Origin: Hyphomonas sp.
GTDB taxonomy: Bacteria > Pseudomonadota > Alphaproteobacteria > Caulobacterales > Hyphomonadaceae
Direction of reading: 5' to 3'
Length of the DNA: 64,000 bases
NCBI RefSeq assembly: GCF_022844445.1
Contig: NZ_JALHLS010000007.1
Location: forward strand, 62,001 to 126,000
Made by a program: the position numbers and the translations under genes. The notes beneath the pieces were generated by a model. That model was not told the origin of the DNA, did not search any database, and was given only the letters and a program-made list of their open reading frames with translations. Positions 1 through 64,000 of the stretch are shown here, piece after piece. Position 1 is the stretch's first letter, and every line of letters starts with the position of its first letter.

Positions 1-3000
1 AGGTTGTAGGCGGCCGGGACAACCAGGAGGGCCACCGTCACGGCGGCAATCGCGCCGAAGAAGATGACGATGCCGATGGCAGTGCGCGTTTCGGCACCGG
101 CCCCGTGGGTGAAGATCAGAGGCAGGGCGCCGGCGGCCGTTGTCATCCCGGTCATCAGGATCGGACGGAATCGGGCGAGGGCGGCTTCCTTGAGCGCGAC
201 GTCGAATTCCTTGCCCTGGTCGCGCAGCTGGTTGGCGAACTCGACCACGAGAATCCCGTTCTTGGCCGCCAGTCCCACGAGCATGATAAGACCGATCTGG
301 GTATAGATATTCAACGTCTGGCCGGTCAGCCACAGGCCCATCATGCCGCCGGCGAGCGTCGCCGGCACGCACAGCATGATGATCAGCGGGTGGACCCAGC
401 TTTCGAACTGCGCAGCGAGTACGAGGAAGACGATCAGAAGGCCGAGGCCGAAGACGAAGAGGATGGACGAGCCGGCGGAGCGGAACTCGAGCGACTGGCC
501 CTTGAAGTCGATCTGGGCTTCCTCCGGCAGCACGTCCCGGGCGACCCGCTCCATCCCATCAAGAGCGGCGCCGAGGTTCACGCCGGGCGCGAGGTTGGCA
601 TCAATGGTGATGGCGCGTACGCGGTTGTACCGGTTCAGCGTCGGGCTGTCGGCGAACGGCACGATGGTGACGACGCTGGCGAGGGGGACGAGTTCGCCGG
701 AGCGGGCTGAGCGCACATAGATGTTCTGGACGTCGTTGGGTGTCGACTGTTCCGAACGCAGGCCCTCGAGGATGACGTCATACTCTTCGCCATTGTCGAT
801 ATAGGTCGTCACCCGGCGCGAGCCGAGCATGGTCTGCAGGGTCGATCCGATTTCGGAGACGGTCACGCCGAGGTCGGAGGCACGCTGGTAATTGATCTGT
901 ATCCGGTACTGCGGCTGGGTTTCCTTATAGTCCCAGTCGACGTCTGTGATGCCGGGATTGTTCGCTTCGAGAGCCGCGACGAAGGTGTCGCGCCATTCCA
1001 CGACCTGTTCGTAGGAGGGGCCGCCGATGACGAACTGGACCGGCTTGCCGCCGCCGCCGGCAAGGCCCTGGCGCATGATCGCGAAGGCGCGGATGCCGGG
1101 CAGGTCGGAGAGCTTGCCGTTGATCTCGTTGATCACCTCATCGGCAGGGCGCCGGTCGCCCCATTCGGCCAGCACGGCGACGACGTTGCCCTGGTTGTAG
1201 GCATTGGAGCCAAAGCCCGGGGCGCGGACGAGCAGTCGGCTGATCTCGCCGGATTCCGTATACGGAAGGAGGCGCCGCTCTATCTCGTCGAGGTATTTCG
1301 ACATGTACTCGAAGGAGGCGCCTTCCGGGCCTCGCACGGTCACGAAGAAGCTGCCACGGTCCTCGCGCGGCGTGTATTCCTGTCCGAGCGTCTGGAACAG
1401 GAACCAGATCGATCCAAAGGCGGCGAGGAGGCCGGCGATCAGGAAGATCGGCGATTTGACCACGAGATCGAAGATCTTGCTGTAGAGCCACTTGATCCGG
1501 TCAAATACACTGTCGATCAGGTTGGGGATGACGGCCAAGGGACCCTTGCGCGATTCGCCGTGGGGTTTCAGGATCTTGGAGGCCAGCATCGGCGACAGGG
1601 TCAGCGCGACGAATCCGGAGATGGCGACAGAACCCGCAATGGCGACCGCAAACTCGGTGAACAGGCGCCCGGTATTGCCCTGCATGAACGTGATCGGGAT
1701 GAACACGGCCATGAGCACGAGCGTGGTGGCGACAACGGCAAAGCCGACCTGGCGCGTGCCGTTATAGGCGGCGACGAGCGGCGTTTCACCGAGCTCTTCC
1801 ATGCGCCGGTGGATGTTTTCGAGCACCACGATGGCGTCGTCCACGATCAGCCCGATGGCGAGCACGAGCGCAAGCAGCGTGAGGAGGTTCAGCGACAGGC
1901 CGAGCACGAGCAGGATGATGAACGTGCCGATCACCGAGACCGGCACGGTGACAGCCGGGATCAGCGTGGAGCGGAAACTGCCGAGGAAAAGGAAGATGAT
2001 GACGGTAACGAGGGCCACAGCGATGCCGAGCGTCAGCCAGACTTCCCGGATTGAGGCTTCGATGAAGACCGAGCTGTCGAAGGCGCGGTAGATCTGCATG
2101 CCGTCCGGCAAGGTGGTGTTGAGTTCGTCAGCGAGATCCTTGGCGGCCTGCGCAACATCCACGGTATTGGCGGTGGACTGCTTGACGATGCCGAGGCCGA
2201 CCATTGGCTGGCCATTGCCGCGGAAGGTCGTGCGATCATCCACGGTGCCGCGCTCGACACGGGCAACGTCGCCGAGACGGACGAGATAGCCTTCGCCCTG
2301 GGCGATCACGAGGCCGGCAAAGTCGTCCACCGTGCGGAAGGCGCGGTCGATGCGCATCGTATAATAAAGGTCGCCGGCTTCGAGGTTGCCGGCAGGCGCC
2401 TCGATGTTTTCGGAGCGCAGCGCGCGCTCGATGTCGGCGGCGACGAGGCCGCGCGCGGCAAGGGCGCGCCGGTCGATCCAGACCCGCATGGCATAGTCGC
2501 GCGCGCCGCCCACCTGGACGCGGGCAACGCCGTCCAGTGAGGAGAAGCGGTCAACGAGGTAGCGGTTGGCATAATCGGTGAGTTCCGGTGTCGCGAGCTT
2601 TTCGCTGGCGAGGTTCATCCAGAGAATCACGTCATCATCGGCGTCGGCCTTCTCGACTTCCGGCGGGTCGGCTTCGTCGGGCAGCAGGTCTACGATGCCG
2701 GACACGCGGTCGCGCACGTCGTTGGCGGCCGATTCAATATCCCGGTCGACACGGAATTCGATCGAGATGTTGGAGCGGCCGTCGGAAGAACGCGAGTTGA
2801 TGAAGCGCACGCCTTCGACACCGGCGATGCGGTCTTCGATGATCTGGGTGATGCGCGTCTCGATAACCGAGGCTGAGGCGCCCGGATAATTGGTCGAGAT
2901 CGAGACCACCGGGGGATCGATGTCCGGATACTCGCGCAGGGCAAGGCGTGTGAAAGACACGAGCCCGAACACGATGATGATCAGCGCAAGGACCGATGCG

Positions 3001-3038
3001 AAGACCGGCCGCTTGATCGAGGTATCCGACAACAGCAT
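1..3038 (-). CDS. RND-family efflux transporter permease (HAE1/AcrB-like), 3' part runs off the window
   Basis: Minus-strand frame open from ATG at 3038 to window edge: MLLSDTSIKRPVFASVLALIIIVFGLVSF...REYPDIDPPVVSI...; RND hallmark segments. Not in the ORF track because no stop lies in the window. Confidence 0.93.
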   Translation of the reverse strand, partial: MLLSDTSIKRPVFASVLALIIIVFGLVSFTRLALREYPDIDPPVVSISTNYPGASASVIETRITQIIEDRIAGVEGVRFINSRSSDGRSNISIEFRVDRDIESAANDVRDRVSGIVDLLPDEADPPEVEKADADDDVILWMNLASEKLATPELTDYANRYLVDRFSSLDGVARVQVGGARDYAMRVWIDRRALAARGLVAADIERALRSENIEAPAGNLEAGDLYYTMRIDRAFRTVDDFAGLVIAQGEGYLVRLGDVARVERGTVDDRTTFRGNGQPMVGLGIVKQSTANTVDVAQAAKDLADELNTTLPDGMQIYRAFDSSVFIEASIREVWLTLGIAVALVTVIIFLFLGSFRSTLIPAVTVPVSVIGTFIILLVLGLSLNLLTLLALVLAIGLIVDDAIVVLENIHRRMEELGETPLVAAYNGTRQVGFAVVATTLVLMAVFIPITFMQGNTGRLFTEFAVAIAGSVAISGFVALTLSPMLASKILKPHGESRKGPLAVIPNLIDSVFDRIKWLYSKIFDLVVKSPIFLIAGLLAAFGSIWFLFQTLGQEYTPREDRGSFFVTVRGPEGASFEYMSKYLDEIERRLLPYTESGEISRLLVRAPGFGSNAYNQGNVVAVLAEWGDRRPADEVINEINGKLSDLPGIRAFAIMRQGLAGGGGKPVQFVIGGPSYEQVVEWRDTFVAALEANNPGITDVDWDYKETQPQYRIQINYQRASDLGVTVSEIGSTLQTMLGSRRVTTYIDNGEEYDVILEGLRSEQSTPNDVQNIYVRSARSGELVPLASVVTIVPFADSPTLNRYNRVRAITIDANLAPGVNLGAALDGMERVARDVLPEEAQIDFKGQSLEFRSAGSSILFVFGLGLLIVFLVLAAQFESWVHPLIIMLCVPATLAGGMMGLWLTGQTLNIYTQIGLIMLVGLAAKNGILVVEFANQLRDQGKEFDVALKEAALARFRPILMTGMTTAAGALPLIFTHGAGAETRTAIGIVIFFGAIAAVTVALLVVPAAYN

Positions 3039-3044
3039 GGCGGC

Positions 3045-4226
3045 CTACTCCCGGTTTGCCGCAGACGGCTCTCCGCCTCCGCCTGGTGACCCTGCCAGTG
3101 ATGGCTTGAGGACAGCTTCGTCCTGTAGCTTGATCGGGGCGCCTTCGCGCAGGCGCAGGGCGCCTTCGGTGACGACCCGCTGATCTGGCCCGAGGCCGCT
3201 CAGCACTTCGACGCGGCCGTTCTGGCGCAGGCCAACATCGATCTTCACGCGGTTGGCCACCGGTCCCTGGTCGCCGTCAGCGACGACCCAGACATAGGTG
3301 TCCGGGCCCAGCGGCGTCAGCGCGCCTTCCGGCACGGAGAGCGCTTCGCGCGGCTCGGCCAGCAATGTGACGGCCGCGAACATGCCGGCTTTCAGGAGCC
3401 CGTCATCGTTGGGGATCATCGCGCGCACACGGACCGACCGGGTGACGGGGTCAATGGTGTTGTTGATACTGTCGACGATGCCCTTGAAGGTGCGACCCGG
3501 GATGTCGGCCGAGCGGGCTTCGATTTCAAGGCCGGGCTGGAGGCTTGTTAGGAAGATCGACGGTACCGCAAAATCGAGACGCATGACGCTGTCGTCGATC
3601 AGGGTGGCCACGACATCGCCCGGGCGTATGAGAGAGCCGACGGAGACCTTGCGGAAGCCGAGCACGCCGTCGAACGGGGCAACCAGGACGCGGTCGCGCT
3701 GGCGCGACTGGACCGCGCGCAGCTGGGCCGCCGCGGCGTTGGCATTGCGGCGGGCGACATCGAGTTCGGCCTGTGAGACGGCGCCCTGCGCCGTCAACGG
3801 CTCCAGCCGGGCGAGTTCCTGATTGGCCTGGGCGAGTTCGGCTTCGGCGCCTTCAACGAGCGCGGTCTGCTCGCGCTGGGCCAGCGAGACAAGCGTCTTG
3901 CCCGCTTTTACGCGCTCGCCATCCTCGAAATAGACGGCGGTGACGCGGTCGGATGCGGAGAGCGTCAGGTCGGCACGTTCGTTGGCTTCCAGCGTACCGA
4001 TGGCTTCGACGCGGTTGGCGAACATCTCGGTACGGACGGGTTCGGCGAATACGCTGGCCGGGGGCGGTCCGCCGCCGCCCGCGCCGGGGCCGCGGGCCGC
4101 AACGACCGTGTCATGCTGTGTCAGCGCGGGGATCCCGTAGAAGTAGCCCGCTGCGCCGAGGAGGCCCAGAACGGAGACAACGCCCAAGCCGCGCATGATG
4201 GAGCCTGCGAGTGTGCTCTTCGTCAT
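3045..4226 (-). CDS. RND efflux periplasmic adaptor (membrane fusion protein)
   Basis: 393 aa; N-terminal TM and adaptor barrel/lipoyl-type sequence; lies directly upstream of the RND permease. Confidence 0.92.
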   Translation of the reverse strand: MTKSTLAGSIMRGLGVVSVLGLLGAAGYFYGIPALTQHDTVVAARGPGAGGGGPPPASVFAEPVRTEMFANRVEAIGTLEANERADLTLSASDRVTAVYFEDGERVKAGKTLVSLAQREQTALVEGAEAELAQANQELARLEPLTAQGAVSQAELDVARRNANAAAAQLRAVQSRQRDRVLVAPFDGVLGFRKVSVGSLIRPGDVVATLIDDSVMRLDFAVPSIFLTSLQPGLEIEARSADIPGRTFKGIVDSINNTIDPVTRSVRVRAMIPNDDGLLKAGMFAAVTLLAEPREALSVPEGALTPLGPDTYVWVVADGDQGPVANRVKIDVGLRQNGRVEVLSGLGPDQRVVTEGALRLREGAPIKLQDEAVLKPSLAGSPGGGGEPSAANRE

Positions 4227-5677
4227 GGATTTTCTTCCTGCTGCGCCCTGAAGGCGGCGAGTTCTTCGTCCGTCCAGATGCCGCCGAGGCTGCGATAGGC
4301 GCGGACGGCGCGGCGGGCGATTTCGGCTTCGTTGACGGCAAGCTGGTCTTCGGCTGACAGCAGGGTGCGTTGTGCGTCGAGCACATCGAGGGACGAGTCG
4401 AGGCCTTCCTGGAAGCGCATCCGGGCGAGTTCGAAGGAGCGGCGTGCGGCGGTGAGGGCGGCTTCCAGGTCGGCGCGGCGCTCGCGCTCGGTGAGGTAGT
4501 TCGACAGTGTCGTCTCGGTTTCGGAGAGCGCGTCGAGGACGGTCGCCTCATAGTCAGCGACAGTGCCGAGCGTGCGGGCATCGCTGACATCGATCTGGGC
4601 GTAGACGCGGCGCAGGTCCGGGCCGGCCCAGCTGATCGACGGGCCAAAGGAGAGGCCGATGGAGTCTTCGTTGAAGGCGACGCCGGTGTCGGAAATGATC
4701 CCGAGCAGGCTGGCATTGAGCGTGATGCGCGGGAAAAGGTTGGCGCGGGCCACGTCGCCAAGCGCCAGCGCAGCGCCGATGCGGGCTTCGGCGAGGCGCA
4801 CGTCGGGGCGGCGGCGCAGCATCTCTTCCGGCGCGCCGGCGGTCAGCGGCGCCGTGAGGCGCGGCACGCGGGCGATGCGGGTGCCGTCGAGACTGGCGGT
4901 CAGGGCCGGTTGGGTGGCGGCGGAGCCGGTCAGGGCAGCGAGACGATTGCGCGAGGCCGCAATGGTCGCCCGGAAGGTCGGCAGGGAGGAGAGGGTGGTG
5001 CGGTACTGCGTCTCGGAGCGGTTGAGGTCGAGTTCGTTGGCGCGGCCGTTGTCGAACAGCGTACGCACGAGATCGAGGCTCTCCTGCTGCGCCGCGGCGT
5101 TGGCCTCGGCGACAGCGAGGCGCGCCTCGGCGCTGCGCAGGTCGATATAGGCGAGGGCGGTTTCCGACGCGATGGAGACGGCCAAATCGCGGCGCAGTTC
5201 GCGGGCGGCGGTCTCGTCATACCGGGCCGCTTCGATGGCCGCGCCGATGCGCCCGAACGCGTCGAATTCCCAGCCGGAGGCAAGGCCGAAATCTGCGCCG
5301 GCTTCGAAATTGTCGGCGCCGCCAACCGGGCGGCTGGCGCTGGCGCTGGCGGAAGAGGAGAGGGTGGGACTGCGGCCGAGGAGGGCAAGGCGCAGCAGGG
5401 CTTCGGCTTCGGCAACGGAATAGTCGGCGCCGCGCAGCACGGGCGAGGCTGTCAGGGCGGCCTCGACGAGGCGCTGCAGCTCGGGATCGTCAAACCCGGT
5501 CCACCAATCCGCGCTTGGGGCGCCGCCGCCGGACAGGGACGGGAAGGCTGCGCCGGAATCGACCCTGGCCGCTGCAGTGACGGGCGCTTCCGGCACGCCG
5601 GCGCATGCTGCAGCCATGAGGGCGGCAAGCGCGATGCCCGCAAGGCGAGCCGGCCGGGTGGGAGAAAACGTTGTCAT
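4223..5677 (-). CDS. Outer membrane efflux lipoprotein, NodT/OprM family
   Basis: 484 aa; lipoprotein-like N-terminus (AALMAAACAG), OEP repeats; 4-bp overlap with adaptor gene. Confidence 0.92.
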   Translation of the reverse strand: MTTFSPTRPARLAGIALAALMAAACAGVPEAPVTAAARVDSGAAFPSLSGGGAPSADWWTGFDDPELQRLVEAALTASPVLRGADYSVAEAEALLRLALLGRSPTLSSSASASASRPVGGADNFEAGADFGLASGWEFDAFGRIGAAIEAARYDETAARELRRDLAVSIASETALAYIDLRSAEARLAVAEANAAAQQESLDLVRTLFDNGRANELDLNRSETQYRTTLSSLPTFRATIAASRNRLAALTGSAATQPALTASLDGTRIARVPRLTAPLTAGAPEEMLRRRPDVRLAEARIGAALALGDVARANLFPRITLNASLLGIISDTGVAFNEDSIGLSFGPSISWAGPDLRRVYAQIDVSDARTLGTVADYEATVLDALSETETTLSNYLTERERRADLEAALTAARRSFELARMRFQEGLDSSLDVLDAQRTLLSAEDQLAVNEAEIARRAVRAYRSLGGIWTDEELAAFRAQQEENP

Positions 5678-5867
5678 TTGCCTCGACAGATAGACGCAGA
5701 ACCTTACCGATCAAGCCAATGCACGGCCTGGGCCTGTTCAGCCCCTTTTTAGGAGCATAAACGCTTTCGGGGCGGAAGTCCGTCGGTTCGGGCCTGTTTA
5801 TTTTGCCGTCACTGTGATTTTCCCGCTGAAACAGGCGAATCCGGACTGTTTACGGGTTCGGGATGGA

Positions 5868-7313
5868 TCAGGCCGGGACTTCCTCGCCCCTGGCCAGGCG
5901 CGTGTTGCGGCGGGCAAAGAGCAAGTAGAGCACCAGTCCGGCGCCGTTCCAGATGAAGAAGTTCACCTGGGTGGATACGGGCAGGCTGACGAAGAGGTAG
6001 AGGCAGCCCGCAATGCAGCCTGCGCCGACCAGCGGCCAGAGCGGCGCCTTGAACAGGCGGGCGCGCTGCGGCTGCTGCACGCGAAGGACGATGAGACTGG
6101 CGCCCACGGCAATGAACGCCGCCAGCGTGCCCGCATTCGCCAGGGCAGCGAGTTCCCCGAGGCTGAAGAGGCCGGCAATCACCGCCATCAGGAGGGCAGT
6201 GACGGCGGTCATCAGCACCGGTGTGCCGCGCTTCTCGCTGACCCGGGCAAGGCGGCGGGGCAGCATGCCGTCCCGTGCCATGACGAAGAAGATGCGGCTC
6301 TGGCCGTACATGAAGGCGAGCAGCACCGTCGGCAGGGCGACGATGGCGGCGCCGGCGATGACGGTGGCGGCAAGGTCGCTGCCGAGGGTGCGGGCGATAT
6401 GGGCGAGGGGTTCGCCCGAGGCCGCAAATTCCAGGAACGGCATGGCACCGATCGCGGCAGCGGCGACGGCGAGGTAGATCAGGACGCAGACCAGCATCGA
6501 GCCAACGATACCGATGGTCAGGTCGCGTCCCGGGTTCTTCGTCTCCTCGGCGGCGGTGGAGACGGCGTCGAAGCCGTAGAAGGCGAAGAAGATGATGGCC
6601 GCGGCGGCCATCACGCCGACCGAGACAGCCTCGCCGTTCACGTTGATCTCGTTCTTGCCGAAGCCGTAAGGCATGAAGGGCGACAGGTTGGCCGGATCGA
6701 AGTGCGGCGCGGCGATGGCGACGAAAGCGGCGAGTGCGGCGACCTTTACGACCACGAGCACGGCATTGATGGTGGCGCTCTCGCGCATGCCGAACATGAG
6801 GAGGCCGGCAACGACGCCGACAATGCCGACGGCGGGCAGGTTGACGAGGCCAGGCGTGTCAGTGCCGAAAGGGCCGCTCGTGAGGTAGTCGGGCAGGCCC
6901 CAGCCGATGCTGTCCAGAAAGCCGTTGAAGTAGCCGGACCAGCCGACGGCCACCGCCGAGACGACGAGCGAATACTCGAGGATCAGGCTCCATCCGATGA
7001 TCCAGGCGAGGCCTTCGCCGAGGGCGGCGTAGCTGTAGGTATAGGCGCTCCCGGAGGCGGGGATCATCGTCGCGAGTTCAGCATAGGCGAGGGCCGCGAA
7101 GACGCAGACCCCGCCTGCGATCAGAAAGGACAGCATCACGGCCGGGCCGGCCTTGGCCGCGCCGACGCCGATCAGCGTATAGATGCCGGTGCCGACGATG
7201 GCGCCGACGCCGAGGGCGATCAGGTGCGGCCAGCTGAGCGTGGGCTTCAGGCGGGTGCCGTGCTCGAAGGTTGTGATCGTGTCGATCGACCGCCGCCGCG
7301 TGATGAATGACAT
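5868..7313 (-). CDS. APC-family amino acid permease
   Basis: 481 aa; LIALGVGAIVGTGIYTLIGVGAAKAGPAVMLSF and ~12 hydrophobic segments. Confidence 0.92.
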   Translation of the reverse strand: MSFITRRRSIDTITTFEHGTRLKPTLSWPHLIALGVGAIVGTGIYTLIGVGAAKAGPAVMLSFLIAGGVCVFAALAYAELATMIPASGSAYTYSYAALGEGLAWIIGWSLILEYSLVVSAVAVGWSGYFNGFLDSIGWGLPDYLTSGPFGTDTPGLVNLPAVGIVGVVAGLLMFGMRESATINAVLVVVKVAALAAFVAIAAPHFDPANLSPFMPYGFGKNEINVNGEAVSVGVMAAAAIIFFAFYGFDAVSTAAEETKNPGRDLTIGIVGSMLVCVLIYLAVAAAAIGAMPFLEFAASGEPLAHIARTLGSDLAATVIAGAAIVALPTVLLAFMYGQSRIFFVMARDGMLPRRLARVSEKRGTPVLMTAVTALLMAVIAGLFSLGELAALANAGTLAAFIAVGASLIVLRVQQPQRARLFKAPLWPLVGAGCIAGCLYLFVSLPVSTQVNFFIWNGAGLVLYLLFARRNTRLARGEEVPA

Positions 7314-7400
7314 GCGCTTTGTTCCCCGCCGCCCGTGGCTGGCGCCACCTTAGTGTGGCGCCGCCGGATGGGAACTCTGTTTCTCGGGCCTGCCGAACCC

Positions 7401-8207
7401 CTAGAAGTTGACGCGGCTCGAGACGGCGCCGTCAACGACCAGGTTGGAGCCGGTCGTGTAGCTGGAGCGGGGCGAGGCGAGGAAGACGGCGGCGTCCGCA
7501 ATCTCCTGGGCCGTCGCGCAGCGGCCGGTGGGGTTGCGGGCGTTGGCCGCGGCGAAGAAGTCCGGCGCGTTCTTTTTCACCGTGTCCCAGACGCCGCCTT
7601 CGAAGAAGACCATGCCGGGGGAGACCACGTTCACGCGGATGCGCGCCTTGGCGTACTGGCGGGCGAGGCCCTTGGCCATGTGAATGAGCGCGGCCTTGAT
7701 CGGGCCGTAACTGTCAGCGCGGTCGGCCTGCGCGGCGGAAACCGAGGAGATGATGACGAAAGCCGCATCGCCCGAGGCTTCGGCGCCCTTGGCGAGAAGG
7801 GGCTGGGCGGCCTCGAAGGCATTGACGGCAGCGAGCACGTCGAGCTTGAAGTTCTGCTCCCAGGCGGCGACATCATTGCCCTGCGCCATGGCGCCGGCAT
7901 TGGAGATCAGAAGGTCCAGCCCCCCCAGCTCGCCGGCAGCGGACTTGATCCAGGCTTGCAGGGCAGGGCCGTCTGTAACGTCCACCGAAGCGCCCGTGGC
8001 TTTTACGCCGAGGGCTTTGAGCTCTGCCACGGCCGCCGCGACCTGATCTGCATTGCGCGCGCAGACGCCGACATTCGCGCCCTCTTTTGCGAGCGTGTCG
8101 GCGATGGCGCGGCCGATACCGCGCGTGCCGCCGAGGATGAGGGCGTTCTTGCCCTTGAGCTGGAGATCCATGGATGTCGTTTCCTTCCTGTTTTTGTGAT
8201 GGCCCAT
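7401..8207 (-). CDS. SDR-family oxidoreductase
   Basis: TRGIGRAIA Rossmann motif, NAG motif (SNAGAMAQ), SYGPIKAAL catalytic YxxxK. Confidence 0.92.
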   Translation of the reverse strand: MGHHKNRKETTSMDLQLKGKNALILGGTRGIGRAIADTLAKEGANVGVCARNADQVAAAVAELKALGVKATGASVDVTDGPALQAWIKSAAGELGGLDLLISNAGAMAQGNDVAAWEQNFKLDVLAAVNAFEAAQPLLAKGAEASGDAAFVIISSVSAAQADRADSYGPIKAALIHMAKGLARQYAKARIRVNVVSPGMVFFEGGVWDTVKKNAPDFFAAANARNPTGRCATAQEIADAAVFLASPRSSYTTGSNLVVDGAVSSRVNF

Positions 8208-8433
8208 TCTGGAGGTAAACGGCGGCGAGTCCAGTCAGGCGCCCCGGCGAGGGATCTGGGCGCGCCGCTTTGAGGCACTTGGGCGCAGCCAACGGTCTCG
8301 TCCCATTTAACATGCCGGGTTCCGCGGGTAGCATGATAGCCTGAGAGGAACATCTGGCATTCCGCCAAGATCACCGGCATTTCAGCCGGTAGCGGGCTCA
8401 TGCAATGAGCCCTCGGACCTTGAGGGTCTGACC

Positions 8434-9486
8434 ATGGAACAGATCCCGACCGAGCAAATGGAAGCTGCGAGCACGCTGGCTGTTGTCGTCTCGTCGAACG
8501 AACCGCTGCTCCTTCTTTCAGAGGACCAGAAAGTGATCGCGGCGAGCGCGTCCTTCTGCCGGGCTTTCGACATCGATTCCAGGAACGTAACCCGCAAGCA
8601 CGTCCGGGAACTTGGAAACGGGGAGTGGGACATGCCGAATCTGGCCTCGCTTCTGGCAGCGACCGCGTCGGGCAGTGCGCAGATCGAAGCGTATGAGATC
8701 GACCTGCGCAGACCTGGCCAGGGCGTGCGCAATCTCATCGTTAATGCGCGGACACTGGACGATGGCGACAGGAGCCGCGTCCGGGTGCTGATGGCGGTCA
8801 ACGACGTGACGGAGGCGCGCGCCGAGGCGCGGATGAAGGATGAACTTGTCCGCAGGAATGCGATCCTGTTGCAGGAAGTCCAGCACCGCGTGGCCAACAG
8901 CCTGCAGATCATTGCGAGCGTGCTGATGCAGAGCGCGCGCCGGGTGCAGTCTGAGGAGGTGCGCGGGCATCTCAGGAATGCCCATAGCCGCGTCATGTCG
9001 ATCGCGGCGCTGCAACGCCAGCTCTCGACAACGAAGAGCGGGCCTGTGGACCTGCGCGCTTACCTGACGCAGCTGGCCCAGAGCCTGGGCGCCTCGATGA
9101 TCGAGGACCCCGACAAGCTCTCGATCTCGGTCAATGTCGACGACAGTACGGTCGGCCCGGATGTCTCTGTCAGCTTGGGTCTGATCGTCACGGAGCTGGT
9201 GATCAACGCCCTGAAACATGCCTTTCCCGACCAGCCCTCCGGCGTGATCCTGATCGATTATCACGCGGCAGGGGATGACTGGACCCTGTCGGTGACCGAC
9301 AACGGCATCGGCATGCCGGAAGGCAAGGATGCGCCGAAGGCAGGCCTTGGAACAGGCATCGTCGAAGCGTTGTCAAAGAATCTGCTGGGCGAGATCGAAG
9401 TAAGCAATGCCGGTCCCGGCACGGCGGTGACGATCCGGCACCGCGAGAATGCAAATAGCAAAAACATGCTTTCTGACGCAGTCTAG
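8434..9486 (+). CDS. Sensor histidine kinase (HisKA_2/HWE-like)
   Basis: H-box LQEVQHRVANSLQIIASVL and HATPase region (ELVINALKHAFP, DNGIGMPE). Confidence 0.9.
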   Translation: MEQIPTEQMEAASTLAVVVSSNEPLLLLSEDQKVIAASASFCRAFDIDSRNVTRKHVRELGNGEWDMPNLASLLAATASGSAQIEAYEIDLRRPGQGVRNLIVNARTLDDGDRSRVRVLMAVNDVTEARAEARMKDELVRRNAILLQEVQHRVANSLQIIASVLMQSARRVQSEEVRGHLRNAHSRVMSIAALQRQLSTTKSGPVDLRAYLTQLAQSLGASMIEDPDKLSISVNVDDSTVGPDVSVSLGLIVTELVINALKHAFPDQPSGVILIDYHAAGDDWTLSVTDNGIGMPEGKDAPKAGLGTGIVEALSKNLLGEIEVSNAGPGTAVTIRHRENANSKNMLSDAV

Positions 9487-9558
9487 GAACCGTATGACTT
9501 CTGAAACGCTATTCCTTCTTAGACTTCTGAGAAACTTTATCCGTGACCGGAATATTCC

Positions 9559-9933
9559 ATGAGAAACGGCAAGGCTGTCGTCCTTATCGTCGAGGATGAA
9601 ATGCTGATCAGGATGGGCGCCATCGACCTCGTGCTGTCGGCCGGGTATGAGGCGCTGGACGCGCGCGATGCCGACGAGGCGATCCGCATCCTTGAGGCGC
9701 GGCTCGATATCGATCTGGTGTTCACCGACGTCCAGATGCCGGGCACGATGGATGGTATCAAGCTGGCCAACTATATCCGCGGGCGCTGGCCGCCGGTAAG
9801 GCTACTGGTAGCATCGGGCAATGCGATCCTCGAGGAGAGCAGCCTGCCTGCGGGGAGCCGGTTTTTCGCCAAGCCTTATGACGACCACGCCATCACCGAT
9901 GCCATGGCGCTCCTGCTGGCGGAAGCGAGCTGA
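9559..9933 (+). CDS. Single-domain response regulator
   Basis: Receiver: VVLIVEDEMLIR, DLVFTDVQMPG, FAKPY; immediately downstream of the kinase. Confidence 0.9.
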   Translation: MRNGKAVVLIVEDEMLIRMGAIDLVLSAGYEALDARDADEAIRILEARLDIDLVFTDVQMPGTMDGIKLANYIRGRWPPVRLLVASGNAILEESSLPAGSRFFAKPYDDHAITDAMALLLAEAS

Positions 9934-10012
9934 AGGCGGCCCTGCTACTGTGAACCGCAATTGCGCCTCCAATTGAAGCCAAGAACAGGTCTTCAGGAGA
10001 ACCGCCTAACTT

Positions 10013-10159
10013 ATGAAGCGTTCACGCGGTTCAGAAGAGAAGATAATTGAGATGCTGCAGGAGAAAGAGGCGGCGGTGACCGTCGCGGATCTTTGCCGGA
10101 AGTCCGGGAAGTTATCGGCCGCCGTCTACGGCAGGAAGACGAAGTTCGGCGGCATGCCG
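10013..10159 (+). pseudogene. Truncated IS3-family transposase OrfA remnant
   Basis: MKRSRGSEEKIIEMLQEKEAAVTVADLCRKSGKLSAAVYGRKTKFGGM resembles the IS3 OrfA N-terminus; homology ends abruptly and the rest is unrelated. Confidence 0.7.
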
Positions 10160-10175
10160 ACCGTCCGTGCACAAC

Positions 10176-10412
10176 TCAACTCTTCATTCTTGCGCCGGCG
10201 CCACCCTTTTGATCCTTCGCGATAAAAGCGACACCGCCAACCTCGAGTGCTCGTTGGATTGCATCCAAGTTAGGTCCGGTGCTGCGATCCGGACCGCGAT
10301 CACTTTCAATGCGCCTGATTGTGGCGAGCGACACTCCGCTCTCGTCTGCGAGCTTCTGCTGACTCCAATCGAGCAATGCCCGCGCTGCCCTTATCTGGCC
10401 TGATGTAAGCAT
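10176..10412 (-). CDS. Small XRE-family HTH transcriptional regulator
   Basis: 78 aa; IRAARALLDWSQQKLADESGVSLATIRRIES HTH. Confidence 0.8.
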   Translation of the reverse strand: MLTSGQIRAARALLDWSQQKLADESGVSLATIRRIESDRGPDRSTGPNLDAIQRALEVGGVAFIAKDQKGGAGARMKS

Positions 10413-10498
10413 TATTATAACTCATGTGCGTTTTTTTGTTGCACGCTCTTGGCGCATGTGATACATTCTCTCTCACAGCATACTCAAAGGTGCGGAAA

Positions 10499-10978
10499 AT
10501 GTCTCGACGTTCTGATGGAGCGGCGAACGAAGGTGCGCGCAAGCAAGGGCCTACGCGAAGGCTGGTTCTTGGAGCGACTGCGGCACCGCTGTTCGTCAAC
10601 CTGGGTGCAGATCAGGTTGCACATGCATGTGAGGCCTGGCTCGCCGACTATTCTGAACGCGAACGCCTGATCAGGCGGTGGCAGCAGCTCGAAACCCGGC
10701 TCTTCAGATTGCACAATTGGCCAAAGCTTTCGGGCGAGGAGCGCAATCAGTTCGCCGAGAAGCAGGAGATGGATAATCTTGACCAAAGTATCGATATCCT
10801 TGGTGACAGGAATCGAGCGGTCCTTGCGTCTCTACCGGGGATGTTCGCGACTTCGTCGCGCGGCATCTGCGGAAAGCTTGCGGTGGCGCTGATCGAGGTC
10901 TGTCCTGATGAGAACGAAGAGGCCCATCTCCTCATCGCCAGCATTCTCCGCGACTACCGCGCGCTGCACGGAAGCTGA
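10499..10978 (+). CDS. Conserved hypothetical protein, copy 1 of an island-flanking paralogue pair
   Basis: 159 aa from ATG 10499 (MSRRSDGAANEG...), TRRLVLGATAAPLFV Tat-like/hydrophobic segment; near-identical to 22232..22711. Confidence 0.75.
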   Translation: MSRRSDGAANEGARKQGPTRRLVLGATAAPLFVNLGADQVAHACEAWLADYSERERLIRRWQQLETRLFRLHNWPKLSGEERNQFAEKQEMDNLDQSIDILGDRNRAVLASLPGMFATSSRGICGKLAVALIEVCPDENEEAHLLIASILRDYRALHGS

Positions 10979-11016
10979 CAGGATTTCTGACGCCAGGATC
11001 TGAGTTTACTGTCCAG

Positions 11017-11067
11017 CGTCACTTTTACTAGTGACGAATCGTCGGCGTTTGTGCTAGTTATGCCGAC
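11017..11067. promoter_or_regulatory. Inverted repeats in the putative abiE promoter/operator
   Basis: CGTCACT-TTTACT-AGTGACG (11017-11036) and GTCGGC-N15-GCCGAC (11041-11067), immediately before the ATG at 11071. Confidence 0.5.
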
Positions 11068-11070
11068 ATT

Positions 11071-11718
11071 ATGTCACAAACACCTCACACACTCCGCTCA
11101 TCGAGCAAAAAAGGGGATGCGCTCACGCAAGCGGAGCGCGCACTTGCTCTCCTCGACAAGACACCGCTCCTGCGGGCGCGCGATCTTGTCGACGCCGGAA
11201 TCGCACGCGAAACGCTGCGCCGTCTCGTCCAGAGCGGTGAGCTCGAACAACCCGATCGTGGACTCTATCGCCGCGTCGGCGGTGAAATGGCGGCGGAAGC
11301 CTCGATTGCCGAGGTCTCGCGACGGACACCGCATGCCGTGGTCGCGCTCCTATCGGCGCTTCGCTTCCATGGCCTGACGACCCAGGTGCCCCATGAAGTA
11401 TGGGTCTATATCGGCCGCAAGGCGCGTGTTCCGGCACGTACGCCCGTCAAACTCAGGGTGTTCCGCGTGGACGGTGACGGACTGACGCTCGGGATCGACG
11501 ACCACGTCATCGACGGCGTGCCGGTCAAGATCACCAACACGGCACGGACGATTGTGGACTGTTTCAAACGACGGGACGAAATCGGGCTCGACGTGGCGAT
11601 CGAAGCCCTTCGCGATGCCCGGCGGCAGCGGAAAGTAGACCTGAATGAAGTCTGGCGTATCGCTGAACGCCGCCGTGCACTGACCTACATGCGACCCTAT
11701 CTCGAAGCTCTGGGCTAG
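11071..11718 (+). CDS. abiEi: AbiEi-type antitoxin / transcriptional regulator (type IV TA)
   Basis: 215 aa; winged-helix N-terminus (LLDKTPLLRARDLVDAGIARETLRRLVQSGELEQPDRGLYR); followed by AbiEii-like gene. Confidence 0.85.
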   Translation: MSQTPHTLRSSSKKGDALTQAERALALLDKTPLLRARDLVDAGIARETLRRLVQSGELEQPDRGLYRRVGGEMAAEASIAEVSRRTPHAVVALLSALRFHGLTTQVPHEVWVYIGRKARVPARTPVKLRVFRVDGDGLTLGIDDHVIDGVPVKITNTARTIVDCFKRRDEIGLDVAIEALRDARRQRKVDLNEVWRIAERRRALTYMRPYLEALG

Positions 11719-11732
11719 GGGGAGCCTGAACC

Positions 11733-12647
11733 ATGACCGTCAACATTGCTGCTTCGGTTCGCACGCGATTGACCACCCTCGCCAGGCAACAAGGCGATGC
11801 GGTCGACCGTGTCTTTCTCCGCTACGCGATCGAGCGTCTCCTCTATCGGCTCGCCCAGACCGACTACCGTGATCAATTCGTGCTCAAGGGAGCCATGCTG
11901 TTTTCACTTTGGGCGCCCGTTCCTTATCGCAGCACCGGCGACCTTGATCTGCTCGGTCACGGCGATCCTGCGCCGGAACGCATGGCGGCGATCTTCACCG
12001 CGATCTGCGTCGCCGCCGTCGATGATGACGGCGTCGTCTATGACGCCGCCAGCGTGCGTGCGGAGAGTGTCCGCGACGATGAGGATTATCGCGGTGTTCG
12101 TGTCTCGCTGACGGCTACGCTCGCCGGCGCGCGCCTGGCGATCCAGATTGATATCGGATTTGGCGACGCCGTGACGCCCGGCGCATCTGACGTCGATTAT
12201 CCGTCGCTTCTTGGCTTTCCGTCGCCGTCTCTCCGTGCCTATCCGGCAGAGACTGTTGTTGCGGAAAAGCTCGAAGCGCTTGTCTCGCTCGATATGCGCA
12301 ACAGCCGGATGAAAGACTTCTTCGATCTCTGGGTGATCGCGAAGACATTTGCGTTTGATGGTCCAACGCTCGCGACCGCCGTCGCTGCGACGTTCGAGCG
12401 CCGCGGCACGGCGCTTCCCCAAGGCTCGCCTGTTGCGCTGACCAAGACTTTCTCAAACGACGCAGGAAAGCAGTCTCTGTGGCGAGCGTTCTTGAACCGC
12501 ACCACGATCGCCGTTGCGCCCGAGCCACTCCCTGAACTGGTCGCGTTCATTGCGGAATTCGTCGCGCCGCTCATGGCAACCAAAGCGGCCACCACCATGA
12601 TGGGAATGACGTGGCAGCCGGGTGGACCTTGGGTTTCTGGCGCATAG
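11733..12647 (+). CDS. abiEii: AbiEii/AbiGii-type nucleotidyltransferase toxin
   Basis: 304 aa; QFVLKGAMLFSLWAPVPYRSTGDLDLLG nucleotidyltransferase motif; AETVVAEKLEALVSLDMRNSRMKDFFDL. Confidence 0.88.
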   Translation: MTVNIAASVRTRLTTLARQQGDAVDRVFLRYAIERLLYRLAQTDYRDQFVLKGAMLFSLWAPVPYRSTGDLDLLGHGDPAPERMAAIFTAICVAAVDDDGVVYDAASVRAESVRDDEDYRGVRVSLTATLAGARLAIQIDIGFGDAVTPGASDVDYPSLLGFPSPSLRAYPAETVVAEKLEALVSLDMRNSRMKDFFDLWVIAKTFAFDGPTLATAVAATFERRGTALPQGSPVALTKTFSNDAGKQSLWRAFLNRTTIAVAPEPLPELVAFIAEFVAPLMATKAATTMMGMTWQPGGPWVSGA

Positions 12648-12686
12648 ACGACATCGGACGGGTACTGAGGTTTTTGGGGGTAGGGG

Positions 12687-15600
12687 ATGAGCTGGCAAGA
12701 AGTCCGAGAAAATATTGCTGAGGTCGTACTTCTCGCTCGTGCGGCAAGCGGGTATTTCGACAAGACCTTGAAAAGCATCGTTCGGCAAAAAGTGGACCGT
12801 CACTTCCGGACCAATCGCCCGCTTCGGGAGCATCGGTATCCTGCCATTCGTCGTGCGATGGGTTCTGTTGGTACCCATCCATACGTGTCAATCGGGGCTA
12901 TTGCTGCGTTGTACGCGATTGTGAGTGTGTGGACTTGGTACGCCCCATTGCCTGGTCCGACTGCTCCCGACAAGGTCCGTGACTACTTTCGCGACTTTCA
13001 ATCCATCAATATGGCATTGTTGGGGGTGCAAGCTTCGTTCATCGGCCTTGTCTTTCCGCTTGTCATCGCCTTCGTTGGTTTGCTCAATCAAGGCCGAGCG
13101 TCTTTTGCGACGCGTCTCACCATATACTTCGACGAAAGCGGCGCCCGCCTTGTCGGCATTAGTTCGCTGCTTCTTTGCATAGTCATCGCATTGCAGCTCC
13201 CACTCGCGGGCATAATTCCTGTGAGAGTGGTTGCCGCAGGCGCAATCCTCAATCTGATCTGGCTCGCTCTGAATATTGCAGTGTTAGGATTCTTCCTTTT
13301 TCGAACTGTCGCATTTGTCCAACCGGCACAGCGCGATCCGATTACCTGGTCTTATGTTGCCAACGTTGCGTGGCGCTACGAACTCCACGCACAACTGATC
13401 GCAAACAATTGGGGAAACGCAGGCACCTACGGCCATCTTCCTGCCGGCGACGAAAATGGGCGGGCCAGCATCTATTGCTCACCGCTTTGGGACTCAGACC
13501 CCGTGCTGGCGAGCCGAGACCTGCGACGCGATCACGTCCTCGACGATGTGCGCTTCGGCGTCATCCGGCCTGTCGCTTTCGCCTGGCTCAAGGCAGCCGA
13601 ACGCCCATCAAATGCGAGCGACGTCAGTCTAGCGTTTCCTGTATCCCCGGGCGAGAGCTACACGGATGATACTGTACTCGCTAGATCGCAAGAACCACTT
13701 GGCTGGGGTGGACGCACGGCGATTCGCCTCGGATTCCTCTTTCGGAAAAAGTCGCGCTTCCCGACCGAGAACGCAGATACGTCTACTGTCTTGAAGGAGA
13801 TGGTCACTGAACTCCTCACGTTGGCGGATCTTCGGAAAGTTGAAGAGTTTGGTTCTCAGCTCAGGACAGTCAAAGAATTCCATGCCTTCTTGTACCTGAT
13901 CGCTCAGGCGACAGATCACGACTTCAACTTTTCCGAACTCGAATCCACGTGGACAAAAAGCGTCGGACAGCAATGGGCGTCGCAGTACCGCGACCTACAA
14001 AGGCGGGTCACCGAGCGCCTCGGCGATGAACCTGAACTTTTCGCGCGTTGTTGCTATCTGCCTGCGGATATCTATGCGCAATGCCGTGATACCGTTTCTC
14101 CCACCGCTCTTGCGCCACTCCTCGATGTGTCCGCCAACCTGTTCCATCACTTGATGGTGTGGGCGGTAGCCGCGCACAGGGATGAAGCAGGGCAGACGCC
14201 AGGACCGGGGGAGTCATTTATGCTTACTCGTCTTGGCACCAACCACGCGGGCGCGTGGCGCAGCCTCGTAGCGGGTCGGGAGCGACTACTCGATGTGATC
14301 CTACGGTGGCCAAAAGGCGAAACACCGACCTGGACTGAACTCCGCCGGCATAATGTCAATTCAATACGGCATCTTCAGCTCACGGCCGAAATGGTGGGTC
14401 GAAGCGCCTGGAACGGTGATAGAATTGCCGTTCTATGGTCTGTCGATCTCCTCATCGGCTGGATAGAGCGTGCAGAACGCGATTGGCCAGATCAAGGCCA
14501 CACGTGGTGGGCGCTACGACCCCAAGCGCTTACACTCGACTTGTTCTCCGCCGAATGGCCTGAAATTGAAGCATTGCCGATTACAACCACCGATGCGCGC
14601 CCGACTCCGAGAGATGTCTACGCTGGCATCTTCCACAATGCCTGGCGTGACTACATCATCGCGCTTGCGACGGTGTGCATACATTGGTGCCGTGAGTTTG
14701 GTGTCAGTGGTACTGCGGCGCTCGCGGCTCGCATGCTTCTATCAGGTCGCCGGCATGACCAAGGGGCCTCAAGCGTCAGAGAGGCAGAGCCCCCAGACAC
14801 AAGCAGCATTCTGATCGCGTTGCTCCGTATTGTCGGTGCAGGCTGGCGGTTCGACAAATCATATGCCAGCCGTTTTGATCATCTCGCCGAGCGACTTGGC
14901 GAGTTGCGCCAAGAGCCATGGGTTTCCATGCGAATCTATTCGTCGAGCGGCGGACTTGGCTTCTCAGCTCTGTACACTGAGCATGCTCTTGCAATGATGG
15001 CCGCTACCGACCCAGCCAACCAGCTGGTCGTCGGTGATGGTTTGCGACGGATGCTCGTTGATGGCGACGACGTCCCGAAGCGGCGGCGGGAGGAATATCT
15101 CCGTGCTCTGCTAACGGCATTAGCTGATATTGATCGCGTTGAATGGGAGCCGATCCTTGGTGCGCTGCTAGCCGATCCACAAAGTACCGGATTCGAAACG
15201 CGGCTTGCTGCGGTTCGCTCGTTGCTGGAGCAATCGATTCAGGTCCTAGATTCACACCGCCTACAGGCAATCCGGGATGCCGAGATCGATCCCGAGCGTC
15301 TCCTTGAGGTCGCATCGGCAGCCGGGAAACTGGCATTCAGCGCAGCAACAGGCGCATTCCCAATCCATGTCTTTTCGGCAGTCGAGACGGTGCAAGAGGA
15401 ACTGACGGAGTTCACGCTACGCTCACTCAATCAGGAAAAGGGTGCATTCTCCAAACCTCAGATGGCGCAACCCGTCTCGAATGAGGAAAGCTGGTGGAGC
15501 GCGACGATGCGCGATCAGGTGGCGAGCATCATCTGGCGGGACGTGCTGCAGGCCACCCCGTTCGAAACCCTGATAGGCACATCACCCGAAGAGTTTTGGT

Positions 15601-16046
15601 CTGTCGTCAAAAATGGTGCAAACAATATCCGTGGTGCAGGCGGTGAGCCGATCCTTGTTATCTCGAGTAGCATGGAGCCGCGGTGGCTGCATGAATGGCG
15701 TTGGGCTGAGTTCCGAGAAGGCTATAAACGACCCGAAGACCTCACGGTGCATCGCGAAAACAATGAGGAACCAGGCTACGAATTCTCGCTGAACGACATT
15801 CGCGTGTATCGAGCCGCTTGCTACCGTGGAGAATGCTATCTTCTATCGCGTACAATGCTTGAGAAAGTGCGGTTCCGCGATTTCGGTGATGGTTCGCAGG
15901 TGAAGGTTGATTTCGAGAGCGATGCATCTGATCCGTGGCGCGGTTCGCTCACGGTCAAATACCAACGCGCCGTGCAAATCGGTCGAACGCAGTCCTATAG
16001 AATCCGTCACGCCCAACTGACGGAAGGACCCGAAGAAGAAGTGTAG
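12687..16046 (+). CDS. Uncharacterised 1119-aa protein with N-terminal transmembrane region and large soluble C-terminal part
   Basis: Long ORF on the same strand, 39 bp after abiEii; four hydrophobic segments between about aa 65 and 215, then ~900 aa without clear TM. Confidence 0.8.
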   Translation: MSWQEVRENIAEVVLLARAASGYFDKTLKSIVRQKVDRHFRTNRPLREHRYPAIRRAMGSVGTHPYVSIGAIAALYAIVSVWTWYAPLPGPTAPDKVRDYFRDFQSINMALLGVQASFIGLVFPLVIAFVGLLNQGRASFATRLTIYFDESGARLVGISSLLLCIVIALQLPLAGIIPVRVVAAGAILNLIWLALNIAVLGFFLFRTVAFVQPAQRDPITWSYVANVAWRYELHAQLIANNWGNAGTYGHLPAGDENGRASIYCSPLWDSDPVLASRDLRRDHVLDDVRFGVIRPVAFAWLKAAERPSNASDVSLAFPVSPGESYTDDTVLARSQEPLGWGGRTAIRLGFLFRKKSRFPTENADTSTVLKEMVTELLTLADLRKVEEFGSQLRTVKEFHAFLYLIAQATDHDFNFSELESTWTKSVGQQWASQYRDLQRRVTERLGDEPELFARCCYLPADIYAQCRDTVSPTALAPLLDVSANLFHHLMVWAVAAHRDEAGQTPGPGESFMLTRLGTNHAGAWRSLVAGRERLLDVILRWPKGETPTWTELRRHNVNSIRHLQLTAEMVGRSAWNGDRIAVLWSVDLLIGWIERAERDWPDQGHTWWALRPQALTLDLFSAEWPEIEALPITTTDARPTPRDVYAGIFHNAWRDYIIALATVCIHWCREFGVSGTAALAARMLLSGRRHDQGASSVREAEPPDTSSILIALLRIVGAGWRFDKSYASRFDHLAERLGELRQEPWVSMRIYSSSGGLGFSALYTEHALAMMAATDPANQLVVGDGLRRMLVDGDDVPKRRREEYLRALLTALADIDRVEWEPILGALLADPQSTGFETRLAAVRSLLEQSIQVLDSHRLQAIRDAEIDPERLLEVASAAGKLAFSAATGAFPIHVFSAVETVQEELTEFTLRSLNQEKGAFSKPQMAQPVSNEESWWSATMRDQVASIIWRDVLQATPFETLIGTSPEEFWSVVKNGANNIRGAGGEPILVISSSMEPRWLHEWRWAEFREGYKRPEDLTVHRENNEEPGYEFSLNDIRVYRAACYRGECYLLSRTMLEKVRFRDFGDGSQVKVDFESDASDPWRGSLTVKYQRAVQIGRTQSYRIRHAQLTEGPEEEV

Positions 16047-16137
16047 GACTCGATCAAGAAATCAGCGATCTACTTCCGTCGGCTCGATCAGGACAATTGT
16101 GTTATCCAGCGGCGTGGCGTCGAGAATGAGAGTCAAG

Positions 16138-16235
16138 CCAGCGCCGCTGTCGTCGGCCATGCGGCGCCGCCGAACGACACGATTGGATTAACGCTGCCGG
16201 TCGCCGCCCATGACGATCAGAGCCAACATGGCCCA
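16138..16235 (+). repeat. Island dispersed repeat copy R1
   Basis: AACGACACGATTGGATTAACGCTGCCGGTCGCC...AGCCAACATGGCCC; 57-bp spacing between AACGAC and GGCCC anchors. 5' third weakly conserved. Confidence 0.65.
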
Positions 16236-16390
16236 TTCCTGCCGATCACGAACGTTCCTGAGGCTGAGGCCGGAGCCAACTACTTCTTTGGGCTGTGAGG
16301 GAAACCATCGCTTCCGAACCCCGGCCAAACGGCCGCCGGTTGAGGCTGTAACTTATTCTCCAAGGCATCCTCTCGACCGCCCCTTCCAAA

Positions 16391-16415
16391 CCCTTCTCCC
16401 AGGAAGGGAGAAGGG
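16391..16415. repeat. Perfect 10-bp stem hairpin in intergenic DNA (REP-like or terminator-like)
   Basis: CCCTTCTCCC-AGGAA-GGGAGAAGGG. Confidence 0.5.
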
Positions 16416-16449
16416 GCGGAGTTTGAAGTTTCAGTGCACTTCGCTCGCG

Positions 16450-17082
16450 CTAAAAGCGCAAAGACGCACCAAGCAAAAAGTCAATTGTCTGATACTGGGC
16501 CTGCAACTTACTACCTGCCGCTCCAGGGAGGTTGGGATCGTCGATGAAAAAGGCGCGAACCTCGCCAAATGCTGTCCAGCGTTGGCCAAGCGCGAGATCC
16601 GCACCCAGAATCCCCTGGCCAGCCAACAAGCCCGAGTCAGAGTATTGCCCCGCTGCCGGGCCTCCAGTCAGGTCGAAATCAACCTCCGTCACAAAGCCGA
16701 CCCCCGCACCGACATAGGGTTGAACCGCGCCGAGCGCTCCGAAGCTGTACAGACCGTTCACCATGATGGCGGTTGAGGCGTAGTCGCCCTCGCGGGCAAT
16801 GCTGGTCGGCAGGCTGTCCACGTCGCTCGACCGATACGTGTACTCGATCTCACTGCGCCATGGACCCGCGTAGTCGTAGCCTACGGCACCGCCGACCATC
16901 AACCCGCTGCTGAACTTGGCGTTCGCATTTGCACCGCCAGTGCTGATGTCGCTGTCATTGAGCGTCGACAGCCCGCCATAGGCGCGAGCGTAAAAGCCGG
17001 GTTCCGTCGCCGGGGCTTCAGCTTGAGCCACACCTGCGTAAGCCGCCAGAGCCGCCATAATGACCAGTTCGTGTTTAATCAT
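16450..17082 (-). CDS. Outer-membrane beta-barrel protein
   Basis: Start at ATG 17082 (MIKHELVIMAALAAYAGVAQAEA signal peptide); GFYARAYGGLSTL..., alternating barrel strands, C-terminal aromatic (LLGASLRF). Confidence 0.85.
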   Translation of the reverse strand: MIKHELVIMAALAAYAGVAQAEAPATEPGFYARAYGGLSTLNDSDISTGGANANAKFSSGLMVGGAVGYDYAGPWRSEIEYTYRSSDVDSLPTSIAREGDYASTAIMVNGLYSFGALGAVQPYVGAGVGFVTEVDFDLTGGPAAGQYSDSGLLAGQGILGADLALGQRWTAFGEVRAFFIDDPNLPGAAGSKLQAQYQTIDFLLGASLRF

Positions 17083-17240
17083 GCCTTCATCTCCTTGTTC
17101 TGAGGCATGTTGGATACGTTTCATGTCCAGCCTTCGATAGGCTCGCCGGAGGCCTTTTGCACCAACTGGAGGCGTTTCTGCACGAATGGCGCTCCGGTGG
17201 GGCAACAGATTCGCCAATGGCGGGGTTCTTGCAGGAATGG

Positions 17241-18125
17241 TCAGGCTTTCGGAAACTTGGCGGCGACCTCCGCCTGGCGGCTGCGGGAGACCGGAACAGT
17301 TGCGCCCGAAAGCAGCACGCAGGACATACGACCTTCCTCCATCCGAACTCCCGCTACCTGAGCTCTGGCGACCCAGTGCGAGCGGTGCACCTGAAGGCCT
17401 TTGTCCGACGCTGCGAGTTCCGCCACGGCCTTTCCGAACGAATAGAGAATGAGCGCCTCGCCGCGGGTCGTCTTCACGCGGAGGTAATGGAGCTCGGCGC
17501 TGAGCATGACGAGTTCGCGGCCCAATGCGGGCGTCAGCCGCGCCAGAAATGGTAGGTCCACGTCATTGTCCGCCGCCCGAGGCGGAGCGCGTTCCGGGCC
17601 TTTCACGGGTGGCTCGCTGCCGGTCGAGACCTCCACATCTCGCGCCACCGCTGGACCTTCTTCGAACAGTGACAATTGGGGGAGACGCAGCGTCCGCGCC
17701 GCGTTCAGCCCTAGCCATACCAGCATAATCGGCGGGGCCAGCGCAAAGACTTCGTCGATCACCAATGCGCTCAGCGACTGGCGCATTTCGCCCGGGTTAT
17801 CCTCCAATCCGAACGCCCAATCGAGCCCAACTGCCACCGGCGCGAAGAGCCCCGCGCCTATACCGCCCGCGACGGCGATCTGCTGCCAGGGGGCGAGACT
17901 ACGCGTCAGCCGAAGCTGCGACACCCCCAGCTGCGATAGCTGCAACAGCCCGAGCGGCAAGCCGACGTGTGCGATCCAATAGAGACACCGCTCCACCGGC
18001 TCCAACATGCGCGACGACTCAGGGTTGAGTAGAGTGAACAGCATCGCTAGCCCGGCGCCTGAAACGGCAAGGAACGAAGGCCAAGAGATGGCAGCTTGCT
18101 GCAAGCGTGTTTGACGGAATAGCAT
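17241..18125 (-). CDS. Membrane-anchored LytTR-family DNA-binding regulator
   Basis: N-terminal hydrophobic helices; C-terminal LytTR-like ELVMLSAELHYLRVKTTRGEALILYSFGKAVAEL...VHRSHWVARAQVAGV. Confidence 0.85.
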   Translation of the reverse strand: MLFRQTRLQQAAISWPSFLAVSGAGLAMLFTLLNPESSRMLEPVERCLYWIAHVGLPLGLLQLSQLGVSQLRLTRSLAPWQQIAVAGGIGAGLFAPVAVGLDWAFGLEDNPGEMRQSLSALVIDEVFALAPPIMLVWLGLNAARTLRLPQLSLFEEGPAVARDVEVSTGSEPPVKGPERAPPRAADNDVDLPFLARLTPALGRELVMLSAELHYLRVKTTRGEALILYSFGKAVAELAASDKGLQVHRSHWVARAQVAGVRMEEGRMSCVLLSGATVPVSRSRQAEVAAKFPKA

Positions 18126-18313
18126 GCAGTCCTATTGGCAGAGCGGGCGTAAATGGCAACTGACTGGCTCGATGTTGAGACGCTCGCTGTGGCCGTCTAA
18201 ACTTGCGACAACATTGGTGAAGCCGGCTAGAGCTTGGAACGTGGACCTCGCCGCGGCCTGCGACTATGCCGGCACGCGAGCGACCAAACCGAAATCGGAC
18301 GAGTGACCGAGTT

Positions 18314-18413
18314 CGGCGAACTGCAGCCTGGCGGCGATGATGCTCGCGAATGACAGGACTGAGGTGACCCTGCCGGACGCCGAAATCGATCCTCGGAGCC
18401 AGCTTGGCCCTAA
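18314..18413 (+). repeat. Island dispersed repeat copy R2
   Basis: CGGCGA-(35 bp anchor spacing)-AATGACAGGACTGAGGTGACCCTGCCGGACGCC...AGCTTGGCCCTAA. Confidence 0.8.
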
Positions 18414-18670
18414 ACGGTCGGTTGCTACGCAACGAGACTTTGGCTCGAAGAACCTGGGGCAGGTCAGCCGTAGTCGACTTTACAACGAAGGATAAAGGTA
18501 TCGTAGAAACCAAAACTGGTAATGCAAAGCTCAGCCAAGACCAAAGAGATGTGCAAGCCGATGTTAAGGCAGGCAGAGAAGTTATTCCCCGAAGTAAGAA
18601 TGCAGCTGATGCTGGCCTCACTCCGAATCAGCCCACGAAAATGAACAGCTTTGAGGAGGACCGCTATTGA
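18404..18670 (+). CDS. Orphan C-terminal toxin-like fragment, putative PD-(D/E)XK nuclease domain
   Basis: VVDFTTKDKGIVETKTGNAKLSQDQRDVQADVKAGREVI resembles D...(E)xK nuclease toxin tails; no N-terminal delivery domain; upstream end merges into repeat R2. Confidence 0.5.
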   Translation: MALNGRLLRNETLARRTWGRSAVVDFTTKDKGIVETKTGNAKLSQDQRDVQADVKAGREVIPRSKNAADAGLTPNQPTKMNSFEEDRY

Positions 18671-19299
18671 GTGCTGCTCGTCCCGACCTATGCGATTTGA
18701 CATTCAAAAGACAAGTCGTGATCCAGTGTTGCGATGCTTTGGAACGCGAGGGATTCACTCGCTTCAGGAAGGACAAAGTTGATTGGCCGCTAGGGGAAGA
18801 GTTTCACTGCTGGGTGGGCTTAAACTCCAGCCTCTCGCCAGAGTTTGTTCATATAAGTCCATTCGTCGGGCTGCATGTAAAACCGATAGAAAAGCTTTGG
18901 ACTTCATACAAGGTTGGAAAGTACACTACAAAATATGATCGGGCGGTCGCCACTTATGCCCGCCACGTTGGTGAGATTTCGCCAAGTGAATCCGAGTTTA
19001 AGTTTACTCGGGCGACTGACATTGAATCAGAGTCGCGCCGCCTTGCGCGGCTTTATGCGACGGTTGGTTTCGAATTCGCCGAAGCGATCGCCGATTACCA
19101 ATCTCTGCTTCCACTATTGAAGGAGCGTATCGGCATGCTTGGGGCTTATCCCGAAAGAGTGGCCTGCTGTTTGTATTTGATGGGCCGCAAGGCAGACTCG
19201 CGAAAATTTGTCGAAGCGTTCGTTTCGGCACATCACGATTACTTTGCCGGTTTTGCAGATCCGTTTCTGAAAAGGCTGGACGAAGAAAGATTGACTTGA
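18667..19299 (+). CDS. Putative immunity protein for the upstream toxin fragment
   Basis: 210 aa; TTG start overlaps the TGA stop of the upstream ORF (TTGA), indicating coupling; no recognised domain. Confidence 0.5.
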   Translation: MSAARPDLCDLTFKRQVVIQCCDALEREGFTRFRKDKVDWPLGEEFHCWVGLNSSLSPEFVHISPFVGLHVKPIEKLWTSYKVGKYTTKYDRAVATYARHVGEISPSESEFKFTRATDIESESRRLARLYATVGFEFAEAIADYQSLLPLLKERIGMLGAYPERVACCLYLMGRKADSRKFVEAFVSAHHDYFAGFADPFLKRLDEERLT

Positions 19300-19411
19300 G
19301 GCTGCTGTGACCCCCGACCAATCCTCCGATTGGTGTCAAGGTAGAGCCGGTGGAAGAAGCCTGAATCTCTAAATAACGGTCAATCGTCCTCGGCCCTCTC
19401 GTGTCAACTTT

Positions 19412-19511
19412 CGGCGATCTCCGGCCTGGCGAAGGAGACGTACCCGAATGACAGCACTGAGGTGACTCTGACGGACGCCGAAGGCGATTGGAGGAGATGG
19501 CTTGGCCCTAA
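19412..19511 (+). repeat. Island dispersed repeat copy R3
   Basis: CGGCGATCTCCGGCCTGGCG...AATGACAGCACTGAGGTGACTCTGACGGACGCC...TGGCTTGGCCCTAA; same 35/57 spacing. Confidence 0.8.
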
Positions 19512-19521
19512 GCGAAGATGG

Positions 19522-19803
19522 CTACGGGCACGCGCCGAAGAATGCGCAGCCGCCGATGAACGCAACAAATAGGACTGGGCCAATAAGCGCTGGCGAAGTA
19601 AGGGCAAGAACCCACCACGCACGCAATCCTTTCGCAGCGAAAACAGTGGCGAGAAGAACTCCCCACAGAACCAATAAAACGCCGCTGACTTGGATGCCCA
19701 AATCAGCCTGAAGCGGAGGAATGCGCCACAAATACATCACCTCAGCGGCGAATGCCGCTAACCCCGCACAGAGAGTGGCGATCGTGCCGGCATCAAGCTT
19801 CAT
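19522..19803 (-). CDS. Small integral membrane protein
   Basis: 93 aa with three to four hydrophobic segments; sits between repeats R3 and R4. Confidence 0.55.
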   Translation of the reverse strand: MKLDAGTIATLCAGLAAFAAEVMYLWRIPPLQADLGIQVSGVLLVLWGVLLATVFAAKGLRAWWVLALTSPALIGPVLFVAFIGGCAFFGACP

Positions 19804-19848
19804 CTGACGAGTGTTACTGAGAGCGAATCCTTTCGCAATGACCGTTCT

Positions 19849-19948
19849 CGGCGAAGTCCATCCGGGCTGTGCTCAGGAAGCCCAATGACCGGACTGAGGT
19901 AACGCTGCCGGTCGCCAGCGCCGGCGATCGGAGACAACCTGGCCCCAA
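19849..19948 (+). repeat. Island dispersed repeat copy R4
   Basis: CGGCGA...AATGACCGGACTGAGGTAACGCTGCCGGTCGCC...CAACCTGGCCCCAA; same 35/57 spacing. Confidence 0.8.
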
Positions 19949-19960
19949 ATGGCCCACTCC

Positions 19961-20884
19961 TCACCCATTGAAGGGGCCCCACTCCTTTATGTGACCGCGC
20001 AGCATGTTGCAGGCCGGACCGATTAGGGCGGCCGCATCCTTTCCAGCTTCGTAAACATAAGGGATGGTCGTTACACCGGCGAGGTCGCTCGGAAGCTTTA
20101 CCTTCTCCTCACGTGGTTCCATCAGAATCGCCCGCTTCCTGCCCAGCCGGCCCATAAACAGGCCAAGTTCAAACACCACGTTGTCGCGAGGTGTTGGCCA
20201 ATCTTTGCCCCGGAATAGCGTCATATCATCGCTGTGTGCGACCGCGATGGCGAAGTCGGAATCGTCGACAGCTCCCTCCAGCGACTCCAAGGCGTAGCTC
20301 GCGACCTTGAACACCCCGTCAGTCCAGAGCGTCACCACAAAGCCGTCATGCGACAGTGCATTCTGAATTAGCCGAGCCACGTCAAGCGCCTCGGCGGACG
20401 AGATTATGAAGACCTTAATCTTTTCGCGATGCGCGCCTATCAGCTTATTGCGTTCGAGCAGGCGGCGAGCCAACGCCTTGGCGATCACGCGGTATATGTC
20501 CGAGTGCCGCGTTGCGAGTTCGGTGACGTGCGCGTAGGCAATCTTGGCAACTAATGCGGGTTCGGCCGCAATTACATCCGCAGAACGCCGTTGCGCAGGT
20601 TCTATCAAGGCCATTTCACCAACGTGATCGCCGCGGCCCCTTATAGCGACTTCGCGGCCATTCACCACGATCTTGAAGGTGCCAGCGATAATCAGGAAGA
20701 GGTCGTTGTCGTCGCCTCCTTGGGCGACAATCGCCTCGCCTTCTGAAACCTCAATCACATCGGCGCACTCCGCGAGTTCTATGGCGAGGTCACGGCTGCC
20801 GCAGACAATTGCCTGCTGGAGCATTGCATCGATGAGGTTCAATTTTCCTGCGTCGCCGCGGAAACGATCTACAAGTACACTCAT
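19961..20884 (-). CDS. pycTIR: Pycsar-type effector: cyclic-nucleotide-binding domain + TIR-like domain
   Basis: Start ATG 20884 (MSVLVDRFRGD...). cNMP-binding cassette GRGDHVGEMALIEPAQRRSADV; C-terminal KVFIISSAEALDVARLIQNAL...DNVVFELGLFMGRLGRKRAILMEPR TIR-like. ATGA overlap with cyclase gene. Confidence 0.88.
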   Translation of the reverse strand: MSVLVDRFRGDAGKLNLIDAMLQQAIVCGSRDLAIELAECADVIEVSEGEAIVAQGGDDNDLFLIIAGTFKIVVNGREVAIRGRGDHVGEMALIEPAQRRSADVIAAEPALVAKIAYAHVTELATRHSDIYRVIAKALARRLLERNKLIGAHREKIKVFIISSAEALDVARLIQNALSHDGFVVTLWTDGVFKVASYALESLEGAVDDSDFAIAVAHSDDMTLFRGKDWPTPRDNVVFELGLFMGRLGRKRAILMEPREEKVKLPSDLAGVTTIPYVYEAGKDAAALIGPACNMLRGHIKEWGPFNG

Positions 20885-21615
20885 GTGAACGATCTCCAAT
20901 ACGTTGAAGAATAGATTTCGTCCTCGTTGTGCTCGCTCCATTTCCACTTGCGCCAGATATCTTCACCCTGTGCCCCCTTTTTTTGCGGAGCATCCAGGTA
21001 ATCATACACGCGCTTTGTGATCCATGTCGGATTGTCGGCGCTTAGCGCGGTCAGCTTGGCGGCCAAATTGGCGGCATTACCGATCCACACAAGGTCATTG
21101 TCACCGCGAACACCCGTCCTTGCAGCCCGGATGGTCGATGTGTCGATCCCGATGACATGACGTATATTGAAGTCGGTGGTCCAGCGCTTATTCAACTCCG
21201 TCTGCACAACGTTCTTCACGGCGTAGTTGATCTCAAGGGCACATGACGCCGCTTCGTTTCGTTGCTGCTTAGAGATGAAGATGCCCATTACGCGATCGCC
21301 ATCGTAGGAGATGATTGCCCCCCCATGTTTGCGGATTAGACGCGACGCCGCATAGAGGAACGTCTTGTAGACTTCTCCGGCGAATTCCCACTTCTTTCCT
21401 CCAACAAGGTCGGTCGATCCGTCGAGATCCGCGTATAGGATTGTCGCCGTTTCGAAACGGACCGCGTCGTTCGTCATCTTGAGATCGGTGGCGGCAGGCA
21501 CGACCAATCCGTCACGGACCGTCCACTGTTTGCCGAAAGTAGCGGCCGCGTTCATTTTGATATCGTCTGCGACGCTCATAAGGATGACGTTGCCGCAATC
21601 AGTAGTTGGGATCAA
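20881..21615 (-). CDS. pycC: Class III nucleotidyl cyclase, Pycsar-type (predicted cCMP/cUMP synthase)
   Basis: 244 aa; ATILYADLDGSTDLV and GGAIISYDGDRVMGIF metal-binding segments; WIGNAANLAAKLTALS; overlaps effector by 4 bp. Start may be 21579. Confidence 0.87.
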   Translation of the reverse strand: MIPTTDCGNVILMSVADDIKMNAAATFGKQWTVRDGLVVPAATDLKMTNDAVRFETATILYADLDGSTDLVGGKKWEFAGEVYKTFLYAASRLIRKHGGAIISYDGDRVMGIFISKQQRNEAASCALEINYAVKNVVQTELNKRWTTDFNIRHVIGIDTSTIRAARTGVRGDNDLVWIGNAANLAAKLTALSADNPTWITKRVYDYLDAPQKKGAQGEDIWRKWKWSEHNEDEIYSSTYWRSFT

Positions 21616-21707
21616 TCGCTGCTCTTAGGTTATGCACTGGATTGATCGATTGGCCGTAATTGGACGCATACCAGATGTGTGAGCGATGGAAGGAAAACGT
21701 CGGTGAT

Positions 21708-21807
21708 CCGCGATCTCCGGACTGGCGCCAGATAGGCACCTGAACAACAAGATCGGATTGATCCTGCCGGTCAACGATTAAGATGACGAGAGCCAACCTG
21801 GCCCAAA
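21708..21807 (+). repeat. Island dispersed repeat copy R5
   Basis: CCGCGATCTCCGGACTGGCG...AACAACAAGATCGGATTGATCCTGCCGGTC...AGCCAACCTGGCCCAAA; same 35/57 spacing. Confidence 0.75.
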
Positions 21808-21897
21808 GCCGCCAATCACTTCTGCCACGCAGCAGCAGCCCAAGCTGGTTGTAACAACCTGAAGGACGTCATTCCTTCTCAACGGAAGGACAGCAAA

Positions 21898-22119
21898 TCA
21901 AAGCCTGAATTCTTGCGAACCGATTGCGGACAAACACTGCAGCAGAAACGCCGCTGTAAATTTTCCTCGTGACACTTTGTTCCGGACGTTGCGCTCACTT
22001 TCCAAAACGCCAACTTCAGCCAACTTCTCCACCACCTGTGCGTAAGTCAAACCCCTGCGTTTGATTTCAGCCTTGAGCAGGTTCGCCGCTTTTTCTTCCC
22101 ACTCGCTTCGTAGTGGCAT
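21898..22119 (-). CDS. DUF6471-like small protein
   Basis: Start ATG 22119: MPLRSEWEEKAANLLKAEIKRRGLTYAQVVEKLAEVGVLESERNVRNKVSRGKFTAAFLLQCLSAIGSQEFRL. Confidence 0.75.
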   Translation of the reverse strand: MPLRSEWEEKAANLLKAEIKRRGLTYAQVVEKLAEVGVLESERNVRNKVSRGKFTAAFLLQCLSAIGSQEFRL

Positions 22120-22231
22120 GCCATCCCCCCAAGAAAAAGCATCATAAATGATGACAAAAGCACTTTTATAGTTGCGCGCGGCTAGCGCGCGTGGTAGATT
22201 CTCTTTCACAGCATACTCAAAGGTGCGGAAA

Positions 22232-22711
22232 ATGTCTCGACGTTCTGATGGAACGGCGAACGAAGGTGTGCGCAAGCAAGGGCCCACGCGAAGGCTGGTG
22301 CTCGGAGCGACCGCAGCGCCGCTGTTCGTCAATCTGAGTGCAGACCAGGTTGCACCTGCATGTGAAGCTTGGCTCGCCGACAACTCTAAGCGAGAACGCC
22401 TGATCAGGCGGTGGCAGCAGCTCGAAACCCGGCTCTTCAAATTGCACAATTGGTCAAAGCTTTCCGGCGACGAGCGCAATCAGTTCACCGAAAAGCATGA
22501 GATGGACAATCTCGACCAACGTATCGATATCCTTGGCGACAGGAATCGAGCGGTCCTTGCTTCTCTACCGGGGATGTTCGCGACTTCGTCGCGCGGCATC
22601 TGCGGAAAACTTGCAGTGGCGTTGATCGAGGTGTGTCCCGATGAAAACGAAGAGGCCCATCTCCTCATCGCAAGTATCCTCCGCGACTACCGCGCGCTCC
22701 ACGGAAGCTGA
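22232..22711 (+). CDS. Conserved hypothetical protein, copy 2 of the island-flanking paralogue pair
   Basis: 159 aa; about 12 differences by eye from 10499..10978, with identical last ~60 residues. Confidence 0.75.
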   Translation: MSRRSDGTANEGVRKQGPTRRLVLGATAAPLFVNLSADQVAPACEAWLADNSKRERLIRRWQQLETRLFKLHNWSKLSGDERNQFTEKHEMDNLDQRIDILGDRNRAVLASLPGMFATSSRGICGKLAVALIEVCPDENEEAHLLIASILRDYRALHGS

Positions 22712-22949
22712 CAGTGGCTCTGAAGCCAAAGGCGGAGTCCATTTTCCAGTTGGCGTCCGATCCTGCTTTGCGTTCTGTCGACACACCAGAAGCCTCAGGC
22801 TCGAACTACTTCGCGCGCCTCACCCTTTGATCGCCAGTCGCAAAAAAGCCTCCTGCGCCGGACGAATCTTCAGGAAAAATACTGGTGCGGACACGGTGCG
22901 GACACGGTAGATCGGGATCGAACAAAGGACTTCTAAGTCCTTGATTTTA

Positions 22950-23026
22950 TGGCGCACCCAAGAGGATTCGAACCTCTGACCTTTGCCTTCGGAGGGCAAC
23001 ACTCTATCCAGCTGAGCTATGGGTGC
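22950..23026 (-). tRNA. tRNA-Arg (anticodon CCG), CCA encoded
   Basis: Minus strand GCACCCATAGCTCAGCTGGATAGAGTGTTGCCCTCCGAAGGCAAAGGTCAGAGGTTCGAATCCTCTTGGGTGCGCCA; loop CTCCGAA. Confidence 0.97.
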
Positions 23027-23161
23027 CTCGCCGAAGCCGGTGTTTAGGCGAAGGCGGGGGAGGGTGCAACCGGGATTGCGGGGGGACGAGTGCGTCAGGC
23101 GTTGGACGGGACGTCGTGATCCGCTAGGCTGGCGCGAAGTGTCCCTCACCCGGAGTTGCCC

Positions 23162-24178
23162 GTGAACCTGCGCCTGAAACGACTGATCCCTGCGGCGCTG
23201 GCCGCCTCTGCCTTCGTGTTTGCCGCTTGCCAGCGGGAAGGGCAGGCGACCGAGCCGGCGGTGGTGGCCGAAGCGGCGCCGGCGGCCTGCGAGCGCGCGG
23301 CGGACCCGGCCGTCATGGCCGAGGCGGAAGCGCGCGCCATCGCAGCGGCGCAGGCCAGCCGGGGCAGCGGCCAGCCGGCGATGTGGACCCTGAAGGACGA
23401 GGATACGACCCTGCACATTCTCGGCACGGTGCACCTGCTGCGGCCGGATCTTGAATGGCGCACGCCGGAGATCGGCGCAGCGATTGCGGCGGCTGATACG
23501 GTGGTGTTCGAAGCCGATACGACGAGCGCTGAGGCTGGCCGCGAACTGATGCAGTTCTTCTCGACCCAGGGCATGTTCACGGACGGCACGCAGCTGACGA
23601 GCCTGCTGACCGACGCTGAGACCGCCGTGCTGACCGAGGCGCTGACGCAGGTCGGCCTGCCGCTCGAGGCGGTGCAGCCGATGCGCCCCTGGTATGCGGC
23701 GCTGAATCTGTCGGTGATGCAGATGACGTCCGAAGGGTTTGATCCGGCCGCCGGCGTCGAGATGAAGATCGAGGCCGAGGCGGCGGGGCATGGCGCGGCG
23801 TTCGACTATCTCGAAACGGTTGACCAGCAGCTCGGCGAGTTTGCGCGGCTGGATGACTGCGCGCAGGTCGAGTTCCTGATGATGACGGCGGCGTCGCTCG
23901 ACGAAGGCGTGGAGCTGCTGGACCTGCTCGTGTCTGAATGGGCGGATGGCGACGCGGCGGGCCTTGGCGCGCTGATGGCCTCGCCGGACTCGTTCGGCTC
24001 GCAGGCCGCGTATGAAGCGCTGCTGACCAACCGCAATGCGCGCTGGACCCCGATCATTGCCGGAAAGCTGGAAGAGCCCGGCACGCAGCTGATCGCGGTC
24101 GGCGCAGGCCACCTCGTCGGCGACAAGAGCGTGATCGCGATGCTGCGGGCAGAGGGCTATGAGGTCGCCGGGCCCTAG
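23162..24178 (+). CDS. TraB/GumN-family lipoprotein
   Basis: Lipobox AASAFVFAAC; LHILGTVHLLRPDLEW and VGAGHLVGDKSV typical of TraB/GumN. GTG start at 23162 or TTG at 23156. Confidence 0.85.
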   Translation: MNLRLKRLIPAALAASAFVFAACQREGQATEPAVVAEAAPAACERAADPAVMAEAEARAIAAAQASRGSGQPAMWTLKDEDTTLHILGTVHLLRPDLEWRTPEIGAAIAAADTVVFEADTTSAEAGRELMQFFSTQGMFTDGTQLTSLLTDAETAVLTEALTQVGLPLEAVQPMRPWYAALNLSVMQMTSEGFDPAAGVEMKIEAEAAGHGAAFDYLETVDQQLGEFARLDDCAQVEFLMMTAASLDEGVELLDLLVSEWADGDAAGLGALMASPDSFGSQAAYEALLTNRNARWTPIIAGKLEEPGTQLIAVGAGHLVGDKSVIAMLRAEGYEVAGP

Positions 24179-24275
24179 CGAAGCGCGGCGCTGACGTCGT
24201 CCGGAAACCGCCGCACCGGCAAGCTGACGCCTGGGCGCCTTCAGTACCTGCATCGCGGGTAGGTTGCGGCCGGGC

Positions 24276-25091
24276 TCAGTCCGCAGCGCGGCGCAGCGCC
24301 AGCAAGGCCTGGTCGAGCACCGCCTGACTGGACGAGCAGACGATCTGGCCGCCAAGCTTCGGCGGGTTGCCGCGCCAGTCGGTGGCAAGGCCGCCGGCGC
24401 CGCGCACGACCGGGATAAGCGCAGCAACGTCCCAGGACTTGAGCCCCGACTCGGCGACGAGGTCGATGGTGCCGCCCGCGAGGCGGGCATAGCCATAGGC
24501 GTCGAGGCCGTAACGCGTGATCCGGGCGGCGGACCGCAAGTGATTCCAGGCGCCCTGCTCGGGCGGCGAGAAGATGAAGGGATCGGTCGTCGAGATGGTG
24601 GCGAGGCGAAGGTCGTGGCAGCCGGAGACACGGATCGGCTGGCTGGTGGTCGCAGTGTCGAGCCGGGCGCCGCCGGGCCAGCCGATATAGCGCTCGCCGA
24701 GGACGGGCTGGTCGATGACGCCGATGACCGGCACGCCGTCCGGATCGACGAGGGCGATCAGGGTGGTCCACACCGGCAGGCCGGCGACGAAGGCGCGGGT
24801 GCCATCGATCGGGTCAAAGTACCAGCGATAGCCGGAGGAGGAGGGGGTTTCGGGAAACTCTTCGCCGGTGACGCCGTCCCGGGGGCGTTCTGCGGCGACA
24901 AGGGCGCGCATCGCCAGTTCGGCCGCGCGGTCGGCTTCAGTGACCGGGTCGATGCCGGCGCGGCCGGCCACAGAGCCCTTGTCGGTGACTTCGGAGAGGT
25001 TGCGGAAGTGAACGCGGATCGCCGCCCAGGCGGCATCGGCCAGCCAGGCGGCGAAAGCGAGATCAGCAGACAGATCGCGGGAGGAGGTCAT
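24276..25091 (-). CDS. Inositol monophosphatase family / histidinol-phosphatase
   Basis: DPVTEADRAAE, GEEFPE, YFDPIDGTRAFV and SWDVAALIPVVRGAGG motifs. Confidence 0.88.
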   Translation of the reverse strand: MTSSRDLSADLAFAAWLADAAWAAIRVHFRNLSEVTDKGSVAGRAGIDPVTEADRAAELAMRALVAAERPRDGVTGEEFPETPSSSGYRWYFDPIDGTRAFVAGLPVWTTLIALVDPDGVPVIGVIDQPVLGERYIGWPGGARLDTATTSQPIRVSGCHDLRLATISTTDPFIFSPPEQGAWNHLRSAARITRYGLDAYGYARLAGGTIDLVAESGLKSWDVAALIPVVRGAGGLATDWRGNPPKLGGQIVCSSSQAVLDQALLALRRAAD

Positions 25092-25124
25092 CCGGCGAGG
25101 CGATGCCCCGCCGGCTGAAGGGCG

Positions 25125-25523
25125 TCAAGCAGCGCCGGTGCTCGTGTTGTCGCCTTCGAGGGCTTTCGCGAGCTCGAGGAGACGTTTGCGGGGGCGTTCA
25201 CCAAGGCGGTAATAGGCGCGCACCAGTTCCAGCGTCTCCTTCTGGGAGAGGATGTCGCCTTCCATCTGTTCGGCGTCATTGGCAGCGTTCGGCATTGGAT
25301 TGGCCGTCGGCATGCCGTCGAAGAAGTACTGGACGGTCACGTTCATGGCCCGGGAGAGGTCGAACAAGCGCGACGCGGTGATGCGATTGGCGCCGCACTC
25401 ATATTTCTGGATTTGCTGGAAGCGCACGCCCACCTGAGAGGCCAGCTCCTGCTGGGTCATGCCAAGAAGGCGGCGGCGGCGGCGGAGCCGCTTGCCTACG
25501 TGCAGGTCAGTTTCATCAGCCAT
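25125..25523 (-). CDS. XRE-family HTH transcriptional regulator
   Basis: VGKRLRRRRRLLGMTQQELASQVGVRFQQIQKYECGANRITASRL. Confidence 0.88.
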   Translation of the reverse strand: MADETDLHVGKRLRRRRRLLGMTQQELASQVGVRFQQIQKYECGANRITASRLFDLSRAMNVTVQYFFDGMPTANPMPNAANDAEQMEGDILSQKETLELVRAYYRLGERPRKRLLELAKALEGDNTSTGAA

Positions 25524-25694
25524 GGGTCCGTCTCCGATTGGCGTGGGACCGGTATCAGTCCCAAAACAGGAAATTCGCGCAATTTCTACGCAAACGGCGT
25601 GCCGGACGGCGGAATATGCCTGTTTTCAGGGCAAAGAAGGGTGCGCAAAGGGGTGCGGCAGAAAAAGATTTGGCGGTTTGTGCATCGCAACATA

Positions 25695-25777
25695 AGTTGG
25701 AGTTGCACTTCGGTGCAACGCCTCTGGCGTTTCCTCCCTTTGACTTTGGCCGCGCCTCCGGGCGCGGCCTTTTTTCT
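25695..25777 (+). ncRNA. Putative trans-acting small RNA with anti-SD-like CCUCCC segment
   Basis: GTTGCAC-TTCG-GTGCAAC hairpin (25702-25719), CGCC-TCT-GGCG, TTCCTCCCTTT linker, intrinsic terminator GGCCGCGCC-TCCG-GGCGCGGCC-T6. Confidence 0.6.
25748..25777 (+). terminator. Rho-independent terminator
   Basis: Perfect 9-bp GC stem, tetraloop, followed by TTTTTTCTTT. Confidence 0.85.
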
Positions 25778-25802
25778 TTCAGATCAGAGAGTTAGGTGAG
25801 GT

Positions 25803-26738
25803 TCAGCCGCGCGGGAGCAGGCGGGCAGCGTCGATGATCTCGGCCATCACCTGCTGCAGGGCATCCTTGAGGGTGACAAACCCGCTGGCCCGGGTAATCC
25901 GCTGCTCGTCCATATAGAGGCCGCGGTTGATTTCCACCTGCAGGGCGTGGATTCCCCGGCGGGGCCGGCCGTATCGGCGCGTCGTGTAACCGCCGGCATA
26001 GGGCGCATTGCGGGCCACCGTGAAGCCCTGGGCCCGGAAACTGCGCTCGATCCGGGACATCAGGCGGGCATCGGCGCTGGAGCCGAACCGGTCGCCCAGC
26101 ACGATATCTGTCAGCATCCGGCGGCCGGGCTGGAGCGAGGGCATCGAGTGGCAGTCGATCAGCAGGGCGTGGCCGTGGGCCCGGCGCAGCGCCTCCAGCT
26201 CGCGGGTCAGGTGCAGGTGGTAGGCGTCATGGACGTGGACGAGCCGCTCCTCTCCCTCGGCGCGGGACAGGAGGCGGGCATAGATCGCCTCGCCCCGGGC
26301 GCCGACGCGCGGCAGGCAGCCGAGCCCGGCCTCGACCCGGGCGGTCGGCAAGGCGCAGGGGCGGGGCGGGCCGTCGTGGAACATCTCGGCGTCCAGTTCG
26401 TGCGGATCGCGGTTGAGATCCACGACCGAGCGGCCGTAGCGGGCGGCGACGAGGCCGGCGCCGAGGCCGGGCGCTCCGGCGAACAGCTCGTCGATGAAGG
26501 CGTCTTCGGTCCGCCGCACGTCGATCAGCGGGACGCAGAGCGCCGCCTGCATGGTGGCGGGGTAGTGCGAACCGGAATGGGGGCTGGCAAACAGGACCGG
26601 CGCAGCCGGCGCGGCGGCGGGCGTATGGTCAAACGGCGGCTGTGTCAGTCCCACCGCCGGCAAAGGCTCTGGCAGCGGGTCGAGCCGCACGGCAGGAGAG
26701 GTTTCGCGCATCGCCCTAATGGGTTGGGAACCGGCCAT
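25803..26738 (-). CDS. N-formylglutamate amidohydrolase
   Basis: VLFASPHSGSHYP, DLNRDPHELD, LLIDCHSMPS motifs. Confidence 0.9.
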   Translation of the reverse strand: MAGSQPIRAMRETSPAVRLDPLPEPLPAVGLTQPPFDHTPAAAPAAPVLFASPHSGSHYPATMQAALCVPLIDVRRTEDAFIDELFAGAPGLGAGLVAARYGRSVVDLNRDPHELDAEMFHDGPPRPCALPTARVEAGLGCLPRVGARGEAIYARLLSRAEGEERLVHVHDAYHLHLTRELEALRRAHGHALLIDCHSMPSLQPGRRMLTDIVLGDRFGSSADARLMSRIERSFRAQGFTVARNAPYAGGYTTRRYGRPRRGIHALQVEINRGLYMDEQRITRASGFVTLKDALQQVMAEIIDAARLLPRG

Positions 26739-26865
26739 CAGGTCAAGGACTTTCCTGTGGATCGCGTAAAGATTAGGGCGCGGGCGCAGCTGTTGTTCAC
26801 GACTGATTTACCTTCCTTCGCCTTTATGCGGTAATCAGCCCCGACTCGTTCGGTATGAGGACAGC

Positions 26866-27225
26866 GTGACCAAGATCCTGCTCGCGGAAGACGATGATTC
26901 AATGCGCGGCTTCCTGGCAGCGGCGCTTCGCCGTGCCGGGCACGACGTTCAGGACTATGCGGATGGCGAAGGCGCGCTTCAGGCGCTCGAACGTGAAGTC
27001 TTCGACCTTCTGCTGACCGATATCGTGATGCCGGGCCTCGACGGGATCGAGCTGGCCCGGCGCGGCGCCGAACTCGACCCCGCCATGAAGATCGTCTTCA
27101 TCACCGGCTTTGCCGCCGTGGCGCTTTCCTCCGGTGCGCCGACGCCGGCGGGCGCGAAAGTCCTCTCCAAGCCCTTCCACCTGCGCGAAATCGTGGAGGA
27201 AGTGGACAAGGTGATGGCGGCCTGA
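26866..27225 (+). CDS. cpdR: CpdR-like single-domain response regulator
   Basis: MTKILLAEDDDSMRGFLAAALRRAGHDV...DLLLTDIVMPGLDGIELARR...KVLSKPFHLREIVEEV. Confidence 0.88.
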   Translation: MTKILLAEDDDSMRGFLAAALRRAGHDVQDYADGEGALQALEREVFDLLLTDIVMPGLDGIELARRGAELDPAMKIVFITGFAAVALSSGAPTPAGAKVLSKPFHLREIVEEVDKVMAA

Positions 27226-27226
27226 C

Positions 27227-28459
27227 TTACCCCAGATAGTTCAGCAGGCTGCGCGCGGCGTTCTGTGCGCTGACCGCTGCCGTATCCGACAGCATCGCGT
27301 CCCTGCCCACCCAGTCACCGGCGAGGCACACGCCGGGCATGCCGGGCACGTCGACATCCGGACGGGGCACTGCGAGGGTCGGCAGGGCGTAGACGACCGG
27401 CATCGCAATCAGCCGCTGACGGCGCACAACGTGATCGCGCCAGCCGGGCAGGGTGAGATCGGCGAGGCTTTCCAGTTCTTCGGTCGCCTCCGGGCCAGGC
27501 GCCTCGTCCGGCGCAAGGTAACGCGCGAAGTGGGCCAGAACGCCGCCGGGCGGGGTGAGCCGCGCGGTAGCCGAGTGAACCGAGGCGTAGAGCGGGCGGT
27601 CGATGCCGAGCACGAAGTCGTGGCTGCCTTCGGGGCGGCGGCGGAGGGCGAGGTCCAGTGTGTTGGCGCGGCAGGTCCGGAGGTTGGCGAACCGGCCAGG
27701 CGCGCCGATGAGGGCGGCTGCGGCGTCCGGCGGGCAGGCGAGGATAACGCCGGCCGCGTGCAGCGTCTCACCTGCGGCGAGGTGGACTGACCAGCCGGAC
27801 GCCGCGCGCGTCAGCGCCTTGGCCGCGGCGCAGGTGCGGATCGCTGCGCCCGCGGCCTCAGCCTTTTCGAGCAGGCCGTCGGCCAGCGTCTGCCAACCCT
27901 CATTCACATAGAGCGTGCCGCCGAGCGCGAGGCGGATTTGCGCGATCGCCTCGGCGGCGGGGACTTCGCCTTCGGCATGCGCATAGCTTGAGAGGCGGAG
28001 CAGCGCGGACAGGGCGCCGCGAACGCGGGGGCGCAGGCGTTGCGCATCGGCCCAGTTGGCAAACGAGCCGGGCGGCGTCCCTGCCTCGTTCAGCTTTGCC
28101 ATGACGCTGACGAAGCCGGCCTTGTCTGCGATATCGAACAGGCTGGTCGTCATCAGGGAGGCGGCGCCGGACGGGAGGGTGTGCAGCTTGCCGCTGCGCA
28201 GCGCCTTGCGCTGGATCTCGCGCGGCTCGCCGGCATAGGCGACACCGATCCGGTCAAGCGCCTGCCGGAAGGCGCCGCGGAGATAGAGGGCGTGCGGGCC
28301 CTGGTTGATCGCGTAGCCCTCCTCCCGCCGGGTCTGCGCCCGACCGCCGGGGCGCGCCGCGGCCTCAAGGACAGTTACGGACGCGCCGGCTGCGGCAAGA
28401 TCGTGGGCGGCGATCAGGCCGGCGATACCCGCGCCGATGACGAGGATGGAGGAGGCCAT
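27227..28459 (-). CDS. FAD-dependent amine oxidase/phytoene-desaturase-like oxidoreductase
   Basis: SSILVIGAGIAGLIAAHDLAAAGASVTVLEAAARPGGRAQTRR dinucleotide-binding motif; start ATG 28459. Confidence 0.88.
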   Translation of the reverse strand: MASSILVIGAGIAGLIAAHDLAAAGASVTVLEAAARPGGRAQTRREEGYAINQGPHALYLRGAFRQALDRIGVAYAGEPREIQRKALRSGKLHTLPSGAASLMTTSLFDIADKAGFVSVMAKLNEAGTPPGSFANWADAQRLRPRVRGALSALLRLSSYAHAEGEVPAAEAIAQIRLALGGTLYVNEGWQTLADGLLEKAEAAGAAIRTCAAAKALTRAASGWSVHLAAGETLHAAGVILACPPDAAAALIGAPGRFANLRTCRANTLDLALRRRPEGSHDFVLGIDRPLYASVHSATARLTPPGGVLAHFARYLAPDEAPGPEATEELESLADLTLPGWRDHVVRRQRLIAMPVVYALPTLAVPRPDVDVPGMPGVCLAGDWVGRDAMLSDTAAVSAQNAARSLLNYLG

Positions 28460-28473
28460 GTGGCGGGATCCTT

Positions 28474-28523
28474 TATTCGGACATTTATTATCCGATATAT
28501 GCCGGATGAAAAATATCCGCAAT
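28474..28523. promoter_or_regulatory. Candidate operator between oxidoreductase and Rrf2 regulator
   Basis: Inverted ATCCG-N8-CGGAT (28490-28507) with additional TATCCG/CGGA half-sites in the divergent intergenic region. Confidence 0.35.
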
Positions 28524-28547
28524 GATAATCCAAAGGAGGATGATCCG

Positions 28548-29039
28548 ATGCGCATGGGAGAAGGGGTGGAGTGGGCGGCGCATGCCTGCGTGCTGCTGTC
28601 GGCCCTGCCAGACGGAACGGGCCTGCCAGCTGCGGCGATTGCCGCTTATCACGATGTACCGCCCGCCTACCTTGCCAAGCATATGCAGGCGCTGGCGCGG
28701 GCGGGGATCGTGACCTCGGCGCGGGGCGCTGCGGGCGGATACCGCCTGGCGCGGCCGCCGCAGGAAATCAGCCTGATGCAGATTGCAGACGCGGTGGACG
28801 GCAGTGAACCGGCGTTCCGCTGTACCGAGATCCGCCAGCGCGGGCCTTGCGGGGCCAAGCCGGAGGAGTGCACCAAGACCTGCGGGATCGCGGCGGCCTT
28901 CTGGGCGGCGGAGCGGGCCTACCGGCGCCAGCTTGAGGGGGTAAGCCTCGCCGCGATCGTCGCGTCGCTGACGGGCCGGCCGGATCCCGGAAAGTTCGCC
29001 CGGGTGAAGGCCTGGCTGGAGCAGAATGCGAACGGTTGA
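28548..29039 (+). CDS. Rrf2-family transcriptional regulator
   Basis: Start ATG 28548; wHTH LAKHMQALARAGIVTSARGAAGGYRLARPPQEISLMQIADAVDG and cysteine-containing C-terminal part. Confidence 0.88.
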   Translation: MRMGEGVEWAAHACVLLSALPDGTGLPAAAIAAYHDVPPAYLAKHMQALARAGIVTSARGAAGGYRLARPPQEISLMQIADAVDGSEPAFRCTEIRQRGPCGAKPEECTKTCGIAAAFWAAERAYRRQLEGVSLAAIVASLTGRPDPGKFARVKAWLEQNANG

Positions 29040-29135
29040 GGGGGCAGCGGCGAGGCGAAAGCCCGCTTGACGCCGAACGCCGGATTGTCCAATACGCACC
29101 CTTCGCAATGCGCGGCCTTTTCTGGCCGGGCGAGC

Positions 29136-29210
<75 letters not shown>

Positions 29211-29264
29211 TTTCCAGCATGTTTCGACCGCTTTGCAGGCGGTCAGTCCGGCGGCCGCCGTTTT

Positions 29265-31499
29265 CTAGACGACCACCCGATGCTTTGCTTTCTGGCCCAG
29301 CGCCTCGGTAAATGGGGACGAGGTGTTCAGCAAATGTCTGATTGCCTGCGCGGACATCGGTTTTCCGAACAGGTAGCCCTGAATGTCGTCGCAACCTGCC
29401 GCTGCCAGACGGATCCGCTGGATTTCGGTTTCGACGCCTTCAGCAATGACATCGAGCCGCAGCGCGCGGGCGAGTCGGACGATGGCATTGACCACGGCGT
29501 CAGCGCTGGGATCGGCGCCGAGGTTCGAAATGAACGACCGGTCGATCTTGATTTTGTCGATCGGGTAGCGCTGCAGGTAGCTCAGGCTGGAATAGCCGGT
29601 GCCAAAATCGTCAAGGGCGATGCGGAAGCCGAGGGCGCGCAAGTCTGCAAGTGTCTGCAGCGTGGAGCGATCGTCGCCAAGGAGCAGGCCTTCGGTGATC
29701 TCGAGCTCTATTCGTTCGACATCAACGCCGGTTTCCGAAACCAGCGCAGCGAGATTCGGCAGGAACTCAGATAGCCGGAACTGCGCTGCGGAAATGTTCA
29801 CGGCGACCCGAAGGTTGCCCAGCTGCTTGCTGTCCTCGAACGCGCGCCTCAGCACGAACATGCCCAGAGAATCGATCAGGTCGCTTTCTTCCGCGACCGG
29901 AACAAACAACGCGGGCGGCACCTGGCCGCGAACAGAATGGTTCCAGCGCACAAGTGCTTCGACACCGTAGAGTTCGCCGCCGTGGTGGACCTGCGGCTGG
30001 TAGGCAACAGAGAGATCGCCGTTCGCGAGAGCAGCGCGCAGATCCTCGCGCATTTCCAGGCGCTGGCGCAGGTTGGCATCCATGTCCGGCACGAACCAGG
30101 CATATTGCGCTCGCCCGGCCGTCTTCGCGCGGTTCAGGGCCAGATCGGCACGGCGCAGGCACTCGAGCCCATCGAGGTTTGCATCCTCAATCAGCGTTAC
30201 ACCGACCGTGCACCCTGAGAACACGCGGCCCGCCGCAATCTCAAGAGGCTCGTTTGCCAGTTGGATCAGGCGCATCGCCAAGGCGTCAGCGCTCTCGCGA
30301 GTGGCATTGGTCTGCAGGATTCCAAACTCGTCCTTGCCAAGTCTGGCCAGCGTGTCGCTGGGCCCGCAAGCCTCTGCGAACAGCCGGCACACCTTGAGGA
30401 TGAGGTCATCACTGGCCTGCTGGCCGAAACTGTCATTGATCTCGCTGAACCGGTCCAGATCGATGCTGAGTACGGCGAAGCCCTGCTGATCGGCACGGAC
30501 CGCGTCGAGCGCGCTGCGCAGACGCTCTACCAGAAGCAGACGATTGGGAAGGCCGGTCAGGGCATCGTGGTAGGCAAGGTGGGTTACACGTGCCTCACTC
30601 GCAACAAGGCGCTCCGTAGCCTGACGACCCTTGCCCTGGTAGCGCATGGCCAGGATGATGAGGGCTGTCAGTGCAATGAAGACGAGCGGCATCGACAGGC
30701 GCAGCATCTCCGCGCCGGGACGCTGAGGGCGCCACTGGACGAGCGCGACTGCTCGTCCGGAAGAGTCGCGCAGGAAAAGCGCGGCATGGCCCGGCAGACG
30801 AGCTTCTGTGGGCGCGCTGAGCGTAGCCTCCCGCAGGAGGTAGCGGTCTGCCAGGACCGTCAGAAAATCCTGATCAATGATTTCGCCCGAGACAAGCACG
30901 GCGGACCTGGAAGTCTGCGGCAGCGCCAGTCCGAAATCGGGCTGCACCAGTGTTGCTGTCAGGGCGAGCGGACCAAGGTCCGTCTGCGAAATGGATGTCG
31001 AATAGATCACTTTCGGCGGCTGGCCGTCCATGGCGCTCATGTGATCGGCAATCGGCCCGCGGCGGCGTTCAGCAGCCCGTACATTCTCGACGAGCGGAGC
31101 AGCGGCGGCGAGCGCGGAGCCGACTTTGGACAAAGCGCCGGGGTCGTCCTGCAGCTTCGCGTAAATGGGTGCGTCAGTCCGGTCGAGCACGACTGCAAGA
31201 TCAAGGTCCAGAACACCGGACAGGTATTCGCCGATATTGGATTCGGTCCATTCCGGATCGAACGAGACATCGAGGTTCCTGACAGCCTCATCCCAGAGAG
31301 CAACAGCTGTGGGGCGCCGCGCGTGCTCGTCGAGGAGGCCGCTGAAGCCGTTCTGGAAAAGGGCTTGCTCACGCTCGACCGCGGACCGGTCCGCCATGTT
31401 CGCAAAGGCCATGAGCGCAATGATGACGCCTATGCCCAGGGACGCGCTTACTAGCGTCAGCGGCCATTTCTGCCCGCTATCCAGCAACTTGTTCCTCAT
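29265..31499 (-). CDS. CHASE4-like sensor + degenerate GGDEF + EAL domain protein
   Basis: Two TMs flanking an extracytoplasmic domain; RLGKDEFGIL in place of GGDEF; YGVEALVRW and downstream EAL motifs (LDDFGTGYSSLSYL). Confidence 0.9.
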   Translation of the reverse strand: MRNKLLDSGQKWPLTLVSASLGIGVIIALMAFANMADRSAVEREQALFQNGFSGLLDEHARRPTAVALWDEAVRNLDVSFDPEWTESNIGEYLSGVLDLDLAVVLDRTDAPIYAKLQDDPGALSKVGSALAAAAPLVENVRAAERRRGPIADHMSAMDGQPPKVIYSTSISQTDLGPLALTATLVQPDFGLALPQTSRSAVLVSGEIIDQDFLTVLADRYLLREATLSAPTEARLPGHAALFLRDSSGRAVALVQWRPQRPGAEMLRLSMPLVFIALTALIILAMRYQGKGRQATERLVASEARVTHLAYHDALTGLPNRLLLVERLRSALDAVRADQQGFAVLSIDLDRFSEINDSFGQQASDDLILKVCRLFAEACGPSDTLARLGKDEFGILQTNATRESADALAMRLIQLANEPLEIAAGRVFSGCTVGVTLIEDANLDGLECLRRADLALNRAKTAGRAQYAWFVPDMDANLRQRLEMREDLRAALANGDLSVAYQPQVHHGGELYGVEALVRWNHSVRGQVPPALFVPVAEESDLIDSLGMFVLRRAFEDSKQLGNLRVAVNISAAQFRLSEFLPNLAALVSETGVDVERIELEITEGLLLGDDRSTLQTLADLRALGFRIALDDFGTGYSSLSYLQRYPIDKIKIDRSFISNLGADPSADAVVNAIVRLARALRLDVIAEGVETEIQRIRLAAAGCDDIQGYLFGKPMSAQAIRHLLNTSSPFTEALGQKAKHRVVV

Positions 31500-31849
31500 G
31501 GGGCCCGGGACCTAACTCTTATACGCGGGATTACCTTCCCACAGCGGCGTAAAGGCCCGGTTTGAAAGCCGGTGAAATTCAAACGAAATTGGTGACAGCC
31601 AAGGGCCGAGGGTGTGCCGGTGCATTTCAACCTCCCCCGCGCGACTGGCCCCCGGGGAGCTGGGCGATCTCCCTGATTCTTCCTGGCCGGATCAATCCTG
31701 GCGCGGCGCAGGCGCAACCCTTGTGATCTCGCCGGCGCGCGAAGGTTTTCGTCGTTTTTCGATAAACAATCCCTTGTACGCCGCCGCGCCGTCGCTACGT
31801 ATAGGGCAACGTCCCGCAGACCTCGCGGGCCGCAAGGGAGATTTTGATT

Positions 31850-33037
31850 ATGGCAGTGACCAAGAGCCCGACGGCGCTTCAGTATCTCGACAAGGCAATG
31901 GGCGGGCTGAAGCAGCTTGGCCTCGTGCCGGGCGGAAAAAGCGGAGCCGCGCCGATTGTTGCGCTGCTGGAGCAGATTGCCGATCTCGAGCCGGACAAAG
32001 TCGCTGCAGTTGCGCGCACGCTCGACCAGGCGAGCCTTTTCAACGACGTGGTGCGCGAGCAGGTGGCCGGCATTACGGTGGGCGAACGCTATGAGACGAT
32101 CACCAAGGCGTTCAACTCGATCCGCGACGATGCAAAGTCGCTGGTCGACCAGTACGCGGATGGCAAGATTTCCACGATGGAGCGTGCCTCGAACGCCTGG
32201 ATGAAGATGACCCGCGGGGACATCGCGGCCCGGTTCGGCAAAATCAAGGGCACCTATCTTGAGGTGCAGGAAGAGACTGCCAACCAGATCGACCGGGAAC
32301 GCAAGATCCTGGAGGCCTATCTCGATTTCCGCGGCGCAATGAAACAGTCCGAAGTGCTGGCGCTGGAAGTGCTGAAGACGGCGGCAGCCAAACTGGAGGT
32401 GGCCCGCGCGGCTGTCGGCGAAGCGGTGGCAACGCTGGGCGCCTATGCCGGCACCGACGCGGCCGAGCGCGCCACGCTCGAGCTGACCCGCGACGAGAAG
32501 CTGCGCTTCCTTCAGAACGAGGAGAAGCGCTACCAGATCGCCAAGGACCTCTCGGACAATATCACCATCGGCTACAACACGTCGGAAGTCGTGATGGCGC
32601 GGCTTGTACAGACGACGACCGCCAAGGACCGCGTGTATGCGCAGTCGGTCAGCTTCTTCTCGACGAACGAAGTGGTCCTGACAGCCCTGACGGCGAGCTT
32701 CACGGGCATGCACGGCCTGCATGAGAGCACGCAGACGCTTGAAGCGATGAAGAAGGGTGTGAATCAGAGCCTTGAGGTGCTCGCCGACATTGGCGGTAAG
32801 GTCCAGGAAGCGGCTGTGAAAGCCGGCTACGGGCCGACCGTTTCGGCGGCTTCGGTCAAGATGCTGGTCGACTCGGTTGTATCCTATCAGGAGCGCACAC
32901 AGACGATCATCGCGGAGATGCGCAAGCTGTCGACCCAGAACTCCGAGGAGATCCGCGAGGCGGTTGAAGACGGCAAGCGCCGGCTGACCAAGCTGATCGA
33001 GGAGGGCGCGACCCTCGCGCTGCTGCCGAAACCGTGA
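31850..33037 (+). CDS. Uncharacterised coiled-coil protein (first gene of three-gene operon)
   Basis: Start ATG 31850 with upstream AGGGAG; helical sequence; overlaps next gene (GTGA). Confidence 0.75.
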   Translation: MAVTKSPTALQYLDKAMGGLKQLGLVPGGKSGAAPIVALLEQIADLEPDKVAAVARTLDQASLFNDVVREQVAGITVGERYETITKAFNSIRDDAKSLVDQYADGKISTMERASNAWMKMTRGDIAARFGKIKGTYLEVQEETANQIDRERKILEAYLDFRGAMKQSEVLALEVLKTAAAKLEVARAAVGEAVATLGAYAGTDAAERATLELTRDEKLRFLQNEEKRYQIAKDLSDNITIGYNTSEVVMARLVQTTTAKDRVYAQSVSFFSTNEVVLTALTASFTGMHGLHESTQTLEAMKKGVNQSLEVLADIGGKVQEAAVKAGYGPTVSAASVKMLVDSVVSYQERTQTIIAEMRKLSTQNSEEIREAVEDGKRRLTKLIEEGATLALLPKP

Positions 33038-33984
33038 GCGATACCGCCGTTCCGGCAGTCCGTGACAAAAGCAAGCTCGACGATGTCCTTCTCGCGATGG
33101 ATGTCGTCGACACGCTGCGGCACCGGGAGCAGCTGGTCCTGACCGAGCTGGATGCCGGCGCGCGGGAAGCGGCGCTGCTTGGGCGGCTGAAGGACATTTA
33201 TGCCGCCCAGGGCATCGATGTGCCGGAACGTATCCTGAAGGAAGGCGTGAAGGCGCTCGAGGAAAAGCGGTTTCTGTATGAGCCGCCGAAGCCGTCTCTC
33301 AGCGTGAGCCTCGCGAAACTCTATATCACGCGCGATCGCTGGCTGGCGCCTGCGATGTTTGCACTGGTTGCAGCGGCGGCCCTGTTGGGAGCCTGGCAGA
33401 TCGGCGTGGTGGCGCCGGCGAAGGCCGAGGCACAGCGCGTGCAGATCGAGCTGACACAGACATTGCCGGCAGAGCTCACGCGGCTGCACGGCGAGATCGC
33501 TGCCGCTGCGCTGGAGGATGGAGCAAGGCTCCAGGCGCAGGCGTTGCTGTCGGATGGACGCAAGGCGGTTGGAGCCGGCGATGCGGCGGCGGCGCGCCTT
33601 GCCGTGACCGGCTTGCAGACACTGCAGGCAGATCTTCTGGCGATCTATCAGGTGCGTGTCGTCTATGGTCCGGGCGAAGAATACACGGGCGTGTTCCGGA
33701 TTCCGGACGACGTACCAGGCGCGCGCAATTTCTACCTGATTGTCGAAGCGGTGGATCTGGCAGGACGACTGGTCGAGGTGCCGGTTACGAGCGAGGAAGA
33801 TCGCAAGTCGGCGCGGGTGACACGTTGGGGCCAGCGTGTGAGCGAGGCCGTCTTCAACGGCGTCGCCGCCGACAAGGGCGACGACCAGATCGTTCAGAAT
33901 GCCATAATCGGACAGAAGACCGCCGGGTACCTGAGTCCTCAGTATACGGTGGAAACGCCGGGTGGGGCGATTCTCGAATGGTGA
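33034..33984 (+). CDS. DUF6384-like membrane-anchored protein
   Basis: GTG start; KLDDVLLAMDVVDTLRHREQLVLTELDAGAREAALLGRLKDIYAAQGIDVPERILKEGVKALEEKRF; central TM. Confidence 0.7.
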   Translation: MSDTAVPAVRDKSKLDDVLLAMDVVDTLRHREQLVLTELDAGAREAALLGRLKDIYAAQGIDVPERILKEGVKALEEKRFLYEPPKPSLSVSLAKLYITRDRWLAPAMFALVAAAALLGAWQIGVVAPAKAEAQRVQIELTQTLPAELTRLHGEIAAAALEDGARLQAQALLSDGRKAVGAGDAAAARLAVTGLQTLQADLLAIYQVRVVYGPGEEYTGVFRIPDDVPGARNFYLIVEAVDLAGRLVEVPVTSEEDRKSARVTRWGQRVSEAVFNGVAADKGDDQIVQNAIIGQKTAGYLSPQYTVETPGGAILEW

Positions 33985-33988
33985 CCGC

Positions 33989-35563
33989 ATGAGCCATCCC
34001 CTGAACGGGCGCGACGCGCTGGCGTTGCTGGACAATCAAGTCAGCCGGCTGCGCCAGTCGATGGCCGCTGCAATCGCGGACGCGGACGGCGTCGAGGCGC
34101 GGCGCGGCGCGATTCAGCGCGAACAGGCCGCTGCCTATGGCGCGCTCGCAGCAATGCGGCTCGACCTGATGCAGGCGGGCGGTGACGGCGCCGAGTTTGG
34201 TAGGCTGGAAGCCGCAGCGCGCGCCCTGACCGAGCGTCATGCCGCGTTCGTCGCAGCAGAGAAGGCGGCGCTTGAGACAGCCGAGGCGGCACTCGGCGCG
34301 CTGGAAGCCAAGCGCGCCCAGCTGGCCGCCCGTCATGATGCGGCGGTTGAAACCTATGAGAGCCGCGTTGCCGAAGCGGAAGCGAGCCTGAAGGGCAGCG
34401 CAGCCTACACGGCGCTGGTTGAGGCGGCGGAAGAGGCCCGCGCTGTGACGCAGCGCGCCGGGCAGAAGCTGGAACTTGCACGCAACGACCGTACGGAGAA
34501 GGGCGCGCCGTACGAGCAGGATCCGCTATTCAGCTATCTATGGAAGCGCAGGTTCCGTTCGCCCGAATACAAGGCGGGTGGGGTTATCCGTATGCTGGAT
34601 AGCTGGGTCGCGAAGCTCTGCCGGTATGACCAGGCGTTCCTGAACTACCAGCGCCTGACAGAGTTGCCGGACCGGATCGCCGAACATGCGGTGTTTGTGG
34701 CGGGGCTGGAAGACAAGGCGGAAGCAGCGCTGGTCGAAGCTGAAGAGCGGGCGATGCGCGAGGCCGGCATCGAGGCGCTGCAGGGTGAGGCGGACCTGCT
34801 CAAGGCTGGGATTGCGGTTTGTGATGGAGAGATCGCTGCGGCCGAAGAGGCGCACCGCGCAATGGCGCAGCGCCATGAGGCGGCGCTGAAGGAAGAGGCG
34901 GGCCCGGCGGTGGAGGCGCGCGAGCTGCTGGCGGCAGAGCTGCGCAAGGCGAGTTTTCCGGACCTGCGCATACTTACGGCGGAAACGGTCGAGCTTGAAG
35001 ATGACCGGCTGGTGGATGCCTTGGTGCGTCTGCGGGCGGAAGAAATATCGCTGGACCTTGAAGCGGGCAAGCGGCTGGTACGCCCCGGCGTGCTGCGCGA
35101 GGACCTGGCCCGGATGGAAGCCCTCCGGCGCCAGTTCAAAGAGGCGCGGTTCGACAGTCCGTATGCCCTCATGTCGCGCGCGGCGTTTGACGAGATGATG
35201 TCAAACCTGATGAAGGGCGACATGGATGTGCGCGACACCCTGCGCGGCCTGAGCCGTTCGGTACGCCGGGCCGAGCCGCAGGCCCATCCGGATTTTGGCG
35301 GTCGCAGCCGGCAGGATACGATTGGCCTGCCCGACATCATGGGCGGCGTGATCGGGGGCATCCTCGGCGAAGTGCTCGAGGAAGTGATCAAGGAAACCAC
35401 GCGGGGCAGCGGCGGCTATGGCAGCGGGCCGATCTTTCCGGGGCCGCCGAAACGTCCCTCGCGTTCTTCGTCCTCAGGCGGACGGTCTTTCCCAAGCGGG
35501 GGAGGGCGCAGCGGACACGGCGGGCGACGCGGCGGCGGCTTCAAGACCGGCGGCGGTTTCTAG
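33989..35563 (+). CDS. Uncharacterised coiled-coil protein with Gly/Ser/Arg-rich C-terminus
   Basis: Start ATG 33989, 4 bp after previous stop; long coiled coil, C-term SSGGRSFPSGGGRSGHGGRRGGGFKTGGGF. Confidence 0.75.
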   Translation: MSHPLNGRDALALLDNQVSRLRQSMAAAIADADGVEARRGAIQREQAAAYGALAAMRLDLMQAGGDGAEFGRLEAAARALTERHAAFVAAEKAALETAEAALGALEAKRAQLAARHDAAVETYESRVAEAEASLKGSAAYTALVEAAEEARAVTQRAGQKLELARNDRTEKGAPYEQDPLFSYLWKRRFRSPEYKAGGVIRMLDSWVAKLCRYDQAFLNYQRLTELPDRIAEHAVFVAGLEDKAEAALVEAEERAMREAGIEALQGEADLLKAGIAVCDGEIAAAEEAHRAMAQRHEAALKEEAGPAVEARELLAAELRKASFPDLRILTAETVELEDDRLVDALVRLRAEEISLDLEAGKRLVRPGVLREDLARMEALRRQFKEARFDSPYALMSRAAFDEMMSNLMKGDMDVRDTLRGLSRSVRRAEPQAHPDFGGRSRQDTIGLPDIMGGVIGGILGEVLEEVIKETTRGSGGYGSGPIFPGPPKRPSRSSSSGGRSFPSGGGRSGHGGRRGGGFKTGGGF

Positions 35564-36768
35564 AGGCCCAGCTGCCCTTTCGCGAGAATGCCGCGCTGGA
35601 TTTCGTTCGAGCCCGCATAGATCGAGCCCGCCCGGTCGTTGAGGTATTTCGCGGACACGGTGACGGCGCTTTCCGGGCCGACGAGCGGCGTGTTGAGGCC
35701 TTCGAAGCCGGGCACCGGCCCGCCGGGCGAGGTATGGTGAGGCTGGAAGGGCGCGCCATAGGCGCCGGCGAGTTCGAGCGCGAGTTCGGTCAGGTGCTGG
35801 CTAAGCTCGGTGCCGCGGATCTTCATCATCGAGGCCTTGAGGCCGGGCGTGCCGCCGCCGGCGAGTTCTGACATCATCTGCAGTTCTGCCGCTTCGAGTG
35901 TCTGGGCTCCAGCCTCTGCCTGCGAGAGCTTGCGGCCGAAATCGGCGTCGAGCAGGCCTTCCTCCGCTGCGATTTGGCGCAGGCTGCGCAGGCGGGCGAG
36001 CAGGCGGGGCCCGTAGGACGAGCCGCCGCGTTCGAACTCAAGGAGATATTTCGCGACCGTCCAGCCCTCATTGACCTTGCCGATGACGTTGGCCTTTGGC
36101 ACGCGCACGTCGGTGAAGAAGACGGCGTTCTGGATATGCTCGCCGGAGAGCATGAGGATGGGATCGACGCGCACACCGGGCAGGCCCATGTCGATCAGGA
36201 TGAAAGTGATGCCCTGCTGCTGCTTGCCGGACGAATCCGTCCGTACAAGGCAGAACATCATGTTGGCCTCGTGCGCATGGGTCGTCCAGATCTTGGAGCC
36301 GTTGCAGATGTAGTGATCACCGTCCTCGACGGCTGACATGGTGAGCGCGGCGAGGTCGGAGCCTGCATGCGGCTCGGAATAGCCCTGGCACCAGAAATCT
36401 TCACCCGAAAGGATGCGGGGGAGGTAGTAGTCCTTCTGCGCTTTCGAGCCATGGCCGATGAGGGCAGGGCCGCACATGCCGATGCCCATGGGCGACAGCG
36501 GCGGGGCGCCGGCGCGGGCCATTTCGACATCGAAGATATAGCGCTGCGCAACGGACCAGTTGGTGCCGCCATACTCTGCCGGCCAGGACGGCGCGGCCCA
36601 GCCCTGCTTCACCAAGATACGCTGCCATTCCATGGCGACGGGCTTGGTTGAATAGACGCTGGTCATACGTTTTGCGTAGGCGCGCAGGTCGGCGCTGAGG
36701 TTCCTGTCGAGGAAGTCGCGGACTTCTTCGCGGAAGGCTTCTTCGTCCCGGGTGAAGGCGAGTTTCAT
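35560..36768 (-). CDS. Acyl-CoA dehydrogenase family protein
   Basis: GYSEPHAGSDLAAL, ICNGSKIWTTHAHEANMMF, RAGSIYAGSNEIQRGILAKG. Confidence 0.93.
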   Translation of the reverse strand: MKLAFTRDEEAFREEVRDFLDRNLSADLRAYAKRMTSVYSTKPVAMEWQRILVKQGWAAPSWPAEYGGTNWSVAQRYIFDVEMARAGAPPLSPMGIGMCGPALIGHGSKAQKDYYLPRILSGEDFWCQGYSEPHAGSDLAALTMSAVEDGDHYICNGSKIWTTHAHEANMMFCLVRTDSSGKQQQGITFILIDMGLPGVRVDPILMLSGEHIQNAVFFTDVRVPKANVIGKVNEGWTVAKYLLEFERGGSSYGPRLLARLRSLRQIAAEEGLLDADFGRKLSQAEAGAQTLEAAELQMMSELAGGGTPGLKASMMKIRGTELSQHLTELALELAGAYGAPFQPHHTSPGGPVPGFEGLNTPLVGPESAVTVSAKYLNDRAGSIYAGSNEIQRGILAKGQLGL

Positions 36769-37688
36769 GCAGAGACTTCCTTTGGTAAGGCGCGGTTGCG
36801 GGCGGATTCGAGAAGGCGGGCGCGTTCGGCTTCGCTTTTCCAGAGGAAGCTGCGCGGCAGGCCGAGACGCTCGCAGGCCTGCGCGGCCGGGCCGTTCAGG
36901 TCCGGGGTGCGCTCGGCCAGTCTGGCCATGGCTTTCACGGTGAGGCTGCCCACCGGCGAGAGATTGTATTCCGGGCCGAGGCCGAGGCGCTCGCGCACCG
37001 GTTCCGGCAGGATGTCCACCGCGGCGTGCACGAGCGCGCTCTGCAGACCCTTTGGCACTGCCGGCGCCGCAAGGCCGGACTTCATGATGTCGAGAAACTC
37101 GGTGTTGATCGGATGAGGCTCGAACCGGGGGAGGAGGCGCTCCATCATCGCATTGAAATCGGCCAGCGAGCGCAGCGGCGTCTCGACGCCGTAAAGACGC
37201 ACGACCGGTTCCGAGGCGATAAAGTAGCTGTTGATCTCCTCATCCGTCAGATTGCGGACAAACCGGTGATAGGCGGTCACGAAGCCGAAGCCGGCCGTGG
37301 CGCTGACCCAGTCCAGCAAGTCGGTATCGAGGGCGCGATAGTCCTCGCCCGCCGGTGTCTGGCCGCTGACGCGGGCGTGCATGTTGTTGACGCCCAGGAT
37401 GACGCGGCGGGCGGCGCTGGCCGGGCCGTAGGTGCCGACCATCGCGGCTGTGCCGGTACGTTTTGAGCGGCCGATGGGATCGGTCTTGAAAACGGAATGG
37501 TCCCAGACGCCCGATCGGATACGTGCATCGGCGAACTCGAGCAGGACCGCGCAGATGCCGCCGATGGCGAGGGCTACAGGGTTCTTGAAGACCTGCCAGT
37601 TTACGGAATCAGGGGAAACGAGCGCAGGTTCTCCCGGCGGCGAGGTGTAGTCCACCTTCCAGCCAAGATATGTCTTCAGGTCGCTCAT
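36765..37688 (-). CDS. MpaB-family oxygenase (DUF2236-like)
   Basis: LLEFADARIRSGVWDHSVFKTDPIGRSKRTGTAAMVGTYG and HARVSG; overlaps acyl-CoA dehydrogenase gene. Confidence 0.82.
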   Translation of the reverse strand: MSDLKTYLGWKVDYTSPPGEPALVSPDSVNWQVFKNPVALAIGGICAVLLEFADARIRSGVWDHSVFKTDPIGRSKRTGTAAMVGTYGPASAARRVILGVNNMHARVSGQTPAGEDYRALDTDLLDWVSATAGFGFVTAYHRFVRNLTDEEINSYFIASEPVVRLYGVETPLRSLADFNAMMERLLPRFEPHPINTEFLDIMKSGLAAPAVPKGLQSALVHAAVDILPEPVRERLGLGPEYNLSPVGSLTVKAMARLAERTPDLNGPAAQACERLGLPRSFLWKSEAERARLLESARNRALPKEVSA

Positions 37689-37833
37689 GCTTCTCCTCCC
37701 AGAGACAGGCCAAGGCTAACGCGGGCGTCTGCGGCCGGAAAGACGCGACGTGGCGTCATCCGCAACAATAGCAAACGTCAGCCTGCGGGCCGAGCTGTCA
37801 TACCTGATAGGAAACGCTGGCCGGGACGCAGCG

Positions 37834-38457
37834 TCAGGTCGGCGGGGCGGGCGCGTTGCGCACGTCGGCGTTCATCGTGGCAAGCTTCACGCTGATCACG
37901 TAGGCCTTTTTGGAATCCATGTTGGCGAGGATCAGGCCGGCCTGTTCGCTGGGGATAAGGCGCAGGAAACCGGCGGCAAAGGACGGGTCCATCTGGTTGA
38001 AGATCGAGGCGGCCGCATCCGGCTTCATGGCGCTGTACATGCCGGCAAGGTGCTTGATGTCCTGGTCGGACGCGCCCTGGATCTGCTGCCAGCGCGCTTC
38101 GAGCGTTTCCTGCAGCGCGGTGAGTTCTGCCGTCTGGGTCTCGAGTTCCTTTTCCCAGGTCTGAAGGGCGAGCTTTTCGTTCTTCAGCTCTTCCTTCTGG
38201 GATTCGAACAGCCACTGGTCTTCCGCCAACATTGCAGCGGACTTGTCTGTGAAGCAGACCTCCTGGACGCTGGCGGGATCCTTCGGTGTGCCTGCTTCGG
38301 TCTTGGCCGCTTCTGCGGTCGTCGGCGCAGCGGATTTCACGCCGATATCTTCGGCGAAGGCGAGGCCGTTCGGCAGGAAGCGCGTTGCGCCGCCGATGGT
38401 GAAGAGGACGCCGAGCGTCAGCAGCACATGCGAGGTGTTGTTCTTGACGAATGACAT
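37834..38457 (-). CDS. MotE-family flagellar protein
   Basis: Start ATG 38457; coiled coil followed by HLAGMYSAMKPDAAASIFNQMDPSFAAGFLRLIPSEQAGLILANMDSKKAYVISVKLA. Confidence 0.85.
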   Translation of the reverse strand: MSFVKNNTSHVLLTLGVLFTIGGATRFLPNGLAFAEDIGVKSAAPTTAEAAKTEAGTPKDPASVQEVCFTDKSAAMLAEDQWLFESQKEELKNEKLALQTWEKELETQTAELTALQETLEARWQQIQGASDQDIKHLAGMYSAMKPDAAASIFNQMDPSFAAGFLRLIPSEQAGLILANMDSKKAYVISVKLATMNADVRNAPAPPT

Positions 38458-38597
38458 AGGGTTCTTCGCAGCCTTCGGATGGACCGGCCTGCGAGCGGAA
38501 TGACCCGCGCGCAAAGCTTACCGAAAGATTTCACGCTTCGGGCTAATTATTCGTAAACTTCCGGGCCGGTTTTGCTAACCTTTGCAGCCAGCGCGTG

Positions 38598-39086
38598 TCA
38601 GGCAGAGCGCGAGCGCGTCAGCAGGGAGCCGGCCGGCGCGGGGGAGGCAGACAGGGCGCCGGCCGCTTCATCCGACATCGTGCGCATCTGCCGCATCAGG
38701 CCGGTCATTTCGGCGACGCGCTCTTTGGACTGGTCGAGCACGGTGCGCATCATCACGTAGAGGTCCATCTGGGCAGTGTGGACTTCGTCCGTGGCACTGG
38801 CCTTGGCGAGGTCGACCGAGGCGATCGTCTCCTCCAGCTTGCGGCAGGTGGCTTCAGCTTCCGAGATCAGATGGGCGAGACGTGTGGCCATGGATTCCAC
38901 CCGCACTCGGGTGTCCTGCGTGGTCGAGGACATCTGCGCAATGGAAGAGGACAGAGCCGTGATCGTCGCGCCGAGCCCGTCCTTGGTGTTCTGGAGCGCT
39001 TTCAGGCGCTTGCTCAGGACGAAACAGTAGATGCAGGCCGCAAAGGACACCAGGAAGATCGCGATATCCGTGGGCTGGACACTCAT
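38598..39086 (-). CDS. DUF6468-like flagellar-associated protein
   Basis: N-terminal TM and SKRLKALQNTKDGLGATITALSSSIAQM; lies between motE and fliL. Confidence 0.75.
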   Translation of the reverse strand: MSVQPTDIAIFLVSFAACIYCFVLSKRLKALQNTKDGLGATITALSSSIAQMSSTTQDTRVRVESMATRLAHLISEAEATCRKLEETIASVDLAKASATDEVHTAQMDLYVMMRTVLDQSKERVAEMTGLMRQMRTMSDEAAGALSASPAPAGSLLTRSRSA

Positions 39087-39090
39087 TTCA

Positions 39091-39621
39091 CTACCTCAGG
39101 AGGAACTCGGTGATCAGGACGCCGTTAGACACACCACTGCCTAGCACAAGCTCAGACCGCCGGGCGAGTTGTTCGCGCATCCGCGGATAGAAGCCCGGGT
39201 CCTCGAAGTCCTTCATCTCGATGGAGCGCAAATAGGTGTTGAACGCGTCGAGCAGGACCGGTTCGGCGGCCTGGACCGCTGCGGTATTCACCGAATCAGT
39301 CATGACGGAGATGTTCATCTTAAGGTAGCGCGTCGCTGGGGCGCTGCCAACCGTGATGACCATCTCCTGCAGCTGGACATAGGCCTGGTCCGCCTTCAGG
39401 GCCGGCTTGACTTCGGCGTCGGCACCGAGATCCCCGGGCTCGCAGGCGGCGGTGGCCGCGGATGGCGGGGGCGTCAGGAAATAAACAAGGCCGAAGGAAC
39501 TCACGAGCGAGGCGGCGCCAAGCATGAGGAGGCCCATCATGCCGCCGGCAGGCTTCGCCGGCGCATCTGCTGCCTCAGCTTGAGGTTTAGCTTCAGCTTT
39601 CTTGTCTGGCTTCTTGGCCAT
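39091..39621 (-). CDS. fliL: Flagellar basal body-associated protein FliL (paralogue 1)
   Basis: Start ATG 39621; TM then YVQLQEMVITVGSAPATRYLKMNISVM...REQLARRSELVLGSGVSNGVLITEFLLR. Confidence 0.82.
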   Translation of the reverse strand: MAKKPDKKAEAKPQAEAADAPAKPAGGMMGLLMLGAASLVSSFGLVYFLTPPPSAATAACEPGDLGADAEVKPALKADQAYVQLQEMVITVGSAPATRYLKMNISVMTDSVNTAAVQAAEPVLLDAFNTYLRSIEMKDFEDPGFYPRMREQLARRSELVLGSGVSNGVLITEFLLR

Positions 39622-39748
39622 TGGATCCCCGATTGTGCCGTGCACCACAGGGCCGGTTAGACCAATCCGGGGTAAAGATAACCTTAACGATTTGGCCGCT
39701 AATCTTAATCATTAGACCAGAATCAGACCCGATCGGGGCAGTTTGTTC

Positions 39749-41311
39749 ATGAAGTTTATCGAGACGCTAAGAGCCTTGCCCTTGCCGCGTCAGCTGCTCC
39801 TCGCGGCTGCCGTGCTGGGGATCGTGTTTGCCATGAGCTTCATGGTGCAGAACGCGACCAAGGAACCGATGGCGCTGCTGTATTCCGGCCTCGAGCCACA
39901 ATATGCCGGCGAGATCATCGAGAAGCTCGACCAGAGTGGCACGCCGTACGAGATCAAGGGCGGCGCGATCTTCATTCCGGAAGGTCAGCGCGATCAGGTT
40001 CGCTTTGAGCTCGCGAAGGAAGGTCTGCCGCGCCAGTCCGTGCAGGGCTATGAACTCCTCGACGAAGTCAACGGCTTCTCCGTTACGTCGGAAATGTACA
40101 ATGCGTCCTACTGGCGCGCCAAGGAAGGCGAGCTGACCCGCACCATCCTTGCCATTCCCGGGATTTCCTCCGCACGCGTACATATCGGTGCGAGCCTGCG
40201 GTCGGGATTTGCGCGCTCGCAGGCCGCCCAGACAGCGTCTGTTACAATCTCCACCACCCATACCTTGTCCAAGGGCCAGGCCGAAGCGATCCAGTATCTT
40301 GTGGCACTCGCGGTCTCCGGCCTGAACCCGCAGGATGTGGCCGTCATTGACCCGACCAAGGGCATTCTTGCAGGCCCGAAGACGGACAACATGGCAGAGC
40401 CGACCATGGCGGCGGAAGACCAGTCCAAGGCGCTGGAGATGAAGATCGCCAGCCTGCTTGAAGCACGTGTCGGCATGGGCAATGCGCGCGTATCTGTGTC
40501 GATGGACGTCAGCCGGGATCGCCAGCGCATCTCGACGGTTTCGTTTGACCCGCAGTCTAAAGTCGTCCGCAACCGGACGACCAACGACGCCAGTGAAACC
40601 GGTAGCGGCGGCAGTTCGGGCGCGCTGACGGTGGCAAGCAATCTGCCGCAGGAAGAGGGCGCGGGCGCCGGCGGCACTCCCAGCTCCAACGCGATGAAGA
40701 ATTCCTCTGAGAGCATTGCCTATGAGATCAACGAGACCCGCACCGAGATCGAGAAACTGCCCGGTCAGGTCGAGCGGATTTCGATTGCGGTTCTCCTCAA
40801 CGAACAGTCCCTCGGAATTGACCCGGCCGCCGCCGATGCGGCAACGGTCCGTGAAAAGATGATTTCCGACCTGACCGCGCTTGTAACTTCCGGCGCTGGC
40901 CTCAACCTCGAGCGCGGAGACACGATCTCGGTAGAGCTCATGCCGTTCCAGCAACCGGCCGCCGATGACCTCGTCGCGGCGCCCGGCATGGTGGAACAGC
41001 TGATCGAGCGCTATTTCTGGTCAGGCCTTCAAGCCTTGCTGCTTGGCATTGTCGTGATCGTACTGGCCTTCGGTGTCGTGCGCCCGATGCTGATGCCCAA
41101 GCCGAAAGCCGGTGCAGACGCGCTCGCGCCTAGCCAGGGCGCCGGCGCGGCGACGGCGGCTGTCGCAGGCGCAGCAGCAGGCACGGGCGTGGGCGGGGAG
41201 TCCGATCCGTTCAACTATCTCAAGGACTACGCCAAAGAGCGCCAGGACGAGACCGCCGCGCTGCTTCAGCAGTGGCTGAACGAAGACCAGAAGGTCGCCG
41301 TCAATGAGTGA
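39749..41311 (+). CDS. fliF: Flagellar M-ring protein FliF
   Basis: Start ATG 39749 (MKFIETLRALP); LLYSGLEPQYAGEIIEKLDQSGTPYEI, ELTRTILAIPGISSARVHI, YEINETRTEIEKLPG. Confidence 0.96.
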   Translation: MKFIETLRALPLPRQLLLAAAVLGIVFAMSFMVQNATKEPMALLYSGLEPQYAGEIIEKLDQSGTPYEIKGGAIFIPEGQRDQVRFELAKEGLPRQSVQGYELLDEVNGFSVTSEMYNASYWRAKEGELTRTILAIPGISSARVHIGASLRSGFARSQAAQTASVTISTTHTLSKGQAEAIQYLVALAVSGLNPQDVAVIDPTKGILAGPKTDNMAEPTMAAEDQSKALEMKIASLLEARVGMGNARVSVSMDVSRDRQRISTVSFDPQSKVVRNRTTNDASETGSGGSSGALTVASNLPQEEGAGAGGTPSSNAMKNSSESIAYEINETRTEIEKLPGQVERISIAVLLNEQSLGIDPAAADAATVREKMISDLTALVTSGAGLNLERGDTISVELMPFQQPAADDLVAAPGMVEQLIERYFWSGLQALLLGIVVIVLAFGVVRPMLMPKPKAGADALAPSQGAGAATAAVAGAAAGTGVGGESDPFNYLKDYAKERQDETAALLQQWLNEDQKVAVNE

Positions 41312-41912
41312 TGCCGTGTTTGCAAACCTGCCGCGGTTCGATGCGAACGCAGGGCGGACCCGCGCCCCCGGCAGCTGGCTGAAGGAACTGGATGGTCACG
41401 CGCCGCCCGATCTGGTGGAGAAGCCGGCGCCGCGCCTGCCGGAGCCAGCTGTGAAAGCAGACGCACCGGTCGTGGAGGCATCGCCGCAGCCACTGGATCT
41501 GAAGAAGATCGAGGCTTCGCTGATCACGCTGAACAGCCGGCTCGACAAGATCGAGCGGGAGGCGCACGCGCAGACGCTGCAGACGATCCAGTCGGTTGCG
41601 GCGAAACTGTTTCCCGAACTGTCACGCGAGTTCCTCGCTGAAGAGATCGGCCGGCATCTGGCTGCGCTGGTGCCGGCGTCTGCAGCGGTGGTGGAAATCC
41701 GCGCCGAGGCGAGCCTTGCCGACAAGCTGCGCGTTCTGGTCGAACGCACGCCGTCGCTGGCGCATCGCTGCACGGTCACTTCCGTTGCTGCCGAAGGGCA
41801 GGGGAATGTCGAAGTGTCCTGGCAGGCAGGCGGCCTTTCCTTTGATTTCGACGGGCTGCTGCAAGCCTGCCTGTCGCACCTGACTTCAACCCATACTGCC
41901 ACCAAGGAGTAG
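41304..41912 (+). CDS. FliH-like flagellar assembly protein
   Basis: Position between fliF and fliN, overlap with fliF; FliH-like length and helical composition. Confidence 0.6.
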   Translation: MSDAVFANLPRFDANAGRTRAPGSWLKELDGHAPPDLVEKPAPRLPEPAVKADAPVVEASPQPLDLKKIEASLITLNSRLDKIEREAHAQTLQTIQSVAAKLFPELSREFLAEEIGRHLAALVPASAAVVEIRAEASLADKLRVLVERTPSLAHRCTVTSVAAEGQGNVEVSWQAGGLSFDFDGLLQACLSHLTSTHTATKE

Positions 41913-41916
41913 AGAC

Positions 41917-42237
41917 ATGGCCAATCCCGAGAAAGCGCCGACCGAGGTTGCTGAAGAGCGCCGGGATACATCGGCCCGCAACGGCTTCAAACGGTCGATC
42001 TACAGTGTGCCGGTGACGGTCACGGTGTCGATTGGCTCGAAGCGTCTCAGCGTTTCGGAAATCCTTGAGCTGCAGCCTGAGTCGATTGTCGCCCTGACCT
42101 CGCGGATCGACGATCCGGTGGACCTGTGCATCGACAACAAGGTCATTGCCAAGGGCGAACTGGTAGAGACGGGCGATGGCACGATTGCGGTCAAGATCAT
42201 CGAGATCATCGAGCGGACAACGGACGAAAATGCCTAA
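41917..42237 (+). CDS. fliN: Flagellar motor switch protein FliN
   Basis: IYSVPVTVTVSIGSKRLSVSEILELQPESIVALTSRIDDPVDLCIDNKVIAKGELVETGDGTIAVKI SpoA domain. Confidence 0.93.
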   Translation: MANPEKAPTEVAEERRDTSARNGFKRSIYSVPVTVTVSIGSKRLSVSEILELQPESIVALTSRIDDPVDLCIDNKVIAKGELVETGDGTIAVKIIEIIERTTDENA

Positions 42238-43000
42238 TCTGCCCATCCTTCTCCGGTTCCTGTTGCTGGTTTCGTTGACGGCGTTCCTCGCCGGAGCAGC
42301 GCATGCGCAACAGGCTGTACCCGGACAGATCCCGGCGCTGGAAGGACTGATCAATCCGGCAGGCGACGGGCGGCTGAGCAGCTCGGTCATCCAGCTCCTG
42401 CTGATCGTCTCTGTACTGAGCCTGGTGCCCGGTATCGCGATGATGGTGACCTGCCTTCCGTTCATGGTCATCGTCTTCTCGTTCATGCGCCAGGCCATCG
42501 GCGTGCAGCAGGCGCCGCCGAACATGATGATCATGGCGCTCGCTATGTTTCTCACCTTCTTCGTGATGGAACCGGTGTTCATGACGGCGTGGGAGAACGG
42601 CATCTCCCCCTACATGGACGGGACGATCACGGAGGCGCAGGCCTGGACGGCGACAACTGATCCGTTCCGGGAATTCATGATGCGGAGGACCGATCCGGAA
42701 GCGCTGGTGGCGCTGGGCGAGGCAGTGAACCGCCCGGTGGTCGAAGGCCAGCCGCCATCCTTCTCGCTGCTGGCGACATCCTTCATGCTCAGCGAGATCA
42801 AGCACGCCTTCCAGATCGGCTTCGTGATCTTCCTCCCCTTCATGGTGATCGACCTTGTGGTCGCCTCGGTGCTGATGGCTGTCGGCATGATGATGGTGCC
42901 GCCAACCGTCGTCTCGCTTCCGTTCAAGCTCGGGTTCTTCGTCCTGGCAGATGGCTGGCTCAAGATCACTGAAGCCGTTCTCAGAGGTTATACCGGATGA
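42230..43000 (+). CDS. fliP: Flagellar type III export protein FliP
   Basis: Start ATG 42230; VIQLLLIVSVLSLVPGIAMMVTCLPFMVIVFSFMRQAIGVQQAPPNMMIMALAMFLTFFVM. Confidence 0.96.
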   Translation: MPNLPILLRFLLLVSLTAFLAGAAHAQQAVPGQIPALEGLINPAGDGRLSSSVIQLLLIVSVLSLVPGIAMMVTCLPFMVIVFSFMRQAIGVQQAPPNMMIMALAMFLTFFVMEPVFMTAWENGISPYMDGTITEAQAWTATTDPFREFMMRRTDPEALVALGEAVNRPVVEGQPPSFSLLATSFMLSEIKHAFQIGFVIFLPFMVIDLVVASVLMAVGMMMVPPTVVSLPFKLGFFVLADGWLKITEAVLRGYTG

Positions 43001-44097
43001 ACACGCCCACGAAACGCGAGACGCCGGTGCCAGGGCGCGCCGGCGCAGCCGCCCGCAGCGGCAAGACGTCGAAGATCACGCCGTCGCAGCGCGCCGCCGT
43101 GATCATTGCGCTGTTGGGGGAGGGCGCCGCCAAGCCGATCGTCGAGAAACTCGATGATGCAGCGCTCGCCAAGGTGATTACCGCGCTCGAGAACATCTCG
43201 ATGCTGGCGCGCGAGGAACTGGTTGAGATCGCCATCGATTTCCTCACCCAGCTTCGCCAGAATGCAGGGTCCATGCGCGGCGGCCGTGAGCGCGCGCGGG
43301 CAGTCATGTCGGGGATCGTTGACTCGTCACGCCTGAACCTTCTCTACGGCAATGCGCCGCAGGATACCGGCGGCGGAGTGGCAGATGAGGGCGGCGACCC
43401 CTGGGAGCGCCTCCAGGCCCGCGAGCCAAGCCAGGTCGCCGAGTATCTTGGGCGCTTGCCACCCAACATCATTGCGCTGGTCCTTCGAAAGCTCGACCCC
43501 GGCATGGCCTCGAACATTCTTTGCATGCTGCCCGATGAAAAGGTCAGTCCGACGCTTGGCCAGATGGTGACGTCAAACAAGGTTGACCCCGGTATCGACA
43601 ACGCAATCGAGCGGATGCTCGAGATCGAGTTCCTAAACAACAAGGAAGAAGTCGCCGCTTCGAACGATGAGTATCTTGAATCCATCGGGGAAGTGCTGAG
43701 CCTGATTCCCGACAGCAAGCGCGACAGTCTCGTCAACTTCCTGCGGACCCAGCATGAAACCAAGCTGCCGATCATCCAGAAGGGCTTGTTCACGATCGAA
43801 TCCTTGCCGGAAATCCTGCCGCGAAACTCGGTGCCCATCGTATTCCGGGAGATCGACAATGCAGTGATGATCAAGGTGCTCGCCAGCCTGCAGGGAACCT
43901 ACGCGTCGGTGTCGGACTACCTTCTCAGCAACATCTCCTCACGCATGGCCGATTCGCTGCGCGACGAGATCAAGGACGCGCCGGCGGCGTCACAGGAAGC
44001 CGCCGACACCTTGCAGCGCGAGTTCCTGACTTCGCTCATGGACCTCAAGCGCCGGGGCCTCATCACCATCGTGCGCCCGGCCGAAAAGCCTGAGTGA
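42997..44097 (+). CDS. fliG: Flagellar motor switch protein FliG
   Basis: PSQRAAVIIALLGEGAAKPIVEKLDD; PSQVAEYLGRLPPNIIALVLRKL; FREIDNAVMIKVLASL. Confidence 0.94.
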   Translation: MNTPTKRETPVPGRAGAAARSGKTSKITPSQRAAVIIALLGEGAAKPIVEKLDDAALAKVITALENISMLAREELVEIAIDFLTQLRQNAGSMRGGRERARAVMSGIVDSSRLNLLYGNAPQDTGGGVADEGGDPWERLQAREPSQVAEYLGRLPPNIIALVLRKLDPGMASNILCMLPDEKVSPTLGQMVTSNKVDPGIDNAIERMLEIEFLNNKEEVAASNDEYLESIGEVLSLIPDSKRDSLVNFLRTQHETKLPIIQKGLFTIESLPEILPRNSVPIVFREIDNAVMIKVLASLQGTYASVSDYLLSNISSRMADSLRDEIKDAPAASQEAADTLQREFLTSLMDLKRRGLITIVRPAEKPE

Positions 44098-44123
44098 AGC
44101 CCCGAAGGGCTGATTAAACCTGC

Positions 44124-45233
44124 CTAGCGGATGATCAGGTCGGCGTGGATTGCGCCGGCCGTCTTCATGGCACGGATGATGTCGGCCATCTCCTGCGGGG
44201 AAACTCCCAGGGCATTGAGGCCGGCGATCAGCTGGGACAGCGACACGTTCGGCTCCAGCATGGCGATGTTCCGGCTACCGGTCTCGGTGATCTGGATGTC
44301 CGATCGCGGCAGGACGATCGTCTCGCCGTCCGAGAACGGATTGGGCTGGGAGGCGACCGGGTATTCCGTTACCTTGATCGAGATGTTGCCCTGGGCGATG
44401 GCGACTTTCGAGATCGTCACATCCTCCCCAAGCACGATGGTGCCCGACTTTTCGTCAATCACGATGCGGGCCGGGCTAGCGACCTGGATCGGCAGGTTCT
44501 CGATGCTGGCCAGCAGGCGCGACGGGGATTCGGACATGCCGCGCAGGTCGAGCTCGACCGTGCCCGGATCGCGCACCGTGGCGATCGGCACTTTCATGGA
44601 CGCATTGATCGTGTCCTCTATCCGGGCGGCGGTCGTGAAGTCGGGATTGCGCAGGGCCAGCACGAGGCTGTCGCGCTGATTGAAGTTGTAATTCACTTCG
44701 CGCTCGATGCGGGCCCCGTTGGGAACGGAGCCGCCGGTCGGCGTGCCGCGTGTTTCGCGGGAAGCCTGCGCCTTCACGTCGATGCCGCTCACGAGGATGC
44801 TGCCCTGGGCGACGGCGTAGACTTCATTGTCGGCGCCTTTGAGCGGCGTCAGGATCAGTGTGCCACCTTCAAGGTTGCTGGCATCGCCGATGGAGGAAAC
44901 CGAGACGTCGATGCTCGAGCCAGTGCGGGCAAACGGGGGGAGGGACGCTGTCACCAGCACGGCGGCGACGTTCTTCGGTTTGATCTCCTCGCCCTGCACG
45001 TTGACGCCGAGGCGTTCAAGCATGTGGGTGAGGGAATCTTCCGTAAACGGCGAATTGCGGACGGAGTCGCCCGTACCGTTGAGACCCACCACGATGCCGT
45101 AGCCTACAAGGTCGTTCTGGCGGACGCCTTCGACATCCACCACATCACGGATGCGGGCCTGGGCGCTTGCCGGCATCGGCAGGACCAGTGGCGAGAGCGC
45201 GAGGGCGGCAACCAGCCAGACGGACCACTTCAT
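44124..45233 (-). CDS. flgI: Flagellar P-ring protein FlgI
   Basis: ARIRDVVDVEGVRQNDLVGYGIVVGLNGTGDS...; signal peptide. Confidence 0.96.
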   Translation of the reverse strand: MKWSVWLVAALALSPLVLPMPASAQARIRDVVDVEGVRQNDLVGYGIVVGLNGTGDSVRNSPFTEDSLTHMLERLGVNVQGEEIKPKNVAAVLVTASLPPFARTGSSIDVSVSSIGDASNLEGGTLILTPLKGADNEVYAVAQGSILVSGIDVKAQASRETRGTPTGGSVPNGARIEREVNYNFNQRDSLVLALRNPDFTTAARIEDTINASMKVPIATVRDPGTVELDLRGMSESPSRLLASIENLPIQVASPARIVIDEKSGTIVLGEDVTISKVAIAQGNISIKVTEYPVASQPNPFSDGETIVLPRSDIQITETGSRNIAMLEPNVSLSQLIAGLNALGVSPQEMADIIRAMKTAGAIHADLIIR

Positions 45234-45237
45234 CGGA

Positions 45238-46218
45238 TTACCTCATGAAATTCAGCAGGGAGAGGGAAGCGAGGCGTGACGTCAGCAAGTAGGACGCTTC
45301 CAGGTTGGATTCGAGAATCTTGAGCGCGGACGCCGCTTCGAACTGGTCCCGCGCGGTCAGGGAGTTGAACGCAGTTGTGACAATCGTCTCTTCGATGTCG
45401 AGCAGCTTCTGATCGGCCCGGATCTGCTCCTGCTTGACGCCAAGTTCCGAACGCACGTTGGTCAGGGTCACAGTTCCGGAAGAGACACGATCGGCCGCCG
45501 CGTCGACCACGTCCGGGTTAAGCGATAGGAGCACTGGCGGACTGTTGATCGGATCTGCGAGCGCCAGCACGGCAAGGCCTGAGATGATTTCTATGATCGC
45601 TGGGTTGGAGGCCGTTATAGCGTCGGGATCGGACGCTGTGTCCGCGCCGCGGTAGATTGATTGCTGCCAGCCGCCCGCAGGGTCGTTGAAATATGTGTCG
45701 ATCGCTGAAGCGAAGTCTGCCGGTGTCGCAGCGCCGTCTGCTATGGTGCGTAGCTGACTCAGGAGGTCTGAAGGGTTCGGAAGGGGCAGGGTTGCGGTAG
45801 CGTCGCCGGCAAACAGGTAACGTTCACCATAGCGGACATTCAGCGCGCCAAAAATGTTCCCCAGCGCCGCCTTGGCATCCCGGGCAGCCAGCCCCTGGGC
45901 CACGAGATCGCCGCTGCCCAGCGCGATACGCATCGAAACACCGACGCCCACGGAGCGTTCGTGGAGAAGCGCCAGATTGCTCTGAGTGATATCAAGCCGT
46001 ACTTCGCGCTGGCTGAGCTGCTCGCGCTCGAAGGAGATGGCATCGACGGCTTTCTGGCTGAGCATCGCGGAGCCGATGCGCCCGGAGAGGTGCGCCGTCA
46101 GATCCGAATACCGGCCGGTCGTCGCCTCCTCCGCCGTCCGCGCGATACTTTGCCGGAGGTCGGCGATGTTCTGGGTGAACTGTGCCGAAATCAGGCTGTT
46201 GGGGGGAGGGATGCGCAT
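45238..46218 (-). CDS. flgL: Flagellar hook-filament junction protein FlgL
   Basis: Flagellin-like N- and C-termini; follows flgK. Confidence 0.85.
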   Translation of the reverse strand: MRIPPPNSLISAQFTQNIADLRQSIARTAEEATTGRYSDLTAHLSGRIGSAMLSQKAVDAISFEREQLSQREVRLDITQSNLALLHERSVGVGVSMRIALGSGDLVAQGLAARDAKAALGNIFGALNVRYGERYLFAGDATATLPLPNPSDLLSQLRTIADGAATPADFASAIDTYFNDPAGGWQQSIYRGADTASDPDAITASNPAIIEIISGLAVLALADPINSPPVLLSLNPDVVDAAADRVSSGTVTLTNVRSELGVKQEQIRADQKLLDIEETIVTTAFNSLTARDQFEAASALKILESNLEASYLLTSRLASLSLLNFMR

Positions 46219-46222
46219 GGGC

Positions 46223-47671
46223 CTAGAGCTCCATCAACAGTTTGATCATCTGGCTTGCCACCTCGATGACACGGGCGTTGGCGGCGTAGGCCTGTTCGAT
46301 CAGCATCAGGTCCTGGAGCTGGGTATCGATATCGACCCCGGTCGTGTTCTGCTCCGCTTCCATCATGATCGCGTGCTGTGTCTGGGTCGATGACATGACG
46401 GCTTCGTGCTGGATTCGTTTCTGACCGGTCATCGATGTCAGCTGGGCTACCAGTTCGTTCGAAGAGAATGCACCCATGAACCCGTTCGTGTTCATAGCGT
46501 TTATCGACGTAAAGGCATTGAACATGCCTTGCAGGATTCCGCTATATCCCGGCGGGCCCGCCGTTGCTGCGCCGATGCCGTCGCGCAGGCGGGAAAGCAG
46601 GCCGCCCTGAGACGGATCTACTGCAGCGTTAAGTGAAATGCGCCCCGCAATGCCAGGCCCCGCAGCCGGATCGCTATCGACGAAAAGGCCCGGGTCTCCG
46701 GGTGTTTTCGTCGGGTCGATCGCATCGTCAGACAGACGGCCGATGAGATCGGCTGCAATCGTGTCGAGCTGGGCACTGAGATTTGGAAGATCAGTGTCAC
46801 GCAATGTGAACAGTGCGCCGAACAGGCCGCCCGAGACGGCGCCGAACGAGGCGGCGCCAGGCGTCAGGTCAAGGCCGTCCACGGTCAGGCCCGAGAGCTC
46901 CCCATCTGCCAGTGAAATATCTGGCCCGAAGGCTGCAGAGGGTGTGAACTGGATTTCACGGGCTTTGCCAGCCACGAGAAAGACGCCCTCGCTTGTCAGG
47001 ACATCGATCGTACCGCTGTCACGGTCGAACGTCTGTATGGGGACGTACTCGGCAATCGTGTCGAGCACCCGCTGACGCTCGTCAATCAGGGCTGCAGCCT
47101 CGCCCGTATTGCGGTTTATGCCCGACAGGCGAGTGTTCAGTGACTCGATCTTCTTGAGCGCTGCGTTGACGATGTCCACGCCGTCTGCGATCTCGCGGTC
47201 GGCCTCGGCGCGCTGGGTCGTGACCATGTCCGAGAGATTGTTCAGTTCCGTCGTGATGCCGCGAGCGGCTTCAAGGAGGCTTGCGGCAACCGCTGGCGAT
47301 TCCGGCGAGGTGATGGCGCGCGCAAGTGCAGATTCGAAGTTGGAATAGGTCTTGAACAGACCATCACCGGCAGCGGTATTCCCAATCCGCGCCGAAATGG
47401 CGCTCCAGGTCGACGACAGCACACTGGCCTGAGCGACATCACTCGTCAGCTCACGCCGCTGCGCCTTGATCTGGGTATCGGCAACGCGTGCAATGCCATC
47501 CGATGCCACGCCTGCAGTGCGCCCGCCCAGCACAGTCTCGCTGAGCGTGACCGAGCGGCGCACATAGCCGGGCGTCGTCGCGTTGGCGACGTTCGTCGCC
47601 ACGATCTCGGCCCGCAGGCTGCTAACCTGGAGGCCGGACCGGGCGGCGTAGATGGCGCTGGAAAGACTCAC
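46223..47671 (-). CDS. flgK: Flagellar hook-associated protein FlgK
   Basis: MSLSSAIYAARSGLQVSSLRAEIVATNVANATTPGYVRR; C-term NTTGVDIDTQLQDLMLIEQAYAANARVIEVASQMIKLLMEL. Confidence 0.94.
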   Translation of the reverse strand: MSLSSAIYAARSGLQVSSLRAEIVATNVANATTPGYVRRSVTLSETVLGGRTAGVASDGIARVADTQIKAQRRELTSDVAQASVLSSTWSAISARIGNTAAGDGLFKTYSNFESALARAITSPESPAVAASLLEAARGITTELNNLSDMVTTQRAEADREIADGVDIVNAALKKIESLNTRLSGINRNTGEAAALIDERQRVLDTIAEYVPIQTFDRDSGTIDVLTSEGVFLVAGKAREIQFTPSAAFGPDISLADGELSGLTVDGLDLTPGAASFGAVSGGLFGALFTLRDTDLPNLSAQLDTIAADLIGRLSDDAIDPTKTPGDPGLFVDSDPAAGPGIAGRISLNAAVDPSQGGLLSRLRDGIGAATAGPPGYSGILQGMFNAFTSINAMNTNGFMGAFSSNELVAQLTSMTGQKRIQHEAVMSSTQTQHAIMMEAEQNTTGVDIDTQLQDLMLIEQAYAANARVIEVASQMIKLLMEL

Positions 47672-47699
47672 TCAGAAGTCCGCCTTACCCTTCTGGTTT

Positions 47700-49004
47700 C
47701 TATCGCTTCAGGTTGGTTGTTTCCTGAAGCATCTCATCGACCGTCTGGACGATCTTCGCGTTCGACGAATAGGCCCGCTGGGTTTCGATGAGGTCGGTCA
47801 GTTCCGCCGCAATGTCTGTTGTCGACTCCATCAGCGAGTAGCCGGAAAGCCCGCCCACCGGGCCGCTGGCAGCATCCCAGAGATAGAGATTTCCGCTGGA
47901 CGCGGAGACAGAATAGGACTGCGAGTCAAGCGCGCGCAGGCCGTTCATGTTCGGAACATCGCCGACAGGGATCTGGTAGAGCGTCCTGCGGAAGCCGGTG
48001 TCATAGATCGCCTGCAGGAAGCCCTTCTCGTCGATCTCGAGTGACTGCAGGTCACCGATCGGCGCGCCGTCCTTCTTGACCGATGTCGGTGCATAGGAGC
48101 CGGCAAGCTGCGTGATGCCGGCGCTGTCGCTCGGACGCCCGATGAAGACATCCACAGGGCCGTGCTGCAGGTTCAGCGAAACGCGGCCAGTCGCGGCGTC
48201 ATAGGTTGCGCCGTTGGTCGCTGCGACCGAGTCGATCCGGCCGCCAGCAGAGGTGGAATCGTTGAACACGATATCGAGATCGCCGATCGACGTGGCGGGA
48301 TTTCCGGCTGAATCGAACATCTGCACTTGCCACTCATTGCTGGCGCCAGCGCCGGGAACAACGGGAGTGAACTGGAAAGTGAGGGTCTGAGCGCGGCCGA
48401 GGTTATCGAAGTATTCGACGGGCAGCATGTACGGATCGCCAGGCGCACCCGTGCGGGTAGCGTCGGCGGGCAGGTTGATCCCGAGTTCGACATTCGCCGT
48501 CGGCGTTGCCGTAAACTGGGAGGTTGCAACGTTAACCGGCTCAAGATTGATACCGCTGTTGCGGCTGACATTGCCGATATCACCTGCAGAATCGGCAGGC
48601 CAGCCGAGCAGGAAAAGGCCGCTCTGGGTGCGCAGGTTGCCGTTCTGGTCCGGAAAGAAAGAACCGGTCGGCGTGAGCATCAGGTTGCGCTCGGAAGCCA
48701 GCGAAGACACACCGCTATTGTCCGTAACAGGAACAAGTCCGCGCCCTGCGACAGAAATATCGGTGGCACTTCCGGTCCGGATCAGCGATCCAGTCGCAGA
48801 AATGTCCTTGAACGTATCAACGCGGACGCCGCCGGCGGAGTAAGCCGATGTTCTTTGCTGAAGGACCATGCTGGAGAAGTCCACCAGGCTTCGCTTGTAG
48901 CCGTAGGTACCGGAGTTTGCGATGTTGTCGGAGATGGTTGCGAGGCGTGTACCGTTTACACTCAGCCCCATTACCCCTGCGTTCAGGGATGATGAAATGC
49001 TCAT
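47700..49004 (-). CDS. flgE: Flagellar hook protein FlgE
   Basis: Start ATG 49004; SISSSLNAGVMGLSVNGTRLATISDNIANSGTYGYKRSLVDFSSMV; C-term TDLIETQRAYSSNAKIVQTVDEMLQETTNLKR. Confidence 0.93.
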   Translation of the reverse strand: MSISSSLNAGVMGLSVNGTRLATISDNIANSGTYGYKRSLVDFSSMVLQQRTSAYSAGGVRVDTFKDISATGSLIRTGSATDISVAGRGLVPVTDNSGVSSLASERNLMLTPTGSFFPDQNGNLRTQSGLFLLGWPADSAGDIGNVSRNSGINLEPVNVATSQFTATPTANVELGINLPADATRTGAPGDPYMLPVEYFDNLGRAQTLTFQFTPVVPGAGASNEWQVQMFDSAGNPATSIGDLDIVFNDSTSAGGRIDSVAATNGATYDAATGRVSLNLQHGPVDVFIGRPSDSAGITQLAGSYAPTSVKKDGAPIGDLQSLEIDEKGFLQAIYDTGFRRTLYQIPVGDVPNMNGLRALDSQSYSVSASSGNLYLWDAASGPVGGLSGYSLMESTTDIAAELTDLIETQRAYSSNAKIVQTVDEMLQETTNLKR

Positions 49005-49128
49005 ATCTGGTTGCTCCTGCGTCAGATAGTGACACAAAGTGGAGCGAACTCGTAAACAAGCCGATAACCCGGGTTCATACTGATTCACTTTGCAGTGTCA
49101 GGACGCCGTAACGATTTCGCCCGGCAGG

Positions 49129-49968
49129 CTATTCCGTCAGGATGGTGATCGAGATGCGGCGGTTCTGGGCCGCAGCCGGATTTTCCCTTATCAACGGGTC
49201 AGTATCGGCCTTGCCGGAAACTTCGCGGATACGGGTCCGGTCGATACCGGCACGCTGCAGCAGGCGGCGCGCGGTGTTTGCCCGGTCCGCTGAGAGGTTC
49301 CAGTTGTCGTAGATGGCATCGTTGCGATAGCGGCGATTGTCAGTATGACCAACGATCTTGATGTCATTCTCAAAGGTTAGGAACGCTTCCGACACCACGT
49401 CCAGGAGCTCGATCAGCAGGTCGGAAGGCTGGCTGCGGCCTACCGGAAAGAGGGGAGTGCTCTCGGAATCGACCAGTTCGATGACAATCCCTTCGGGCGA
49501 CATCTTGATCATGATGTGCTCCGACAGCGCCTGGCCTTCCTCGCCCAGAGACTCCTTGAGAGACTGCAGGTTGTCGGCAATCGCCTTCTGTTCGGCTTCG
49601 GATGTCGGCGTGGACTCTGCATCCTTGGCTGTCGCGGGAGATTCTACGCTGCGTTCCTGAGAGGCGCCGGTGCCCATACGGGCCAGCGTTTCCTCGGTAA
49701 AGATCGATGATCCGTTAAGGCCGTCCGATCCACCACCGGAGATCCGGCTGATCGGAATGGTCGGGTTGAAATAGTCTGCGAGGCCCTTGCGCTGTTCTTC
49801 GGTGGTCGCGTTGAGGAGCCACATCAACAGGAAGAACGCCATCATTGCGGTCACGAAGTCGGCATATGCGACTTTCCAGGCACCGCCATGGTGGCCGTCG
49901 GCCTTTACGACCTTCTTCCTCTTTATGATGATGATCGGCTGCACAGCAGCTGATGGCTCGGACTTCAT
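49129..49968 (-). CDS. motB: Flagellar motor stator protein MotB
   Basis: Start ATG 49968; HHGGAWKVAYADFVTAMMAFFLLMWLLNAT; OmpA-like IVGHTDNRRYRNDAIYDNWNLSADRANTARRLLQRAGI. Confidence 0.94.
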   Translation of the reverse strand: MKSEPSAAVQPIIIIKRKKVVKADGHHGGAWKVAYADFVTAMMAFFLLMWLLNATTEEQRKGLADYFNPTIPISRISGGGSDGLNGSSIFTEETLARMGTGASQERSVESPATAKDAESTPTSEAEQKAIADNLQSLKESLGEEGQALSEHIMIKMSPEGIVIELVDSESTPLFPVGRSQPSDLLIELLDVVSEAFLTFENDIKIVGHTDNRRYRNDAIYDNWNLSADRANTARRLLQRAGIDRTRIREVSGKADTDPLIRENPAAAQNRRISITILTE

Positions 49969-50123
49969 AGGGCACCTGAGTGGTTCAGGCAGACCAATTA
50001 TCAGGTCATGCTCAATTTCCCGCGTACAAATCACGCACGGTTGTCGGGGCGCCGATAACCATTCTTCAACCAATTCCCGACAATCAAAGAGAGGGTTAAC
50101 AACTCCCGCCCGGAAAGTTACCA

Positions 50124-51023
50124 ATGTCCTCAGTGCTGCGCAAAAAGATCGAGGCCGGGGCAGGCATTCCCCCGACGATCCTGCAGTTCCATGAATTCTG
50201 GGAACCGCTGCAGATCAAAATTGCGGCATGGATGTTCGAAACATACGGGGTGGAAACGAAGGCTGTTCCTGACGCCCGGCGGGTCAGTACGGGCAACGCG
50301 GCCACCCACTACCTGGACAGTCTTTTGTCCTTTGCTTTCAACGGCAAGTTCTCTCCCGGCCTGTGTGCGATCAGCATCGATGAACCGGGCGCCGAATTCA
50401 ACGCTGCGCAGCGCCTCCAGCAGGAGGGCGGTGGCCTCGAAGGCGTCTCGCCCCTGTTCAAGAAGCTTTTGTTCGAGACGCCTGCCATTGCCCTGTGGCG
50501 CTCGATTGCGTCAGGCTTCGAAGATCATACGGTGCTCGGGTCACATGCTCCGCTTGCGGAATTTTCCCAGGCTGCCGGCGGGTTCGAGCCTGCCCAGCGC
50601 TACCTGATGGTCGGCTTCTCGTGTTCCCGCGACGGCATGCAGGCGCGCCTCTGGATCACCTTTAACCTTGATTATGTCTTACGCCTCGCGGCGGTTCAGG
50701 CCCAGCATGCAGCCACCCAGCGCCAGACTGCTTCTTCGCTTGGGCGCGGCGCCCTGCGGGAAAGCGTCCGCTCGTCCATGATCACCATCGATGGCGTGCT
50801 CGACCGGTTAACGATGACGATCGGCGAATGTTCCCGTCTGGAAGTCGGCCAGGTTCTGGCTTTGCCGGAGGTCGACACCGCGAATGTCTCACTGCGTGCC
50901 GAAACGGTTAATGGCACCGTCGACATCGGCTTTTGCGAAATGGGCGTCTGGAAGCACCAGCGCGCCCTGAAACTAAAAACACCAATCCTTGAACCTTTTA
51001 CTCGGGAATTGGCCAAACTTTAA
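50124..51023 (+). CDS. Divergent FliM/FliN-family (SpoA domain) motor switch protein
   Basis: C-terminal VRSSMITIDGVLDRLTMTIGECSRLEVGQVLALPEVDTANVSLRAETVNGTVDIGFCEMGVWKHQRALKL; located between motB and motA. Confidence 0.72.
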   Translation: MSSVLRKKIEAGAGIPPTILQFHEFWEPLQIKIAAWMFETYGVETKAVPDARRVSTGNAATHYLDSLLSFAFNGKFSPGLCAISIDEPGAEFNAAQRLQQEGGGLEGVSPLFKKLLFETPAIALWRSIASGFEDHTVLGSHAPLAEFSQAAGGFEPAQRYLMVGFSCSRDGMQARLWITFNLDYVLRLAAVQAQHAATQRQTASSLGRGALRESVRSSMITIDGVLDRLTMTIGECSRLEVGQVLALPEVDTANVSLRAETVNGTVDIGFCEMGVWKHQRALKLKTPILEPFTRELAKL

Positions 51024-51063
51024 CGTCGATCCGGGCAGTGGGCTCGGGAAACGGAGACTGCAA

Positions 51064-51930
51064 GTGAATGCTGCGTTAGGCCTTACCATCACGATCGTCA
51101 TGGTGTTCGGCGGCTACCTCATGGCAGGTGGCAAGATGGATATCATCCTTCACTCGCTGCCGTTCGAGATGATGATGATCGGTGGTGCAGCGATCGGCGC
51201 CTTTGTTGCGTCGAACGATTTCAGCACGATCAAGCACACGGGCGGCGACATCATTACGGCATTCAAGGGGCCCAAGTGGAAGAAATCCGACTATCAGGAT
51301 CTCCTCTGCCTGATGCACGAGCTGCTCAACGTGATGAAGCAGAACCCGGTCGATATTGAAGCCCACATCGAAGCGCCGAATGAGTCTTCGATCTTCACGA
51401 AATACCCGCGCATTCTGAAAGACCACGACGCCATCGAGATGATCTGTGACACGATCCGTTCGATGATCATGAACTACGACAATGTTCATCAGGTCGAAGA
51501 GTTGCTTGAGAAGCATCTGGAGAGCCTGCAGGAAGACAAGCTGCACGGATCTCACGCCCTGCAAAGCATGGCTGACGCGCTGCCGGCGCTCGGTATCGTG
51601 GCCGCCGTGCTCGGCGTTATCAAGACGATGGCTTCTATCGACAAGCCGCCGGAAGTCCTGGGGGGCATGATCGGCGGCGCGCTCGTCGGCACCTTCCTCG
51701 GCGTGTTCCTTGCCTATGGCGTGGTTGGCCCCTTTGCCGCCCGCGTCAAGCATACACGCATGGAAGAGCACACGTTCTACGCCATGATCGGTGAAGTGCT
51801 GGTGTCCAGTCTCCACAAGAATCCGGTCAACATGTGTGTGGAAGTGGCCCGCCGCCATGCTCCGTCGCGCGTGCGCCCGTCGTTTGACGAGATCGAACAG
51901 CGGCTCAAGGAGCTGAAGCAAGCGGCATGA
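51064..51930 (+). CDS. motA: Flagellar motor stator protein MotA
   Basis: GTG start 51064; VMVFGGYLMAGGKMDIILHSLPFEMMMIGGAAIGAFVASN; MASIDKPPEVLGGMIGGALVGTFLGVFLAYGVVGPFA. Confidence 0.95.
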   Translation: MNAALGLTITIVMVFGGYLMAGGKMDIILHSLPFEMMMIGGAAIGAFVASNDFSTIKHTGGDIITAFKGPKWKKSDYQDLLCLMHELLNVMKQNPVDIEAHIEAPNESSIFTKYPRILKDHDAIEMICDTIRSMIMNYDNVHQVEELLEKHLESLQEDKLHGSHALQSMADALPALGIVAAVLGVIKTMASIDKPPEVLGGMIGGALVGTFLGVFLAYGVVGPFAARVKHTRMEEHTFYAMIGEVLVSSLHKNPVNMCVEVARRHAPSRVRPSFDEIEQRLKELKQAA

Positions 51931-53681
51931 GGCGTTTCGTCTGGATCCTGGTCGGAAGCATGCTCCTGGCTCCGCCAGGGCTTGCGCTCAAGCCAAATCC
52001 GGAGGAGCCGGCGGCGGATGCGCGCCGCTCCGAACTTTCTGATGAACTTGGCGCATTCGTTCGGCAGGCCGTCAATGAGGGCTTGCTCGATCCTGTTGGC
52101 ACGAAGGCGGCCGAAGACAGAAAAGCGGCGCAGGAGCTTCCGGTCGTCACGGAGCCTGCCGCTGCGCAAGCGGCGCCGCCGCCTGAGGCTGGTCCGATTG
52201 ACTGTTCAAAGCCCTATCCCCTTGATTTCGAGGCCTTTGGCGCGCTCGCAAGCTATCACGATATCTACGCCTACCGGGAAGATTCGCCGGTGGCGGGCGA
52301 GACCGGTGACGGCAGCAATCCCGGCCTCACGCTGGCGCGCGCTTACCTCTCTCTCGATCTCGCATCCGAAGCGGCCATGACGGTGAAGTCGGGACGAGAC
52401 CAGGACGCCGTTGCCTTGCGCCACCTGGCCGACCTTCTGGATGGGCGCAGCACGGCTTCCGTCGAGTACTTCAGTGAACTGACGGCCTGCTATCCGGAAG
52501 CGGGCCTCTGGCTCGGGCTGGCTCTGATTTCGCGACGCGACGGATCGGCCGCGCCCCTGATCGAGGCGAACCTGACCGGTTTTCGCAAGCTGCCGCTGCA
52601 ACTGCGTGACCGGGCAGCAATGATCGCCATTCCGGAGCTTGACGGTCTCGGGGAGCGCACGCTTGCTCAGCTTCTGTTCGCCAGTTTCACAGAAGAAGAA
52701 GTGGCCAACTCGACTCAGCTGCGCTTCTCCAAGGCCGTCCTTGAACTTGCCAGTGGTGATCCGGAGGCAGAGCAACTGATCGGTCAGTTCCTGATTCAGG
52801 CGCGTTTCCAGGAGCCAGCCCTGTCTGCGCTCGTGCGTTACAAACGGCCGGTAAATGCGGCGGTTCGCGAGATCCTCATCGATGACATGGTCAACCGGAT
52901 CGAGCTGGCCCAGCAGGACGCCGATGTCCGCAACGATCTGCGCTTCGTGCTCGACGAGATGAGCAATGCCTCGATGTACGTGCCGATGTTAAAACTGGCC
53001 GAGCTGCCGAGCATGCAGTCCCCGGAAGCGCGCGCTGAACTCACGAACCATCTCGCCGCCAGCCTGAAGCGGGATCTGGCGAGCGACGAGTCGCTGCACA
53101 ATCTTGCGGCCATCGAAGCCCTGATCAAGGATCCGGGACTGCTGGACGCCGCACCGGAACGAGCCGCACTCTACGAAACCGCGACCGTTGTGGCTGTCAG
53201 GCTGGGCTTCGGCTCGCTCGGCGACGCGCTGGCGAACAAGGCGGAAGGTGGGGAAGGGGTTGCTGAGCAGCGCGCGGTTCTCGCCTATCGGCAGAAGCAA
53301 GTCGACGAAGTCTTCACCCTCGCAGCGCGCTATCCCGCCAATCAGAAGATCACCCTGATCGCTGCCCGCGCCGCTATCGACGCGCAGGACAAGGCGAAGC
53401 TCTCAGTCTATGAGTCCCGCCTGACCTTGGCGCCGGAGACCGTCCTTGCACTGATTGAGCAGGATGCGGAAGCCGCACGCTGGATTGTATCCGAAAAGAT
53501 ATTTCAGGCAGCAGCCAAGCTGACCGACAAAGATCAGAAAAGCCGGGTGGACAGGGTTCTTCGCCTCAAGCAGGCAAGTCCGCCAGCAGCGGCTCCCGGC
53601 CGCGTGAACATGTCGAGCATTCCGGGGAAACTGGACCGCTCGCGCCAGTCGCTCGAACAGATGACCGGAGGGGCACCCTAG
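51927..53681 (+). CDS. Uncharacterised exported helical-repeat-like protein in flagellar operon
   Basis: 584 aa; signal peptide; ATGA overlap with motA; stop directly abuts flgF start. Confidence 0.78.
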   Translation: MRRFVWILVGSMLLAPPGLALKPNPEEPAADARRSELSDELGAFVRQAVNEGLLDPVGTKAAEDRKAAQELPVVTEPAAAQAAPPPEAGPIDCSKPYPLDFEAFGALASYHDIYAYREDSPVAGETGDGSNPGLTLARAYLSLDLASEAAMTVKSGRDQDAVALRHLADLLDGRSTASVEYFSELTACYPEAGLWLGLALISRRDGSAAPLIEANLTGFRKLPLQLRDRAAMIAIPELDGLGERTLAQLLFASFTEEEVANSTQLRFSKAVLELASGDPEAEQLIGQFLIQARFQEPALSALVRYKRPVNAAVREILIDDMVNRIELAQQDADVRNDLRFVLDEMSNASMYVPMLKLAELPSMQSPEARAELTNHLAASLKRDLASDESLHNLAAIEALIKDPGLLDAAPERAALYETATVVAVRLGFGSLGDALANKAEGGEGVAEQRAVLAYRQKQVDEVFTLAARYPANQKITLIAARAAIDAQDKAKLSVYESRLTLAPETVLALIEQDAEAARWIVSEKIFQAAAKLTDKDQKSRVDRVLRLKQASPPAAAPGRVNMSSIPGKLDRSRQSLEQMTGGAP

Positions 53682-54395
53682 ATGTCGAACGCCATTTACG
53701 CCTCTCTCACGCGTCAGCAAGGCCTGATGCAGGAGATGCAGGTGGTCGCGAACAACCTCGCGAACTCCAGCACCACCGGCTACAAGACCGACCGCGCCAT
53801 CTTCGCAGAGTTCCTTGTCGGCACGGGGCCTTCACAGGATTCTCTCTCGATGGGCGGTCTTGCCGGCCACGCCTTCAAGATGGAACAGGGCTCACTGAAA
53901 TTCACCGGTGGCCAGTTCGATATCGCCGTACAGGGCGAAGGCTTCTTCGTGCTCCAGACTGCGCAGGGACCTCGTCTGACGCGGGCCGGCCATTTCCAGC
54001 TGTCGCCGGAAAGCACGCTCGTCGATCCCTTCGGCAATGCGGTGCTGGGCACGGGCGGAAACCCGATCACCATTCCGCAAGAAGCCTCCAACGTGTCGAT
54101 CGGCAATGACGGCTCGATTTCCGCCGACGGTCAATTGATTGACCGCGTCGGTGTCGTGCTTCCGCAGGGCCAGCTGCAGCGCGATTCCAATACGCTGTTT
54201 GCGGCGCCGGAAGGCTTCGCACAGTTTGAAGAGGCAAATGTCGTCCAGGGCGCACTCGAGCAATCGAATGTGCTGCCGGTGCTCGAAGTTGCCCGCATGA
54301 TCGAGGTCCAGCGCGCCTATGAGGCGGGTCAGGCCATGCTGGAACGTGAAGACCAGCGCATCACCCAGCTCATCAGCGCCGTGCGCGAGCGCTAA
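53682..54395 (+). CDS. flgF: Flagellar basal-body rod protein FlgF
   Basis: SNAIYASLTRQQGLMQEMQVVANNLANSSTTGYKTDRAIF; LEVARMIEVQRAYEAGQAMLEREDQRITQLI. Confidence 0.92.
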   Translation: MSNAIYASLTRQQGLMQEMQVVANNLANSSTTGYKTDRAIFAEFLVGTGPSQDSLSMGGLAGHAFKMEQGSLKFTGGQFDIAVQGEGFFVLQTAQGPRLTRAGHFQLSPESTLVDPFGNAVLGTGGNPITIPQEASNVSIGNDGSISADGQLIDRVGVVLPQGQLQRDSNTLFAAPEGFAQFEEANVVQGALEQSNVLPVLEVARMIEVQRAYEAGQAMLEREDQRITQLISAVRER

Positions 54396-54419
54396 CGTCA
54401 AAGGATTGAGGAGAACCCC

Positions 54420-55205
54420 ATGAAGTCCTTGCAGATCGCAGCCTCCGGGATGGCGGCCCAGCAGACGCGGGTCACCGTGATTTCGAACAACATCGCCAAC
54501 ATGAGCACGGCGGCCTATCGCCCGCGCGTCGCCGAGTTCTCGGATCTGATGTATCAGCAGTATCTGACGCCGGGCACGATCACCTCCCAGGTAGGGACCG
54601 TGGTACCAGCCGGGATCCAGATTGGCACCGGCGTGCGTCCGTCGACGGTGTCGATGGAGATTACGCAAGGCGCACTGCGCCAGACAGATGCCGAGCTGGA
54701 CCTCGCAATTGATGGGGCCGGGTTCCTCGAACTCACGCTGCCGTCTGGGGAGCCGGCCTATACCCGCGACGGCAAGCTAAATCGCAGCCCGACCGGCGAA
54801 GTCGTCACCATGGACGGATTCCCGTTGGCAGACGGGATCGTGATCCCGGAAGACGCTCGCCGCATCTCGATCAGCCGGGACGGCGAAGTGGTTGCCTATT
54901 TTGCCGATGGTACGGAAGGCCAGCCTATCGGCACGATTTCGCTCGTCCGCTTTGTGAACGAGAAGGGCCTCGAGGCGTTGGGGGACAACATGTTCCGCGA
55001 AACAGAAGCCTCCGGTCCCGCCAACCGGCTCGTTCCGGGTACGGAAGGCGTAGGATTTATCCGGCAGGGCTTCCTTGAAGATTCCGGTGTGGACGTGGTC
55101 AAGGAGATTGCGGACCTGATCGAGGCCCAACGCGGCTATGAGCTGAATTCCAAGGTCATCACGGCGTCTGACGAGATGATGGCCGCCACAACGAGAATGA
55201 GGTAG
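54420..55205 (+). CDS. flgG: Flagellar basal-body rod protein FlgG
   Basis: MKSLQIAASGMAAQQTRVTVISNNIANMSTAAYRP; EIADLIEAQRGYELNSKVITASDEMMAATTRMR. Confidence 0.94.
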   Translation: MKSLQIAASGMAAQQTRVTVISNNIANMSTAAYRPRVAEFSDLMYQQYLTPGTITSQVGTVVPAGIQIGTGVRPSTVSMEITQGALRQTDAELDLAIDGAGFLELTLPSGEPAYTRDGKLNRSPTGEVVTMDGFPLADGIVIPEDARRISISRDGEVVAYFADGTEGQPIGTISLVRFVNEKGLEALGDNMFRETEASGPANRLVPGTEGVGFIRQGFLEDSGVDVVKEIADLIEAQRGYELNSKVITASDEMMAATTRMR

Positions 55206-55209
55206 CACC

Positions 55210-55617
55210 ATGTCCATGCTCGCCGCACTCGGCCTTGGGGCCATCGTGACATTCAGCGGGGCGTCCTCCCTCGTTGCCGCCGAAGTGATCCGTGCCGGCG
55301 ACAGCGTCACGGTTTCGAATGCTGAACTGCCGGAAGGGGAGAGCCCCGAGGCCTATGACACGTTCGCCGGACGCGAAGTGAAGCGCACCCTCTATGCAGG
55401 CCAGCCGATCACTCTGGAGAATACGAGGCCAGCCCGTCTCGTGACACGCAATCAGGTGGTGACGATCAAGTACATCAAGGGCCCGCTCGAGATCTCGACC
55501 ACCGGCCGCGCCATGGGCGAAGCCGCCCTCAACGAAACCGTATCCGTCCTGAACCTGCAATCCCGTCAGCTGGTTCAAGGCGTTGTCCAGGCAGACGGAT
55601 GGGTACTCGCACAATGA
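55210..55617 (+). CDS. flgA: FlgA-like P-ring chaperone (short form)
   Basis: SAF/FlgA-like TFAGREVKRTLYAGQPITLENTRPARLVTRNQVVTIKYIKGPLEISTTGRAMGEAALNETVSVLNLQSRQLVQGVV. Confidence 0.85.
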   Translation: MSMLAALGLGAIVTFSGASSLVAAEVIRAGDSVTVSNAELPEGESPEAYDTFAGREVKRTLYAGQPITLENTRPARLVTRNQVVTIKYIKGPLEISTTGRAMGEAALNETVSVLNLQSRQLVQGVVQADGWVLAQ

Positions 55618-56321
55618 AACGCATCTCTTCCCTGTCTCTCGCCGCATTCGCCCTGACAGCCTGCGCGAGCTCACCGCACGAGGACGTCAAGCTCGCCCCG
55701 GCGCAGTTCGACACCTATACCGGTCCCTGGGCGACCGATGTCGGCGATGTGGCCAAAGCGGAGAACGCTTCACTGTGGGCCACTTCGTCAGACTCGCTGC
55801 TCAGCATGCGCCGCGCCAAGGATGTTGGCGACCTTCTGACCGTCGTTGTCGAAATGAATGACAAGGCGAGCCTACAGAGCTCGCTGACGCGCAACCGCGA
55901 TTCCAGCGAGGATATGAACATAGACTCCTTCCTCGGCCTTCCGGAATGGGCCAACGGTGTCCTGCCCGGCGGTGCCTCGCTGTCGCCCGCGTATGAGTAT
56001 GACCGCAATTCCAATCTCGCCGGTTCGGGCGCCGTGAACCGGGCGGAGAAGGTGACCTTTACGCTTGCCGCCCGCGTTGTCGGCATCGAGCCCAACGGGA
56101 ACCTCGTGATCCGCGGCTATCAGCAGACGCAGGTCAGCAATGAAGTCCGCTACCTGACAGTTGCCGGCGTCATCCGTGCCCAGGACATCACACGCACCAA
56201 CACGGTCTCGTATGAGAAGATCGCTGATGCCCAGATTGCGTATGTGAGCAGCGGCGAAGCGACGGCCAACACCGAAATGAAAGCCATTCCGAAACTGCTC
56301 GACCGGTACAATCCCTTCTAG
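55614..56321 (+). CDS. flgH: Flagellar L-ring protein FlgH
   Basis: Start ATG 55614 overlapping flgA stop; lipobox FALTAC; RRAKDVGDLLTVVVEMNDKASLQSS. Confidence 0.93.
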   Translation: MKRISSLSLAAFALTACASSPHEDVKLAPAQFDTYTGPWATDVGDVAKAENASLWATSSDSLLSMRRAKDVGDLLTVVVEMNDKASLQSSLTRNRDSSEDMNIDSFLGLPEWANGVLPGGASLSPAYEYDRNSNLAGSGAVNRAEKVTFTLAARVVGIEPNGNLVIRGYQQTQVSNEVRYLTVAGVIRAQDITRTNTVSYEKIADAQIAYVSSGEATANTEMKAIPKLLDRYNPF

Positions 56322-56330
56322 GCGTCTTCC

Positions 56331-56912
56331 ATGAAGAACATCATCACGGCCATCATCGCAATCGCCTGCATCGTGGCAGGTGGGGTAGGGGGGCATTTCC
56401 TCCGCTCCATGGGCAGCAGCGAGCCAAAGGCTGAAAAGCACGGCGAGGAAAAGTCCGAAGGCGGGCATGCCGAGAAGAAGGACGATCACGCCAAACCAGA
56501 GAAGAAGGCGGACAAGAAGGAAGCCAAGGCTGACGGCCATGGCAAGTCCGGCGGTGACGGGCACGGCGCCGAAGGCGGCGCAAGTGGCGGCGTCATCTAC
56601 TTCAAGTTCAGCCGTGAGTTCGTGGTTCCGGTCGTCAGTCAGGGCCGTGTCACCAGCCTGGTGATCATCAACCTGAACCTCGAAGCCGACGCAGACATGT
56701 CCCAGAAGCTGTTCGAGATGGAACCCAAGCTGCGGGACAATATCATGACGACGCTGATCACCATCAGCAATGATGGCAAGACGTTTGAATCAATGACTGA
56801 CGTGGAGAACTACGAGTCCATCCGCAGCATGGTCATGATGAACCTGAAGAGCGTGATGTCGACCGGCATTCACAACGTGCTGATCGTGGATCTCGCGAAG
56901 CAGGATCTCTGA
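56331..56912 (+). CDS. FliL-family protein (paralogue 2) with Lys/His/Gly-rich linker
   Basis: N-terminal TM, EKHGEEKSEGGHAEKKDDHAKPEKKADKKEAKADGHGKSGGDGHG linker, FliL-like C-terminal domain. Confidence 0.75.
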   Translation: MKNIITAIIAIACIVAGGVGGHFLRSMGSSEPKAEKHGEEKSEGGHAEKKDDHAKPEKKADKKEAKADGHGKSGGDGHGAEGGASGGVIYFKFSREFVVPVVSQGRVTSLVIINLNLEADADMSQKLFEMEPKLRDNIMTTLITISNDGKTFESMTDVENYESIRSMVMMNLKSVMSTGIHNVLIVDLAKQDL

Positions 56913-56942
56913 GCGGCCTTCATGAGGTCCAGAGAGCCAGGC

Positions 56943-57602
56943 TCACCCGATCTTCTTCACCTTGCCGAGTTCACTGGCCAACTGGGCCGCCGTGTTGGCG
57001 ATCAGGACGCCGCCTTCACTGCTGATCGATGTAACAGTCGTGATCACATGCGGAGACGTCTTGCCGAGCAGCTGATTGCTCTCGCCATAGTGACTGATGC
57101 TGAAGTCGAAGATGTCGCCCGATTTGGCAGTCAGCCCCGACTGCAGCCGGCCGTCCCACGCATGAACATCCGAGTCCGGATCAAGTTCTTCCGTCCAGAC
57201 CGCCTGGCCATCGGCATTCTTGATCGTCAGGATGCTGCGCTCGGTGCCCGCGGGTGGCTCAAGGCTGAAATTGACGCTTGAGCCAGTGTAGGGCAGGCGC
57301 GGCGCCTCGATCGATACGGCCTGGCCGAGCCACTGGCTCGCAAGCAGGCCCGTCATGTCGTTCATCATCGTCGCCATTGACTCGAGCGCCGAGTTCGAGC
57401 GCACCTGTTGTTCGAGCGTCGAGAATGTCGCGAGCTGCTCGACAAACTGGGTCGAGTCGAGAGGAGCCAGGGGGTCCTGGTTGCGCATCTGGGCCGTCAG
57501 CAGCTTGATGAAGGTCTGGAACTCTTCACCCATCGCTGGTGCTGCTGTCGTTGCGCTCGTGTTTGTCTGTGGCGCCGTGTAGCTGGTGTTGACGGTGGTC
57601 AT
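56943..57602 (-). CDS. flgD: Flagellar hook capping protein FlgD
   Basis: Start ATG 57602; EEFQTFIKLLTAQMRNQDPLAPLDSTQFVEQLATFSTLEQQVRSN. Confidence 0.94.
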   Translation of the reverse strand: MTTVNTSYTAPQTNTSATTAAPAMGEEFQTFIKLLTAQMRNQDPLAPLDSTQFVEQLATFSTLEQQVRSNSALESMATMMNDMTGLLASQWLGQAVSIEAPRLPYTGSSVNFSLEPPAGTERSILTIKNADGQAVWTEELDPDSDVHAWDGRLQSGLTAKSGDIFDFSISHYGESNQLLGKTSPHVITTVTSISSEGGVLIANTAAQLASELGKVKKIG

Positions 57603-57612
57603 GCTGGAATTC

Positions 57613-58992
57613 CTAAAGCCGGATATCGAGACGGCCGCCCGGTAGGGTGCGGGCGCCAGGGATGGAGTCTGTTGAAGCGTTGACAGCCAGGCTGGCCGCG
57701 CCGACATCGCCGAGTGCGGCCGCGCGCGCAAAGGGATTTGGCGGCGGCGACTGCGGCGAGCCCTGCTGCTGATGCTGGAAGCTCAGATTCTCACTGCCGA
57801 TGCCGTGGCGCTCAAGGCTCTGGACCAGTTCCAAATGCATTTGCCGGAGCTGGCGCATGGCCTCAGGTGTTTCGCTGGTGATCGTGACCTGCTGCAAGCC
57901 CTGTGCATCGAATTTGAAGTCGATGGAGACCCGGCCGAGTTCTGGCGGATCCAGCTGGACGACGATCCGATCGGATTGTCCGTCGTCGGCGGTTTTGGTG
58001 ACGATATCGACAATCTGGGCAGGGGAGGCGGTGACAACGGCGAAGGCTGGCGCGCTGGGGACCAGGCTCGGCGTTGCAGCGGTGGCCTGCGGCGTTGCCG
58101 GCGCAGCGACGGCGGCAAGTGTCTGTGTGCCGGTGACGGTTGTGCTGTTCAGGCCGGCGGCATCTAACGGGGCGCCTTTGCCGGAGATCTCCAGGAGGGG
58201 AGCCACTTCGGTCTCCGCAAGCTGCGCATTTGGCGGGGCGAGTTGCTCGCCATTGCGCGGCAAGATCGCGGAGGCATCGGGCTGCGCTGCCGCTTCGGTC
58301 TGATGGGTTTGCCGGGCGACCGGCGCCTTTGAGGCCGCTGAGGCGGGCGCCGGTGAGGCGCCGGGGACGGCTGCAATCGCTGGCAGGGCTGCCACAATCT
58401 CGTCCGGGGCAGCGGTCGGCGCCGGCACGGGCGCGCGACTGGCATCGGCCACATGATGCACAGGTTGGGCGGCGGCCTGCGCAGTAATCTTGCTCATCTC
58501 CTCGGCCGGGGGCCGGGGTTCATTGTCAGCAGTCAGGGCAGTTCCGGCGGCAGCAGAAGCTGTTGCTTCGGTTGTACTGGCTGGTTGCACGCGCGGCGGT
58601 GAGGCCGCGTCAGTGCCTGCTTCCTGGCCCGGAGCGATTTCAGCCTGCGCTTCGACGCCTTCGCGGACAATCTGCCGGTCTAAGACAATCTCGCTCTTCA
58701 GGATGGCTGCGGCAGCGTCTGCGCCCAGGGGTTCGGCCGCGGCCGCATCGACCAGGTCGCTCTCCGGCAAGACAGCCGGCCCGGCGATGTCAGCCGGCAG
58801 GACAAGCGCCATGGCCGCGGTGGTTGCTTCAGGCGATACGGCTGGCGTGTCGGCGGCTTCAGCATCCCGCGCGCGCGCAAGACTGCTGGCGAAAGCTTCG
58901 CCGCTGCCCGCCTTTGCCGGCTTCCGGTCCGGAGAATCGGCGGCCAGGGATGTGTTGAGGCTTCTGAAGTCTGCTTCGAGCGCGATCGCCAT
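57613..58992 (-). CDS. FliK-like hook-length control protein
   Basis: Ala/Pro-rich linker and C-terminal RIVVQLDPPELGRVSIDFKFDAQGLQQVTITSETPEAMRQLRQMHLELVQSLERHGI. Confidence 0.88.
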   Translation of the reverse strand: MAIALEADFRSLNTSLAADSPDRKPAKAGSGEAFASSLARARDAEAADTPAVSPEATTAAMALVLPADIAGPAVLPESDLVDAAAAEPLGADAAAAILKSEIVLDRQIVREGVEAQAEIAPGQEAGTDAASPPRVQPASTTEATASAAAGTALTADNEPRPPAEEMSKITAQAAAQPVHHVADASRAPVPAPTAAPDEIVAALPAIAAVPGASPAPASAASKAPVARQTHQTEAAAQPDASAILPRNGEQLAPPNAQLAETEVAPLLEISGKGAPLDAAGLNSTTVTGTQTLAAVAAPATPQATAATPSLVPSAPAFAVVTASPAQIVDIVTKTADDGQSDRIVVQLDPPELGRVSIDFKFDAQGLQQVTITSETPEAMRQLRQMHLELVQSLERHGIGSENLSFQHQQQGSPQSPPPNPFARAAALGDVGAASLAVNASTDSIPGARTLPGGRLDIRL

Positions 58993-59107
58993 CTAACATC
59001 CGTTCGACTGTCGTTAACGATACTACAACCATGCGCCGTAAAATATGCGTTAATCGAACGCGCCATTTTGGTAACTTCGTGCACGGATCATGCGCCGGGA
59101 GCCAGGA

Positions 59108-59422
59108 ATGATACCTTCAGCCTCACTAAGCTTTGACGCCGGCGCCATTCGCTCTGCGGCTCCGGAAATCCTCAAGGCTCCGGAGGAAAAGCAGGCTTCG
59201 GAAATCAAGGTCCGTTTCGAGCAGATGCTTTGGGCTGAAATGCTGAGCCATGCCGGGCTGGAAAAGGCATTCACGCAAGGGGGAGGGGAGGCAGCATCTG
59301 CATTCTCCCGCTATGTTGTGGAATCAATTGCCAGGGATCTTGCCGAGAAACATCCGATGGGGCTGGCCGAGAAGGTGGAGCTCGGTCCTGAGGCGCCATC
59401 CGCACAGGAGACGCCGGCATGA
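59108..59422 (+). CDS. Rod-binding protein (FlgJ N-terminal domain-like)
   Basis: ASEIKVRFEQMLWAEMLSHAGLEKAFTQGGGEAASAFSRYVVESIARDLAEKHPMGLAEKV. Confidence 0.75.
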   Translation: MIPSASLSFDAGAIRSAAPEILKAPEEKQASEIKVRFEQMLWAEMLSHAGLEKAFTQGGGEAASAFSRYVVESIARDLAEKHPMGLAEKVELGPEAPSAQETPA

Positions 59423-59799
59423 ATACAGCCATGACAGATCCGGTATTCGTCAGGCTTGCCGATGTTCTTGAGCATGAGCGAGAGCTTTTGCTGACGGGGC
59501 AGGCCGCAGGCGCGGCAGCCCTGATCGAAGAGAAGATGATGGCGCTCCAGGATTTTGAATCCCTTCTGCAGTCGACGGATGTCGCGGCCGCTCCCTTCGG
59601 CGTTCGGCGGGCCATCGAAGCAATCATTCAGCTGGCGGAGGAAAATGCAGCGCACATGGAAGCGATACGAAATGGCATACGGCACGCCGTCAACCGGCTC
59701 GAGGCCATCAGCTCATCTGCGCATGTTGGCTCATACCGGTTCGATGGTGCTCAGATGTCGTTTACCAACGCAATCGGCTCATTCAATAAGAAAGCGTGA
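59419..59799 (+). CDS. FlgN-like flagellar export chaperone candidate
   Basis: Small helical protein overlapping the rod-binding gene and upstream of flagellin; C-terminal SYRFDGAQMSFTNAIGSFNKKA. Confidence 0.5.
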   Translation: MNTAMTDPVFVRLADVLEHERELLLTGQAAGAAALIEEKMMALQDFESLLQSTDVAAAPFGVRRAIEAIIQLAEENAAHMEAIRNGIRHAVNRLEAISSSAHVGSYRFDGAQMSFTNAIGSFNKKA

Positions 59800-59948
59800 T
59801 GCGAATTAACGCAACTTTCAAACTTAGGGCGTAATCAGGTTTTTGAAACCTAGAGTGGTTCCGGGGATTTGCCCCACTGTCAGGACGACAAACCTAACCC
59901 GATCCAGCCGCGCTGCATGCGACGGCTATTCTCAACAAGGAAAAAAGT

Positions 59949-60794
59949 ATGTCCAGTATCCTGACCAATAACAGCGCAATGGTTGCCCTCGAGACCCTGC
60001 GCAACGTCAACCGTAACCTCGAAAGCGTCCAGAGCGAAATCTCGACCGGCAAGAAAGTTGCCACTGCAAAAGACAACGCCGGTATCTGGGCTGTTGCCAC
60101 TGTGATGTCGTCCGACGTCGAAAGCTTCAAGCAGATCTCTGACTCGCTGAACCTCGGCGCCGCGACTGTCGGCGTCGCTCGCGGGGCATCGGAGCAGATC
60201 GTCAAGACGCTCCAGGAAATCAAAAACCTTGTCGTTACCGCGCAAGGCGAGAACGTTGATCGTGCCAAGATCCAAACCGACATCGACGCCAAAACCGCAC
60301 TGATCCAGGGCTTCGTGGACGCAGCTCAGTTTAACGGCCTGAATCTGATCGATGGCACGGCCACAGCAGACGTCGAAGTTCTTTCTTCGTTGAACCGCGA
60401 TTCCTCTGGTGCGGTCACGGCCGCCAACATCACTGTAGAGCGTCAGGACCTTGCGACGACAGCCGGTGGCGGTCTTGCTGCTCTGACCGCAGTGGACGTC
60501 TCGACGTCTTCGGTTACAGCGGCGGCCGGTCTTGTGAGCATTGAAACGCTCTTGCAGACGGCTATTGACGCTGCTGCCGCTTTCGGCTCGTCGCAGGCCA
60601 GCATCAAGAGCCAGGCTGACTTCGTCACAACGCTGACCGACTCGCTGAAAGCCGGCGTCGGTAGCCTGACGGACTCGGACATCGAAGCCGCTTCGGCCAA
60701 ACTCCAGGCTCTGCAGGTCCAGCAGCAGCTCGGCGTCCAGGCGCTTTCGATTGCCAATCAGCAGCCGCAGGCTCTGCTCTCGCTCTTCCGCTAA
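59949..60794 (+). CDS. Flagellin
   Basis: SSILTNNSAMVALETLRNVNRNLESVQSEISTGKKVATAKDNAGIWAVATVMSSDVESFKQISDSL; C-term QQQLGVQALSIANQQPQALLSLFR. Confidence 0.96.
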   Translation: MSSILTNNSAMVALETLRNVNRNLESVQSEISTGKKVATAKDNAGIWAVATVMSSDVESFKQISDSLNLGAATVGVARGASEQIVKTLQEIKNLVVTAQGENVDRAKIQTDIDAKTALIQGFVDAAQFNGLNLIDGTATADVEVLSSLNRDSSGAVTAANITVERQDLATTAGGGLAALTAVDVSTSSVTAAAGLVSIETLLQTAIDAAAAFGSSQASIKSQADFVTTLTDSLKAGVGSLTDSDIEAASAKLQALQVQQQLGVQALSIANQQPQALLSLFR

Positions 60795-60807
60795 TCTAAC
60801 CAATAGG

Positions 60808-60837
60808 CCCGGGGGCAAGATGCCCCCGGGTTTCCTT
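60808..60837 (+). terminator. Terminator/attenuator between flagellin and flaF
   Basis: CCCGGGGGCA-AGA-TGCCCCCGGG followed by TTTCCTT. Confidence 0.75.
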
Positions 60838-60857
60838 ACATTTGCCAGGAGGCTGAA

Positions 60858-61247
60858 TTGCAGGCATTGGCGTTCAAGGCGTATGGCGAGATCACCCGGC
60901 GCACAGCGGGTGAAAAGGAAATCGAGTACGCACTTTTCCTGCAGATTACTGAAGCTCTCGAGAACGTGCTGGATCCCGAAACGCGGTCCTTCTCCGAGTG
61001 GGCCGACGCCATAAGTCGCAACCAGCAATTGTGGACGCTTATCGCAACTGATCTTCTCTTGCCTGGTAATGCGCTCCCGGAAGAATTGAAGCGAAGCCTC
61101 TTCTTCCTCTCCGAATTTGTGCGCCAGACGAGCCTCAAGGTGCTCTCCGGCGAAGAAGGCATTCCCGATCTCATTGAAGTCAACAAGACTGTCATGGCCG
61201 GCCTTGTTCGCCAGTCTGCTGACAGCATGGATGCGGAGGTAGCCTGA
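60858..61247 (+). CDS. flaF: Flagellar biosynthesis regulator FlaF
   Basis: AYGEITRRTAGEKEIEYALFLQITEALE...LWTLIATDLLLPGNALPEELKRSLFFLSEFVRQTS; TTG start. Confidence 0.9.
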   Translation: MQALAFKAYGEITRRTAGEKEIEYALFLQITEALENVLDPETRSFSEWADAISRNQQLWTLIATDLLLPGNALPEELKRSLFFLSEFVRQTSLKVLSGEEGIPDLIEVNKTVMAGLVRQSADSMDAEVA

Positions 61248-61684
61248 TGTCCGGACTTGTACTCAAGATTGCGCCTGGCGAGCGGTTCATTGTCAATGGC
61301 GCGCTTCTGGAAAACGGCGACAAGCCGGCCCGGATTCGCATTGCCGATGGCGCTGCCCGCGTGCTCCGGTGCCGAGATGCGCTGCGCCCTGAAGATGTCG
61401 ATACACCCGTCAAGCGCATCTACTTTGCCATCCAGCTCATGATCACGGGTGACCTTGAGCCCAAAGACGTGACGCCCGCGATTGACGCTGACTGCGCTGC
61501 GCTTCTGGATGTTTTCCGTCCGATCGATCCCGAAATGATCCCGACGCTCCGGTCTATGATCAGCCGCGGCAACCACTACTCGGCGCTCTGCCACCTGAGG
61601 CAGATCCTGGTCATCGAAGCCCAGTTGCTGGCGCGCCGCCTCCCGGCAGCTACCAGCACGCCCCCGGAAGCGCGGGTCGCCTAA
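61247..61684 (+). CDS. flbT: Flagellar biosynthesis repressor FlbT
   Basis: LVLKIAPGERFIVNGALLENGDKPARIRI...RIYFAIQLM...YSALCHLRQILVIEAQLL. Confidence 0.92.
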   Translation: MSGLVLKIAPGERFIVNGALLENGDKPARIRIADGAARVLRCRDALRPEDVDTPVKRIYFAIQLMITGDLEPKDVTPAIDADCAALLDVFRPIDPEMIPTLRSMISRGNHYSALCHLRQILVIEAQLLARRLPAATSTPPEARVA

Positions 61685-62521
61685 ATGTCGTTCCAGCCCG
61701 TCATCCCCCTCAGCGGGAACAGCGGGTGGAAATTCCTGCAGTCGACGTATGACCGGCAGTTGAGCACTCATGCGAATTCTCCGCAGATCAAGGCGGATCG
61801 CGCCTACCTGACGGAAAAGCTGTCGGAGCCGATGTCGGCCGAAAGCTTTCTCAACGACAAGCGGCTGTTGCGCGTTGCGCTGACCGCATTTGATCTTGGC
61901 GGCGAGGAGTGGAAGCGCGGCTTTATCGACAAGGTTCTGAAGGAAGCGGCGACCCCTGGAAGTACGTTCCTCGCGCGCCTCAACAACCCGAAGTACACGG
62001 CCTTTGCGCAGGCCTTCAAGCCGGTAAACGGCACGATCACCGTTGCTCCGGAAGCCATCGACAAGATCGCGGCCGAGTTCGATACAGCGTCCTTCGAGTC
62101 CGCAGTGGGACAGGTGGACGATTCGATGCGCATCGCCCTGAACTTCAAGTCCGAGATTGCGGGTCTTGTCGGCAATGGGTCCAGCGACTCTGCGATTCTC
62201 TACCGCATGCTGGGCAATGTCCCTGTACGGACATTGCTGGAGACAGCAGCCAATCTGCCAACGGAAATCCGTAAGCTGGATATCGAGAAGCAGGCCGCAC
62301 TTCTGAAAGATAGCCTCCAGCAAAGATTCGGCATCAGCGACTTGAGGGACCTGAAGGAGCCCGAAGTGATCGACAAGATCATAAGCCGCTACCACACTAT
62401 GGAATCGATAAAGTCTGGTGCTGCAAACTATTCTCCGGCGGCCAACGCTCTGACACTGCTCAATGGCGGTATGGGCCTCGGCGGGCAGGGCGGGATCAAC
62501 CTGCTTTTCAGTGGTCTCTGA
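61685..62521 (+). CDS. DUF1217-like flagellar-associated protein
   Basis: 278 aa; KFLQSTYDRQLSTHANSPQIKADRAYLTEKLSEPMSAESFLNDKRLLRVALTAFDLGGEEW; downstream of flbT. Confidence 0.82.
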   Translation: MSFQPVIPLSGNSGWKFLQSTYDRQLSTHANSPQIKADRAYLTEKLSEPMSAESFLNDKRLLRVALTAFDLGGEEWKRGFIDKVLKEAATPGSTFLARLNNPKYTAFAQAFKPVNGTITVAPEAIDKIAAEFDTASFESAVGQVDDSMRIALNFKSEIAGLVGNGSSDSAILYRMLGNVPVRTLLETAANLPTEIRKLDIEKQAALLKDSLQQRFGISDLRDLKEPEVIDKIISRYHTMESIKSGAANYSPAANALTLLNGGMGLGGQGGINLLFSGL

Positions 62522-63871
62522 TCAGCGTTTCGCGGCCGCGGCCCCTGCAGGCTGAGCGGCGGGCGGCTCACCGACGCCCAATACCTCCCTCAACGTGTTG
62601 AACGAGACCTCGATGCCGTCGGCGCAGCGCGTCGCGACAAACGTGTCCAGGGCCTGGAAAAGGGCGATCGCCCGGTCGGAGTTCAGATCCTTTCCGAACT
62701 CATAGAGGTTCGCCCTCAACATCGGAGCGACCTCCTCGTACAGTGCGATCATCCGCCTGTATTCCTTGAGCAAGTCGTTCTCCTCAGCGGTTGCCGCGTG
62801 TGGCAGGCAGCGTGAGACGCTGCGCAGGACATCAATCGCCGGGAACCTTCCGCGCTCAGCAATCGGCCGGGCAAGGATGATGTGGCCGTCCAGCATGCCG
62901 CGGATCATGTCGGCAACGGGTTCCTCGAGATCGGAGCCCGCGACCAGTACCGAGAAGACTGCCGTGATGTCGCCTTTGCCCTCCGTGCCCGGGCCTGCCC
63001 GCTCGGCCAGTTCGGCGACCACACGGACCGTCGAGGGCGGGAAGGCATTGAGAGCGGGCACTTCGCCGGCCAGCAGCGCTGTTTCCCGGTGCGCTTCAGC
63101 AAGGCGGGTGATCGAGTCGAACAGGAACAGCACGTTGAGCCCCTGGTCCCGGAAGTGCTCGGCCGTCGCGATGGCGCAGTTGGCGGCGCGTTTCTTGGCG
63201 CCGGGTGATTCGCTGGCCGTCGCGGTCACAACAACGGTCCGCTTGCGCATCTCGGGTGTCAGTGTGTGCTGGACGAACTCATTCACTTCCCGCCCCCGCT
63301 CCCCGATCAGGGCGATCACCACCCGGTCCGCCTCAAGACCGGTGGCGAGTGAGCCAAGGAATGTCGACTTGCCGATGCCGGAGCCAGCAAAGAGCCCCAG
63401 GCGCTGGCCTCGGCAGATCGGCAGCAGCGTGTCGGTGACCATCCAGCCAGTCGCAAGGCGCGGCCCCAGCCGGCGCCGCGCATGGGGGGGCAGGGCGGGG
63501 GCGTGCAGGCGCCGGATGGAGGACTTGATGGGCGCCGTTGAAGGATCCCCCCCCGCAATCTCGCCCCGGTAGTTGATAACATGGCCGAGCCAGTGATCGC
63601 CCGGCTCGATACGCGCTTCCTGCTCGATCTCGACCGTGTCGCCGATGCGAATCGTGTCGCACGGCGAAAAAAGCAGCGCGGTAACACTTTCGGCCGAGAC
63701 GCTCAGGATCTCGCCATGGATGGTTTCGCCGGGCTTCTGGATGAGGATTTCGTTGCCGACCCCCGCCAGTTCGCTGACTCCAGCGACCTTCAGCATGCCA
63801 GGCGCCACATCGGTGACGGTGCCCCAGAGGGAGTAGAGCCGCGTGGGCGGGGAGACGGGCTTGGTGCGCAA
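62522..63871 (-). CDS. fliI: Flagellar export ATPase FliI
   Basis: RLGLFAGSGIGKSTFLGSLA Walker A; VVIALIGERGREVNEFV; NVLFLFDSITRLAEAHRE. Confidence 0.95.
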   Translation of the reverse strand: MRTKPVSPPTRLYSLWGTVTDVAPGMLKVAGVSELAGVGNEILIQKPGETIHGEILSVSAESVTALLFSPCDTIRIGDTVEIEQEARIEPGDHWLGHVINYRGEIAGGDPSTAPIKSSIRRLHAPALPPHARRRLGPRLATGWMVTDTLLPICRGQRLGLFAGSGIGKSTFLGSLATGLEADRVVIALIGERGREVNEFVQHTLTPEMRKRTVVVTATASESPGAKKRAANCAIATAEHFRDQGLNVLFLFDSITRLAEAHRETALLAGEVPALNAFPPSTVRVVAELAERAGPGTEGKGDITAVFSVLVAGSDLEEPVADMIRGMLDGHIILARPIAERGRFPAIDVLRSVSRCLPHAATAEENDLLKEYRRMIALYEEVAPMLRANLYEFGKDLNSDRAIALFQALDTFVATRCADGIEVSFNTLREVLGVGEPPAAQPAGAAAAKR

Positions 63872-63954
63872 GTAAACAAAACCCCTTCGGTTGTTAACCT
63901 ATTCTTCAATTAATCCGAACATTTTCTCAAAAGGTTAACCACGGTGACTCTGCC

Positions 63955-64000
63955 ATGATTTCCGATGTGCAATTGTTCAAGGTCTACGGCGCGATGGCCC
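63955..64000 (+). CDS. Start of a flagellar gene, probably FlgB-like rod protein (truncated by window end)
   Basis: ATG 63955: MISDVQLFKVYGAMA..., divergent from fliI; only 15 residues visible. Confidence 0.5.
   Translation, partial: MISDVQLFKVYGAMA

Follow-up and report, generated by a model that had tools for sequence, protein, structure and literature searches.

We find that the 1119-aa protein encoded directly behind an AbiE toxin–antitoxin pair in Hyphomonas sp. belongs to a family of membrane proteins that, judged by the libraries searched, is undescribed, and that this protein is very probably independent of AbiE. The locus in the window, by which we mean the whole stretch of 64,000 nucleotides that was analysed, is best explained as two independent modules, the AbiE pair and the 1119-aa protein, that adjoin in a defence island. 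We tentatively put forward the second module as a candidate stand-alone, mobile anti-phage protein with a membrane anchor, a helical region and a capsid-like domain that senses phage capsid protein, an assignment that we hold to be plausible rather than probable.

The first module is, by its predicted activity, an ordinary type IV toxin–antitoxin pair of standard composition. The genes abiEi (11071–11718, + strand, 215 aa) and abiEii (11733–12647, + strand, 304 aa) were identified by ORF calling and by matches to both Pfam and PADLOC. AbiEi is assigned to the type IV antitoxins/repressors that combine a wHTH with a C-terminal domain (Pfam AbiEi_4, E = 1.3e-11; PADLOC AbiEi, E = 1.4e-83), and AbiEii, which contains a DxD motif (DLDL), to the nucleotidyltransferase toxins (PF08843, E = 3.4e-49; PADLOC AbiEii, E = 1.5e-128). 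As in other AbiE systems, abiEii adjoins abiEi on the same strand, here across a gap of 14 bp. Two inverted repeats without assigned strand precede abiEi, GTCAC-N8-GTGAC (11018–11035) and, just 5' of the gene, GTCGGC-N15-GCCGAC (11041–11067). In genome G185, from another species of the genus, whose AbiE locus is 90% identical, the arms of both are unchanged and the loops divergent. In S. agalactiae, AbiEi binds inverted repeats within its own promoter (PMC3985639), and by analogy both repeats are candidate AbiEi operators.

The third gene (12687–16046, + strand) follows abiEii after 39 bp (12648–12686), which include the purine-rich stretch GGGGGTAGGGG before the ATG. ORF calls place all three genes where an earlier note on this DNA had put them, and on the same strand. 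The 1119-aa ORF represents a real gene, because full-length homologues occur on other replicons. Scans with simple consensus motifs for promoters and terminators returned nothing informative. The earlier note had suggested that the three genes form an extended AbiE-type system, with the 1119-aa protein as a third component working with AbiEi and AbiEii. The short gap and the common strand are consistent with this idea, and the G185 locus probably derives from a source with the same arrangement, given that the first 22 codons of the gene are kept there. Gene order in other genomes argues otherwise. AbiEii-like genes occur in 12 of 42 genomes of the genus and in 29 of 249 genomes of the order; within the genus, the 1119-aa gene is found only in the genome of the window. 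No similarity to the 1119-aa protein was detected downstream of AbiEii in 26 of the 27 AbiEii loci sampled from the genus and the order that extend at least 700 bp downstream, and the 27th, G185, alone carries a trace, so the order abiEi–abiEii–1119 is not conserved. Searches of the homologue loci examined with both Abi proteins (tblastn) revealed no AbiE outside the window except for fragments at E 0.2 or worse, and most homologues stand apart from any same-strand upstream gene. On this gene-order evidence we rejected the three-gene system; this reading is largely refuted, and we consider it highly unlikely.

The G185 locus is instructive in this respect. Its AbiEii is 90% identical to that of the window, and its 1119-aa gene is reduced to the start codon and the first 22 codons. 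AbiE therefore persists without the 1119-aa gene. Since the stub segment LLARAASG aligns with LLAKGAAG at the N-terminus of the homologue from Caulobacteraceae bacterium UBA3198, G185 most likely once had the gene, lost it and kept AbiE; insertion of the gene into the window instead of loss from G185 is the less likely course of events. The AbiE block of G185 (L036, 9970–11767) is 90% identical to that of the window as opposed to 82% for the neighbouring SDR gene, which hints that the block was acquired by horizontal transfer. This SDR gene is found no more than a few kb away from AbiE in three species of the genus (window, 7401–8207; L036, 14549–15319; L039, 2045–2828), which may mark an insertion hotspot for defence genes. 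In genome G041 (L038, 7858–8790), a gene for a 310-aa protein follows abiEii after 121 bp on the same strand; third genes after abiEii therefore differ between loci. The broader lesson is that defence genes neighbouring on one strand need not form one system.

Turning to the 1119-aa protein itself, no family match was obtained in any of five libraries (Pfam, NCBIfam, PADLOC, PHROGs and PDB sequences), and the remark in the earlier note that the large domain could not be assigned was fair. Among the PADLOC defence models, the window protein was unmatched, and weak matches within the family are confined to single members. Full-length members are about 1040–1170 aa long and share 15–34% identity with the window protein, 31–34% for two Caulobacteraceae members and about 15–25% for the others. 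Homologues occur in UBA3198 and in Brevundimonas aurantiaca, the latter apparently the same locus as G106, and further ones in Ciceribacter, Paracoccus, Megaera, enterobacterial plasmids and other proteobacterial genomes. The family is present in 2 of 398 genomes sampled from the order, 4 of 385 from the class and 3 of 399 from the phylum, each count including the genome of the window, whereas among 5426 complete E. coli genomes 222 carry the E. coli plasmid form (at least 80% of it), on IncF plasmids. The distribution is thus scattered, rare and patchy in genome samples, yet common on some plasmids. Viral contigs and phage genomes contained no homologue of the queries used, and a literature search with family accessions found no mention. 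The E. coli plasmid homologue has the accession WP_001553851.1, and the E. coli plasmid members are annotated as hypothetical proteins. The Pantoea plasmid homologue (L005, 4135–7254) is annotated as "MFS transporter", a label that its length and family similarity speak against. On some IncF plasmids (L077, 4001–7119; L078, 4001–7118) annotation divides the region of the family gene into three hypothetical proteins in a row, which suggests decayed copies.

The earlier note had predicted about four N-terminal transmembrane segments, and hydropathy bears this out with three clear segments for the window protein and, for most homologues, four, the first of which aligns with window residues of about 66–86. 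This four-segment region (residues about 66–207; 12882–13307, + strand) contains conserved positions in an alignment of 15 diverse members (Q115, G120, P124, W192, N196 and F203). The positively charged N-terminus suggests an N-in, C-in topology, and because of this charge and the four segments the remaining part of about 900 residues is probably cytoplasmic. Residues of about 360–925 (13764–15461, + strand) are predicted with low confidence to be helical, reaching a pLDDT of 50–72 only in parts of residues of about 370–670; H562, N651, D655, R714, R749 and Y751 are conserved here in the same 15-member alignment. An AF2 model of the full-length protein was set aside as unusable (pLDDT 40), with helical repeats and designs as its only structural matches.

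Some members are encoded in pieces. In Paracoccus (L004) and G772 (L020) two genes, overlapping by 8 and 4 bp, respectively, encode the transmembrane part (303 and 370 aa) and the remainder (764 and 757 aa), and the G758 homologue is likewise in two pieces. The membrane and soluble parts therefore seem to be distinct units of a single machine. The L021 homologue does not contain the C-terminal part. An N-terminal-only copy in L007 was ruled out as a different architecture, as it is a truncated copy beside an IS66 element.

The C-terminal domain (residues 926–1119; 15462–16043, + strand) is predicted to be HK97-capsid-like from an AF2 model, a Foldseek search and a sub-threshold Pfam match. The model of these 194 residues, computed from the window protein and two homologues (pLDDT 64, pTM 0.59), consists of a long helix followed by mixed helices and strands. 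In a Foldseek search of the PDB, ranks 1–19 are all HK97-fold shells, namely encapsulins and the capsid proteins of Kp7, Douge, A4, A-1(L), LME-1, HRP29, S6, phi29 and Patience, followed at rank 20 by the A-domain encapsulin 2pk8. The E-values range from 0.03 to 0.5, none falling below 0.001, and the TM-scores are about 0.3–0.4, all less than 0.5. A search of predicted viral proteins with the same model gave three matches with E < 0.001, of which two are named structural or capsid protein and the third is nameless; of the first 36 matches, those with a name are mostly capsid or structural proteins. The strand pattern, together with a weaker SU10 match, had raised the suspicion of a capsid before the model search, so that these leads are not wholly independent, even though the structure search itself was unbiased. 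The modelled piece would be preceded by a capsid N-arm and E-loop, neither of which was identified.

Sequence comparison does not add to this picture. The C-terminal domain of the Pantoea homologue matches Pfam SU10_MCP below threshold (E = 0.008, cut-off not reached), and with the SU10 profile this homologue alone (7.6 bits) exceeds the shuffled controls (at most 3.3). By hhalign against SU10-type and HK97/GTA capsid profiles the domain scores no better than column-shuffled decoys, and homology to HK97 proteins gained no support from SU10-type, HK97/GTA or encapsulin sequences, the encapsulin set being flawed in that one of its two ORFs was on the wrong strand. HK97-fold families often have no detectable sequence similarity to each other, and for this reason the failed profile comparisons count only weakly against the fold. 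Structure search of residues 926–1119 leads to HK97-fold shells, without confirmation from sequence profiles. We regard an HK97-like fold of this segment as rather likely from the model. Swapping of the C-terminal domain among plasmid members, considered in view of tblastn matches that end at residue of about 757, was rejected because a C-terminal profile finds the domain in members outside its build (E 1e-14 to 1e-17); the Ec6622/K. grimontii branch is marginal with this profile (E 0.04–0.07).

The genomic surroundings of the homologues bear on their function regardless of fold. Usually these are single genes on plasmids, in a prophage-like region or in an integrase-linked island. The UBA3198 homologue lies directly downstream of a tyrosine integrase gene, with a TIR protein (PADLOC PDC-S66) about 2 kb further on. 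The Paracoccus homologue, on a plasmid, is followed by type I restriction genes and a gene with an FRG domain, and a PDC-S36 gene lies upstream. The Megaera homologue, also plasmid-borne, has an NB-ARC/TPR gene and a gene annotated as abortive-infection in its vicinity. The G1083 homologue adjoins DUF1376/DUF6475 genes of prophage type, and HEC-03B is strongly matched within the same 20 kb. In Ciceribacter, a gene for a 1335-aa protein with an LmuA-like N-terminus follows after 143 bp; this protein (L003, 8648–12655) also shows weak TPR matches and is possibly an unusual Lamassu-like protein. In the window, a Pycsar system is encoded 4 kb downstream of the 1119-aa gene (19961–21615, − strand) by two overlapping genes, recorded here as context: PycTIR, an effector with cyclic-nucleotide-binding and TIR parts (19961–20947, − strand; PADLOC E = 5.4e-117), and the cyclase PycC (20881–21615, − strand; PADLOC E = 1.6e-99).

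Some plasmid members share a further setting. On plasmids of E. coli and E. fergusonii (L074 and L076), the family gene is immediately upstream of ccdA-ccdB-integrase, and in L009, an IncF plasmid, a few small genes lie between the family gene and ccdAB-integrase. On plasmid F, the position beside ccdAB-integrase holds pifC and a gene for a P-loop NTPase, which we take to be pifA. Being common on IncF plasmids beside replication, ccdAB and integrase genes, the protein could instead serve mobile-element maintenance, surface exclusion or another housekeeping membrane function unrelated to phage. The chromosomal homologues near defence genes and the rare, patchy distribution make this improbable. 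The frequent proximity of homologues to defence genes is suggestive of defence clustering, and their locations are not consistently away from such genes, the finding by which the earlier note would have given up its proposal of an uncharacterised membrane-anchored defence protein. This proposal is strengthened by mobile, defence-rich regions and by the pif-like slot of some IncF plasmids, and the family probably has a defence role.

How might such a protein work? About 200 N-terminal residues with four transmembrane segments would form an inner-membrane anchor, and the other 900 or so residues would lie in the cytoplasm, first a helical region and then the C-terminal HK97-capsid-like domain. 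This domain would encounter newly synthesised phage major capsid protein by way of capsid-type contacts, the helical region would carry the signal to the membrane part, and the membrane part would stop the infected cell or block head assembly. Phage capsid proteins are recurrent triggers of bacterial immunity (PMC9712102; PMC10884400), and we infer a capsid-sensing, membrane-acting abortive-infection protein as the most economical proposal. The closest rival is a direct poison of head assembly, in which the capsid-like domain would join phage capsid protein in assembly and jam heads or tether them to the membrane with no sensor–effector step. The AF2 model, the Foldseek matches and the viral models fit this rival equally; it leaves the large conserved helical region unexplained and seems to us quite improbable. 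Alternatively, a stand-alone membrane-anchored anti-phage protein might carry a C-terminal domain that is not capsid-derived and sense another trigger. The genomic context is independent of the fold and the profile comparisons lend HK97 no support, as this alternative would have it, but the first 19 PDB matches are all HK97 shells and the named viral matches are mostly capsid or structural proteins, and we judge it somewhat unlikely. The capsid-sensing proposal in its most specific form, in which the family comprises single-gene immune proteins whose membrane-anchored helical scaffold bears a capsid-fold domain of its own, and a domesticated capsid acts as sensor by capsid–capsid contact, is speculative, possible rather than expected.

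About 4% of complete E. coli genomes carry the family, which is absent from the defence library used, on IncF plasmids, where it sometimes occupies the place of the pif genes of F. If the C-terminal domain is a piece of HK97 fold, a capsid-derived part would reside inside a membrane-anchored cellular protein and would offer bacteria a direct route to sense phage heads.

Comparison with known systems sets the window protein apart from each of them. With AbiE, the window shares the order abiEi–abiEii, both protein families and the inverted repeats before abiEi; motif I of AbiEii is described as G-[G/S] (PMC3985639) and reads G-A in the window, and the 1119-aa gene is no part of known AbiE. PifA of plasmid F is encoded, like the family gene of some IncF plasmids, in the slot beside ccdAB-integrase. 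It differs by annotation and family scans: the F gene is annotated with a P-loop NTPase fold and has the repressor gene pifC beside it, whereas the window protein has no NTPase match in family-library scans and no pifC-annotated neighbour of a family gene occurs among the annotated plasmid loci. For PifA, sensing of T7 proteins and membrane depolarisation have been proposed (PMC8594841), and T7 escape from PifA maps partly to the capsid gene (PMC9712102; PMC8594841). The A-domain (family 4) encapsulins (2PK8), cellular proteins with part of an HK97 fold (PMC8346489), resemble what is predicted for the C-terminal domain of the window protein, but are soluble proteins of about 100 aa beside metabolic enzymes, whereas the latter domain is fused to a membrane protein. 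CapRel (SJ46) follows the same proposed logic, in which the major capsid protein is met by a sensor region at the C-terminus (PMC9712102). In contrast to this tRNA-modifying toxin with its pseudo-zinc-finger sensor, the window protein is membrane-bound and its proposed sensor would itself be capsid-like.
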